A DNA stretch of 64,000 nt from Geosiphon pyriformis (taxonomy: Eukaryota > Glomeromycota > Glomeromycetes > Archaeosporales > Geosiphonaceae), in assembly GCA_016748015.1 (NCBI GenBank), contig JAAOMT010000239.1, forward strand, positions 226,812-290,811, in the 5' to 3' direction. The position numbers and the translations under genes were made by a program. This document shows, piece after piece, positions 1 through 64,000 of this stretch; the first letter of the stretch is position 1, and every line of letters begins with the position of its first letter. The notes under the pieces were generated by a model, which was not told the DNA's origin, did no database searches, and saw nothing but the letters and a program-made list of their open reading frames with translations.

Positions 1-399
1 ATCTTTTATTTTAATGCACAAAAGAATTTCAGCAGTACAGTATTTTTTATGCATCACACGAAGCGTAAATCTTTTTTATTAGTATTGTTGTTGTTGTTGT
101 TGCTATTTTTCTTGTTTTATAAAGAAATTGAACTACTCATTTAATTTATGTAACAAGAAAATTTGACAATGGGAAACTTATTTGGCGTTTCTGTGCATTA
201 TAGCTACTTAGATTTGTTCATAGTTAAACCTATTTAGTATGATGAATAACGATATGTGAACACAGAGAGATAAGATGAATACTAACTCCACCTTTAAAAA
301 ATTTACTTTCGAAAAAAAAAAACCTTTGTTCTTGTTAAAAACCCTATTCGAATAATAGCCTATACAATTTTATTTAATTTTATTCACATAAAGTTAACC
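1..399 (+). promoter_or_regulatory. 5' flank of kinase gene, shared with a decayed copy
   Basis: AT-rich 5' flank of the kinase starting at 400. Parts of 31-240 are recognisably similar to 11540-11720, upstream of the kinase pseudogene at 11920: both hold a tggcgtttt-like stretch followed by an actatagct/cattatagct block and an aaacctat-tag block. This indicates that promoter and gene were duplicated together. No clear TATA box or other defined site was identified. Confidence 0.4.
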
Positions 400-1897
400 A
401 TGGAAAACAAAGAAATTAAAAGAACAACTCGTCCATACGCTCATAATTGCAATGAGTGTCGACGGTGTCAACAGAGTATTAAAGATAATTATAATCATTG
501 TAGAACATGCCAGTTCATGTTTTTTGAAAAACATTATAAAGACTTTTCAAGTGGCAATGAAGAAGTTGATAAAATAATTAAGAATCCAATCTATATTCCT
601 GATAATTGGAATAGTCAATTGAATTACTATGAATGGATTCCATGGGAGCGTTTGTCGGATATCAACGAAATTGCTAGAGGAGGGTTTGGTATAATTTATA
701 AAGCAACCTTAATTGATGGATTAATTGATGTAGAAAGTATAAAATATCATGGTTCAATGGAATATAAAAGAAAAAGAATAGGATGGGCGGTAGCAATAAA
801 AATTATCCCAACGAACAGTTCAGAAGTGTTTAAAGAGGTAACAAACTATTTATATTTATATATATTAATTTAATTCACATTTACTTATTAGTTATTTACT
901 ATATATATTATCTATTTACTTAATCTTTTTTTACACTGTGTTTTGATAGTTATATATTCAAAGAGCTATGTTTAGTTATAAGGGATATGGAAGTTCTTAT
1001 GTCTCTAAAATATTGGGGATTACGCGAAACGCTGAAACACTCGAGTATGGAATTGTGATGGAGTTTGCCAAAAAGGGAGATATGCGAAAATATTTATCAA
1101 CAAATTTTCATTCTACGAGTTGGTATGATAAATTACACACCGCGTACAGTATAGCTTCTGGACTTGAACATATTCATTCTACTGGTTTGGTTCATCGTGA
1201 CCTACATTCGGGCAACATCCTACAATTATACAATAATACGGTAACTATTGGAGACCTCGGATTATGTCAGCCTACAAACTATGAAGCAACAACAATAACA
1301 GAGGAAAAAAAGATATTTGGAGTGATTCCATATATTCCACCAGAAGTTTTAAGAGGAGAAAAGTTTACAACAGCTGGTGATATTTATAGTTATGGAATGT
1401 TATTATGGGAATTATCAATAGGAAAATCTCCTTTTCATGATTGTCCTCATGACGAAATCCTTATAATGGCTATTTTAAATGGTCAAAGACCTAATATTAC
1501 CTCCCCACTTATTCCACCTTCTATCGGTAAACTCATTAAAAAGTGTTGGGATGCTAATCCTAAGAATCGTCCTACTGCTAGAGAACTTACAGGAAAGTTT
1601 ATGGAACTTCTTGATTTGTATAATAATCATATATTTAGATTGATATACTTTGGGAAATCAAATATACTAACAAAAATAGCAAAAAATGACTCGACAACAA
1701 CAAAGATAGCAATTCATCCAGAAGCAGTTTATACAAGTCGTCTTTTAACTGCTCAAATGGTCAATTTTTCAACAGGTTTGTTTATTTAATTTATAAAATG
1801 ATTCATTTTATTTGCTTTAATTACATATTTTAACTTTCTTTTTAAATAATTAGTCTATTTGCCTGAGAGTAAAAAAGTTGAAGAAAATTTTGAATGA
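400..1897 (+). CDS. TKL-type protein kinase with N-terminal zinc ribbon, intact, 3 exons
   Basis: Exons 400-837, 950-1775 and 1854-1897 (introns GT-AG, 112 and 78 nt) give 435 aa. Residues 17-37 carry C17-x2-C20-x2-C23 and C34-x2-C37, a probable zinc ribbon. The E-W-I-P-W linker follows at 78-82, then the kinase domain: glycine loop G-G-F-G near 94-97, VAIK lysine at K134, catalytic loop H228-R229-D230 with N235, D248-L-G (DLG for DFG), and P-P-E at 276-278. All catalytic residues are present, so it is probably active; substrate unknown. The C-terminal HPEAVYTSRLL motif and the tiny 44-nt last exon (ending VYLPESKK plus seven residues) recur in the neighbouring copies, which supports the splice model. 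Without the last intron the frame would stop at 1789. The fold is TKL-like; the family is greatly expanded in Glomeromycotina (established knowledge). Confidence 0.88.
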
Positions 1898-3695
1898 ATT
1901 TTTAATGTGTAATCGTTTAAATGAGTTTAATCATATTTGTTTCTTTTTAATTATAAATCAATCATAATTAGATTAGAATTATATTATATATTTAGTAAAA
2001 TTATCTTTCATTAATAAAATTTAGATATAAAAAAAATTTTATCATTTATAATATTAATTAAAATATTTAATTATTTGTTTTATATTATTTGTAAAAAATT
2101 AAATTAAATTAAATTAAATTCTAAAAATAGGATGGCTAATAAATGACATCAGTGGTTAATACATGTAACTAACTATGACTAAGTAAATAAATAAGAGTTA
2201 AAAGTAAAATTTTCAACCGTAACAATATGTTTAAAGCTAAATTGGATAATTTTTTTCTAGCCATACAGTTTTTAAGATTAGTAAATTAGTTTTTTTTAGT
2301 TTATAGTTATATTTGTTTTATTTTTTGTTTTCTAATTTTTTTAATGGTTATAATATGTAATTATTTTTTTTAATTCTTAAAAAAATTTAAATATTACAAT
2401 TATTAAAATCAGTACTTTAAGAAATTATTTTATTTGGTAAAAAATCTTTAATTATTAATACTATTTAAATATTAAAATTCAGATTATTCGATTACAGATT
2501 GCAAATAGCTTTACCTTTTTTTTAAGTTATTATTTAAGTCTATAATTAGTCTTAAAGTTTGTAAATTCCATTTTGTTGGTATCAAGTTTTATTTTAAGAC
2601 TTGTGTTTTGTTAATTTTTTTTTGCTATTAAATAAAAAATGTCTTGGAATTCAAAAAAAATATTGCTATTTTTAGCAAAAAATTGAACAAAATGTGTAAA
2701 AAGTAAGTAAGTTTAAAATAATTGTATTTTGATTAAGTACATATATAAAATATTTTATAAAAATAGTTTTTTTTATTAAATTCAATATAATTGAGGTTTA
2801 ATTAGATTTATGTGTTTAACTATATGTAAAAAGTATATAAATTATATCTAATTTAAAACTTTTTGTAATTCTTAAAAAAAAATTTTAATATTTTTATTAA
2901 AATATAATATTATTTAATTTAAAAAATTAAAATAATACTATGAACTAAAAAAATTTTCAAAAATAATTATTAATTATTAGAATAAATAATTTTTATTTTG
3001 ATATTTAATATTAAGTTTTTATGCATAAAGTCTGTATTTTAAATTTTTAAAATACTATTACCAAAATTAAGCTGAATAATTTTTTATTACAAAAAATTTG
3101 GTGTAATTTTTGTTTTGTTTTAAATTTTTATAACATATTTTTTAATAATAAAAAAATTATTGGTTTTATTTAAAATTTATATTATTTTTATAACAAATAT
3201 ACTAATTACAATGTTTAATTTGAATTTAATTGTAAACAATAGCTTTTTTTATAAATAATAATAGTAATAACATTTTATTTATCAAAGTTAGTTTTAATTA
3301 ATATATAATTCAATTGTTTAATATATTGAATTTTAGTTAATTACTACCAGTTTTAAAAGCAAAAGAAGTATGTTTTTATATATAACTTTAATCAATTCAT
3401 TTATTAAGTTATTTGATCTTAAAAACTAGATTAATTAAATAAAAACTCAAGTTTTTTTTTTGATAACATTGTTGATTTAATGATATTTAAAAAACAATTG
3501 TTAAGATTAAATTAACTTATATTATGACTGTGTTTTAGTTTCCATTTTTTTATTGAGATTCATGTAAAATAAATTCCCTTGTAAGAAATGATATAATATG
3601 GGTTAATTACATGAATAAAGGTAGTATGTGCAGCTAAGAAAATTTTAAAATTAACTTTTTAATGCATATCAATTGGAATAGTTTTTTTAGGATAA
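1898..3695. other. Intergenic, AT-rich
   Basis: About 1.8 kb of very AT-rich sequence with homopolymer A and T runs and a short AAATT tandem near 2100-2118. No reading frame with domain-like content or recognisable repeat was seen. Confidence 0.6.
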
Positions 3696-4090
3696 TTATG
3701 GAAAATTTGCATATGCTACATAAGAATCTCTCTTTAAGTTGCCATTGCTAATGCCATTAGACCGACCGTGATTGAAGTTGTCATTGTTATTTCCATTCAA
3801 GTTACTATAATTGAAGTTACTATTATTGTTTCCATTTTTGCTGTCAAGGTTACCATTTCTATTATTGTTTCCGTTGCTACTGCTGCATTTTTCGAGCTCC
3901 AAGTTTTTGATTCCCATTGTCGGCACCCTTACACAAATAACCATTGAATATATCATTGTTTTTTCCGTTATTGAGGTTACCACCATTACCGCTGTCATCA
4001 CTATAGAGATTACTTCGGCGTTTTTCATGGGCCAAAAGCGAGAAAAGCAGCATAAGATAAAACAAATATTATAAGAGTTTTCTTTGCCAT
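3696..4090 (-). pseudogene. Broken gene for a secreted Asn/Gly-rich protein
   Basis: On the minus strand an ATG at 4090-4088 starts a classic secretory signal (MAKKTLIIFVLSYAAFLAF), which stops after two more codons. A second frame picks up immediately with AHEKRRSNLYSDD and an N/G-rich stretch, stops near 3877, and a third frame continues with NGNNN-type repeats (N, G, S rich) to a stop at 3696. The three pieces join smoothly in composition if two single-base shifts are allowed, near 4028 and 3885. Dibasic sites (EKRR, LKRD) precede SNLYSDD and the final peptide DSYVAYANFP, resembling Kex2-type processing sites. It could be a decayed secreted peptide precursor. The alternative is chance low-complexity frames, but the signal peptide makes that less likely. 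Family not recognised. Confidence 0.5.
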
Positions 4091-4100
4091 TTAAAGTCAT

Positions 4101-6012
4101 AAGGATTTAGAATTTGAAATTTAATAAGATGAAGTTTTTGTTGAGAAAAAAATGGCTCTTTATATTTTTCAAATTTTAGGTTTTCCAAGAAATTCAATCT
4201 TTTTCAGATGCTTAAACAGAGTATTAACTATTAATCCCCTTTTCAGTGTAGCAAAAATATTTTTATAATCTCATTTATAACGTATTATTGTTATTTGAAA
4301 TGCCAAGCAACTTTAGTAAATTTTCTATTATTCTGTACAACTGAAAAATTTTCGAGTTTAGCACAAATTATCACCATTGAAATTTTGGAGCAAAGCCTTT
4401 AAGGTTTAAACCTCAATTTTTTATAGTAACATAATGAAACCACTATCTGTGACTTTGAATTTAGACTATTTTAATTGCTTTAGTAAAATGACATTTACCA
4501 ATTTGATTTTTTAAGATAAAGATTGATTGGAATCCTTTTCTAATTTGAAATAGCAAATACATTAAACTGATCATGATCATAATTTTCAGGTTTTGAGGCT
4601 ACTGACAATAATTTTACTTTCTTAATTGAGGTTTTATTAATTTAGTTTTTTTAAATGAGCTTATCCAGAGATTAAGGCAGAGTATTTCTTTTTCAAGCAG
4701 GATCTCATTAAATGACTTTTTTTACCTTTTTAGGCCTTGAGCTATTAATTTACAGAGTAAACTTGCTAAACAAGAATACGGAGTAATATATTATTTAGAT
4801 ACCCACTTTTATAAGCCCCAATGTACAATTAGTGATATATTACTTTTACTAAATAAAACATATTTAAACTAATAAATAAACAAGGATTACCTAATTTTTG
4901 AGCCTAGTGACAATATTCTTTATTAGAATTTTATTGATTACCTTTTTTCGCCTTTTTAATTGACGAATGAATTTACGAATTCAAGCTGTCTACATATTTC
5001 ACAAAAATTATTTATTATTGTTATTATTATTTTCTTATAGGATTTTTACATATTATGATATCCATGTATACGCAAAAATCTATTGATTTTATCAATGTTA
5101 ACAAAGCAAACTGTGAATATTGGTGCTGTATCATTTTGTTTGACGGTTAACTTTGTTCTTTATCTCCAAGCTTTCTAGCAATTAAAACACTCTTTCAATA
5201 AAGAAAATATGGAGAATATTAGATATAAAATTTCAAACAGAGTAATTTAAAAATATACTTTTAACCTAAAATAAAATAAGTTCATAGATCTTAAGAAGAA
5301 CTTAAGATAAAGCAAAGAGGCAACAAATCTAGGTCTCTAAAGCAGTAAAATTTACAAGTGGTTCTTAAGATCGGAGAATATCGCATTGAATTTTTGTTTA
5401 ATAGTTCATAATTCTAATTCTTGAATCTTAATTTACTCAATTATTAGCCCTTAAGACATGTAAGTAGCATTTATCCAAAATTATTATTTCATTTCCGACA
5501 AAAAAACCTTTTGTTTTTTCAAAGTTTGTGACGTTATAGTGTCAGATATAAAATGGATTACAAAAAGATTTAGGAGATAATTTTAAAAAATGACTGCAAA
5601 AGGCTTTAAAAATAATATTTAAAAAAAAAGTAAATTAATAACAAAACTTTATTGAATTAGGTACAATAAACTTTTGTTTTTTTCATGCATTTCCAAAGTT
5701 ACAACACAACTTTTATAAATTGCTTCTGAATAAATGCTCATTTTTTGTTGAAAAATTTGGTGTCATATATTAAAAGCCCAAAAAAATTGTTATTTGTGTT
5801 AAAAATTATAATTAGTTGTCTATTAGTTCATATAATATTTGAAACTCATGACAATAATCAAAAATAAAACCAAGAAGGCTTCATAAAGTAAATTATTAAT
5901 TTCACAAATTGGCATGCAATTCTCTTTAATTAATTCTAGAGACATTCTAAGAGTCATCTAAATATATAGATGGTAAAAATAAGAAAATAAGAAATTAAAA
6001 ATTACAAGATAA
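4101..6012. other. Intergenic, AT-rich
   Basis: About 1.9 kb between the broken secreted-protein gene and the 3' end of the minus-strand kinase. No coding-like frame or defined repeat was found. Confidence 0.55.
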
Positions 6013-7115
6013 TTATGTATATTCTAACTTTTTAAACGTCTTACCTTTAGGGAGATAGACTAATTCTTCCATCCATTTTAATAAATAATAATAATTAAAT
6101 TAAAGAATTAATCAATACAAAAACACTTTTAAATTAGATCAACTAACCTTTAGAAAATTCAACCATTTGAGCAGTTAAAAGACGACTTGTATAAACTGCT
6201 CCCGGATGAATTATTACCCTTGAACCATTTGTCGTTGAGCTTTTTGTGTCGTCCCGCTTTATAGTCTTTTTAAGGGATTGAATAGTTTTTGAAAGTTTTG
6301 TTCTCCAACCGCTTATTTTAATGAGTATATCTGATTTCATGAGGTATCTCCACCTTTTAAACTTATTCTATTAAGTTCTCCTAACTTTTTCCTAACTTCT
6401 TCAGCAGTAGGACGATTCATAGGATTATCATCCCAACACTTTTCAATGAGTTTAGCGTAATAAGATGGAATAAGAGAGGATGTGATTTCAGGTCTGGCAC
6501 CGTTTAAAATGTTCATTATAAGAATTTGGTCATGAGAACGATCATAAAAGGGAGGCTTTCCTGTTGCCAATTCCCATAATAACATTCCTAGACTATAAAT
6601 ATCACCAGCCATCGTAAAATTTTCTCCTCTTAAAACTTCTGGTGGAATGTAAGGAATTACTCCATATATCTTTTTTTCCTCTGTTGTGGTTGCTTCATTT
6701 TTTGTGGGTTGACATAATCCGAGGTCACAAATTCGTGTGCCAAAGAAACCATATTTATATCGGAGGATGTTGCCCGAGTGTAGGTCACGATGAACCATAC
6801 CAGCAGAATGAATATAACCAAGTCCAGAAGCTATAGACCACGTGATTTTTAGTCTTTCAGACCAACTCATAGAATGAAAATTTTTTGATAAGAACTTTCG
6901 CATATCTCCATATTGGGCAAATTCCATTATAATTCCATACTCGGATGTTTCAGTGATTTGCGTAAGTCCCTTTATTCTAGAAATAAATGATAGGTGCCCA
7001 CCCTCAATAAATATAGATCTTTGTATATTTAACTATCAAAAGAGTAAAAGTGAAAGAATGATAATAATTCGATTAAATTAATCAAAATTAAACGTTCAGA
7101 TGAATATAAATAATA

Positions 7116-7190
<75 letters not shown>

Positions 7191-7691
7191 GTAATTGATT
7201 ACCTCTTCAAAGACTTCGTCACTGTTTCGCAAAGATGTCTTTATAAATTTTATTGCTACTGTATTGATCAATTCTCCCCGATACTCATTTTTTTCTCTTT
7301 TATATTCCATTGAACCATGATGTTTTATATTAGACTGATCAATGAATCCATCAATATAGGTTGCTTTATAAATTGTACCGAACCCTCCCTCTCCAATTTT
7401 GCCGATATTTGATAAACGCTCCCAAGGAATCCATTCATAATAATTTAAACTACCATTATTAATTCTACTATATTCATCATTAGGTGGATAATAGATTGGA
7501 ATCTTTATTATTTCATCGACTATTTTGTTGTAGCTTGAAAAGTCTTTGTAAAGTTTTTCAAAAAATATGAATTTGCATATGGCACACTCATTCCCCCTCC
7601 AAACTTCTTGCATGCTTCTTTTACACACTTCACACTCATTGCAATCATGACCAATTTCTGGACGAGTTCTTTGAATTTCAAGGCTTTCCAT
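6013..7691 (-). CDS. TKL-type kinase with zinc ribbon, one single-base frameshift
   Basis: Minus-strand exons 7691-7203, 7032-6148 and 6059-6013, the same three-exon plan as the gene at 400. It starts at the inner ATG (MESLEIQRTRPE), which aligns with MENKEIKRT of that gene; an in-frame ATG also exists at 7721. Zinc-ribbon cysteines, glycine loop GEGGFG, VAIKFIK lysine, HRDLHSGN, DLG and PPE are all intact. The spliced length is 1421 nt, one base short of a multiple of three. The frame stops at 6337, while the continuing frame reads FKRW-Y, which matches FKRWIYF of the copy at 52029. One base therefore seems lost near 6361, after the kinase core. The last exon gives VYLPKGKTFKKLEYT. The first intron contains a long TAA repeat. 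Either a recent pseudogene, a gene with a changed C-terminus, or an assembly error. Confidence 0.75.
7110..7191. repeat. (TAA)n microsatellite in a kinase intron
   Basis: About 80 bases of TAA/AAT repeat, interrupted by single G substitutions near each end, inside intron 1 of the minus-strand kinase. Read through, it would encode poly-tyrosine; the GT donor directly upstream (GAG|GTAATC) shows it is intronic. Confidence 0.95.
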
Positions 7692-8041
7692 AATGTGGTT
7701 AGATAAATTTGAATAAGACATTATGAGAAGAGGGTTTTTTTAAAAATTTTATTGATACTATTTTTAGAATGTAACAAATTAAAAGGGGAAGTTCGTATTT
7801 ACGCTATTTCTTAATGTGAATATATGGTTTAACAAATTAATTAATAGAATGATTTACTTCTTAACCTTAAAAAGTACTTTTTATTCATCAAACAGGATTA
7901 TCTATCTATAGTATAAAAATGACTAGCTCAATTTCCTTGTAGAAAAACAACAAACAATTTGGGTTTCGGGGGTGAAGCATTTACTAGTAATAGAAAAGAA
8001 ATTAGAATAATAAAAATAACAGATTTCTCAAAAGACAATAC

Positions 8042-8540
8042 CTCATGTGAATTAATATTTTGGATGTTTCTAAGATATTTCAACGCAAATTTCGTAACCC
8101 CACTTCTTTCATGCTTTTGATTTTTCTTATCCCTAAATAGAATTCTGCCTTTCGTCCATCTACCTTCTTTAACGATACCAAATCCTCCCTCTCCCACTTT
8201 TATCTAAAAATATGATCTCGTTGAGAAGAATTTATTCTAGGCAGCCTCTGCAGCTTTCAAAGATTTCCTGTGTATGATATATATACTCATTAATATTACC
8301 ATTTTTACTATTCCATGTGTCCCAACTCTTGAAAATCGTGAATATTCACAAGATTTACACCAAATTGGATCTTTTAATGTGCTATAACATTCTGAAAATT
8401 TAGGCAACCCCGCTTTAAAGATATTAGCACTTTCATTAGTATCGCAAAATGGACATATAGGAGATCCCCTAATAGCTATATCCAAGTTACCACATTTAAG
8501 ACACTTGAATTCATCTGAAAGTTGGTCAAAGAAAGCCTCA
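8042..8540 (-). pseudogene. Zinc ribbon plus kinase N-lobe relic (3' part of a Sel1-kinase chimera)
   Basis: Minus strand, continuing the Sel1 relic just upstream. The frame from 8540 reads AFEAFFDQLSDEFKCLKCGN and then CPFC and CKSC, a CxxC-type zinc ribbon. A CLEW-I-like kinase linker near 8240 carries a stop where Trp is expected. A further shift leads to VGEGGFGIVKEG (glycine loop), and the lysine-bearing FALKYLRNI ends at a good donor, GAG|GTATTG, at 8042. No C-lobe exon follows before the next kinase start at 7691, so the kinase is truncated as well as frame-broken. Non-functional. Confidence 0.7.
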
Positions 8541-8650
8541 AAAGCTAAAACTCTCCTTTAGAATTGCCTGGGGATTTTAAACCTCGATTTTGAAATTGCA
8601 AAATGAAACGTTCTAGGTCATTTGATCCTGTAAAGCGAGGTCAAAGGCAT

Positions 8651-9587
8651 TTATATCAGAAAATTACTTCGATAACTTGAGTAATTTGTCTCTGCTGCTT
8701 TCGAATAGATTTCAAAAACTTTTTCAAAGTTTTTTGTGGTTCCCCATCCATTTTGATAGTACCATCTAAGGTTGTTTTGTGCAATTTGATTTCCCACCTC
8801 TGCTACTTTTAAATAGAACTCAAACGGGTCTTCTAGGCTTTTCGCTATTCCCCATCCATTTCGATAAGAAATTTCAATATTGATTTGAGTGCTCGGATTT
8901 TTCACTTTTTCCAGATCATTCACTGTTTGCAGTCCATTTGGATAATATCTTCTAAGTCTGATTTGTGCGATAATAAATCCCGCTTCTGCTCTTTTGAATA
9001 GAGTTCAAATGCTTTTTCCTCATTTTTCGTCGTTCCTCTTCCATTTTGATAACAAAGTTCAAGAGCATATTGTGCAATTGTATTACCCGCCTCTGCTGCT
9101 TTTGAATAGAGTTCAAATGCTTCTTCTGAATGTTTCGTCGCTCCCCATCCATGTTGATAACAAAGTGCGAGACTGTGTTGTGCATTTATATTACCCGCCT
9201 CTGCAACTTTTGAATAGAGTTCAAATTCTTTTTCTCCATCTTGCAAAGTACCAATCCCATGATTATAACAACATCCTAAGAAGAATTGTCCAAAAGAATC
9301 TTCTGCATTCGCTGCTTTCCTGAATTCTAAAAATACTTTTGTTAAATTAGGAATAGCTCCAACTCAACATTCTAAAGAAAACCCGAACAAAGTATAGTCT
9401 ATCGAACGCTTTAAACTTTTATCATTCAAGCAATTGAATAAGTTTTCAGGTGTTTTCTGATTGTGCTCAAGGTATATTTCACCAAGTCGGCTGGGAAAAT
9501 GGTCAAATTTCTTTTCATGACAATCGATGCTCCTTCAAGCCAGTCGAGAGATGAAGCTGAGTTTTCAATTAATGAAGTTGAAGACAT
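8651..9587 (-). pseudogene. Sel1-repeat protein relic
   Basis: Starts at ATG 9587-9585 (MSSTSLIENSASSLDWLEGA). About six Sel1-like units of ~36 residues follow, with the pattern FELYSKAAEAGN-x2-AQ-x2-L-x2-CYQ-x-G-x-GTTKN. It is broken by a frameshift near 9520, a TGA at 9366-9364 and another shift near 8990. Sel1 repeats form alpha-alpha superhelices that bind protein partners; in Glomeromycotina they are often joined to TKL kinases (established knowledge). The kinase part follows directly on the same strand at 8540-8042, so the ancestor was probably one Sel1-zinc ribbon-kinase gene. Confidence 0.75.
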
Positions 9588-11919
9588 GATTTAAATATTT
9601 TGTATGGGTAAAGAAGGGTTTTTAAAGAGTTCTTCTTGCTAATAAATAAGGATTTCAAGCTAGAATCACATTCCCGAAAAGGCTAGGAGTTGAAAAAATC
9701 TGAAATGCTAGAAATAGACACTTATTCGCTTATTAAACAGGCTAACTATGCTTATGGCTATTTTTAAATGAAAACTTTATTGTGATTACTGGTTTTAATA
9801 GCTTATTTATAAATTTTTAAATGCAGAGGGTCTTTTCTAACCCTCTTACAGGAATTAATGCTCTCGCTTTTATCTTGGATTTCAACAAGTCGATGAAACC
9901 AACTTAATTAAAGCATTATTTAGAAACTGCTTTTTAATAAAAAATCTGGCAATTAATTGCCATCTATTTTATTCTTTTAATAAGCTCTAAACCAATCACT
10001 TTATCAAATGAAGACTAATTTTTTTCTTAATTTTGAAATCTATTAATGATATCAAAAATTGTTTCCTGCTGTATCCTAAAGTTATTTTTCAAATACGTTT
10101 CCCATTCGTAAAAATCATGATTTTTCAGTCAAGTTTTTAAATTAAATTCTTCTGATTGTATTATAAAATCCTTGTGGTTGAATTCTTTTAACATGTGTAT
10201 TTTTCATTGGTAAAAATTTAGAAGTAGAAGACTTATTAATGGAACCTCTATCCTTTGTCTAGCACCAATTTGTGGTTGTATATATTATAGTCAAGGGTAA
10301 AAGCAAATTGTAAACTTTATAATAGAGAGCAATAGTCTGCTTACTAATTGACATCAGAAAAACGTGAATATTATTTACATTATTTCGAAATTTAAATAAT
10401 TATTTTTGAAATTTTTAAAAGAAAATAGTTAAATAGAAAAAGATAACTAAAATTCATTATTAATTCAGTTCACTACTCTTATTTATTGGAAATTTGATTT
10501 TAATTTGAAATTTATAAGAGTTAAACATTCAATTTCTTATATAAACCACGCAGCAGAGACTATAATCTTGTAAGTTAAATAGATTATTCCATTGAATGGT
10601 AAACTTTTTATTAAATCTCTAATTTCATAAAGATTTAATTCATGATCTTTAAATAAGCCAACGCAAATAATAAGACGAAATTTGTTATTAAATATTTAGC
10701 TCTAATGGTGATAAACAGGGAGATTTAGGAATTGTGAAATTTTAATATTTCTCGATCATCATTCACGGTTTGACAGGGAATAGATATGAATTTAAAAATA
10801 ATAATGATAATGGCGGGTAATTTTTTATTTAAAACGATGGTTTTAGAGTGATTAAATTCATGTTGGGCTAAACAATTTTAAAATTTGAATCGACCTTTTT
10901 TGCTCTCCAATTAGCTCTTTTGTAAGAAGCTCCTTGTAAATGATATGGCAGAAGAAATTTTCTTAATACATATAAAATTTTTTATATGCAAATACCTCAT
11001 TTGCATAATCAATAATCCGAAAGTTAAGCATCTAATAAGATTTTGATCGAAGCATCCGAAAGCTAACAAAAAGTAATAAAAGTTCTCTATTTTGGTGTTA
11101 GGAAAACTAAAAATAACGAAAAATAATTATTCCAATAGAATATAAATAATTTCAAAAGGTAGGTCTTTTTAATTCGAAATAAAATTATATACTGTTTTTT
11201 TACTGTTAAATTTAAAATTAGAAAGAAAAATTTATCTCAAATTTTTTTCAAAAATTAAAATTTCTATAATGTTGTATTGTACATTTTTTTTGAGTAAAGA
11301 AAAAATTTAGAGTATATTGGAATTTGCTTTACGGTTTAAAACATTTTGAAGATTTTTTTAACTTTCATTCAGTTTAATATATCTTAGTAGTTACGCTTTA
11401 GTTTATAAATCTGTATAAATGCTAAAAAAGTAAAGTCTTGACAAAACAAAATTTTTTAGGTTATAAAAAATAATATTTTGAATCATATCCTTTTATAATC
11501 TATGCCTTCATGAAAGAGGTTTTTAGATGAATTTTAGCAGCATAGTATTTTTGAAATCTTAACGGTTTTATGTTGCTGTTCTACAAAGACATTGAATTAT
11601 TGGTTTAAAATAATTCCCTGTTGTACATTGAAATGGCAACAAGACAATAGGCAATATTTTTGGCGTTTTGTATACTATAGCTGCTTAATATTTATTCATG
11701 GTGAAACCTATGTAGCTAGGATGCTATGTAATTAATTTCAGCAAGGTTGATAAAATTAGGGAGTAATAATTCAATTAAATTATGCGAAATCTGCGTTTAA
11801 AATGCTAAGTTATAAACATACTACAGTTATTAATAAAAGCTTTTAAAAGAAAGTATTTCTCTCAAAATAATATTTGGTCAACACTTTTTTTGATAATATA
11901 TTCAAAATTTATTCACATA
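9588..11919. other. Intergenic; 3' part resembles the flank of the kinase at 400
   Basis: About 2.3 kb of AT-rich sequence. The stretch 11540-11720 is similar to 31-240 and belongs to the duplicated 5' flank of the pseudogene at 11920. Nothing else is recognisable. Confidence 0.5.
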
Positions 11920-13304
11920 ATGGAAAACTTAAAATGAAAAAACTCGCATAGAAGATCATGATTGCGACAAGTGTGAATCTTGTCAATCGAGCATTGAATA
12001 AATGGGATTAAATAGTTGTAGACTATGCTTGTTCTTATAGCTTAAAAAACTTTACAAAGCCTTTTCAAGTGGCAATAAAATAGTAGATGAAATTATTAAG
12101 AATCCAATCTATATCCAACTTAATGATAAATATCAATATGACAGAGTTAGTTATTATGAATGGATTAAAGAATATTGATAAAATTGGAGAGGGAGGGTTT
12201 GGTACAATTTATCAAGCAACATACTGTAACACATTATGGTAAAATGGTTTATAAAAGAAGAGGAGAAAAAGAAGTGGCAATAGAATTTATGAAGGCATCT
12301 TTGCAAAACAGCAATGAACTCTTTAAAGAAATATTATTGTATTCAATTCTTATTAGTTACTTAATTTAATCAAGTAAAAATCATTTTTTTCACTTTGGAT
12401 AGTTAAATATTCAAAGAGCTATGTTTATTAAGGGTGGATACTTATCATCTATCTCTACAATAATAGGACTCACACAAAACATTCAAACACTTGAATATGG
12501 GATTGTGATGAACGAGTTGGGAAGCTAAATTAATGAACGCACAAAATATAGCTACTGGACTTTTAGCAATTCATTCTTCTGGTATGGTTCATCGCGACTT
12601 ACACTCGGGCAACATCCTACAATATCATGATTTGCTTTCCAAGACAAAGAATTTGTGACCTTGGATTATGTCAACCTACAAATTATGAAACAGCAAACAA
12701 TGAAGCAGAGGATAAAAATATATATGGAGTGATTTCTATACATTCCACCAAAATTTTTAAGAGGAGAAAAGTTTACTATGACTGGAGATACTTAAAGTCT
12801 AAGGATGGTATTATGGGAATTAGCAACAGTAAATCTTCCATTTCATGATCATGCTTATAACCACCTTCTTGTAATGGTTATTTTGAATGTTCACAGACCT
12901 GAAATTACCTCTCACCTTCTTATGCTAAACTCATCAAACATTGTTGGAATCCCAATCCATCCAATCAGCTTAATGCTTAGGAAGTTTGTAAAAAGTTGGG
13001 CGAACTTTTTAATCTGCATCAGAAAAAGACCACAACTGAGTGGGTAGAATTAGAACATTACATAAAACAAACTGCGGAAAGCGATAATTCGATAACAAAT
13101 AGCTCAAGTGTTATAATTCATCCAGGAGCAGTTTATACAAGTCGTCTTTTAACTTTGCAAATAATTGAAGAAATGAAAAGCTATTTCATTTGATTTATAA
13201 ATGAAATATTTTTAATTGATTAACTAAATAATTAATTGTTAAATTAATATATTAAACATTTTCTTTACTATTTGCAAGAATTAGTCTATTTACCTATAAA
13301 GTAA
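11920..13304 (+). pseudogene. Decayed TKL kinase copy
   Basis: Recognisable along its whole length as a relative of the kinase at 400: ATG with MEN start, CDKCESCQSSIE cysteine region, GEGGFGTIYQAT glycine loop (near 12187), an intron ending at TTGGATAG (12401) followed by LNIQRAM, MVHRDLHSGNILQ (near 12590), RICDLGLCQP (near 12645), HPGAVYTSRLL (near 13120) and the small last exon VYLPIK with a stop at 13302-13304. It contains several stops (e.g. the TAA right after SIE near 11999), frameshifts, and a deletion removing the W-E-R-L-S linker. The TSRLL end runs on without the usual donor. Not functional. Confidence 0.8.
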
Positions 13305-14594
13305 ATTAATTAGATAACTCTTAATGGGTATAGCTGTATTCGATTAATTATATTTTCTACTCATAAATAAAAACTATTTGAAGCTTTACAATTAAATTAA
13401 TTTTATTATTGGTTACTTTGGCTAATCTTATTCAAGAATGTATTTGAAACAGCTTTTATTATATTTTAGAAATTAAATCATATCATTTCTTAAAATTTAA
13501 ATGTGTTAAATTCTTTTTTTATTTATAACAAAAAATATAATTTTTGAAAAAATAATTATTATTTATAAAATCATTCATTTTATTTTTGGATATCATTTCT
13601 TAAAAAACATTTATATATTTATAAAATTTTTTAAAATTCCCTAATTATTGATGAATATAAAAAAACACATCATTAAATCCATTATTTGTTCAAAAATTTT
13701 TGTTGCATTTCAGTCTTTAAAAAACTATATTAATTTGTACATTAATTTATTCAAAAAATTTATTTTTCAAGTTTTTCAAGATTTTAGTTTTCTGATTTAT
13801 TTGGTTGTAAAAACTTAACAAGATCTTGGCTCTAATAATTTTAATACAATAAAAAATAATAATGCTAAGCTAACATTAATAATAAAAGGCTTCAAAGAAT
13901 AAGTACTTTTTGTTGCAAATAATAATGAACTTTTTAAAAAACTTATTAGCTAACTTAAGGATTTTTCTAAAGAAAAGAAATCATCAGAATTTTAATACCT
14001 ATTTTTAGTTTACAACTTTCTATTTTAGCATGATTTTTTCTATTAAATCAAAGTAATTTAGAATCAGATATTAAATTCATATTTTATTTGGCTTACTCTT
14101 TTGAAACTTCTTTTGTGAAAAATTTTCGGAATAATAACCTAAAAACTCTTATGAAGCAAATAATATATTGAAGAAATAAATTAACATCGTTTTTCTGAAT
14201 ATATATTTATTTTAATTAGAAAAAATTATTCATTCAAATGAATTCCAATTTTTATTAATATGAATTGTGTTTTCAATCTTAAATGGTTTATATTGCATAT
14301 TGTTATATATACAATATAACAAATCTGTTCATGTTTTTGGGCGCTCGGAGTATATAATTTAACAAATAAACTTTTTAAAAGTCTAAAGAAATTGGTTTAT
14401 ATATAATAAAGTTGAAGAGTGTTAAATTGTATATTGCTCGTATAATTTAAAACCAGATGGCAATGATTCTCAGTATCTGCCGATTGGACATCAACTTTGT
14501 TGAACGATGATCAGCTCCTCAGCAGAAGATATAAAAACTACAGTAATCGCCTGCAAAAGCATTTGATTTTAATCTATTATTCCCAATCACTAAA
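13305..14594. other. Intergenic, AT-rich
   Basis: About 1.3 kb of AT-rich DNA between a kinase pseudogene and a SANT gene. No feature was recognised apart from A/T homopolymer runs. Confidence 0.5.
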
Positions 14595-15012
14595 ATGTTA
14601 AAAGTTGAATCTAATAAAACAATAGCCTCCACTCTTTACCTATGCTCAACTTTAATCCGATTAAAAGTTGATAAAAAGGTATTTATTCATAAACCTTCTC
14701 TCACAAATCAGATTTAGGAAAATCCCTTTAATTTAATTTTATTATCAGCTGGCGCTTCCCTGGGAGAGCCGAGTGTCAGCAAATCAAACACCAGCAATCC
14801 CGAAACACATTATAAAAAAAGTTGGTGGAACTTTTTATCGAAAATGTAGGACATGGAGCCTTGATGAAATTAAAGCCTTGGATGAAGCACATCAAAAGCA
14901 TGGTCCGAAATGGCTGTTAATTTCCCAAAAATACTTTCCATCGAGAACCCCAAAATCTATTGAGCAGAAATGGTATCGCTTTAAAGCTGATAAAAAATAT
15001 CTAATTGATTAA
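14595..15012 (+). CDS. Small Myb/SANT-domain protein, 2 exons (tentative first exon)
   Basis: Exon 2 (14749-15012) encodes a single SANT/Myb repeat, residues ~62-112: R-T-W-S-L-D-E-I-K-A-L, K-W-L-L-I-S, and S-I-E-Q-K-W-Y as the third helix, with the spaced tryptophans of the fold. It has no ATG at its 5' end but a clean acceptor, TTATCAG|CTG. A good upstream exon, 14595-14678, begins with ATG and ends AAG|GTATTT; joining across the 70-nt intron stays in phase 0 and gives 115 aa. The SANT part is solid; the first exon is inferred. Such domains bind DNA or histone tails. Two more SANT genes occur at 16696 and 59458. Confidence 0.6.
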
Positions 15013-16695
15013 CAAAGTTTACCGGAAAACTATTATGTTAAATAGAAATTTTCTGAATAAATGCTCGAGATTTATTCAATCGGCATTACCATTTTTTAAC
15101 TCAAGCTAAAAAGGAAACGTTATGAATTTAATGAAACAACATGAAAGAAATGAGAAGAAATAAGCTATACTTTTAAAAGATATTCTTTCATATACCAAGA
15201 CGCAATATTACCTGAGAATAAAAGAAGTTCATAATTTTGATAAATTGGATCGAATGCCGTAATTGATCTTTTGCATATCATTTTTTGAAAGTATTTCCAA
15301 AGCAAAATCTAATATACTCCATCTCAAAGTGAATAATTTAGAATTTTAGTTTCTTTGAAAAATTTTTTAAATTGAAGGTCAAGAATTAATTGACCAATTC
15401 TTATTATTTTCTAAGAAGCTATAAATCTACTAGTTCTATTTCTTTTATATTTCATTGAACCATAATATTTTATGTTTCTTTAATCAATTAATCTATCTAT
15501 TATTGCTGTTTTATAAATTGTACCAAACCCTTCAGTAAGGATCAGTTTTGTAATTAAAAATGTATGAAAACTAAATTTTAAACTCCAATCCGTAAAACAG
15601 CGAAAGATATTTAAAAAATTATTTTTCCAAGCTTATTCAATAAAAAAAAACATAAATTTCAATCTATAATTCAAAATCTAATAGAGTTATTTAAATTTGG
15701 CATATTTTAAATCTTTTTGCAAAGTAAAATAATATATTTAAAACATTTATTTTGATTAACTTCATTTTTTGTATTTTATTTAAACAAAATCATTTTCATT
15801 ATTTTTATGAAAATTTAGTCATAATATTTTGTTTTAAAAGAAATGAATTATTTCTAATTTTTAAAAATAAACTTTAAACATGTTATTATGAAATTTCCAA
15901 GCATAAATTCAATACTATTTTGCTTATAATTTAAAAAAATTAAAAATTCATTTATAAATTTTATTTTTATTCACTATTAAAAAAAATACTAATATCTAAT
16001 TATTTAGTATTTCATATTTCTGCCCTCTTTTTTCAAATTGTAATTTTGAAAACTTGTATTATTCTTGTGCTTATTAATTTAATATTTTGTCCCTTTCATA
16101 AACATAGTTGTTTTCTTCTGAATTTTGTTCTGACTGTTTAAATTTAAATTAGTCTAGGTTAATTAAGTTGTTTTATTCATAATCTTGAAACTAAATTTAT
16201 ATTCGTTAATGGAATGCTTGGACAATTTAATTGGTAAATTGGGTCGTACTTGATTATTACTATTAATGCTTAAAGTATGCTTTTCTTAATAGAAATTTAT
16301 TTTAGGCCCTAAAATAACTTTATAACAGCTTATTTTTTCATAACCTTATAATTGAACTTTCTGTTGAGATTCCAATAGGATGAATAGTTGTTTCATGATA
16401 CTAAAAGCAAAACCAGAAAGATACTAGCTACAACATAATTTGTTTGTTTTACACTTTGGGAATCGTACCGAAAGAAAATCTCCATTGTTGATTATATAGA
16501 ATCAAGGTTAGTGTCACGTGAAAGTGGACATCATTTTTGACTACAACTAATATCGTGTGTTACTGAAACGTGACTTGACATATAGTGAGAAAAATAAATG
16601 TTTTTTCAACATGATAATCATCGCAAACCAATTTCTGCAGCCTTTTTTTTTCGAATTCAGTGTTACCTCGATTTTGAATTGATTAACTCTTAAAC
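15013..16695. other. Intergenic between two SANT genes, with a kinase scrap
   Basis: About 1.7 kb, AT-rich, containing only the kinase fragment at 15418-15532 (listed separately). Confidence 0.5.
15418..15532 (-). pseudogene. Kinase glycine-loop fragment
   Basis: Minus-strand translation reads GFGTIYKTAIIDRLID, a stop, then NIKYYGSMKYKRNR. This matches GFGTIYKATYIDGFID and HHGSMEYKREK of the kinase at 6013-7691. It is only ~115 nt, with one stop and no flanking exons: a scrap of a duplicated kinase. Confidence 0.7.
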
Positions 16696-19664
16696 ATGAA
16701 CTTGAAAATGACCAGAGGACGCAATTTCCTAGAAGCTTGGATAAGAAGGTATCATTCGTGCAGGAAAACATATCATTCACTTCCATATAAACGATCACTG
16801 GCTTCTATCGCTCACCAAACGCCGAATTTGGATCCCCAAAATCACGCATATTCGCCTTCGAACAAGGATCCATTTAAATCTAAAAGTAACATCGAAAATG
16901 GTATGAATATTTCATTACAAATATATATCAATATCATCAATTTTAATAGAATGACCAATGCGGTTGCTTTAGAGCTGAAAACTAAGACTCTCAAGTCTGT
17001 TCCTGTTGAATTGGACTCCCCAAAACAAAAATTGAAAAAGCAATCTCTCACTGAGGATAAAAGTTTTAGTAAAGTTGTATCAAATAAATGGACTGCAGAA
17101 GAAGACAATTTATTACGAGAAGGGATTAAAAAATTTGCCCATGACCGTGGGATGTGGAATAAAGTTTCAGAGCTGATCGGAACACGGAGTAAAAAAGGGG
17201 CATCTGACAGATGGAGACTAATAACCCGTGATGAAGAAAATGGTAATATTGGTCCAAAAATAAATTTGGTCGTTGACGACAAGAAAAAAAAAGCAGATGA
17301 CAAACAGGGAAATCAACAAAAGGTCCTTGTCAAGGAAGAGGTGAAACCAAGTGTAAGAACACCTTTAAAACATCAGAAGAAAGAGGATCAAGGTTTAACG
17401 CTTCAAAGGGAAACAAAGAAGAAATTAATTTCCGGATCGTTGCAGAGAAATCCGATTGTCAAAGAGAAGAAACCAAATCAACTATTCAACTTGGAAGAGC
17501 AAGAGAAATCGGAAGGCGAATTATTGGAAAAAGAGCCAGGGAAGCTGAAATCAAATTTGATCAATAAAAAGGAGATATCAAAGACTAATTTAGTGGCTAA
17601 AGAGAAGGAAATGAAATTAAACTTCAAAGAGGAAAAAAAAGAGACCCAAGCCAAAAGTTTGAGAGGAAATGTGAGAAAAACACCTTCACAATTCAGCATT
17701 TCGATAAATGCCTCAAACAAATCACCTAAAAAGTCTCATAAAAGACAAAGCGCAGTTGAACTACCAAAATCTCAGGCATTGCAAAATATTGAAGGTTTGG
17801 ATTATAAAAAAGAGCTTGTCCGTCGAAGCCATATCTATTTAGGCCCGGAGTGGGAACAAATGTCTGAAATAATTGGCTTCATGACACCACTGGAGTGCGA
17901 GCAGGTTTATCTCAATCACATCTATGAAGGTAAATGGTATGAATTTTTGTCGAGAATTTTCAGATCAAGAGGAAAATTTACCTTGTAAAATTTATTTGAA
18001 ATAAGAAGATTCATCCAATAAGGAAGGATCGCGATTAGAATTACTTAACAAAGGTGAAAAGAATCAGAAAGAATATGTTTCGAATAAAAAGAGGGAATTG
18101 GGAACAAAATTCAGTCATAATGAAGGGTCACCAAAAACCGCACTCATCAGCAAAGAACCCAAAATTTTAGATGCGAAAGAGGGAAACGGTTGGCCTCAAA
18201 ATTCAGTTATTGGAGATAAAACGACCAAAGCGGTGTTGATGCTTCAAGAGGATCAGGGGGAGGAAAAGGAAGAAAATCAACCGCACGAAATGCTTCAGCA
18301 ATGGCCACTTGTAGCTTTAATAAGAAATTTCCAGCAAACCATTCATGCTGGATCATGGAATCCCGAAGAGAATGCCGATTTCTATGAAGCATGTCTCAAT
18401 CTAGGAAGAGCGATGCAGAACATTTCTGAAATTTTTGTTACAATGACAGCTAGAAAATCTAGAGAATTTTATTCAAAGTCCAACAAGAAAGGTAAAAAGT
18501 TTTGATTTTCAGAATGGCGTTTTTGCATTAAATTTACCAGATTTCATCGGCTTAATCAGTCAATAATCTATCAGCACAGTATGACGGGGAAATTCAGCTA
18601 GGGAGTGATAACACAGCCGAAATAGAAAATTTCATTTCTACGGAAAAGAATCACTTGAGTAATTGACCAGAAAACCTTTTCTTTATATAAAAATCCCAAT
18701 ATCAACGTTTGGTTTTGTTAGTCCCCCAGAAACAAGAAATTAATAAAATCGGCATTAAAATGTTAGTGGATGGAGACTCTACGGTGCCGAAAAAGGCAAA
18801 AAAACAAGGTAATTATGATTTTATTTTACAAATAGGATCCCCAATCATTATAAATACTTTGCATTGATCTAGTCACCCGGAGAAAAGAACCTCAAAAAAA
18901 CAGCAAAAATTCGGCCCAAATTGAAATGTCCGCTACTTTACCCAGTTCATTTGAAGAAGCGGATACTGGTAAATTAATTTTTCTTTAAAAATTTAATTTA
19001 ATTAAAAACAACCCATCTTCGATTGTCTTAGTCCTGCAGAAACCAGAAAATCTTAAAAACGTGATTAAAAAATCACCTGAACCCCCAAGGATTTCTGCGT
19101 CCTCTTCGTTGAAAGAAAAAGAAAATTCTGGTAAGATTTTCAGGAATGGCTTTCTTTCGACGACTTTTCTTAGATTGCATTTGTTTCAACAAATTATTTT
19201 ATAAAAGAGTCCCAGAAAGAAGAAATTTCTAAAAAGAATATGAAGAAGTCAGCCGAAAGCGAAAAATCTGCTGCCGACTCCGCGTTAAAAATAACAGAAA
19301 GTTCTGGCAAGTTTTTTAGATATATGTTTTAAGCTTATTTTAGTTATATTTGTTTTAAAACATTTTATATTCTCTTAGTTCACCAGAAACAGGTAGATAC
19401 TAGTGGTGCTCCATGGGATGAAAGTGAAATAGCCAAGTTCAAAGTCGCTTATAATGTAGTTGGAGAAGATTGGGATAAAGTAGCAAAAGCTGTCACTTCG
19501 AGAAACCCACAAGAGTGCCACCAAGCTTTTCTAAAAGATTCCAATTTTAAAGGTTTATTGTCGCATCCGTTATGTGCTTTAATTTGAATCTTCAATCCAA
19601 CTGTGTCTCAGTCAATTAAGTTTATTTAGATATCTTGAATCAGAAGAAAAACAATGGTGATTGA
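16696..19664 (+). CDS. Multi-SANT/Myb protein with a train of small symmetric exons, 9 exons
   Basis: Exons 16696-17929, 18006-18491, 18560-18658, 18722-18808, 18873-18968, 19032-19130, 19208-19306, 19379-19552 and 19630-19664 give 802 aa. Every intron is in phase 1, so exons 2-8 are each divisible by three. Four SANT-like repeats: ~130-180 (KWTAEED, M-W-N-K-V), ~369-412 (EWEQMSEIIG), ~526-573 (GSWNPEEN), ~745-791 (PWDESEIAKF, DWDKVAKAV). Repeats 2, 3 and 4 each end at an exon border with the donor G|GT. Between repeats 3 and 4 lie five 29-33-codon exons, lysine/serine rich, several opening V-x-Q-K. Intron 7 uses a GC donor (G|GCAAGT). The acceptor at 18559 could instead be 18574 in the same frame. 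The region after repeat 1 is long, charged and disordered. Translation could also begin at the later ATG 16951. Probably a nuclear DNA- or chromatin-binding protein; exact role unknown. Confidence 0.72.
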
Positions 19665-22600
19665 GATGATGCAAATTCAACCTTTTTGTCCTGAGTTCAA
19701 AAATTAAAATACTTTTAAAATCTATCAGTTCCCGAACTTTCAGTATTTTTATAATTACTTTAATGAGTGTAAATAAAGAGCTTTGACCAAGAAAAAGTTG
19801 ATTGGGAAATACGGTTATAAGATAAAATTTAACCGCTTAAGGTATTTTAATCAGTTTTCCACAAGGGGAAAAGAGTTTGCTCGGGATTTGATATTTGGTT
19901 TGGGATAATTTACAATTATTTATCCTGAAGGTTCTTATCAAAGTGAAGATTCTTTAATATATTTCAGGCGAAAATTCAGAGAGCTGCAGAAAAATTTCGA
20001 CATTTTGTTTAAATTAAGCTCTTTTCGGTTCAATTACATAATGACCCAATTTCGGGGTTTTTGAAAAAAACAAAATTCAAAAAATTTTGAGAAATATTTT
20101 GGTAAAGTTTTAACCCATTTTTTGAATTTAGACTCCATTTTTCTTTTATTACGCTTGGAACATAAAGCATGTTTAGAATCCCTCAAGCCTTCCATTGTGT
20201 AGTATCCCGTGTCGTTATTAGCTTAACCCCTTTTTAACATGTTAATTAGCTATAATGGTGAAAACCCGATTTAGAGTTTTACCTGAATGACCAGTACCAA
20301 ACTATTAAAGTCAATTATTTCAATCGATTTTAGAAGCGTACAACCAGGAATCTTTTAAATCTGAATTTAATCTAATTGGTAGATTAAATCTGATTGTTAC
20401 TCCATTCCCATTTGCCATTGAGTTGAACCCCTTGTTAGTGTAAGTTTTTAAGGATATGATTTTGGAAAAATTCACAAAATCCATACCTCCTCTGCTCAAG
20501 ATTAAGCGCTACACATATTAATGCTAATGCTAAAATCCTGCTTTACTTTATAAGTCTCATGTTCGTCACCCTAAGTATATATCGCTGAGAGGCATGCCAA
20601 AAACCCCGAAATATTTATGTTATTATTCAAATATTGAAAAATTAAAATCATATACTTCCGCTTTTGCAGTCTTTGCACGGAGGACTCATGAGACTAACTT
20701 GATTTTTAGATCAAAGGACTTGCTGCTGAGTCCAACAAATAGTAATCGGTTTTGAAAAAAAAAGTTATATGTTTATTTATTGATAAATCATGATATAAAA
20801 ATAAATTATATTGAAACATTATAAATTATAATGCAAAGAGGAAGATATGATAGTAAATTTAAACAATATAATAATAATATTATTATTATAAATAAAATAT
20901 AATGATGATTTAATAATTAAAATAGAATAATAATGTAATCTGTAAATTTTTTATAAACTGGTTAAAAATAACAAATTATATGTTATTAATATCAAAATTC
21001 ACAAGTTATATTCTCATTATATTTTATTGTAATTTACAAAATTCATATATTTTTTAATTAGATTAATATTAATTAAACTAAATTAAGATTTTTTATATAA
21101 TTTTAATTCTATTTGATTAAAGTTTGAAATTTTTATTGTAAAAAATATTTATTTATAATTAAATATGAAATATATTGTTAATAGATTTAATTAATTATTG
21201 ATTCTATTAATTATGTAATAAAAATAAATGTTTTTTATGTTTAAATTAAGAGAAAAATACACAAGAAAATTATAAATTGATTAATAAATAAAATAATTTT
21301 TTATTCATTAATAAGCAACTAAATATATCTTATTTTAAATTCAATAATTCTAATTAATCATACATCAAGAACAAAATATAAATAAGTATTTTAAACAAGT
21401 AAAAAGTTTTTTTTAAAATATTTCATTTATTATCTTTTAACAGTTTAAAGTGTTTTATTTAGCAGAATTCTTAATTATAAAGGCAAACATAAAAATTAAA
21501 TTTATAAGTTGAAATTATTAAAACTGTTAATTCAAGTAATTTCTAAAGAGAAAATGAGAAATATACTTTATAAAGTCAATAAAAATTTAATAGAACTATA
21601 ATAAAGATAGCATCAATCAGATCATTTTAAAATGTTTAGAAGATATGGTTTGAGAAAAAAAATGATGATTTTAAATAACAGAAGAAAGTAGCTCATATGT
21701 TTTTATTATAAAAAATATATCAAATATTCTTAACCATCTTTTGTTTTCTTAGATTTCCCCTTTAGTTTTTAACAACTGTTTTGAATATAGGAATGATGGA
21801 ACCTCATCGTCATTAACCTGGCAATCCAAATATAATATGTTGTTGTTGAATTATATCTCATTAGCAGGGAACTCAAAAAAAAAGAATTCCCCATTTCTGT
21901 GAATATCCACAAGTAAGGGCATGATTGCTATTGATTTTTAAGAATAATAGCAAAGTCAAAATGATCACCATATTCAGAGAAATAAATCTAAGACGCGAGT
22001 GTGTGATTAACATTATACCGTCAACTATTCTCAACATCGTAGGTTAAATATTTACATTAAATAAAAAATTTAAAAGATAACATTATGTTTTTATAAATTA
22101 GAAATCTAACATTAATTTTTAAAAATATTGTTCAATAATTTGTAAGAAATAGAAAAAATATTTTACCTTAAGAAAATTCTAGACAATTGTTACATATCTA
22201 TTTGTATTAAAATTTTATTAAATGAATGAAAATATTAAAAGAATTTTAAAGCTCACTTATCTTTTTTCAACTCAGCATACTTTAAAAAATATAAAATACA
22301 TTTGCTTATTCAAGAATTGATTGATTTAAAAAGTTTTATGAAATGATATAAATCAATATTAAATATAAATATAATAAATTAAATGGTGATAAATCAAGTT
22401 TAATTTAAAAATTAATTAGATAGCAAATTAATGATTTTAAAAGATAAATAAACCAGTTTTTTTCTAATTAGATTAACTAAATATATTTTTGAAAAACAAA
22501 TAACTTTTGTAAAGTATTCTTTTTTACTTGTCATACAATATGAATAATGTTTTTTTTTAAAAAACAACAATAAAGTATTTATATATACTCTTTATTGTGT

Positions 22601-24123
22601 TTTTTGACTTAATATCTTTTGGAATGGACAAAATATTCTCGCTAACGCTGAAGATTCCATTTCAATGGGAGGGTTTTGCTCTTTGATTTCTTAGAGTATT
22701 ATTTTAGGGTTATCGCAAAAATATGTGGAAAGTTAAGGAAGTTTGATTTTGTCTTTTATGGCCTAATTTATTAATATCGCTGATAATACATGAAGCGTAG
22801 CTTTTTTAAAACATAGGAAATAAAAAAATTAAATTTGCCAAAACAAAGAATTCTCGAATAATACAAGGCTATTAAAATGAGCTTTTCTTCTGGTAATTTT
22901 TCAAATTGAATTACACATGATTATCCCTGTTCAAATGGTCTTTGGTTAGATCTCTCAAATTTCCACTTGAGATCGAAAACTTCTTTTATAAGAAATTCGA
23001 TCACTACAAAACCAGATATTTAAATTTGTAAATGATATTTAGAGTGAAATGCACGTTTTTATCCTTTAGGCAAATTCAAGAAATCTTTTTCGCACGAGGA
23101 AGAAAATACCCTATTTCAATCCTGTATTTATGGTTTTTGTTTGTAGTCACTAGCCTTATATTTTAACATGGCCACGGAATGTTTCATCAATAACTGCTGT
23201 TCGATTAAATATGGCTTTAAATAGATAACGTTTTAATTTGAAACCGACCCGAAGTTTTACCCGAAAATTCGATAATTGCAAGCCAAAATAAGAATTTTTT
23301 TTTGACTAGAGATGATTGATCTTCCCAATTATGGGTTAATACTAATCTCTAGTATCTTATCGTCAATGCTGTGCATACAAGTATGGATAAAATATAATTT
23401 CACGTTAAAAGGTTTTTGAAATCACTCACCAAAGCGAGGTAGAAATACAAATAGTTACTCAAACTATAATACTATACATGTACCTATATTATCACGATTA
23501 ATCTTTAAATTGATTTGTGAGTTTAAGTTTCTCACAAAAATATAATATATATTTTTTATAATTTTTTACTTTAAAGATGATAACTAAACTACATTTTTCT
23601 TAAAATATTTAAAATAAAATAAATAAAATAATATTTCTATGTTATTTTCACTAATAATTAAAAATTATTCAAGACAAGTAAAATTACCAAGATATTTGAG
23701 AATTTAAATTTCAATCAAATAAATAAATGAAATAAATTTACTAAGAGATTATATTGGAAAATTGGGAAAACTGTAATGCAAGAAAAAAAAATAAATTAAT
23801 AATTTTATTTATTTATAGAAAAAGTTCTATTATATTACGTTCAAAATTTTCTTATTATATTTGTAAATTTAATTACAAAATATGTTTAAAGATTGCCTAT
23901 TTTATGATAAAAGCAAAAGTTATTTTTATTTTTATTTTAATAAAATATAATGTTTACTTTATTTAATAATAACTTCATTAATAAAATTTTAATAAATTTT
24001 CTAACCTAAATTATTTTGATCAATTGTAATTTATAACATAATAAAACCAAATAAAATATCTTTTATTGAATTGTAATAAAATTATTTCTGTTAAATTTCA
24101 TTGATTTAATTTTAAATTATAAG

Positions 24124-24161
<38 letters not shown>

Positions 24162-25890
24162 CTCCACATTAATTTTTGTGAATTAAATAAATAGACTATT
24201 AATCTTTTAAATTTATAATAAAAATAATTAAACAATAAAAGTATTATTTATTATTAATTGACTTGATTAAAAATAAAATAAATTTCAAATTAAAGCTTAT
24301 ACAGTACATAAATTTCTTTACGAATAAAAAGAGTGTTTATAGTTTCAGCAGAATTAATTAGTAGAAATATATTGGTCATCACAAAAATAATTATTGCTTC
24401 AAAAAAATTATCTGATTTTAATTTTTATCATTAGCATTAATTCACCATATTTTTACAGGTTTATGAACAGTATTTTAATGAATAATTCACACACAAATTT
24501 CTTTTAGGAATGAGACTAGACTAGTTTTTTGAAAAAAAATTATAACAGACAAAGTTACTTTCAACCCAACAAAAATCTGTTTTCTTTTATCTGACTCTAT
24601 TGGCACTTCTTAATCCGTAAGTGTCCTAATATCAAAATTTGTTTAATACTCAAAAAGCATAACTCTCAAAGCAAGCGTCTTTATCAGAAATTTCCAGTGT
24701 ATCAAAGATAAATAATTACAAGAAACGCTTTCTCAGGCTCACTAATTATTAATCAATTAATCAATCAATCATTTAATCTTTTTTAATCATAAGAAATTAA
24801 CTAGATTCACATGTCAAAAACATTAAAAACTATGTTAGGAATTATTTCTGTGACTCGAAAAATTATATTTATCAAAAGTTTCTAGAAATTATTTATGGTA
24901 GAACATTTTCAATTAATCTCAAACTTATTTTGCAATTCCCATAATATTCTTTGTTCTGTTTATTAGTGCGGGAAATATTCTAATCAAAAAATTTACCACA
25001 AAACAAAATTTTAGTTAAGCTTTATCTTTCAAATCTATTTTTAAAAAACAGGACAAACCTAAAATTATTTTTTTTCAATTAAAGTTTTCTGAATTTCAGT
25101 AATCGATAGTAATTTAAAACTTTTTCCCTATCAATATCATCTAATGAGCTAGAAGTTGATTGGATCATCTGACGATCGAAGATCAACAAATTGAAAATAT
25201 TAATATAAAATCCCCAGAAAATACATGAACTGGGATCTCAAGCCACACTTTGCCAATTTATGCAAACCCCATCAAATTGTAAATCATGAATTGGGGAAAG
25301 GATCAGAACAATGGGGACAATACGAATCAAAATTTGCGATTCAAAATCGAGAAATAAATATAAAACAGAACGACGAACGGAAATTTTGTATAAACTTAAG
25401 CCGTGTATGATGGACGATTCCATTTAGGATCCAATTTGAAAAAATTCACAAGTGGGGGAAAGAATAGATAAAGGTGATGGTTGATCATCGGATGGTTATA
25501 TTGAATCATTAACGTTCGATGTGAGATAGTTTTTCCAAAGAAACCATAAAAACTCGATCATGCAATATTATTAGTGTTGGCTCGTGAAAGAAAACAACCA
25601 ACCCCAACGCACTAAATCTCTGAAATAATGAAATTATCCAGTTAACGTGTTTTTGTTTGGTTGATTTTCAACCGGAAATTCTAAAATGTTATAGAATGAA
25701 AATTTTGACGGGTTTTTTTGAAAACAAGCGAAAACGAAATAAAACCACCACCAATCCCATATTAAAGCAGTTCAAGAAATTTAATTAATTGACAACGTAA
25801 AAATATATTAAATAAATTTTTTGAAATCTTCAAATCAATCTTATTTAGTCGGTCACTCCAAACCTTTAAAGTTTTCCTAGAAACCCACGT
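19665..25890. other. Long AT-rich gene-free region
   Basis: More than 6 kb with no convincing gene on either strand. It holds long A/T runs, a perfect AATAATAATATTATTATT palindrome near 20870 and an (AAT)n microsatellite at 24124-24161. 19800-20700 and 22600-23450 are less AT-rich and may hold old coding relics, but no family could be named. Confidence 0.45.
24124..24161. repeat. (AAT)n microsatellite
   Basis: Uninterrupted ATA/AAT trinucleotide repeat of about 38 bases in intergenic DNA. Confidence 0.95.
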
Positions 25891-25917
25891 TATTTTCTTT
25901 CACTTTTTGTCTGTCCA
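25891..25917 (+). promoter_or_regulatory. Pyrimidine-rich tract upstream of elongase ATG
   Basis: A T/C-rich stretch ends about 10 bases before the ATG at 25928. CT-rich tracts next to the start site are typical of well-expressed fungal genes; a role here is inference. Confidence 0.35.
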
Positions 25918-25927
25918 ATCATCCAAA

Positions 25928-26965
25928 ATGTCTTACATACCAAAACCGGCATCTGATATTCCATACCCAGAATACTATTCGTTATTCATGGATTGGCGTT
26001 TTCCCATTTCAGTTGCCACAATCTATACATTAACTGTCTTCCTTCTGAATCCCAAGTCGACAAAAGTATCACGTGTGGTAGCCCAGAGCAAAGGCATTAA
26101 AGAGAGTCAAACAAGCGGAAGTGGCCCATTGATGACAGCTTTCGTATTTCTGCATAATTCGCTATTATGCGTGTACTCATTAGTCACGTTTATCGGAATG
26201 TTTAGCGCTCAATTCAAAAACTTTTGGAATAATAGCTTTATGGATGCGGTGAGTTCTTTGAATTAGCGTGGTATTTTACGCTAAAGCTTTATCTCTTGAT
26301 AATCATTTACTGAGTTCTTTTATTTTATTTTTTAGTACTGTGATCGTGACCAAACATTATGGAAAAGCAGTCTTTTTTACTGGGGTTACCTATTTTACTT
26401 GTCAAAATGTAAATTTCTCAATTTTTTGAAATTTCTCTACTTTTTTTCCCTGTAATAACTTTTATTTTTTTTTCATACAATACTTTTACAATAAGATTAC
26501 GAAATTATCGACACCATAATAATTTTACTTAAAGGTCGTCGTTCTTCCCTTCTTCAAACCTATCATCATGCTGGAGCCATAATAACAATGTGGTGTGGTG
26601 TTTATTATCAAGCCACGGCCATCTGGATTTTTGTTCTCTTTAACTCGTTCATTCACACCATTATGTACGCTTACTACGCTGCCACTTCTGTTGGTATTCA
26701 TCCCCCAGGCAAACAATATTTGACTACAATGCAAATCACTCAATTCCTGGTTGGAACCTCATTGGCTGGTACCTACGTCGCTAGTCCCTCATGTCTTGTT
26801 ATGCCAGGTGCTTGGGAGGCCACATGGGTTAATATTGCCTATTTGTTTCCCTTGACTTATTTGTTCGTGGACTTTGCCAAGAAAATGTATGGAGGAAAGG
26901 GTAAAAAGGCTGCTGGTGTTACAAATGAGTATTCTAATGGTTATGCTGCTCAAAAAATACAATAG
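25928..26965 (+). CDS. ELO-family very-long-chain/PUFA fatty acid elongase (3-ketoacyl-CoA synthase), 3 exons
   Basis: Exons 25928-26248, 26336-26408 and 26496-26965 give 287 aa, normal for the family. ELO proteins are ER membrane enzymes condensing malonyl-CoA with an acyl-CoA. Seen: family motif KYYEIIDT at 131-138; the histidine box at 152-156 reads Q-T-Y-H-H instead of H-x-x-H-H; N181-S-x2-H185-x2-M-Y-A-Y-Y at 181-192; and several hydrophobic segments. The C-terminus is basic near residue 270 (KKMYGGKGKK) and ends in KIQ, without an obvious KKXX signal. The first box residue as Gln is, to my knowledge, found in some polyunsaturated-fatty-acid elongases, so a PUFA or unusual substrate is possible. 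Start chosen at the ATG 10 bases after a CT-rich tract. Confidence 0.9.
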
Positions 26966-29273
26966 ATGACATATATTATAAAATGTCAGGTTTTTAAGGT
27001 GCATATAATTGATAATTCAGGCATTTAGATCTTATTAATTTACCATAACTAAAAGTTTATTAAAACGTAATCATTGAGTTTCAGGTTTTTGTATGTTATA
27101 GATTGTTAGTCTGAAGATTAAAATCATGATAATTATAACATTTAAATATTTCATTAAAATCGATATTTTTGCAACATAAAAGGATGCAAAAAACAGCGAT
27201 ATAATAAAATAATATTCATAAGCAAACCAGAATGAGATTTATTATAACCCATTATCAATAGTATTTTATATTCTATATTATTTGAGCTGATTTTTGAAAA
27301 TATATCTTGAATTAAAAATATAAAATACTCCAGAAAAAAAAGTGACATGACAAATAACAATTTTTTATTTTTAATTCCCAATATATATATATGTTAAATT
27401 GAGTTGAATACAATTTTCTAATTTTCAAATGAAAATATATTTATCATCTTTTCGTTTTATAATTTTTTTAGTGATATTATAAAAGGAAAATTAAATATTT
27501 TTTTAAATATAAAAAACATAAATCTAAATTAATTTTTACTCTAAAATTAATCTTTAGAAATTTATTTCTAATATATATATATAAATAAAATTATTTAATT
27601 AAACACTCTTCTCCCTCCTACAAAAATAATTCAAATTTGTTTATACAAAATATATAAGATACTTTTTAATAAAAATATAGAAAACAAAATTTTTATATTA
27701 AATTTTTATAATTTTTAAAAGTAATTAAAAAATATATTTCAAGAATTTTTTTAATTTAAAAATTAATCTTGTCATATTCATTAATTATTTTACAAATATG
27801 CAATTTTAAAAAAAGGATTTATAATTAATGTTATAAATTGTGTACTATTAAATCATACTAAAAAAAATATTTGTTAAAATAATTGAAAATAATTGAATAA
27901 ATAACTATTGAAAATAATTGATATCTGTTATAATGTTTTAAAACATTAATTAAAACATAAAATTTGAAAAAAAAATTATAATTTATAACATATATAAAAA
28001 CTTTTTAATGAATACTTTAAAAAACAAAAACAATTTTAAAAATCTTGGCTTTATATTATTGGCTTATTATAGAAAAAATATATATATTAAAACTTTTAAT
28101 ATCTGTTAAAAAAAAATCTAATTTAAAGAAAATACATATTGAATATCTGTTAATTAACTATTATTTAACAAAATAAGTAAAAACAAAAACAATACTTAAT
28201 GAAACTGCTATTTAATTGCCAACTTTATTTATAAAAAATTATAAATGTCCAAAAATTTTAATATTTTTTTACCATTTACAAATCAAGGAATTAATAAAAT
28301 ATTTCAACAAAAAATTATAAATGAAACATTAAGAAAAACCAATAGAAAGATAAATCTATAAAATAAAGTCTTATTATTTTACTTTTTTTTTGTATACAAA
28401 ATTGTAAATACACATTTTTTATAGTATCGAGAGAACAGTTTTCTAATATGATTTTGAAGATATTTAGATAAGCAAATTTAAAAGAAGTCAAAAAGAAAGT
28501 TTAATATATATCAAAAAACTACTAGTCCTTATTTATTATAAAATGTTGTTCGGCCGATGATTTATATCTAATTTGTCCTCTTCGAAAATTTTTAATATTT
28601 AGACATTAATGCACTAAATTTCTTGACAACAAGCGGTCCTTATATTTTTACTCTTAAAATTTTCGAGCACTTCTTTTGACCTAAGGATCACAATCTAATG
28701 AATCTAATGAATCTGCTGTGATAATAGAGAATGTTACACGATTCAACCTAATATGCAAAATTCGGCCGTATAATTATAATTTGCATTACTAATTTTGATT
28801 AATTCAGAGCTTTCGGACTCTATTAATGATTCAGGAGAATGCAGTAGTCTCAAGTAAATGATTTCATTATTGAAACAAGCTTTAATACACGTATTAAAAT
28901 TTCAGACACAACCATTAATACACACATTATTGCTGCGGCCGCTAGGTTAATCATTTGATCAAGAACCAACCACAACTTTTCCTATCTAGAAGCCAAACCT
29001 GTTTTCAAAATGAACCCTTCAAAGAAGTGAGCTAAATTCTGGCTAGAAACTGGAAATTGAAACTAGACGTTTGAAAAGTCATCATGAACTTCATTATTCG
29101 TCTATTGGTTTTTAGAAACTTAATTAGAAATTTTAGGCGTAATATGTGGCCTCAATTTATTATAAAACCCAAAAGGAAATCATTTTTGAGCTTGCTAATT
29201 TAAACCATTCTTCTTAAGATTTTCTGAAACTATTACCAAAATTGAAATTTTAGAATATATTGAAAATTTAAAT
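26966..29273. other. Intergenic, extremely AT-rich
   Basis: About 2.3 kb. 27390-28550 is almost pure A/T. 28550-29270 is more mixed (NotI-type gcggccgc at ~28936) and is presumably the upstream region of the kinase. No gene seen. Confidence 0.5.
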
Positions 29274-31029
29274 ATGGACTACTCCCCAGCATCACTATAC
29301 AACGCTCTATACCCACCAAATAAAAGAAACGTAAATGAAATAAATCAAATTTATTCCCTAAAAAATTAATACCCATCTATACTAATATAGTTCTTAATAA
29401 ACTCACGCGATTCTTAGGCTGCATCAACTGGGTTGTTATTAAATGGCCGATGTCAAAAAATGCTCCAAAGTCGAGCTGCCAAAACTACATCTGGATATCA
29501 TCAAGACCGCAATCAATGTCACCAATGCCAACGAAAATACTTTGGCCAGGATATATGTCAAGAATGCCGTGCATTTTTAATATCAGAAAATTTAGCAACT
29601 TTGCGTTCAAGTGGGAACCAAGAGATAGATGCGTTTTTAAAAGAATCAAACGCTGAAGCTATACATCATCTGGGGTTGTTTATTTGGATTCCGTTTGCCG
29701 AATTTGGAAATAAGCAACATATTGCAAATGGTGGATTCGGGTCGGTTAGTTTTGCTATATGGTATTGTGGAAAATATTCTTCATCAATTGAGGAGTCGTC
29801 AAATAATTACACACAAGAAGTTGTTTTAAAATCCTTGAAGAATTCACAAAATATTACTAAAAACTTTTTGAATGAGGTCAGTAAAATTGAAATTAAAAAA
29901 TTTATGATTTGGAAATTAATGATTTGAATCAATTCAACAGATCACCGCACATCGACATTGCCAAAAAAGTGCTCGCGTTGTAAGGTGTTTTGGAATAACT
30001 CAACATCCTGAAACCATGGAATATTTAATAGTAATGCCATTTGCTCAATATGGGAATCTTCGAGAATACATAAGAGAAAGAGGAGAAAAACTCACTTGGG
30101 AACAGAAACTGGAAATTCTTCGAGACATTGCTGAAGGTTTAAAGGATATTCACGAAAGTAATCTTATCCATTGTGATTTGCATAGTGGTAACGTTCTACA
30201 TTTTCACAATCCAGAAGACCTTACAAAAAGTAAAATATTAATTAGTGATTTGGGAATGTGTCGACCTGCAGATGTTCCATCAAAAGGATCACGAAAACAA
30301 ATTTTTGGTGTCATTCAATTTCTAGCCCCGGAATTATTACGTGGATGGGACTATTCAAAAGAATCAGATGTATATGCCTTTGGAGGCATCATGTATGAAG
30401 TTTTGATGCACAAAGTTCCATTTTGGGAACATTTTGATCCTCATTATTTGCAACTTGACATTTGCGATGGTGTTCGTCCAGAGATTCCGCAATACGCACC
30501 TAAATGTTACGTAAACTTGATGAAAAAATGTTGGGATGATGATATTCGATTTCGACCATCAGCTTCTAATTTATATTGGACACTTTCTCAATGGTTAGCT
30601 GAGTTCTCATTGACAAAATTTGGCCGTAAAGGAACCTTTCACCATGGCAAGTATATATATGATTTCGAAGGGGCTCAACACCTCAGGCGAAACCAAAATG
30701 AGGAACAAGAACCATGTGGCATGGATGAATTGCCTTTCCTTAATTTACCTGAAGCTCAGCATACTAGCTGTTTGATTGGTCTTACAAGCGATAGTAAACC
30801 TATTTTTGGAATACGTGTAGATGATAAAAGAAATTCTCCTAGTTTTGATGGTAAGTAAATAAATTGACCTTTTGCAAACGCGATTAAATAGCAATTTTGA
30901 TTGATTTCTCGAAAATTTATTTTGATAGAATACGAATCCCGTCAGAATGAACTTACAATTAGTATCCAGGATCTTAACTGTTTTCTTGATTACGAATTTG
31001 ACGGAAGAAACATGTCGCGTAGTTTTTGA
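29274..31029 (+). CDS. TKL-type kinase with zinc ribbon and HCD catalytic loop, 4 exons
   Basis: Exons 29274-29330, 29418-29876, 29941-30850 and 30929-31029 (phases 0, 0, 1) give 508 aa. The short first exon MDYSPASLYNALYPPNKRN joins in frame to the second. Zinc-ribbon cysteines at 53, 56, 66 and 69; IW-I-P linker; glycine loop G-G-F-G at 124-127; VVLK lysine K157; catalytic loop H249-C250-D251-L-H-S-G-N; D275-L-G; A-P-E. HRD to HCD is a known natural variant in this fungal kinase family, and the Asp, Asn and Lys needed for catalysis remain. The last exon begins EYESRQNELTISIQ, resembling EYDSRIQNLALSE, a microexon of the kinase at 48057, so the tails are homologous. Intact; substrate unknown. 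Confidence 0.87.
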
Positions 31030-31530
31030 CTTCTTGTATATGTGTGGAGCTTTCGAGTAAAACACAATTTACAATGTATAAATTCCTATAAGATATATTT
31101 AGCAAATCAAGTTTTTATTTTTCATTTTCAGCATAGCTTATTCAACTACATTAACAAACAGACTTGCAGCATATGAACAAGTTCCATATTATTGTGTATA
31201 AATGATTCATTATAATTTTGAATGTTGTCAAAATTATTAATATGAAAATTAAATAAAAAAATTCAGAAAGCTAAAATTGTTTTTTTGAAAATATGACATA
31301 TAAGTCAATAGCTGATTGGTTTACATTTTATTTAAAACATTTTCCTATTGAAAAAGATCTTTAAAAAGATTAAAATTTCTAAAAAACTATTTTAGAACAA
31401 TTAATAATAAAAATAATGATATTGAGAATAAAAAGTTTATTTCACAAAAATTTTATTCAATCTAATCAACAATAGTGTGTGAATTTAAATATTTTCATTT
31501 TTATTTTTTCTTTTCCCTTTTACTGAGCTT

Positions 31531-31588
31531 AATATAAGTGTGGCTCATGCGGTTTCAACACGTAATCAGCCACCCTTATTTGATAAAT
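31531..31588. repeat. Dispersed ~50-bp repeat (copy 1)
   Basis: The core tggctcatgcggtttcaac followed by acg-aatcagccaccc resembles 58450-58498 (tggttcatgcattttcgac, acgtgatcacccaccc), about 80% by eye. It contains a GTGGCT...AGCCAC inverted pair. Function unknown; possibly a piece of a transposon end. Confidence 0.5.
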
Positions 31589-31842
31589 CATAAGGATTTG
31601 TACATTTTAATAAAATGATTTTTTAAGATTAAAATTTTTAATTTTAACTATTGATTTCAACAAATAAAAAAAATTAAAATATTTTTAGATTAATATAAAA
31701 TAATTTATTTATTTATTTCCATTTTATCATAATCTTTTAAATGTAAAAACCACAGTGATTCTTATCTTTTGGTTTGAGTTAATAAAAATAAAACGAGTCA
31801 CACACAAAATTAAACCAATTTCCTCAAGATAACAACAGCAAC

Positions 31843-31872
31843 AATAATAATAATAATAATAATAATAATAAT
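31843..31872. repeat. (AAT)n microsatellite
   Basis: Short AAT repeat after an imperfect CAA tract, between a candidate Tc1 terminus and the Tc1 transposase relic. Confidence 0.9.
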
Positions 31873-31913
31873 TTTTTTCACTATAACTTTATTGTTAAAA
31901 AAACAAACTTCTA

Positions 31914-32230
31914 CTAATGGGTCATATAACCCTTTCTTTTTATAACTTCTTTAACATTGTTAGACATCGAGTCAATAAATTGAGAAATTGTCTCTAATAG
32001 AAAAGAATTTTCATGCACTAATGACTGCCTCTTCCAAGTCAGTTTATGTTCGTAGCTTTTGGTTCTGGTGAATCGGGATTTTTAACTTCCCTCCACATAT
32101 TTTCTATTGGATTGAGATCTGACGATTGTGGAGGCCATTATCTTGGATTTCTTTCATAAGCTTGCACTTATGAATTAGAGTGTAATCTTTCTGGAATATT
32201 GCTTCTTTCGTCATAATGATTGGATAAACT
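31914..32230 (-). mobile_element. Tc1/mariner transposase C-terminal relic
   Basis: Minus strand: IFQKDYTLIHKCK corresponds to the Tc1 IFQQDNA-IH block (second catalytic Asp). Then comes PPQSSDLNPIENMWREVK, the hallmark SPDLNPIEN-W block with the third acidic residue, and after a frameshift TISQFIDSMSNNVKEVIKRK, a stop at 31914-31916. At least two frameshifts; no N-terminal half is visible. A cacagtgattctt sequence near 31751 could be the element's 3' terminus. The other end is interrupted or lost where the hAT element begins at 32279. Inactive. Confidence 0.78.
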
Positions 32231-32515
32231 ATATCCAATATATGCTTCTGTGAGGAGTATGAATCAAATGATTCAAACTAGTGTTCCTCACGGTCCAGTT
32301 TGGTCCGGGTTTTAACAAAGAACCGGACCCGAACCGGAAAACCAGTTCGGGTCTAAGAATAGACCGGACTCGACTGTAGTAGACCCGAACCGGACAAAAT
32401 TATAATTAAAGATCTGCCGGAAGCCCAATTAATGAAATGTACTCGATATTTTAAACATAAGACTTACGAACTATTATTAAAATCAATTAAACTTTAAGAA
32501 TTTATATAAATATAT

Positions 32516-34745
32516 TTAGCCATCTAGTTCTCTCCACCATGATCTTAAGCACATTGCTATTCGCACCGTCTTGCCCATCAATCGATTTCGCTTATTGGTT
32601 ATCATATCACCGCTAATGCTAAATACTTGCTCACTTGGGACACTTGTTGCTGGTATTGGAAGGCAGTCCCGAGCGAATTTCGCGAGATTTGGATAACTTG
32701 CTTCATTCACTCGCCACCACTCTAATACATCTGTGTTTCCATTCACAGTTGGCATCAACAAATACGTATCTAATTCACTTCGTTCTTCAATACGTGGTCG
32801 TTTGTAAATTCGTGTTAATATATTTGTTTGAGGTGATTCTACAGTCGAGTAAGTTGTATTTCGACCAGGAATAGGTGCATATTCGCTTTCATACTTGCTA
32901 ATTATGCTAAAAACAATTTATATATTAATATTTTAACTCTTACAAAAATCAAATAATTATACTTCAAACTTACATATCCTTGATTTGAATGATAAGTTGT
33001 GATGACCAGCCAAGTGCTTCGAAATACTCCAGTTTAAGCCGTGGATCAAGTAAAACTGCTGCAATATTTAGTACGTTCGTTTTCTGATAATAATCTATAA
33101 GCTTTGCAATTGCAGTCTCACATCCTTGATCAAGCCATTGTGGTATGTTTTCCTTCTGCCTAGTCTCTTGAAGTGTTTCAATTAATGTATGGTAGAGTGG
33201 AATAACCATTGATAATGTTGGATATTCTTGTTTTGACATCTCAATTGTTGCTAAATCAAATATATAATTAATTAAAATAAATTACAATTACAATTTCAAA
33301 TAAAAAACACCAACCATCTTTAAATGGAAGTAAAATTCCAATAAGAATTTCGATTTTTTCCCAGTCTTCTTGAGAAAGTGCATATTGGCGTAAGTCCAAT
33401 TCAGAATGGGAAATGCCATCCAAAACCATTCGTAATGTTATTGCTCGTTTACACATGTCATAGGTAGAATTCCATCGAGTAGTAACATCCAAAATTGGCT
33501 TTAATATTTCCATATTTTGTAATAGACACATTATTTTCAACTTTTTAGAGCGTATTTTTGATGCTCTAATGCCTTTAATTAATGCACGTAACTAAAAATA
33601 AAAATATAATAAATAAAAAATTCTACAAATATTTTAATAAATAAAAACTACCAACCTTTTCTAATTCATTTCCTATATCTTTAAACATGCTTTGTACAGC
33701 AATATCTAAGATATGACCAAAGCATCGTATTGACTGTTGTATACTATCAAATTGAATACCAATTTGTAGAATTAGAAAAATCTTGTAAAAATTTATCATT
33801 AGCAGATGCATTATCACGTGTGATTGATATTATTTTTGAAATAATTCCCATTGAACAAAGACAATCTTCCATGGCATTGGCGATTTCAGAGCCATTATGT
33901 TGTCCATCCATATGAATAAAATCGAGCAAAAGATGTTTCATCATCCATGATTCATTTAGATAATGAATAGTAATTGCCATAAAAGATTTGTCATTGGTAT
34001 TAGTTTTCCAGATATCTGTAGTTATTGCAATACGTCCTGGAATCTGTTGTAATTTTTGTTGTAACCGTTCACGTTCTTTTTCAAAATCACTTGTAATATG
34101 TCTTTTTATTAAATCTGATGATAATGCTATAAAATTTTAAATAAATAAATAAAATAAATAAATATAATTCTAAAATAAAATATTAAATATTATACCTGTT
34201 GTATGAGGTTCCAAATATGTAAATATTGATCTAAGTCCATCATCTTCAATTATATGAAATGGTCGATTATGTTTAATAATCCATTGTTTAACAAGATTAA
34301 TAAATTCTTCGGAATTGAATGATTCATGATGTGATTTATAGTCTAATAATTGTATATAATATTATAAAATTATATTAAAAATATCAAATTGAAAATATAA
34401 TTTAACACTTACAGCTTTATTTTTTGAAATATCTAAAACCGAATCTTTCTGTTTTATACTTGATTCTTTTAATTCAGGTACTTTGTTTTTATGGAGAGAT
34501 TTGAGATGTTTTCGAAAGCTTGAAGTTGATCCATCAACTTGAATTTTTAAACTTTTGCCACAATATTCACATAATGCAACTAATATAATTAATCCATTTT
34601 TATCTTTAATTTTTTGTTTTTTAAAGTGATTCCATACGAATGATCTATAAATAAATATAATTAATATATATACAAAGTAAATTTAATATAAAATTTTAAA
34701 ATAAAAATATATTACCTATTAGAAGCTGTTTCACTTGATAGTAAT

Positions 34746-34785
<40 letters not shown>

Positions 34786-34882
34786 CTTCTTCCTCTTTAG
34801 ATTCATTCAAGTAAATTATATTTGTTTGTTCTTGAGTTTCATTGTAAGTTTCATCAAAAGAAATTGTAGATGGGCTTGACAT
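32516..34882 (-). pseudogene. hAT transposase with BED zinc finger, frame-broken
   Basis: Minus-strand exons 34882-34716, 34644-34413, 34342-34196, 34126-33656, 33591-33315, 33250-32974 and 32906-32516. Exon 1 contains poly-Asn from an in-frame AAT repeat. Exon 2 is a BED finger (C-E-Y-C ... H-L-K-S-L-H). Exon 4 has the RNase H start (ITTDIWKTNTNDKSF) and RCFGHILDIAVQ; exon 5 has DVTTRWNSTYDM; exon 6 has LLDPRLKLEYF; exon 7 has the dimerisation end (PSEQVFSISGDMITNKRNR-L). Exon 4 changes frame near 33770 (after NSTN), and exon 2 to exon 3 also needs a one-base adjustment, so no intact product is expected. Otherwise well preserved, implying recent activity. Confidence 0.82.
34741..34785. repeat. 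(ATT)n microsatellite inside the transposase exon
   Basis: Trinucleotide repeat in exon 1 of the hAT transposase, giving a poly-Asn tract on the minus strand; an AAT-type expansion inside coding sequence. Confidence 0.9.
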
Positions 34883-35422
34883 TTTTTTATTATTTTAAAG
34901 CAGTATGTAAAAAATTTTATAAAATAAAATAAAAAGAAACGAAAAATAACTAGTTTAAATTTATGACGTTAGTGTATTATGAAAAGGATGTAATCTATAT
35001 GAAAAGCAGCCAATCAGCTTCATATTATTATTTTACAAGTTCGGGTCCGGGTCTCTATTAAGGCCCGGGAACCGATTAGATCTGCAAAACTAGAGATCCG
35101 AACCGACCCGTTAGGTCAGGTCCGGTTGGGTCCGGGTCTGCGGAACACTAAATAATTCAAACTTTGTCTATGTATTGAAAAATTTTTTAAGGTATATATT
35201 TTATCACTGTCAGATTGTACATGTACTACCTACGAACACATGATATCAAAAAGCATTTTAGAAAATAATAATGGATTTGAAGGTTATTCTAAAAAAAAAG
35301 TATGCTCAGAAGACTGGTCCAACATTTTATAGAAAATTATCAGCTCTTTAAGTTTACTCGAAATCATTCTATTTGAATGGTTTTAATTATGTATTCCTCA
35401 GAATGACTAAATTCTTTATACC

Positions 35423-35623
35423 ATGGATTCGGATCCGATTCTCCCAAACATAGATCAACAGTTTTGTCAGCATTCAAAAAATTTTCAGAGTACTAAATCA
35501 TTTTTAGTTGTGGGAATATGTTCATTTGTTAGGTTTTTGCTTATTACAATTATTCCAATTATTTTAATGCACCTAATATTGACCGCACTCCATATACCAA
35601 TTATTGACGAAGAGAAGTTTTAA
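35423..35623 (+). CDS. Possible 66-aa membrane protein
   Basis: An ATG-initiated frame with a polar N-terminus (MDSDPILPNIDQQ) and one long hydrophobic segment (~28-60, FLVVGICSFVRFLLITIIP and onward). No family recognised, no introns needed, no neighbour that explains it. It could be a chance frame in AT-rich DNA or a fragment of a larger gene. Confidence 0.22.
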   Translation: MDSDPILPNIDQQFCQHSKNFQSTKSFLVVGICSFVRFLLITIIPIILMHLILTALHIPIIDEEKF

Positions 35624-38600
35624 TTAAAATTAAAATTTACAATTGCTTTTCGCAAAAAATATAATATACTGTAATCTTTATATATTGATATTTCTGCTCA
35701 ATATTGTTCAAGCTCATAAAAATTTTTTATGGATTTTTAGTGTGTGTAATATTCTTTTTTAGAAAATTAACCTTCAACTTGAAATTTATATCTTGGAGTT
35801 TATTAAGTTTCATGTTTGACAAAATTATGTTTTCTAATCGTAGAAAGAGTTAATTTAAGGGAATTGGTTAGAAAGTTTCAAGAAAAACATCAATCTTTTT
35901 ATATATATGTTTTTCATCTTTGCATTCATGATCCCATTTTTTTCAAATTTTCTCAATTATTTCTAAAGTAAGGGTCTTGAAAAATATTATAAATTAACGA
36001 TTAGAACTTGATATTGAATATAATTTACGCAAAAAATAATCTTTCTTTCGATTAGGGTTTTGATTAATGGCAGCTATACATAAAAATGTCATTTAAATTT
36101 GATTTTGGCTGTGGAAATTTTAAAAGCTCCAGTATTTTCCTAATATTGATGTGTTCAAGAATTTCTTTCTTTTTCAATCCACCATAGCTTCACAAACATC
36201 AGGATAATTGCAGTAATCGATATGATGATACATGTTTAGGTTTTCACAAAGTTATAAAACAATTCAATTTTATTACTTGCTGGATAAACTCATGATTAAG
36301 GAACAAAAGTTGTTTTAATTCTCACTATATGACAAAAAAACAAAATTACCGCGATTTCCCACTGTCAACCGATGTTCTACAATGGTGAATAGTAGATTCT
36401 TAAAAAATGAATAAGATCTTTGTAACTCGAAGACTGAATAATTCAATTATTTATCTTCAAACTTCTCTTGGCACAAAAAAGTTATTAAATATATATTTCT
36501 GTGTACAGTGAATAATTAGAAATCTCATATTTCTGAAAAATTTCATTCAATTATAAGCTGAAATTTTGGCAACTCCAATAGTGTAATAAAAATTGCTTAT
36601 CATTTTTACTATTGCAATCTGGGCCATAGGTTATTTGTGCACTAAGGTAAATCTAAAATGATTAAGAGTGTTCAAAAAAATCATGACACAATAGCAATTC
36701 ATTTCTTTAAAATAAATTTTAATTTATATTACAATAATGAAAATTGTGTTTTTTTTTTCTCTCTTTCATGTGAAGCCCCACATCAGAGAAATAATCTCGA
36801 AAGAATTTATGTTTATTCTTTTCTTCATGTACATGCTTTTCTATCATGTTTGAATTTCCAGGGAGGGTCTTAATGCAACACAAAAATCTTTCAGAGTTTG
36901 GTAATACTACATATTTTCCAAGCGGCATTTAATTAGCTAAACCTAATTTTAACAACAGTTGCAGATTTTTCATTAAATTCAAAACTTTTTCTTTTACAAT
37001 AGCTGTTGGCTCAGTAATAATTTTGCAGATAAGGTTTCCAACTTGGACAATTTTATTAGTCATTTAGAACCACTTTATTTACCCGCAAAAATGTTCAATG
37101 CCTTCTTCTAAGTCATGAAAATATTCTTGACTTTCGCATCATCGATGGCAATTGCTTATTGAACATTCAATAAGGCAAACATCATTTTCACATTATGCAC
37201 TGAATGAATTTCCTCATATAGAATATATTTGATAAATTAAATTAAAAAGAAATACTTGTAATAAACTTTTAAAAATTAGGAAAATATTTTAAAGTAGAAC
37301 TTAAAATGCAAGTATAATAAAATTTGTATTTCCTTTTGTGTCTTGGTGAACAGGATCTTATTTTCAATACTATCACTCATGAGATCGTAAATTCCCAGTA
37401 GGAGAGGTTTTTGTACAGTGTACATTCGAATATTCCTTAATGATTGACTTAAACATCTGGCAAGTGGTACAGTGAACTATGCAAAATCGAGTTATGCAGA
37501 CATTCTTATACATTATAAGTTAATAGAAAAACCATATTCCAGTAATACATAACGCACCCTGGACACTGGCATTCAGGGAAAGGCCTGGAGACCAACGCCA
37601 AACATCTAAATGCAGGACTTAATGACCATACGATATTCGAAATGTGAAGACTGGTAACAAAGAATGAAATGAAATCAACCACTTTCCTAGAAATTTTTCA
37701 ATGTTTGTAGCTTTAAGAAGGGATAAATAATCTATGAAGTTACAATTGTGATGTCTTGATCAATATTCTTGTTTTTTTTTTTTTAAGAAAACTGGTTATT
37801 AACTTCTTCATTATTCCCTCATCTCTTTTTTTTTTAGTTAAGATTGCTTGGAGAAAGCGTTTTTCAAAATTTAATAACATCTTCTTTGCCTTGTTTTAGC
37901 GTTCTCGTGAAAATTGGATTTTCAATCAAGAGTCTGCAGCAGCACCGAATATAGATCTTTTTTGAAGTCGTTAATTGTTTCAACAAATAATTTTGCTTTT
38001 GATGCAGTATATTCAAAGCTGGGTAGGGTGTACAATTGAAAAAATCTTTGACGATTGACTCAAACATTTAGTAAGAGGTACAGTTAGATGTGGAGACAGT
38101 GACAATTTCTATTTAAATTCTTTTTTTTTTTTACAAATTGAAAATTCAACTTTCTTGTTGTTAAAAATTTATTTCAATATAAAGTTTTTAACATAAAATT
38201 TCATGATTTACAAAAAAAAATCAAAGGCCAAAATCTTTGATTAATAACAATATTCACATCTCAAACTTTCTTTTGATCCAAAATTTATGAGTATTCATAA
38301 TTACATGCATCTGAATTTTTCATAAAAACAGTCAGTCAGTCAATAGAACTTAGAAAATAATCAACTACTAGATATTTTTTCCCTAGTTCAAAGCCACATA
38401 CACTTGAACTCTGCATATTTGTTTCTCCGAAAATTAATCGGGATGTTTTTCAGTGCACAAGTTTATGTTCGGGAAACAATCTAACTTGTAATGAACAGAA
38501 ATGCCTATCGAAAATAGATCACTGCATTGATCTTTGATAAATAATTGTAACCGTTTCAAAAATTTCTTGTTTTATTATCCATAGAAATTGTATGTCAGCG

Positions 38601-39116
38601 GTATTTCCATTATTAGCAATAAATTTAGGTTTTGTGCATCCGAAATTTGGTAAAGAATTTTTGTATTCAAGAACTAATTCATTAACCTAAATTTTAAAGA
38701 AAACCCTTTTTTAGGATTTTAATCTCTTTTAACTTCTCTTTTAGTACCCCCTGTTCTAACATATGTCTTTGCGATAATTTCCCATAAGAGGAATGAAACA
38801 ATTTTTGGTGTCATATGTACTGTTGTATGAAAATAGTAGTTTTACTCTTTGTTTAATTTTTTTGGATTTTCGAAATGTGAAAATTATTTTTGTTGTTGTG
38901 TTTGTATCCTCCTCGTGACACTAATAAAACGAAAATATTACCAAATTTTTTTTCTAGTAAAGACTAGATCGTCGAAGCTGGAAAACGATCTGGCTGAATT
39001 AGTTTAAATACCCAATTAAGGTAATCAGTTTAACAGCTCCCCATGTCGGATGACAACAATCAAAGTTTAGCTCGTTGTTAGTCTCCTAAATTCATTAATT
39101 CGTGTAAGTCGGACAG

Positions 39117-39155
<39 letters not shown>

Positions 39156-39780
39156 AAATCATAACTGATAATCTAAGGCTCTAGAATTAATTCCACAAAA
39201 TAATTTATTTTAAAAAAATTTGTAAATGCTTTTAGAATCATTTTCATAATTTTTGGTGAAAATATTTTCAAGGTTCGTTCTCAAATTGTTTGTTGCTTAA
39301 ATAAAAAAATAAAAAATAAAAAAAGTAAAAATGATCAGAAATCTACTTGAATAAATGATCGCCTTTTAAAAAATGATTTGACAAGCTTACTCTTATTTAT
39401 GTTATCAGGCGTCATTCAATTTTTTCGCTGGTTTGTGCGAGTCGTGTTCAAAACACTTGTGTATAAAACGTATCAGGAGCCAATCTACATTTTTCATTCC
39501 TAATTTTGATGACTCGAGCTGTCTCCGGTCAATATTCATCATCATCCTCATCATCATTTTGTAAATCGACCAGGCACAATGCAGCAAGGAGTAGACCTCC
39601 TACATTCAGTCAGTCATAGTATTACAAACTAGATTTCATTTATTTCGATTAGAAAATTCTTTCGTGTGCCCTGAATCAAATTAGGGTGACGAAATTTTTT
39701 TTAAATATATGAAGCCAATTTAAATTTTTTTTACTAGTAATACTAATTAAACGATTAAACAATTGATAATCCCTTTCGTT
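35624..39780. other. Intergenic with two diverged minus-strand coding relics
   Basis: About 4.1 kb without a convincing intact gene. Two related stretches, 37340-37480 and 37870-38090, read on the minus strand as TVPL-x2-CLSQS followed further on by an IENKILFTKTQKE / IENPIFTRTLKQ-like segment. This suggests two decayed copies of one unknown gene in direct orientation. An (ATT)n repeat lies at 39118-39153. Confidence 0.4.
39118..39153. repeat. (ATT)n microsatellite
   Basis: Perfect TTA/ATT repeat of about 36 bases, intergenic. Confidence 0.95.
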
Positions 39781-39864
39781 ACTTATATATTTAACTAAAG
39801 ACTTCCAGACAACTTTTCCATCCTTTTATTCTTTTCTTTTTTTTCTCTTTCTTCACTGTTCTTT
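39781..39864 (+). promoter_or_regulatory. Candidate core promoter of the GPI-protein gene
   Basis: A TATA-like acttatatatttaac (39781-39795) is followed by a long T/C-rich tract (39821-39864), about 90 bases before the ATG at 39953. This arrangement is typical of highly expressed fungal surface-protein genes; function is inferred. Confidence 0.4.
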
Positions 39865-39952
39865 TAATCAGTTATCTTAAAATCTATTTCTAGTCCCTAA
39901 ACGAAACGCTTTCTCTCAAAATAAATTATTTCATAAAGCAATTTGATACATA

Positions 39953-40739
39953 ATGAAGACCATATCGTCACTTGTATCTTTTCTGATTGTCATTATTACC
40001 TTTTCGTCTTTGGTAATTCTTGTACCGAGCGTTGAAGGCGCTTGTGGCGCTCTAAACGTTTTCCAGACTTGTAAAGCAGGACAAGCTGCGGAATTAGCAA
40101 AATGTCCTCCAGCTGATTGGGCTTGTCAGTGCCAAAAGAATAAAGGTTAGTTATCTGTAAAAAGAAAGAAGAGAGAATGAAAAGAAAGATGATTTAAAAA
40201 AGATTATTGAGCAATGAACAGAAAAATTTTATTCCAATCATTTAATCTGAAATTTTCATATTTTTTTCTCTCATTAGATCTATACACTTGTTACCTACAA
40301 TGTCCCAATGACCCGACCATTAGTGCCGAAGGCCAAGCTCTTGTGGTATTTACAACAAACACTATAGAATTGTGAAATTTGAATTATAAGTTTTGATTTA
40401 CATACTAAAAACATTGAATTTAAACTTCTAATATCACTCTCAACCCAATAACAGGGATCAAACATTGGTATCTGTAATGCTGCCGATAACGCATCCTCAA
40501 TCTCAGCTGCAAAAACCAAAACCTCTACTTCCACTACTTCTACTAGTTCCACCACAACCACCGGAACCTTAACTTCAACCTCGTCTAGCAGCTCGTCGAA
40601 ATCTACTTCCACTGAATCTAGTTCCTCACCAACCCCTACAAAGAATGCAGCTCCTAGTTTCCTTAAATCTGGAAATGGCTTCTGGTTTGGTGCTAGTGGT
40701 CTTTTCCTTGCTGGGATTCTTCCATTTTTGATGTTGTAG
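39953..40739 (+). CDS. Secreted eight-cysteine, Ser/Thr-rich GPI-anchored surface protein, 3 exons
   Basis: Exons 39953-40145, 40278-40345 and 40455-40739 (phases 1 and 0) give 181 aa. Residues 1-29 are a signal peptide (hydrophobic LVSFLIVIITFSSLVILV, cleavage after EG). The mature head has eight cysteines at 31, 40, 51, 58, 60, 69, 73 and 94, including A-D-W-A-C-Q-C, reminiscent of CFEM domains though the spacing is not canonical. A stalk of Ser/Thr repeats (about 105-145) is probably O-glycosylated and lifts the head off the wall. The C-terminus is a small-residue region (KSGNGF) plus the hydrophobic tail GLFLAGILPFLML, a GPI-attachment signal. Complete. Role probably in the cell wall or surface; ligand unknown. 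Confidence 0.88.
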
Positions 40740-43700
40740 GTAGAGATGAAGAAACAAGAGAAATTTAAAAGAAAATGGAGCTATAATTTTAGAGGGATCA
40801 AAATATCTACCATATAAATCGCGACAACTTTAAAGATTGAGTTAATATTGGTTTTTCACTAATGGCGTTAAATATTCGGATACTAAAAAGATAAACTAGA
40901 TTATATAGAATTTTAATGGGGATGAACATTATGTTTTGCCTTTTTCTAATTTTTAATATAACCCTCAAAGATGTTTGTTTTAAATTTTGTTTGCTCTCCT
41001 TTATAAATGTGAAAATTAAAATTAAAAGGACGATCGCAAAATAGATAATAGGTTTTTGTATTTTTGAATTGTATCAACAAAACGATATTATTAAACTCAT
41101 TTAAGAAAAATTTAATGGTTGAATTTCCAAATAAAATTTTCTCACTACTTAGTATATTGATTTTTTAGGCACTTTGTAACTGATAAAATTTTAAAGAAAA
41201 ATATTTCATTAATTAAAAGTTTCATAGATGAGACCGAAAAATTGAATTCAATAGACCTAGTGGTTTAAATCTTTATTAATTCTAATCCAGTTTTCTTAAC
41301 AATTAGAATTGTATGGAATAGAAGATTATTGATTTGATCGCATGAAATCTAAAATGATAACTATTTTGAAAAATTTAAGAGGATAAAAAAGAATCCAATT
41401 TTTTTTGAAAAAGAACATTTAAAGAAATATTTATTCACTTGGTTTTACCAATTTCAAAAAAGGATTCATATTCTAACTTTTTTTCATTAACTTGATTTAT
41501 TTTCTTTAATACTGACTAGAAATAAAATATATTATATTATAATAAATAAAAAAATTATATTAAAAATAAAAATTTTTTTTTATTGAATAAATATTAAATT
41601 TAATTATACCTTGTTTCAAATCCAAATCCAAATCCAAATTCAAATAATATTTTAATATTACCAAGAATTATTGAGATACGATAATTGTAAAAAATTTTGT
41701 GATTCCAAAAAAAAAATTTATACGACTAATTGGTTTGTTATTAATCAAAATTTTCATATTAGTAATTGAAGAACAAAATTAGATTTTTTGCCTTTAATCA
41801 TATTTTAAAATTTCAAAAAATATAATAATTAATAATTCTTTTTTTGTTGCTATATAAAAAATTTGGAAATAATATTTGATTTACATGTTTAAAAATTTAC
41901 GAATTTAGCCGTTACTAAAAACTAATTAATATATATATATATATATTAAATATTTTAAATATTTTATCGATGTAAGGCAGATATATTCTTTTTTCCATAA
42001 AATTTTCATTTGACATTTTCGAAGAATCATTGCTTAATTAAAACTATTTTAAAACTAATTTAAAACTAATTTAAAACTATTTAAAATCGAATAAAAATTA
42101 AACATATATTTAAATAAAACTTTTTAGATTTTACAAAAATTAAAGAAATCAGTTCAATAATCATTAATTTTAGTTTTAAAAAGATTGTGTATTTGACTAA
42201 TTTAAACAAAACCTTTTTAATATTAAAATTTTGATAAAATGCTTTAAGAAAAATTTTGTTTTACTCAAATAATACCACTGAATATTTGTTTAATGACAAG
42301 AATTTCTTATAATCCTTCTAAATCCAATATTATCAAATGCTTTAAAATTTTCAAAATAGTTTCAATTAGTTAATTATTAATATATATAACCAATATATAT
42401 ATATATATATATAATTTTAAAAAATTCAAAATTTTTCAATGAAAAAAAGTGTTTTTTTATTTACATATATTAGAATAAAAAATTTAAATCAAACTTGTAT
42501 TTTTCTTTTGATTAAATAGTTTTTATATATAATAAGACTAAAATAAAATGTCAATTTAATAAAAAAATTTAATTTTATTAAATTGTGATAAAGGAAATTT
42601 TTGGACAAACACTTTGATTAAGTTTTTCAAAAAAAAAATTGGTAAATATTAACACATAATAATTAAAGTTATGAAAATTATGATTAAAATTTTAAGTTGA
42701 TCTTTTTGAAAAAAAAAAAAAAAAATGTAATACTATTTATAGTTTATAAATTTTTTAGACACATGAAAAAAGAAAATTTAATAATATGCTAATTTTAAAA
42801 TAATTCAATTATTAACGACTATTTTCGTTAATTTTGATATTATTTATAGAAACACGTATTAACATTAAATAGTCATTTTAATATTTTTATTAATTTTTAA
42901 AAACTAAATATACATTTTTATCTTGACTTTAAAAATACTAGGTGTTAAATATTTTGATTAATCTTTATTTCAATGACAAAACAGTTATATATTTAAAACG
43001 TAAACTTTCTTTTATATCATTATTTTCTATTAGATTTAAAATAATTTTCTGATAATCAAAACTCTTATAGAATTAAAAAGCATATAGTGCTTTATTGCAT
43101 ATGTTTAATTAATATTTATATTGTTCGTAGCTTATATCAATTCCCTTTTTGAAAAAAATATTTTCTTACTGATATGTTGATATAATATTTTTAAATAATC
43201 ATATTATAATTAAATAGTTAACCACAAATATTAGGGAGCTTATTAGGTTATCAAACAATATCCCGAAAAAAAATTATTATTAATCTAAAAATATTTATTT
43301 TAATATTTTTATTGGATATTATAAGTAATTAAAGAGTTAAAAGATAAATTTAATTTTAAAAATACTTTTTTCTAAAGTTCAGTCATATCACATTCAACTA
43401 ATTATTTAAATATCTTTAATCCTAAGCTTTTGTAGTTTTCTTTAAAATCTAAATTCATTGCGAATTCAAAAGATTTATTCAAATTCTGCTAAAATTTTAT
43501 TAGTTTTTTTTTATTACAATTATATTAATATTTCTGGGAAAATTATAAATTCATAAAATTTTGTTTGAATTCAATTAGTCAAGTATGTAAACAAATTAAT
43601 ATCAAATTTATAATTTAATTTAATATAAAGAGTTAGAAATTTACAAACAAACATTGAAAAATTCATTTGATAAAAGTAATATTTGTCTGATTACTTTTTT

Positions 43701-46453
43701 TGAAAAAAATTTAGCCGACGATTATGTTCCACATGCAAAATAAAATAAAATATTTTGGTCTCAAAATCGCAAAATACGTCAAGTTTATACCAAGAAAATA
43801 TTGGGAGAGACAAATTATTTTACTTAAAATAACAAAAACTAGACCATTTTATAAGGCCTCATATAAACAATAAAAATAAACATTCCGAATTAATGTTTTA
43901 ATTTTGAAAATATTTGAATGCTTTATTAATTAATTTTTTTTTTGAAGATTTATAGCTTCCAAATATGTATCTAATATTGATTATATTTTTTGTAGATTTC
44001 CAAATTTAGAAACTGGTTGGGAATCAGTTTTTTACAATATTTCGTAGTGTTATGTACAGTTTCAGAGTGATAGTCTAATTTGTTTTAATTTTATTTCCTG
44101 TGTTGATGAATTCAAAAGATTCAAAAAAAACTCGGTTTAAAATGGTTTTCCAAAGGGTGATGTTGTAATTGTATAATCTGTATTTTATTAAATAATATGT
44201 AAAATATCTTGCTCATTTTTATTTTCAAAAGATTGATACTTTAATCAAAAACATGAAAACAAAATTTTTAAACCATAAGAAACCACTCTATCGATTACTA
44301 AGAAATGCCTTTTATCTGCAGGATCACAACATTTTTTAAATTATTTTGAAGAATAACTTTTTTAAGAAATCTTTTCGACTAGATTGAATCATATAATAAT
44401 TAATTCATTTTTGCCACTTTATTTAGATCTTTAATAAAATTGTCATAATGAGTCATTGACTGGGTGTCACATTTTTATTTGAATTTTATCCTTTTCAAAT
44501 GAAAAGTTGTTAATCACACTGTGACTACCTTTTAAAAGTAAAACTCGACAACTTTTTCTTCTAGTTCCAAAGCTTTTTGTTTCTTACATACTAAAATTAA
44601 CTTTACTAATTAATGAAAGTTCATCATTATCGGACCTAACAACTTTTGTCTATGCTTGCTCAATTTATGTCAGTGTTTTAACAACTTCTAAATTTCTAAA
44701 TAAAAAAAAACTACCTTTAAATGAAAATGATTTCTATTTTGAAAATGTTTCAAGAAAAGTCAAGTAGAATGTATAGAAAAATGAACAGTCCAAAGAAAAG
44801 GATAGGTCAGAACTTGGAATGTTTTATAAAATAGTTGTTTTGAGACCGTGTCAAAAAAAAAACTTTTTTCTATTAAAATTTTGTTTTCTCTTACTTGATA
44901 TTTGAATCTGACAATTTAAATGCTTTCTAGAATTGTTTTCTACTTGCATTACGTAGCGAGTTTTACCTATCATACAACTTGATAGAATTCTAAAAGACTC
45001 TTGAAATTTGATTTATATGGTTAGAAATTTTCTGATTTAAACTAAACTTTTATTTATTTTAAAAATTTTCGATTCAGCCGCCTAATGAAAACTTTATTTC
45101 ATTTTTAATTGTTTTGTAATTTTTAAAATGAGATTAGGGAAAAGCTGTTGAAAAACTAGACAGCCTCATCGATTAACACTTCGCTTGATAGAATCATTAT
45201 TAAATGATTAAATTTCAATTTGAGAATACCCTCGAAACCCCATTGGGAAAGTCATTTTTTTTTATGGTTAATTGGATTCGCATTTTTTGCAATTTTTTTT
45301 GAATGTCAAAACATAAGATTTAAAATTGTGTAATCAATTTTTTGAAATCTTTATCTTGAATCTATATCGAAGTAGAATATAAGGTTGAACTTTAATAGTT
45401 AGAGGATATCTAGAATCACCCATATCAGATTTAGGAAAAGAGACCAGAACAAAATAATTCTAATCATGTAACCATAATAAAAATATTGTTTCGATCGATC
45501 CAAAACATCTACATCGCTCTAAGACTTATGTGATTTCTAGATTTAGTATTATTTTCTTCAATGAAAAAACGGTTTTTTTTAATCTAAAAAATGAATAATT
45601 TTAATTTAATCCAAATATCAGTCTAGAAATTTGTAGAGATTTAAAACAAACAATTTCAAAAATTTGAATTCTTATAAAAAATCTTTCACATTCTTTTCTG
45701 AAAATTATATGAATTAATTTTTTTATATTCAGAATATTTCTGACAATTTTTTTTAATCAATTTTCAACATCTTTTGGTCAATAATTACCAATTTAACCGA
45801 TTGATTTAATTGGAAACAATTATTTCTCGTTATAAATTTAACTTGGCTCATACCTCTCATTTGAGGTATTGACAATCTCAGCTACAAGACTAAAGGGGTT
45901 TTTTCCTGTGAAAAGAAATTTTTTTTTGAATCAATTTATATTTTCTCTTCAAAAAAAAAAAAAGTTTTCATATGTAATTGGGATCATCTTGAATGTGATT
46001 GATTTTAATTTTTGCAATTGAATTCGACATCATTCAAATTACAAAATCTTATTTTTATATTTCCTTTCCATTAATAAAATAATCCAATAATTTCGAGCTT
46101 AAATTCTTTAAACATGAGAAAATTTTCACTTTATAACCCAATCATCCTCTACTGAATATTGCATTTAATTAAAAATTGCTTTGAAAATTTATCTTCACAA
46201 TGAAATACGGGAGAAACCTTATCGGAGAATATTTCTCAAACGAGAAAAGTTAGACCCTTGAGTGTCATATACCAAAACACCCCACTATTTAATTAGTTAC
46301 TTAATTTATGATATTCGCGCACAACTCTAATTCGGTGAACAAGATTTTTATCGACCAGCTCAAACCCAACTCTCCACAAGATTAAAAGTTTTTTTTTAAG
46401 CTTTAAGTAATGAGCAAACAGAAACTGATGATAATTTAAATCCAAATAAATAA

Positions 46454-46454
<1 letters not shown>

Positions 46455-46496
<42 letters not shown>
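46455..46496. repeat. (ATT)n microsatellite
   Basis: Perfect ATT repeat of about 42 bases, intergenic. Confidence 0.95.
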
Positions 46497-47574
46497 TTGG
46501 AACTATCTTTTACATGAAAAAAAGTACAATAAACCGGAAAATAAATTTTTCCCTGCATCACTACGCTTTTTTCCCTAGATTAACCAAATAAAGAAGTCGA
46601 GACAAAATTTTATTTTAAATTTTGATTGTTGATTCTTCTAGATTGTGCGGTTTCTGAACTTTTAGGGTGGTTTCTAGATATAAAATATGGGTTAACGATG
46701 TTAAATCATTATCCACTCCTTTTTGAATGCTTTTCAACTATCCCAAAAAAGTTATATTATGCATTGAGCTTGAGCAAAAAGATATATCAGCTCAAATGGA
46801 TTGCATAAAAAATATTATGATTCATTATGCCTCATTAAAATAATTACAATCATGATAAGCCTTTTTTTTTTTTAAAAAAAAAAAACTTTCTTCATGAATC
46901 TTAATCTTAATCAATTTAAGCAAAAAAAAATCTTGGAAGCCAAACTTCTTTCATGGCTCTTAGTTATGTTGCTGCTGCTGCTGCATTTACTTATCAAAGT
47001 TGACTTCTTTAATTAGTTGTTGATTTTTTTTAATCAGTATCTACATGATAATACGATTGCATTCCGATTCGAAGCCTAATCTTTTCATAAGCAAAAATCA
47101 ATTTTACGTTTAAAGGTAAATGAGCGCTTTTTCCCATGCTTACTTTCCAAATCGATGATCTCATTAAAAGGTGTGGAAAATATTGAGACCAGCTGACCGA
47201 TAAAAATATCGATCTGTCAAAAAAATATAGGAATTTCATCGATTTCGCCCAGTCAAAATGCCGAGAAGATCGATGATAATGGAAATTGACAACCTAAATG
47301 TAAATATTTACATTTTCCTTAACGTGTAAATCGCTAATACTTAAAAAATTTAGTGTGTATATTTTGATGAATTTTGATATTAAGAAACATAAAATATTCT
47401 TCAAAGATTCTCATATTCTAAGTTCGCTCAGAAAGCAAAAATCGACAACTTTGTGGCTTTTTATCGGAATGAAAACCCGTATCTTAACAATTTATGTCAA
47501 TTGACGTTATAATGTAGAATCAATAATACATACTCTTCAAAAGAATATTACAATGATTTTTAAATGAATAAATG

Positions 47575-47694
47575 AATATATACATACATATATACATACA
47601 TACATACATATATACATACATACATACATATATACATATATACATACATACATACATACATACATACATACATACATACATACATACATACATA
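47575..47694. repeat. (TACA)n / TATACATACA compound microsatellite
   Basis: About 120 bases of CATA units with regularly interspersed TATA variants, ending in a pure CATA run. The frames across it on both strands are low-complexity artefacts (Tyr/Ile/His or Met/Tyr/Val/Cys repeats). Confidence 0.97.
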
Positions 47695-48056
47695 CAATTG
47701 CAGACATGGAAGAGTCTTTTTTTCGATCTATTGTTTTTAGTTTATACCCCCATTCAAAGAACAAAGTTTCCTAGTCATGAAAATAATTATTAGTGCATCA
47801 ATAAATAGTTGAATTCGGCTTTAAATGGATGGTTTACTAATGTTATTGAAAAGCTATACCTGTTAACCACCTGGTCATTATAAGGAGTTAAATTGCACTT
47901 GGAATTTTAATACAATTATATACCACGAGTTCGTCGTGATCGACCCAATATTTTCCTCATCAATACCCAAGAAATTATATTTAACCAAGAAAAATTGTGA
48001 TGAATTCCTGAAAACCTGAAAAAAAATTTTATCAAGTTTAAATTTAGATTAATCAA

Positions 48057-48693
48057 ATGTCCCCCAATTTGCGCTATGACTTAGTTTATAAGGCAGTAGA
48101 AGAAGCTCATATAGAAAATCCTGGAGAGACGAATGAACAATATGAAATACGTCTTCGTCATATTAATCGAAACATATTTTTAACCGAACAAGAAAAATCA
48201 TGTGCAAAGGCTGTTTTTACAAAGAGTAAAGATCAAGAAAACCTTCTCAATCGTACAGGACAAACCTATAAATGTAATTTGTGTGGACGTGCAGGGTATA
48301 CGGTGGAATTTTGTGAAAATTGCGCAAGAGATTGTCTTGAAAAAGATTTTCCATATTGGAGTTCTGGCGATGAAATTATTGATACCATGATACGAGATTC
48401 ACAACTAAACCTCCCTTTACCAGGATTTTTAATTGAATGGATAGAATATAAAGATCTTAGGAATATTTCCTTTAAGACGAAAGGTAGTTGTTCATCTATT
48501 TATACCGCAACGTGGAGGAAAGGTTGTTTGGAATCATTTGACAATGTTGGAAAAAGATTCAAAAGAAGTCGACCAAAGAGAGTGGTTTTAAAAGTTCTCA
48601 AAAGTTCAAAGTTCACAAATCAACATTTTCTTAATGAGGTTAGTGAAGATTATTTTAAAGCTTTACAGACGAGATATTAACACTATTATTAGT

Positions 48694-48750
<57 letters not shown>

Positions 48751-51074
48751 CATAATAATAATCATAATCATCATTTATGCATAACAGTTGACGACACATA
48801 TAAATTTACGAGCTCATGGTTACCAAGTTGTTCATTACTACGGAGTTTCAAAAGCACCCGTGACTGATGAATACATAATTGTCATGAAGGAAATGGATCA
48901 AGATTTGAGGAGTTTTTTGAATAATGGAGCCGGATCTCTTACATGGACCACCGTTTTCAAACTTTTCTCATGTTTAGCTCTCACCCTAAATAATATACAC
49001 AAAGAAAATATAATCCATCGAGATCTTCATAGTGGTAATATTTTAGTTGGTCAAAGCGATTATTGGTTTATATCAGATTTGGGATTTTTCGGACCACCTA
49101 ACAAGCCAACCACGAGTATATATGGCAATCTTCCTTATATGGCCCCAGAAATAATATGTGGCAACCCTTATACACCTGAAGCAGATATTTATTCCATGGG
49201 AATTTTAATGTATGAGGTTACATGCTCGACACCGTTTGGAAACAGACCACATAATTTCGAGCTTGCAATGGATATTGTTTTGGGTATAAGGTAATATCCA
49301 TTAAATATATGAATTTAAATCGTATAAAATATATGTTATTGACAAAATTTATTCACGTTGGTTAGGCCAACTATCCTTACAAATATCCCTGAAGATTACG
49401 AGGCTTTGATGAAACGTTGTTGGGATGCAGATCCTTCAAAACGACCAACGGCAAAATATCTTCGAAAATGGTTTTATATACATTATCAAATACGTTCAAA
49501 AGAATCTATATTAATCTTCGAGTCGGAATGCAAAAGAGAACCAATTTCAATGACAAGTAAAAGTGCAATATATCAATTCAATGAATTACCAATACCAAGG
49601 AATGCAACCTATGGTGAATTGTGTTTTCTTTGAAATCTTTATTAATATTTTTCATCCGTCTTTTCTTGTATTGATTATTTCTCTATTTTTTTCTTTGAAT
49701 TTAGAGGAACAGCAAGGTATTTAATATATTTTTGGATTTAGAAAAGTATTCGAATTATTTATAAATCATTATGAAAACAGAATATGATTCAAGGATCCAA
49801 AACCTCGCCCTATCTGAAGGTAAATACTAAAGATATTTGGCTAATTTCCATTTATTTTTGTACAAGATAATCGATCCAATTCTTCTAATCTTTTAGAAGC
49901 TGAAAGTCATGAAAAATCCGAACAAGGTATTTTTATTGGTAATTTTTTTACTCTCGACATCTCTAAGGCTTTAGGTTTTGAATGAAAAAAAATTCCATCA
50001 AAACTCTGAAAGATGATTCACAAAACGAGGAAATGGAAGATACCCAATCCGAAAGCAGAACCGAGTATTCAAAATCTCCTAATTTACAAGGTATTGAATA
50101 TATATGTTAAATTGTTACAATTTCTTTATTTATGTCTTAATCGATTATTCTTTATATTTTAATCGATTATTCTTTATATTTTAAAAGGTGATTTTGATAA
50201 CAAAATATTCGAGTTTCCCACGAGTATTTTAATAGGTAAGAATTAATCAATTGTTTCACTAGTTTAAGTGGCTATTTCAAAAAAGTTTAATTAATTATAT
50301 ATTTGAATATAAGCTCCACATCGAAAATTAGCGTCGCGATCAGAATCACAATCTCGAAGGAGCTCGATTACTGACATATCAACGAGTAATGTCTTTTATA
50401 TTGTGCCCACTGAATTTTTAGATCCTTTATTCCCCCTTCTTCAAAATTGGCTGTCTAATATCTTCTCTCTTATTTCTTAGCTGTAACCTTCCGTCCATCA
50501 ATTCCAAGACCTAAGACAGTTAACGTTGTAACACCCGGTAATTTCAACCGTTATTTTCAATTTGTTTCTTATTTAGGATTAGAATTCATTCAAATTAAAA
50601 ATTTTTGGGTCGAAATTTTTTAGACCGTATAAATAATAAGTTAAAATCCGAAAAAATGTCTAAATTAAGGTTTCAAGGTAGTATTTTCTTTTCCAACTTT
50701 GAATTTTTATTTCAAAATCTAATGGAGCTTTAAAAAATTTTTAAAAGATCTCTTAAACCCCAGCGCAAAATTGAAAATAGGACTAATGAAGAAACCAAAA
50801 TTTGGTAAAAAGGGTAATTTCTTGTGCAAAATATTCAAATATTTAAAACGAAAACCGCAACTGGATTAAAGTTTCTGGCAATTTAGAGTTGAATTTTCAT
50901 CACATTTCTATTTCAATTTTGCTAATCTCATCTCTTTTAAAGCTTTTTTATCTTATTATTGTATTTTTAATATATAAGTTCATCTCAAAAGTTTTATATT
51001 ATTTACACACGCCTAAACATAATTATTACTGCAATCCTACTACATTGTATTATACTACTTTAATAATTCTTTAA
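48057..51074 (+). CDS. TKL-type kinase with a C-terminal tail built from microexons, ~13 exons
   Basis: Core exons 48057-48638, 48788-49290 and 49366-49613. Tail exons 49705-49716, 49781-49819, 49897-49926, 50013-50090, 50188-50235, 50314-50385, 50481-50537, 50624-50677 and 50748-50813 measure 12, 39, 30, 78, 48, 72, 57, 54 and 66 nt, all phase 1-1. A last exon, 50887-51074, is less certain. Total 658 aa. The N-terminus has a zinc ribbon (CNLC ... CENC). The kinase part has VVLK, H271-R272-D273-L-H-S-G-N and D291-L-G, but the glycine loop is degenerate (KTKGSCSSIY instead of GxGxxG), so ATP binding may be weak. Exon 5 (EYDSRIQNLALSE) resembles the tail of the kinase at 29274. The tail is acidic, then Ser/Arg-rich and basic. 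The final exon would add a hydrophobic, possibly membrane-spanning end. An acceptor two bases downstream (AGAG) gives another end. Confidence 0.75.
48695..48768. repeat. (AAT)n microsatellite in a kinase intron
   Basis: An AAT repeat with some CAT units inside intron 1 (48639-48787), the same position class as the TAA repeat in the kinase at 6013-7691. Translated, it would give poly-Asn, but it is removed by splicing. Confidence 0.93.
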
Positions 51075-51497
51075 ATTTAAAAAGACTACATAGATGCCGG
51101 CCATTTAAAGTCAAAATAATAAAATATTCAAAATAACATTTTATTATTTTGAAAGTATTAAAAGAATTTAAAAAAAAATCGATTTCCCTTGGAATAAATA
51201 AAATTTGAAAATTTATTTTTTGTTTCTTAATTTATTATTCCAAAACTTGATATAATGTTATTTTTCATGTACAAAAAATTATCTTTGATTTGATTCATAA
51301 TATTAAAGTCAAATTATTACATATATTTAATTGGAAAAAAATATTTTAATAAATATTATAAATTTTTGAGATAATGAATTAGGCTTTGAGTCTTTTGATA
51401 AAAGCTTTAAAATAGATTTTTATTAATAATATATTTTGATTTATAATTATGTAATATTTGATTTTAAAAATTTAATATTTTGTTAAATTTATAAACA

Positions 51498-51535
<38 letters not shown>

Positions 51536-52028
51536 TTTAAATTGTTTTACATTTATTAATTTATTATTTATAAATAAAATTTAGTAATGATCTTATATTT
51601 TATTTTAAATTATAATTAAAAATTTAATTTATCAAAATATTTCAAATTGATGAAAAAAATTTTTTGATTAAATACTAATATTATTAAAGATGTTAAATTG
51701 TGTTTTAGTATTACAATCACTTATACTTTTTGAGTACCAAGACAAATTTTATGTGTATGACTAAATAAAGTTTAAATCATAATGTTTTTGTATTTAATTA
51801 ATTTTAAGCAAAGACTAATAATACCTAATAATAACAATTTTATAGTTGATAAATAAAGTTATAAAATAAATGATTATATTAATTGATTTATTAAACTATA
51901 TTCAACATTAAGAAATAGTATAAATAAATAAGAATTCCACCCTTTAAATTATTTATCTTCTAAACGTCCTTTTATATAAAGTTAACCTCTTAAACTATCG
52001 TAATAGCTTATTCAATTTTATTCACAAC
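51075..52028. other. Intergenic, AT-rich, with (ATT)n at 51499-51532
   Basis: About 950 bases upstream of the kinase pseudogene. It contains a perfect ATT repeat of ~34 bases and nothing coding. The last ~100 bases weakly resemble the flank of the kinase at 400. Confidence 0.55.
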
Positions 52029-53349
52029 ATGGAAAACCTTGGAATTAAAAGAACTCGTCCAGAAGTTCATGATTGCAACGAGTGCAAAAAATGTCAAAAG
52101 AGCATTAGAAAGAATGAGGATAATGAATGTGCAGCATGATTGTTCTTATTTTTTGAAAAACTTTATAAAGATTTTTCAAGTGGTGATAAATTGGTTGATG
52201 AACTATTAAAGAATCCAATCTATATTCCACCCAATATTCATGATAAATATGATATTGGTAGAGTTAATTATTATGAATGGATTCCATGGGAGCGTCTGTC
52301 AGATATCAAAAAAATTGGGGAGGGAGGGTTTGGTATAATTTATAAAGCAACCTATATTGAAGGACTAATTGATATGTGGATTAAACCTCATGGTTCAATG
52401 GAAGATAAAAGAAGTAAATATGATGTAATTGGAAAAAAGAGGGAATTTGCAATAAAATTTTTAATTCTTATTTATATAAATTATTAAAATTAATTTAATT
52501 TTGTGTAGTTAAATATTCATAGAACCGTGTTCATTGAGAATTATGGACACACAGTACTTCTCACTCAAATAAGGGGAATAACACAAAACATTAAAACACT
52601 CGAGTATGGAATTGTGATGGTATTTTCCGAACATGGAGACACGCGAAAGTATTCATCAACAAATTTTCATTCTACGAGTTGGTTTTATAAATTATGGATC
52701 GCGTGGGGTATAGCTTATGAACTTAATGATATTCATAAAGCTGGTATGATTCATCGTGATCTACACTCAGGCAGCATCCTACAACATAGTAAGTATTGGA
52801 GACCTTGGATTATGTCAACCTGCAAATCATGAAACACCAATAGAAAATTCAAAAACAACAAGAGCAACAGAGGAGAAAAAGATATTTGGAGTTATTCCAT
52901 ACATTCCGCCAGAAGTTTTAAGAGGAGAAAAGTTTACAACGGCTGGTGATGTCTATAGTTTTGCCATGTTATTATGGGAATTGGCAACGGGAAAGCCTCC
53001 CTTTTATGATTATTCTCATGACGCCATACTTATAATGGCTATTTTAAATGGTGCTAGACCCGAGATTAACTCCCCACTTATTCCACTTTCTATCGCTGAA
53101 ATAATTGAAAAGTGTTGGGATAATAATCCTGATAATCGTCCTGCTACCAGAGAAGTTGAGAGGAAATTGTGGGAACTTAAAGATAAATATAAAAATAGGT
53201 TTAAAAGATGGATATACTTTGGAAAATCAAATAAACTCCTAAGAAAATTGGTAGAAAATGACGAGATAACAATTCATCCAGGAGCAATTTATACGAGTCG
53301 TCTTTTAACTGCTCAAATGGTTAATTTTTCAACAGGTTTGTTATTTTAA
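52029..53349 (+). pseudogene. TKL kinase copy with nonsense codon and frameshift
   Basis: Close relative of the kinase at 400 (MENLGIKRTRPE start, CNECKKCQKSI, GEGGFGIIYKAT, HPGAIYTSRLLTAQMVNF end). Defects: TGA at 52137-52139 replaces the last zinc-ribbon cysteine codon; about 11 bases are missing after the catalytic loop (near 52790), so the frame changes before IGDLGLCQP; the catalytic-loop Asn is Ser (HRDLHSGS); and the last-intron acceptor AG has become AA (near 53381). The intron around 52475-52510 is still recognisable (acceptor TTTTGTGTAG|TTAAATATTC). Young pseudogene. Confidence 0.85.
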
Positions 53350-53833
53350 TTACTATATAAATTTCAATATGAAAGAATTAATCTATTTAAAATTTTGAGA
53401 ATACACATTTATTTATTTATTTTATCTATATATTTAGACAACTCTTAATAGATTAAATTTGCTCGTGATATAATTTTAGACGACCTTTTATTATATTTTA
53501 AATAATAAATTATATTAAAACACAAAGATTTTTATATTTATTTTAATATTTTAAAATATATTTTTTCATTTTCTTCATTATAAATGGTATTATTCTTTCA
53601 CAAATGAAAAACTATATTTAAAATGAAATTTGCAAATTTGGTATAAATTTACAACTATTTCAATTAATGTAAATTTTTGTTTTTGAAAGTTTTAAATATG
53701 AAACGTTATTTTATTTTTTAAATTTTTTCTATTTAAAATATTTAAATAAAGTTAATATTTCTTGTTAGTGATTAAAGTATACTTTGCTTTAAAAATATCT
53801 CGCTAAATGTATATTTTTTAATAAAAACAGTTC

Positions 53834-53908
<75 letters not shown>

Positions 53909-55470
53909 TCTTAAATAAATAGCTATTTGATCATTTGTTAAAAGAACAATTTAAATTTTCTAAATCATGTTATATTAATTATAGTGTATTTTATATAATT
54001 ATTTTATCAAATTAAAATAATGACACTTATATATACAAATAATTTAGGTTACTTACAATGAATTTTTATATAGTTTCAATAAAATCTGAATAAAAATTTG
54101 CAATTAATTGATAAATTATAAATTTTTAAATAAGCAGAAATGTCTATTGTAAAGCTGGAGCACCTAGTCGTAAAAGAACTTAACTGAGCGTTTTCTTTTA
54201 GCATTTCGACCGGGCAAGAATCTTGAATATTTTCATGGGAGACGTGTTTTAAAAATTATCAGTATTATAGTGTTCATTTACAAAGAATTGACATTACGAT
54301 ATTCTCGTAGATAAAAAAAAAAAAAGAACAGGTTTTGGGAATTGAAGTCTTGAGATATGCCTTGCTTGAAGGGAAACGATATTATGAAGTTTTGAGGTGA
54401 GTGATTTTGCAATGGTGAAAAAAAGTGAGGAAAAATTTATCACTCTTCAATGAGTGTGTGTACATGTGAACAAAAAAATGTGCATTTCGTCATTCTAACC
54501 ACTAATAAATTTGCTTTTCGATTTTTTTTTTATATCACCCATACATTTTTGGCTAGCATTGTGGGTCTTTGCACTTCAAGATAATAAATGTTTGGAAGTT
54601 AAATTCACAATTTCAGTATTGATTAATTCCAATTATGACATTACAAAGCGAATATCATTTTCTTTACAAGGGGCAGTACGTCATTCGGGCAGAAGACTAC
54701 ACAGTCATAGAGTTGTGATGGGGTATAGAAGGGAGGCAAAACGCAGTTATAACTCCTTGACATTTCCTTGGTTCATTTTAGTATAAACGTACATAGAAGT
54801 CCTGCCGTGCATTTACAAAGATGTCCTCGCCTGTTTGTCATTATCGTACTTCTTACAGGTATAAATTTTCCTAGATATCGCTTCGCTTAGAAAATCATAC
54901 TCAAACTACGTCCTTCAAGGAACTGGAACTTGAGTAAAGAAACGTTATTGATTTGGATGACTTGAAATCTTTCATATTGGAAAAATACACCTTTGATTGA
55001 AAGACGTAAACGTTGCTAATATCTTCCTCCGCCCCGCCCCCCCCCCCAATTAGAAAAACGATTTGGATGAGTCACAAGCTTATCCAATCAAAAAAAGGGG
55101 TGCATTGATCATTGTAGAGAAAGAAACAGGGGAGTTCAATTTTTTGAACAAACATAATGTATATCGTTAATGTTTAAGACTCCATATCCTCCTTTGCTTA
55201 GTGTAGCTTGATAATAATCTCTCTCTAATATTTGTTTTCCACCGCGCGTACTTTTTTAGAAAAACTCGAATATTATCCCATTCTGTCGTATCTTGCAATG
55301 TTCTTATACGCGTCTATTAACCCATTGTATTTTTGCTTGACCCTTCCAGGCTATCATATTCTGACCTACCTTTTTTTTTTACTTTACCGTCATCGTCATT
55401 AGGGCCTGTAATTATTTGGATTTCTATTTCTGACTTGCAACATCCCTGCAAGAGTTGACTCGACCCCTCA
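53350..55470. other. Intergenic, with (ATT)n and a C-run
   Basis: AT-rich up to 54150, with a ~70-base ATT repeat at 53838-53908. 54150-55320 is less AT-rich and has short coding-looking pieces (e.g. VLGIEVLRYALLEGKRYYEV near 54335-54400, ending at a GTGAGTG donor), but no family could be assigned. An 11-base C run at 55037-55047 is unusual here. Confidence 0.45.
53838..53908. repeat. (ATT)n microsatellite
   Basis: Perfect ATT repeat, about 70 bases, 3' of the kinase pseudogene. Confidence 0.95.
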
Positions 55471-55630
55471 AAGTGGTATTCCGATCGGGTCGGGTCAAAC
55501 CCGAATTTGAATCCGACCCGATCCGACCTAATCCAATAATAAAATTTGCACATCTGACCCGAGTAAATTAATCAGGTTGCAGGTCGGCAATTTGAAAAAA
55601 ATTATCCGACCCGACTTATTCGGAACACTA
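55471..55630. mobile_element. hAT-type MITE (about 160 bp)
   Basis: It starts with AGTG-TATTCCG followed by gatcgggtcgggtc, and ends with ccgacccgacttattcggaacacta. The right end matches the GGAACACTA terminus of the hAT element at 32279-35150, and the interior is the same kind of cgggtc/gacccg subterminal repeat. No coding capacity. Most likely a non-autonomous derivative of a related hAT family. A target-site duplication is not clear. Confidence 0.65.
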
Positions 55631-57010
55631 CGTCAAAAGCGGCAAAAGTTTGACTTTGCTGTAGATTCTATTTCATGCTGAGAACACGTGGCCATGATCT
55701 ATCGGCACTTTTCAAATAAAGAAACGCACTAGCTTTGGTATAATTTTGAAAACTCAGCATAATTTTGGGTGCACGATACCATCGAGTTGCATTTCTATGC
55801 CGACAAGACCAAATACATCAAACAAATCGAGGACTCTAGATCAGTTCTAATGTTCAAATACTTCGACGATATCAACGAGGCGCCGTATTTCTGATCGCTG
55901 TTTAGTTCCTCATCCTCGAGTGGAATTTTTCTATGATGGAAAAGTATCTTTGTCGAATATACTTTATTGATTATTATATGCCTTATTGCGTTCGTCTGCT
56001 GCCAAAAAGGTCTTCAGATTTTAGAGAAATGAACCATAATCTCAGAGACCACATCAATTTGTCGATTGAAAAGTTCAGTTTCTATTACGCCAATCTGCGA
56101 AGATCGGTTATTAATTCAGCTAATTGCATTGCTTCCCTTGAGACTTTTTCTTCGATTTGGAGTGTGTGGATAAAAAGTGATTCATTGATGATACAAAGAA
56201 TATTCTCAGCTATTTTTTATGATAGTTAATAATCAGGTCTCCTAGGTTTACGTCTGATTGATGAATACGATACAATCATCAATGATTATCTCGACCCCGC
56301 ATTCAAAGATCCTTATGTACAGCTCCGTGAAAAGGAGAGTCTTTATAAAGCCATCTTTGCAATTTTGAAGGATCATTGCATCAAAGAAAAATGAGCGTGT
56401 TTTCATGACCGGTGAGTTCATGGATTTAATGTATTACACAACAATCAATGCGCTCAATAACACGTCATTATTTAATATGCATCTCGAAAGGGGTGTCGCA
56501 ACTCGGTTAATGATCTCAAATTTCGATTCGACATTACCCTTGTATCATGATTCGAGAACATGTGCGGACTCACTGAGGGGATATTCGAGACGCTCTCACG
56601 CAAATATTTGCAGAAAATGAGTTCATGATTAATGAAGAGCAGCATCATACCTTAACGAGATTCGCGAGAATTACAGCGGGTTCAAACATCGGTGTATGCG
56701 GGATAATAGAGTTTATTGCATCAGCCTGTCTGGATTGTCTACAGCGTCGGTTAGATGGTGACCCAAATGGGTGTATCAAAGCTCCAATAATGAGTTGAAA
56801 AGGAGCGTGCTAAGGTTTATTTGGAGACATCCTGGCTCAAAATTGCTCGTCAGTGGGGTTGGATCGGTCGAGTAAGACCAGTTAAGATCGGATGGGACAC
56901 TTTGTCAATGTGTACACGAATTACCCAGCGATAGTTATAATAGACAACTTGGAAAATGACAACTTTGCCACAATTTTAACATGTGCCCGGTAATTTTTAT
57001 AATGAACGGC
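55631..57010 (+). pseudogene. Island of broken coding-like frames, origin unknown
   Basis: Immediately 3' of the MITE the base composition is less AT-rich and protein-like segments appear in changing frames: ELHFYADKTKYIKQIEDSRS (55790-55850), MEKYLCRIYFIDYYMPYCVR (from 55933), LIDEYDTIINDYLDPAFKDP (56245-56310), MTGEFMDLMYYTTINALNN (from 56405). Stops and shifts separate them. YLDPAFK faintly resembles the LDPRFK block of hAT transposases, but nothing else confirms that. It could be a degenerate transposon or a transferred gene. Confidence 0.4.
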
Positions 57011-58936
57011 CTTGATTTTTTTTACTTGTCCTTTTTAGGACCTGGCAATTTTCGGTATTCAGTTCTGCCAACGAATTATAATGTGCAATTTTTACTGGCG
57101 ATATAATGGAAGATGACAAGGAATATAATAACCTTTCAGATAACGGATGATCAGGTTAGGTCTTCAAAATAACAAAACAACCAAAATGACATTGACTCAG
57201 ACCTTTCAAATGACAAAAATGACCAGATCAAAGCTAAAAACTCAACTTCAAATATTCAAAATTCTCAAGATGTGTTATCAAGTTTATTTTATCATATTAT
57301 GTTCTACTGGATCATGGTTATGGTCACAAACCAGAAACAAGTTAAATTTATTATAAATAACACTTTAACACTAATACATCAAATTATTCAAATAAATTTG
57401 TTTGTTAACAGTGTAAAAGCTGTTTTTGTGCCTATAATACAGATAAATGTGTTATAAAATGAATGATATGTGATATACAGTCAATGAATATTTGATAAAT
57501 AATTTTTTCTGCATTTAGTTATTTAACACATGATAAGAATTATTTTGTTTTTTTGGCCTTTAAAAGTGTTTGACTTAACAGATGAATAATAATTTTTATA
57601 AAGGTTATAAGCAAACCATCAAAAATTTGATTATTATTAAATTCAAGAATAAAATTATTTGCATTTAAAGTTCAAATGAAATAAAACAAGACAAAAAGTT
57701 TAATTTCAAATCTAAACTAAATATTTTTTATTAAAACGAATTGTAAATACAATCAATTGCATAAATTTTTTACAGAAGACAACTTAATAATAAAGTTTTC
57801 CAAAAAAAAAATGATGAATTTAAAAAAAAATATTAACAATATATTGTTTAAAAATAATACTTTACTAGAAAATTTGTTTTTCAACTGATTTATTATTTTA
57901 ATTGTTTAATTATTATATATATTAAATATTTAAATTACTTTATAAAATTGAAATTTTAAAAAATTAGTATATTTATTTAAAATTATTTATTTTATTATTT
58001 ATTATATTTAGAAAACTTTGAATAAATTCAAATATGATTGGGAATTTAAATGTATAATAATCGATTTTAATCGATTTTTTTTATTTTTTGCAGAATTTTC
58101 AAAAAGAAATAATTATTTTTCACTAATTTCAAAACACAATTTTATTTATAAAAGCTAATTCTTTTATAAAAAAAAATATTTAGAACTTATAATAATTATT
58201 TTTAATTACTATAGTTATGTATTAGTTATTAATATCACATATTTTAGTTACACTCTTTTTAAAAATAGTTATTAACTTAATTATTGACTGGCTGCTAAAC
58301 TTTTCATTTGATATATAAATAAAATTTTTCAAATCTGTAAACAATATCAATTACAATTTAATTAATTATATTCTTTTTTATTATATTTTTTTATTTACGT
58401 TAACGAGTGTGACCTAACCATTACTTTTTACAGCAAAAAAAGCTCCAAAATAAGTATGGTTCATGCATTTTCGACACGTGATCACCCACCCGTTTATATC
58501 TTTAAATCAAAATAATTATAACTTAAAAATAAAAAACTGCTGAAAAATAATTATCAAATTATACTGTTAATTTAACATATTACAAATATAATTTTGCTTT
58601 TTTACTATAACATTTTTTTTATTGCTTTTGTTTAAGTTTTTCAAAGTTTTTATAGTTGAATTTTAATATTTTGTGCAATTTTTTTATGTATTTTTATTGT
58701 TGATATTTTTTCAAATTTAATTGTAAAAGAATTTTATTTTGTAATTATATTTCTTTAAAAATATTCTAATCCAAAATGACAAAATAAAAATTTTCAACAA
58801 TATTATAAAAAATATTTTATCTAAGTTACTATATATTTATTCAGCAGCCCTCAACCATGTTAAATATAATATATCGTGTTATTTTTTATGTATTTAGGTA
58901 TGTAAATTGTTGTTTTGTCTGGATGAAAACAAGCAT
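57011..58936. other. Intergenic, very AT-rich
   Basis: About 1.9 kb. 57140-57450 holds weak frames without domains. 57500-58440 is nearly pure A/T. 58450-58498 is copy 2 of the dispersed ~50-bp repeat. Confidence 0.5.
58450..58498. repeat. Dispersed ~50-bp repeat (copy 2)
   Basis: The core tggttcatgcattttcgac then acgtgatcacccaccc resembles 31531-31588. A shorter related piece (gttggctcatgcg) lies near 62542. Each copy is a less AT-rich spot in AT-rich surroundings. Confidence 0.5.
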
Positions 58937-59242
58937 TCATTTGAGAAAGCTTTTTTGTTTAAATTGGTAATTTGTGATTATTAATCGAACTAATATAAAA
59001 TTGTTGATTGCTTTTATTTTGAGTTCAAAATTATCTGTGCAAGTAATTTCAAAAACAGACTTTTCTTCCTCTTCAAAATTCAGATACTGCGAAGCTAATC
59101 TAAAAATAAAGATATGATTGAATTTAATGTGAAAATAACATTCACCGATAAATATATATGAGCTTAGTTTTAAGAATTCAAAGAAAAAATTGCCTACTAA
59201 TTGGCTTAACTTTGTAAGCTTATGTTTTATATGTTCAGCCAA
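58937..59242 (-). CDS. Possible small unknown protein
   Basis: Minus-strand frame of 101 aa from an ATG (MAEHIKHKLTKLSQLVGNFF). A stretch GTGAAT...TTTTTAG (about 59105-59150) could be a short intron, joining SSYIFIG to LASQYLNFEEEEKSVFEI. No family recognised; composition is AT-driven. It may be a gene or a relic. Confidence 0.25.
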   Translation of the reverse strand: MAEHIKHKLTKLSQLVGNFFFEFLKLSSYIFIGECYFHIKFNHIFIFRLASQYLNFEEEEKSVFEITCTDNFELKIKAINNFILVRLIITNYQFKQKSFLK

Positions 59243-59457
59243 TTACTACAACCCCATACACTTTTAAAGGTAAAACTCCTTTAATTATTGGCCTTTTAAT
59301 TCCACGTATGACAAGTTAACAATGGTGTTAGCTTGGAACTCATCGAAATACCGAAATTTTCTCTAAATTCTGGATTTTTGAATATTCAAACAAGGATATT
59401 AAGAATTCAAGCCTTTGAAACAAACAAACATAATTTCCACGAACCTCGAAAGTGTGT

Positions 59458-60831
59458 TCAGAAACCACGTTCCAGAAGAAATTCGTCTATTTGCTCTAGC
59501 TTAGATTTTAGTTCATTCTTATTCATCTTAAACGTTCTTCCCCATTTGGCTTTCACTTGCGAGACCTCTCGAGTTGCAACAATTGCAGTGATTTCTTTCC
59601 AATGACCAGATGCGCCATATTTGCGCACACCTTGAAGTAATCGATCTTCTTCCTCCTTTTTCCAGAACGTTTGTCGATACATATTTTTTTGAGGAGCAGT
59701 TTTTTTTGGCTGTATTTTGGCCCACTGCTCACTTAAATCCCCTTGATTTTTTTTTGAATCAAAGTATTGAGAAGATGCAAGAGCCCAACTTTCATCATTC
59801 TTTTCGACGGTTTTTTTCAAATTTTCTTCTACGGGTTTCCATCGTCTATTATATACTGGAGTTGAAGATTTCTGAGATGCCATCTCCAGTGGTTGCGGTA
59901 AAAATATATTACTTTCAGGTAACACCGATTGGATTTGTGTTAATGACCCAGAAGCTTGGGGAATTTATTTGTTTTTAATAAAATAATTTTCGAATGAGCC
60001 ACCACATTCAGAGTCGATCTAAAGATACCTACCCAAGTTATTTTGTAATCCCAGACGTAATTTCAACAACTTTTGTTTTGTGATAAGGTTCCTCATTTCT
60101 AGTAAATTCCAGCTGGAAAACGGGGCGCTCATAGGTTCATCTTTATTGAACATCTTCACAGAATTTAGATCAATATAACCAGGATGACTGTTTTTTGTTA
60201 AAGAATCACTATCAACAAAGGCACTTCTTGAGAGATCCTTTGAGTCAAAATCGTTTATATAAGGCTGCTGGCTGGGAGATTCTATTTTGTTGGCTTCGTT
60301 TTGATTAAATATAGTTTCTTGGGAATTGTTTTCTTTACAGTTAGCTTGAGTAGATTTTATTTCTGCGTAGTTATCATGTATAGGATCAATATCAATGCTT
60401 TCGTTCCTCACAGAGTTTTTTGCCTCCAGCTCTATATTTGGGTTTATAGGCAACGTTGATATAGGGTTTTCTGGTTGATTTTCCTCTCCATTATGTGACA
60501 AGGGATTGTAATTTTTATTCGCAGGTGCGTTAAAATCTGATGAGGTTGGGGTGAGCTTCTGTTGAGCAGATTCCTCATGTTCAAAATCCAAGTTTCTCGG
60601 GATATTTTGTTCCTGATTAAAATCTGGGGATGGTATTTCGAAGGACTTTTCTCGAGGATGATATATATACCTGGATAAGCGCTCTCTATCATTTTTTCGG
60701 ACTGAAATTAAAACTTCAAGAAAAATTTCACGCTGTTCCTGTGCAGTTTTGACATATTGAGATGAAAATTTTTGTTGGTTTTTTCGATTGGCTATTTTTC
60801 CTTGTTTCCTCAAGCTGGTACTTTTCTTCAT
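59458..60831 (-). CDS. Two-SANT/Myb-repeat protein with long disordered N-terminus, 2 exons
   Basis: Exons 60831-60033 and 59954-59458, phase-1 intron of 78 nt (59955-60032), give 431 aa. Residues 1-60 are basic (MKKSTSLRKQGKIANRKNQQ). About 80-240 is a polar, N/S/E/P-rich disordered region. Two SANT/Myb repeats follow: ~303-350 (R-R-W-K-P-V-E-E, E-S-W-A-L-A-S-S, L-S-E-Q-W-A-K) and ~363-406 (F-W-K-K-E-E-E-D, G-H-W-K-E-I, V-K-A-K-W), then a short acidic helix to the end. Probably nuclear, DNA- or chromatin-binding. Related in type to the SANT genes at 14595 and 16696. Confidence 0.8.
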
Positions 60832-60839
60832 TATGCTGA

Positions 60840-62961
60840 ACGGCAGCTAGATAATATAGAAAATTGAAAAATGATGTCATCAAAGGTTCTTCTAACTAAA
60901 AATGCATACCTAAAAGTACACTCAAGGTTGTATGGTTAAATTTAAAAAAACTCAACTATTTATAATCATTAGTTACGAAAATTTGATCACATGATGTTGG
61001 CCTATTGCACAAACAATGAAGAGCGTCATGATCACATCATATACATTTATGGGATATTTTTTCTTCATGTGATCATGCTTCTTTTGGTTACGAGTAAATA
61101 TAAATCCATATATATTTTGGTATGTGGATTTTAACAAAACCAACAAAAATAAATTTATTTACAAAAATCAAATATGTTATGATCATAACTGCAAATAATA
61201 ATAAAAATAATACTGTAATAATTTGCAAAAATATGAACAAGTATTACACTGTTTACAGATTAAAAGCTAAAATTTAAATGAATAATAAGTTTTGAAAAAC
61301 ATGTAAATTTAAGATATTATTATATATTATTTATTTATATTATAATTTATAATGTTTTAACATAATTATATATATATATATAAATTATTTTTTATTAAAA
61401 TTTTTTTAATTTGATTAGAATTAATTGTTATTTTTATTTCATTTATTTTAAAATAAAAACTTTTCATTTGTAATAGTTTAATTAAATTGTTTTTTATTAT
61501 TTAATTAAGATTTTAATTTTTTTAATATAAAAAAATCATAAATAAAATTATAATATATGTTCAAAAATTTTTAATTAATCAGTTACATATTACTTAATAT
61601 TTTTTTTGTTGAAGTATAAATTTATTATATTTTTTAAAATCCGACTGCAATCAAAATCCAAAAATAAACAACATTCTGAATTAAATAATGTATTTTATCA
61701 ATTTTAAAAGTAGATGCAAGTTTTTTTTGAAACAATTATTATTGAAAAGCTTATTTATTTTTGTATAAGACCATATTTATATATTTCTTTTTTTATATTA
61801 AAAAATTATATTTTAATTAGCATTTTTCATAGCAAATATTTAATTTACAAATAGTTAAACAAAATTTTATTTTGTAATTATTTATATTATTATTATTATT
61901 ATTACAAAATAATATTTTATAAAAAATTAATTTAAAATAAAAACCAAACTTTTTGGTTTTTTTGAACTATAAGCAAATTACCAATATATAAAAATCCATT
62001 TTTAAATTTAAATATTTTATTACAACCTGTTTTTTAAATTAGAAAAATTAACCAAAAAGCTTAAATTTTTTTTAGTAAACTTAGAATATAATAGAAGCTG
62101 AAATTCTTTAATTTTTTTCCTTCACCTCTTCCCCCTTATTTTTCCTAGTTTTGATTGGCTCGGATGACTGTCACACATCAAAAAGCTTCTACTATGTGAT
62201 ATTTCTTGTAGATCACACTTTTGTGAAAGCATCAAAATAAAGCATTTTTTTATTAAATTTTTATTTATGAACAAACACTTTAAATAAGACTATATTTAAT
62301 TTTTATTTTTATTATTTCTGTTAAAAATTTCATAGCATCCAATTATTTTATTATACTTACTAGACAATTTGAAAGGAGTTCTTTTTGTTTTCAAAAGCTT
62401 CAATAAATTGAAATTAAGCCTGATAATGAGAAATTTTTATTTCAAGTATTTCATTTTATTTTTTCAAAGTAAATCGGACGAAATTAACTCTTTTTCCTTG
62501 TCATTTGAAACTAGATAAGCTTATCGCTTTAAAAACTACGGTTGGCTCATGCGTAAAGGTCCATTTCTTCACATAATTAAGCCCAGAGACGCTGTAATTT
62601 CATTTCCATTGGAGACACTTGTTGAATCTTTTTCAATGAATAACGCACATCGAATATTCAAAATTTTAGGATTTTCGCGAAATACTATAAACTAAAATGG
62701 GAAAAATCATTTGTCCAGGTGTATATATTTAAAATATTGAGATAGGAAACTGGTGAACAGTTAAAAATAAGTAAAAAGATTATGCAAATAATTTATTATT
62801 AAGAAACTTCGAAAAGGGATTGCCACATTGATTTATCCGAAAATTTTCTTATCATGCCTACCCATGAAACAAATTATAATTTATAAATGGATTATACAAT
62901 TTAAGCTGTAAGAACATTTAAAAACTCTAGATGAGAAATATTTAAACATCTAATTTTAAAA
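60840..62961. other. Intergenic, AT-rich
   Basis: About 2.1 kb. 60930-61130 and 62150-62700 are the less AT-rich parts and presumably flank the SANT gene and the lipase-like gene. A gttggctcatgcg motif at ~62542 echoes the dispersed 50-bp repeat. No gene seen. Confidence 0.5.
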
Positions 62962-64000
62962 ATGTGGAAGAACCTGGGCTCATTTCACCACTTATTATTA
63001 GTGTGTTCAATTCCACTGTTATTCGCTTTATTGGGCATTTTTTTGGTTGTTTCAAATCAGAATTTTTTTCAAAGTTGTGTGAAATCTTTGCGGTTCGAGC
63101 TAGATAACTTTAAAAATAGGAATATCTCTAAAATAGAGCGCGAATTCTGGATACAGCTGAAAGATACTGGTAAACTTAAAAAGATGTCAAATTTTTTAAA
63201 TACTGGGCCCTTGAAACTTTTCAATCAAATATTCTCTCTAAAGGTCAAAGCATTCAATCAAAGCAACAATACCCTATCAAAACTTCTATTTATAAACGGG
63301 ATATGAAAAATAAAATATTAATACCACCTAATGACCCAATAATTCAGAAACTAAAAACAGCTGCAATATATGCTGCAATGGACAGAAAAGCTCAAGGTGC
63401 GAGGGTTTGAGCTTTAAGTCTTTATTATTCAGAATATTTAATTTATTAAAATTTTAATGTATATCGCCGCTGAAAGATATGGCTACATTTCATAAAAACA
63501 GCGATATACTTTTTTTAGGATTCAGTGGAAAAGGAACAGTAGGAGCTTGGTTTATTGCACACAGCACAGTAATTGGTGCAAAGAGCAGATTAATTAAATA
63601 TCGACAAGGTATCAATAATGAGAAAGTTGATCCAACTATTTTTCAGCCTTTTCTGCAGAGGCGAAGAGAGATTATCGCTCGTATCGAAAGAACTTTAAGG
63701 AGCGACCAAACAATCAAGAAAATCGTATTCACTGGACATTTTTTTGCGGGTGGTATGTTGTGAATATTGCCAAGGAGAAAATTATCTTTTACTCATGCAG
63801 CCTTGAATTTTATAATTTTCTTCAAAAATTGATTCTAAGATACTTCCTCTTTCAATTTATTAGCCTTGGCAGTTCTTTTCGCACTCGATATAAAAAATGC
63901 CCTAGAAGAAGCAGGTATCTCCTTAAAGTATGACATCGAAGCTATAACATTTGCCTCACCAAGAATTGGCAACCTTCAGTTTGCTCAATATGTAAACTTG
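62962..64000 (+). CDS. Class-3-lipase-like alpha/beta-hydrolase lacking the catalytic serine (partial, runs off the window)
   Basis: Exons 62962-63169, 63244-63396, 63477-63752 and 63864 onward; introns of 74, 80 and 111 nt, all phase 1. The N-terminus is a signal or membrane anchor (LLLVCSIPLLFALLGIFLVV). Exon 2 carries LIPPNDPIIQKLKTAAIYAAM, the helix before the lipase core. Exon 3 starts with a beta-strand ILFLGFSGKGTVGAWFI that replaces the usual VVFRGT-x4-DW. Exons 3/4 give FTG-H-F-F-A-G-A-L-A where lipases have G-H-S-L-G-G-A-L-A, so the nucleophile Ser is Phe209. Exon 4 continues with LFALD and ITFASPRIGN-x2-FAQYV, a normal class-3 lipase region including the loop before the catalytic Asp. 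Probably a non-catalytic member of the fold, membrane-bound or secreted. The end is not in the window. Confidence 0.8.

Follow-up and report, generated by a model that had tools for sequence, protein, structure and literature searches.

Behind its catalytic core, a predicted protein kinase gene of Geosiphon pyriformis carries a train of short exons that is real in its main part and lies beyond what chance produces. The probable reading is that of a kinase with about eight inherited phase-1 tail exons and a terminal exon, normally all joined so that a single bipolar tail results. The gene lies in a window of 64,000 nucleotides, which is the whole stretch analyzed (bases 226812-290811 of contig 402, in a genome of 124.7 Mb and 406 contigs), and its parts, in window coordinates, are listed below. 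Tail exons 1 to 7 are placed both by a search that yields a unique chain and by a splice model free to use any phase, as described later.

48057..48638, + strand: kinase exon A, N-terminal region with CxxC pairs plus the N-lobe; open frame from an ATG, donor GAG/GTTAGT
48788..49290, + strand: kinase exon B, from the end of the N-lobe into the C-lobe, with HRDLHSGN, DLG and APE; covered by PF00069 and PF07714 over the spliced protein
49366..49613, + strand: kinase exon C, end of the C-lobe and linker, ending NELPIPRNATY at a phase-1 donor
49705..49716, + strand: tail exon 1, 12 nt, EEQQ, phase 1 on both sides
49781..49819, + strand: tail exon 2, 39 nt, EYDSRIQNLALSE
49897..49926, + strand: tail exon 3, 30 nt, EAESHEKSEQ
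50013..50090, + strand: tail exon 4, 78 nt, acidic, with a weak acceptor
50188..50235, + strand: tail exon 5, 48 nt, GDFDNKIFEFPTSILI
50314..50385, + strand: tail exon 6, 72 nt, Ser/Arg-rich, donor ranking 18 of 55
50481..50537, + strand: tail exon 7, 57 nt; with the sequence ending at 51100, kept by the free-phase model at three penalties out of four
50624..50677, + strand: tail exon 8, 54 nt, moderate support; in the unique chain, and in the model over the full region at penalties -4 and -6
50748..50869, + strand: preferred terminal exon, a basic C-terminus ending KRKPQLD with stop TAA at 50867-50869; open reading past the donor at 50814
50887..51074, + strand: alternative last exon, 62 codons, strongly hydrophobic, or else a T-rich 3' UTR; needs a 66-nt exon at 50748-50813

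The sequence places the locus as a predicted protein kinase of a large family, with its main motifs intact. The spliced core protein, which as a query was two residues short at one joint, matches PF00069 (E 1.4e-34, 120.1 bits, curated cutoff 31.7) and PF07714 (E 1.2e-32, 113.7 bits, curated cutoff 23.1). Its translation contains VVLK, HRDLHSGN and APE, with DLG where DFG is expected, and we take these to be the catalytic motifs that go by the names of VAIK lysine, HRD, DFG and APE. The window is kinase-rich, because further PF07714 matches occur at 995-1594 (+), 6382-6960 (-) and 29947-30576 (+). Directly downstream of the gene, at 52030-53340 (+), reading by eye finds a second, degenerate-looking kinase whose frames are broken and run early into an in-frame stop; it also has a decayed tail microexon of 21 nt, a type of exon treated below. 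A match to the pattern of that exon type, at 6043-6067 (-), stands behind the kinase at 6382-6960 (-). Two simple repeats were also seen by eye: the first kinase intron contains an ATA-type microsatellite (about 48690-48775, +), and a TACA repeat precedes the gene (about 47575-47695, +).

When exons of 12, 39, 30, 78, 48, 72, 57, 54 and 66 nt are to be joined by GT-AG introns of 60-99 nt, starting at the donor at 49614, only one stop-free chain exists. Its being the single possible chain confirms the preliminary description, in which these nine lengths were separated by GT-AG introns of 64-97 nt and lay in phase 1 throughout. The accompanying claim that any subset of the exons keeps the frame is arithmetically right, because all junctions are in phase 1 and none of the 45 forward joins creates a stop codon at the junction. 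The change of character along the tail is likewise borne out, with net charge moving from -15 over exons 1-5 to +20 over exons 6-8 and the preferred terminal exon (the latter value assumes a terminal exon at 50748-50869). Of the phrase "nine microexons," the train stands in its main part and the size label does not: two of the eight internal exons are within 36 nt and four of the eight within 51 nt, the limits used in excerpts of PMC11121469 and PMC4317164, respectively. Splice signals along the chain are uneven, the acceptors of exons 1-9 ranking 3, 40, 5, 59, 8, 32, 4, 53 and 26 among 64 AGs, and eight of the nine donors falling within the top 11 of 55 GTs. As for exon duplication inside the tail, the candidates amount to four short two-copy repeats, one of them 17 nt long and lying across two donor sites, and are unconvincing.

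GT and AG dinucleotides are frequent in AT-rich DNA, so we built a dynamic program that combines donor and acceptor matrices with a codon score and allows every phase. The matrices derive from 21 introns, none of them from the window tail: 14 come from chaperonin genes, 5 were located by eye in the tail of L006 (contig 355), the closest relative of the window gene, and the core of the window gene supplied 2. The chaperonin introns are 14 of the 17 placed with a GTAAGT/YAG preference; in 16 pairs of neighboring chaperonin matches, no intron was placeable. Over the full region and at the loosest penalty, the free-phase model recovers exons 1-8; exon 8 is recovered at penalties -4 and -6 and lost at -8. 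With the tail cut at 51100, exons 1-7 are kept at three of the four penalties and exons 1-6 at the fourth, and exon 8 is absent at all four.

The excess over chance is clearest in the run of consecutive exons with phase 1 on both sides (1-1 exons). At penalty -8, with the cut at 51100, the real tail scores 44.6 versus 5.2 +/- 3.9 for 200 dinucleotide shuffles and holds seven such exons in succession versus a shuffle maximum of four; under the same cut the run is seven versus five at penalties -4 and -6 and six versus three at -10. Among 300 control segments of the window, taken from both strands and presumed mostly noncoding, although they may run into genes, the phase-1 run was 0 in 240, 1 in 51 and 2 in 9, and none reached 3 or more. 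Run length is better evidence than score, because one control segment, the highest, scores 53.5 and so beats the real 44.6. Single-phase runs of the program at penalty -8 yield 15.0 for phase 0, 24.5 for phase 2 and 55.6 for phase 1, and the chain collapses if only phase 0 or only phase 2 is permitted. Free-phase recovery thus upholds exons 1-7 of the chain as first described; exon 8 depends on the settings, and a 66-nt ninth exon competes with a longer terminal exon.

At this 3' end, the figures for the two readings are as follows. The donor of the 66-nt exon, at 50814, ranks 6 of 55, and the acceptor of the exon at 50887 scores 7.1; the reading of 50887-51074, with a 19-residue hydropathy of 2.74, is open in 56 of 2000 shuffles. 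Readthrough to 50869 is open in 523 of 2000 shuffles, a count that concerns its 18 codons. The endings that the model itself chooses differ from both readings (one, for example, is a 33-nt exon from 50781), and the terminal exon of L006, examined as possible support for 50748-50869, gives a score reached by 1690 of 5000 shuffles and is not claimed as such. We prefer the terminal exon at 50748-50869 to a splice to 50887 because it is the simpler exon, although the data do not tell the two apart. With 50887-51074 as a genuine last exon, the C-terminus of the kinase would be strongly hydrophobic and resemble an anchor, an appearance that a T-rich 3' UTR can mimic.

Related loci place the tail in context. 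L006 shares with the window gene 47% identity over exon A, 43% over the C-lobe alignment and 37% over exon C, and its tail consists of phase-1 exons of 12, 36, 36 and 84 nt followed by a basic last exon. It has REQN in place of EEQQ for exon 1 and EFDRGISDMILG (36 nt) for exon 2, and its 84-nt exon is the counterpart of exon 4, both starting with DD. Recovery of the L006 tail by the model is not independent, because five L006 tail introns are in the training matrices; the end of L006 was set by hand at the first in-frame stop, and the model adds one more intron after the basic exon. Similarity between the two tails is matched by 3 of 1000 shuffles in local alignment and by 2 of 1000 in global alignment, and the order from acidic to basic also occurs in L006 (-12, then +10).

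L081 (contig 122), which lies outside the training set, has 39% identity over exon A, and its tail begins with a 12-nt phase-1 exon, AEQK, that has good splice scores on both sides. There follows either one exon of 216 nt or two of 48 and 87 nt around an in-frame candidate intron of 81 nt. That 81-nt stretch (1706-1786 of the reverse-complemented locus) is stop-free; its donor is good and its acceptor poor (-1.7), and it is a candidate for either coding sequence or a retainable intron. The end of L081 was again set by hand at the first in-frame stop, and the model runs on into an apparent next gene. Past the first microexon, similarity to the window tail is not significant: in local alignment 967 of 1000 shuffles reach it, and in global alignment 63 of 1000 do. 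A homology between exon 7 of the window gene and part of the L081 tail, with a score reached by 744 of 5000 shuffles, is not claimed.

A tree of 38 C-lobe rows, in which the rows of L007 and L016 are one stretch taken from overlapping loci, unites the window gene, L006 and L081 with support of 99/94; the program issues a warning about this grouping, in which L006 and L081 join on long branches. As judged from these models, the content of the tail is not rigidly conserved, because exon number differs among the members of the clade: there are eight internal tail exons in the window gene, four in L006 and two or three in L081, the ends of the latter two being hand-set. L082 (contig 112), with 33% identity over part of exon A, has a first tail intron in phase 1 and a big tail exon that is modeled as 1131 nt at penalty -8 or as 259 plus 812 nt at -6. 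L002 (C291:349577-352693) holds pieces of a decayed tail copy: the end of exon 5, the intron and the start of exon 6 are preserved at 82% over 126 bp, and part of intron 8 and the end of exon 8 are present too. Nearby, inspection by eye finds kinase fragments only.

In the wider family, PF07714 has at least 145 matches in the genome (144 of 597 first-look candidates were scored). We examined 46 loci, dropped 7 without the linker motif and kept 39, at least one of which (L016) has a spurious anchor. The first tail intron is in phase 1 in 34 of the 39, at least one leading 1-1 tail exon is present in 26, and a 21-nt exon of the kind E-L-V-Y-L-P-E in 17. Genomewide, the pattern of this 21-nt phase-1 microexon has 55 copies with AG/GT flanks versus 0 for the reversed pattern, and 72 copies without flanks versus 8 in the control, counts that measure recurrence with intact splice flanks, not conservation, because the pattern fixes both length and peptide. 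With the 145 listed kinase matches as landmarks, 32 of the 55 flanked copies follow one of them on its own strand at a distance of 245-644 nt, and no copy occurs within 1500 nt of one on the opposite strand; the remaining 23 may belong to kinases outside this list. Exons of other lengths (15, 23, 25, 27 and 31 nt) are modeled at the place of the 21-nt exon in some paralogues. Phase-1 tail microexons are, on this evidence, a trait of the family, because tail introns and exons of this phase and the 21-nt microexon recur across paralogues. The window gene has the longest modeled phase-1 run among the loci examined, and L006 and L007 come next with four; the four exons of L007 (C308) measure 57, 81, 90 and 69 nt, and this locus falls outside the window gene's clade in the tree.

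What the sequence shows is a phase-1 chain of exons beyond chance expectation, together with phase-1 tail microexons in paralogues; from this we infer the remainder of the preferred explanation, a constitutively joined tail. An ancestral family tail would have stood behind one phase-1 intron after the kinase linker, and the clade would have gained or subdivided exons within that intron. The uniform 1-1 phase can arise without selection for skipping, because an exon inserted in a phase-1 intron must be 1-1. The short introns would be recognized across the intron, and every exon would normally be included. The main product would then have an extended, disordered-looking tail with an acidic segment followed by a Ser/Arg-rich and basic C-terminus, and such a bipolar tail might act as an electrostatic regulatory or docking tail, through autoinhibition or through binding to a partner, a membrane or nucleic acid.

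Several lines of evidence bear on whether the exons are always joined. The 12-nt exon in two clade paralogues, together with the 55 copies of the 21-nt exon, suggests regular inclusion. Exon skipping is comparatively low in fungi and rises with longer flanking introns, according to an excerpt of PMC6142364, a paper whose reference list includes a Rhizophagus irregularis transcriptome; with tail introns as short as those here, this leans toward constitutive joining. Against a constitutive tail stand the weak acceptors of exons 2, 4, 6 and 8, as regulated exons can show. On balance, splicing diversity appears less likely than constitutive splicing.

Of the alternatives, that of exons 1-8 as optional cassettes, from which many tails of varied length and charge would be made, is unlikely. 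All eight internal exons are 1-1 and, as noted, no junction yields a stop; the several weak acceptors fit it too. Short exons are skipped more often (excerpt of PMC6142364), which favors this combinatorial view, and filamentous fungi offer one example of a cassette microexon with a function (excerpt of PMC11121469). Against it, the tail introns span 64-97 nt in a group of organisms with comparatively low skipping, and the 12-nt exon recurs in both clade-mates examined. Animals possess a microexon activator domain, SRRM_C (eMIC). A six-frame search of the genome for it (PF15230), with introns disregarded, gave no match at E<=0.1, a weak negative, since the control genomes of the panel all fell below the cutoff too. 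The proposal that one locus could make many kinase tails is partly supported: the exons are frame-neutral and modular, and many tails are possible in principle; paralogue recurrence and short introns lean against actual skipping.

Improbable as well is a switch by truncation, in which a retained intron, or an exon start at 49975 (+), would end the protein early and remove the basic end, giving long and short tails. A stop follows within 3-32 codons whichever of the nine tail introns is retained, so that retention would truncate the tail and not vary it, and retention exceeded skipping in all species studied but one (excerpt of PMC6142364). The acceptor at 49975 scores 4.2 (rank 7) versus -2.7 (rank 59) for that of exon 4 itself, and the reading from it is GFE followed by an immediate stop. 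Against the switch, the matching exon of L006 is modeled with its own acceptor, TTAATTAG, which scores 2.4 (its intron is part of the training set), and the splice matrices rest on 21 introns.

It is quite doubtful that the family uses its phase-1 tail microexons as splice-selectable modules, with the window locus as the most elaborate of those examined. In this reading, regulated choice among the eight exons would set the charge and length of the tail and so give many kinase forms per gene, in a fungus with many nuclei in a shared cytoplasm. Very unlikely is a partly illusory chain, with the gene ending sooner and with exon 8, the ninth exon or further ones being 3' untranslated or chance sequence. 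In its favor, GT-AG pairs abound in AT-rich DNA (at the loosest penalty, shuffles have 9.1 introns on average), stricter settings lose exon 8, and the ninth exon can be read in more than one way. Against it, exons 1-7, or at one penalty 1-6, survive in the cut region, chains in the other two phases collapse, and exons 1-2 are common to L006 and exon 1 to L081.

The resemblance to micro-exon genes (MEGs) suggested at the outset breaks down on two points, the length of the introns and the secretion of the product. The MEGs of Schistosoma have exons of 6-81 bp, mostly multiples of three; their introns measure from 100 to almost 5000 bp, and their products are secreted and share a conserved signal peptide (excerpt of PMC10526429), and alternatively spliced isoforms of them are reported (excerpt of PMC10399815). 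What the window gene shares with them is a run of short exons, its tail exons 1-8 measuring 12-78 nt and all being multiples of three. In contrast, its core exons are long, its tail introns span 64-97 nt, and its product is a kinase without a hydrophobic N-terminus (in a hydropathy scan only, the best 12-residue mean within the first 40 residues is 0.12).

Conserved plant microexons appear to be a better parallel in behavior than the Schistosoma genes. In an RNA-seq-based study of plant exons of 1-15 nt in many gene families (excerpt of PMC8831610), these tiny exons are of conserved size, phase and position, as here, and retention is commoner than skipping; the window gene differs in that as many as eight follow one another in a single kinase, as read from genomic sequence. 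Among filamentous fungi, Xlr2 of Trichoderma virens is a transcription factor with one regulated microexon, established by experiment (excerpt of PMC11121469). It shares with the present case a small exon in a filamentous fungus and differs in being a single transcription-factor microexon, as opposed to a kinase-tail train that has been read off genomic DNA. The same 2024 paper states, in its excerpted part, that functional microexons had not previously been described in filamentous fungi. Rhizophagus irregularis also has a very large kinase family, with 2,533 members (excerpt of PMC10234402) to set beside the 597 first-look candidates here, and differs in that tail microexons go unmentioned in the excerpted part of that paper. 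Microexons in kinases of arbuscular mycorrhizal fungi did not appear among the matches listed from the open-licence literature.

If the splicing reading were true after all, the gene would choose its exons combinatorially, which is unusual outside animals. Even if the tail is constitutive, a very large kinase family here bears 12- and 21-nt phase-1 tail microexons. Misannotation is frequent for exons of this size (excerpt of PMC8831610), and because gene finders tend to miss tiny exons, the kinase C-termini predicted for such genomes may in many cases be incorrect.
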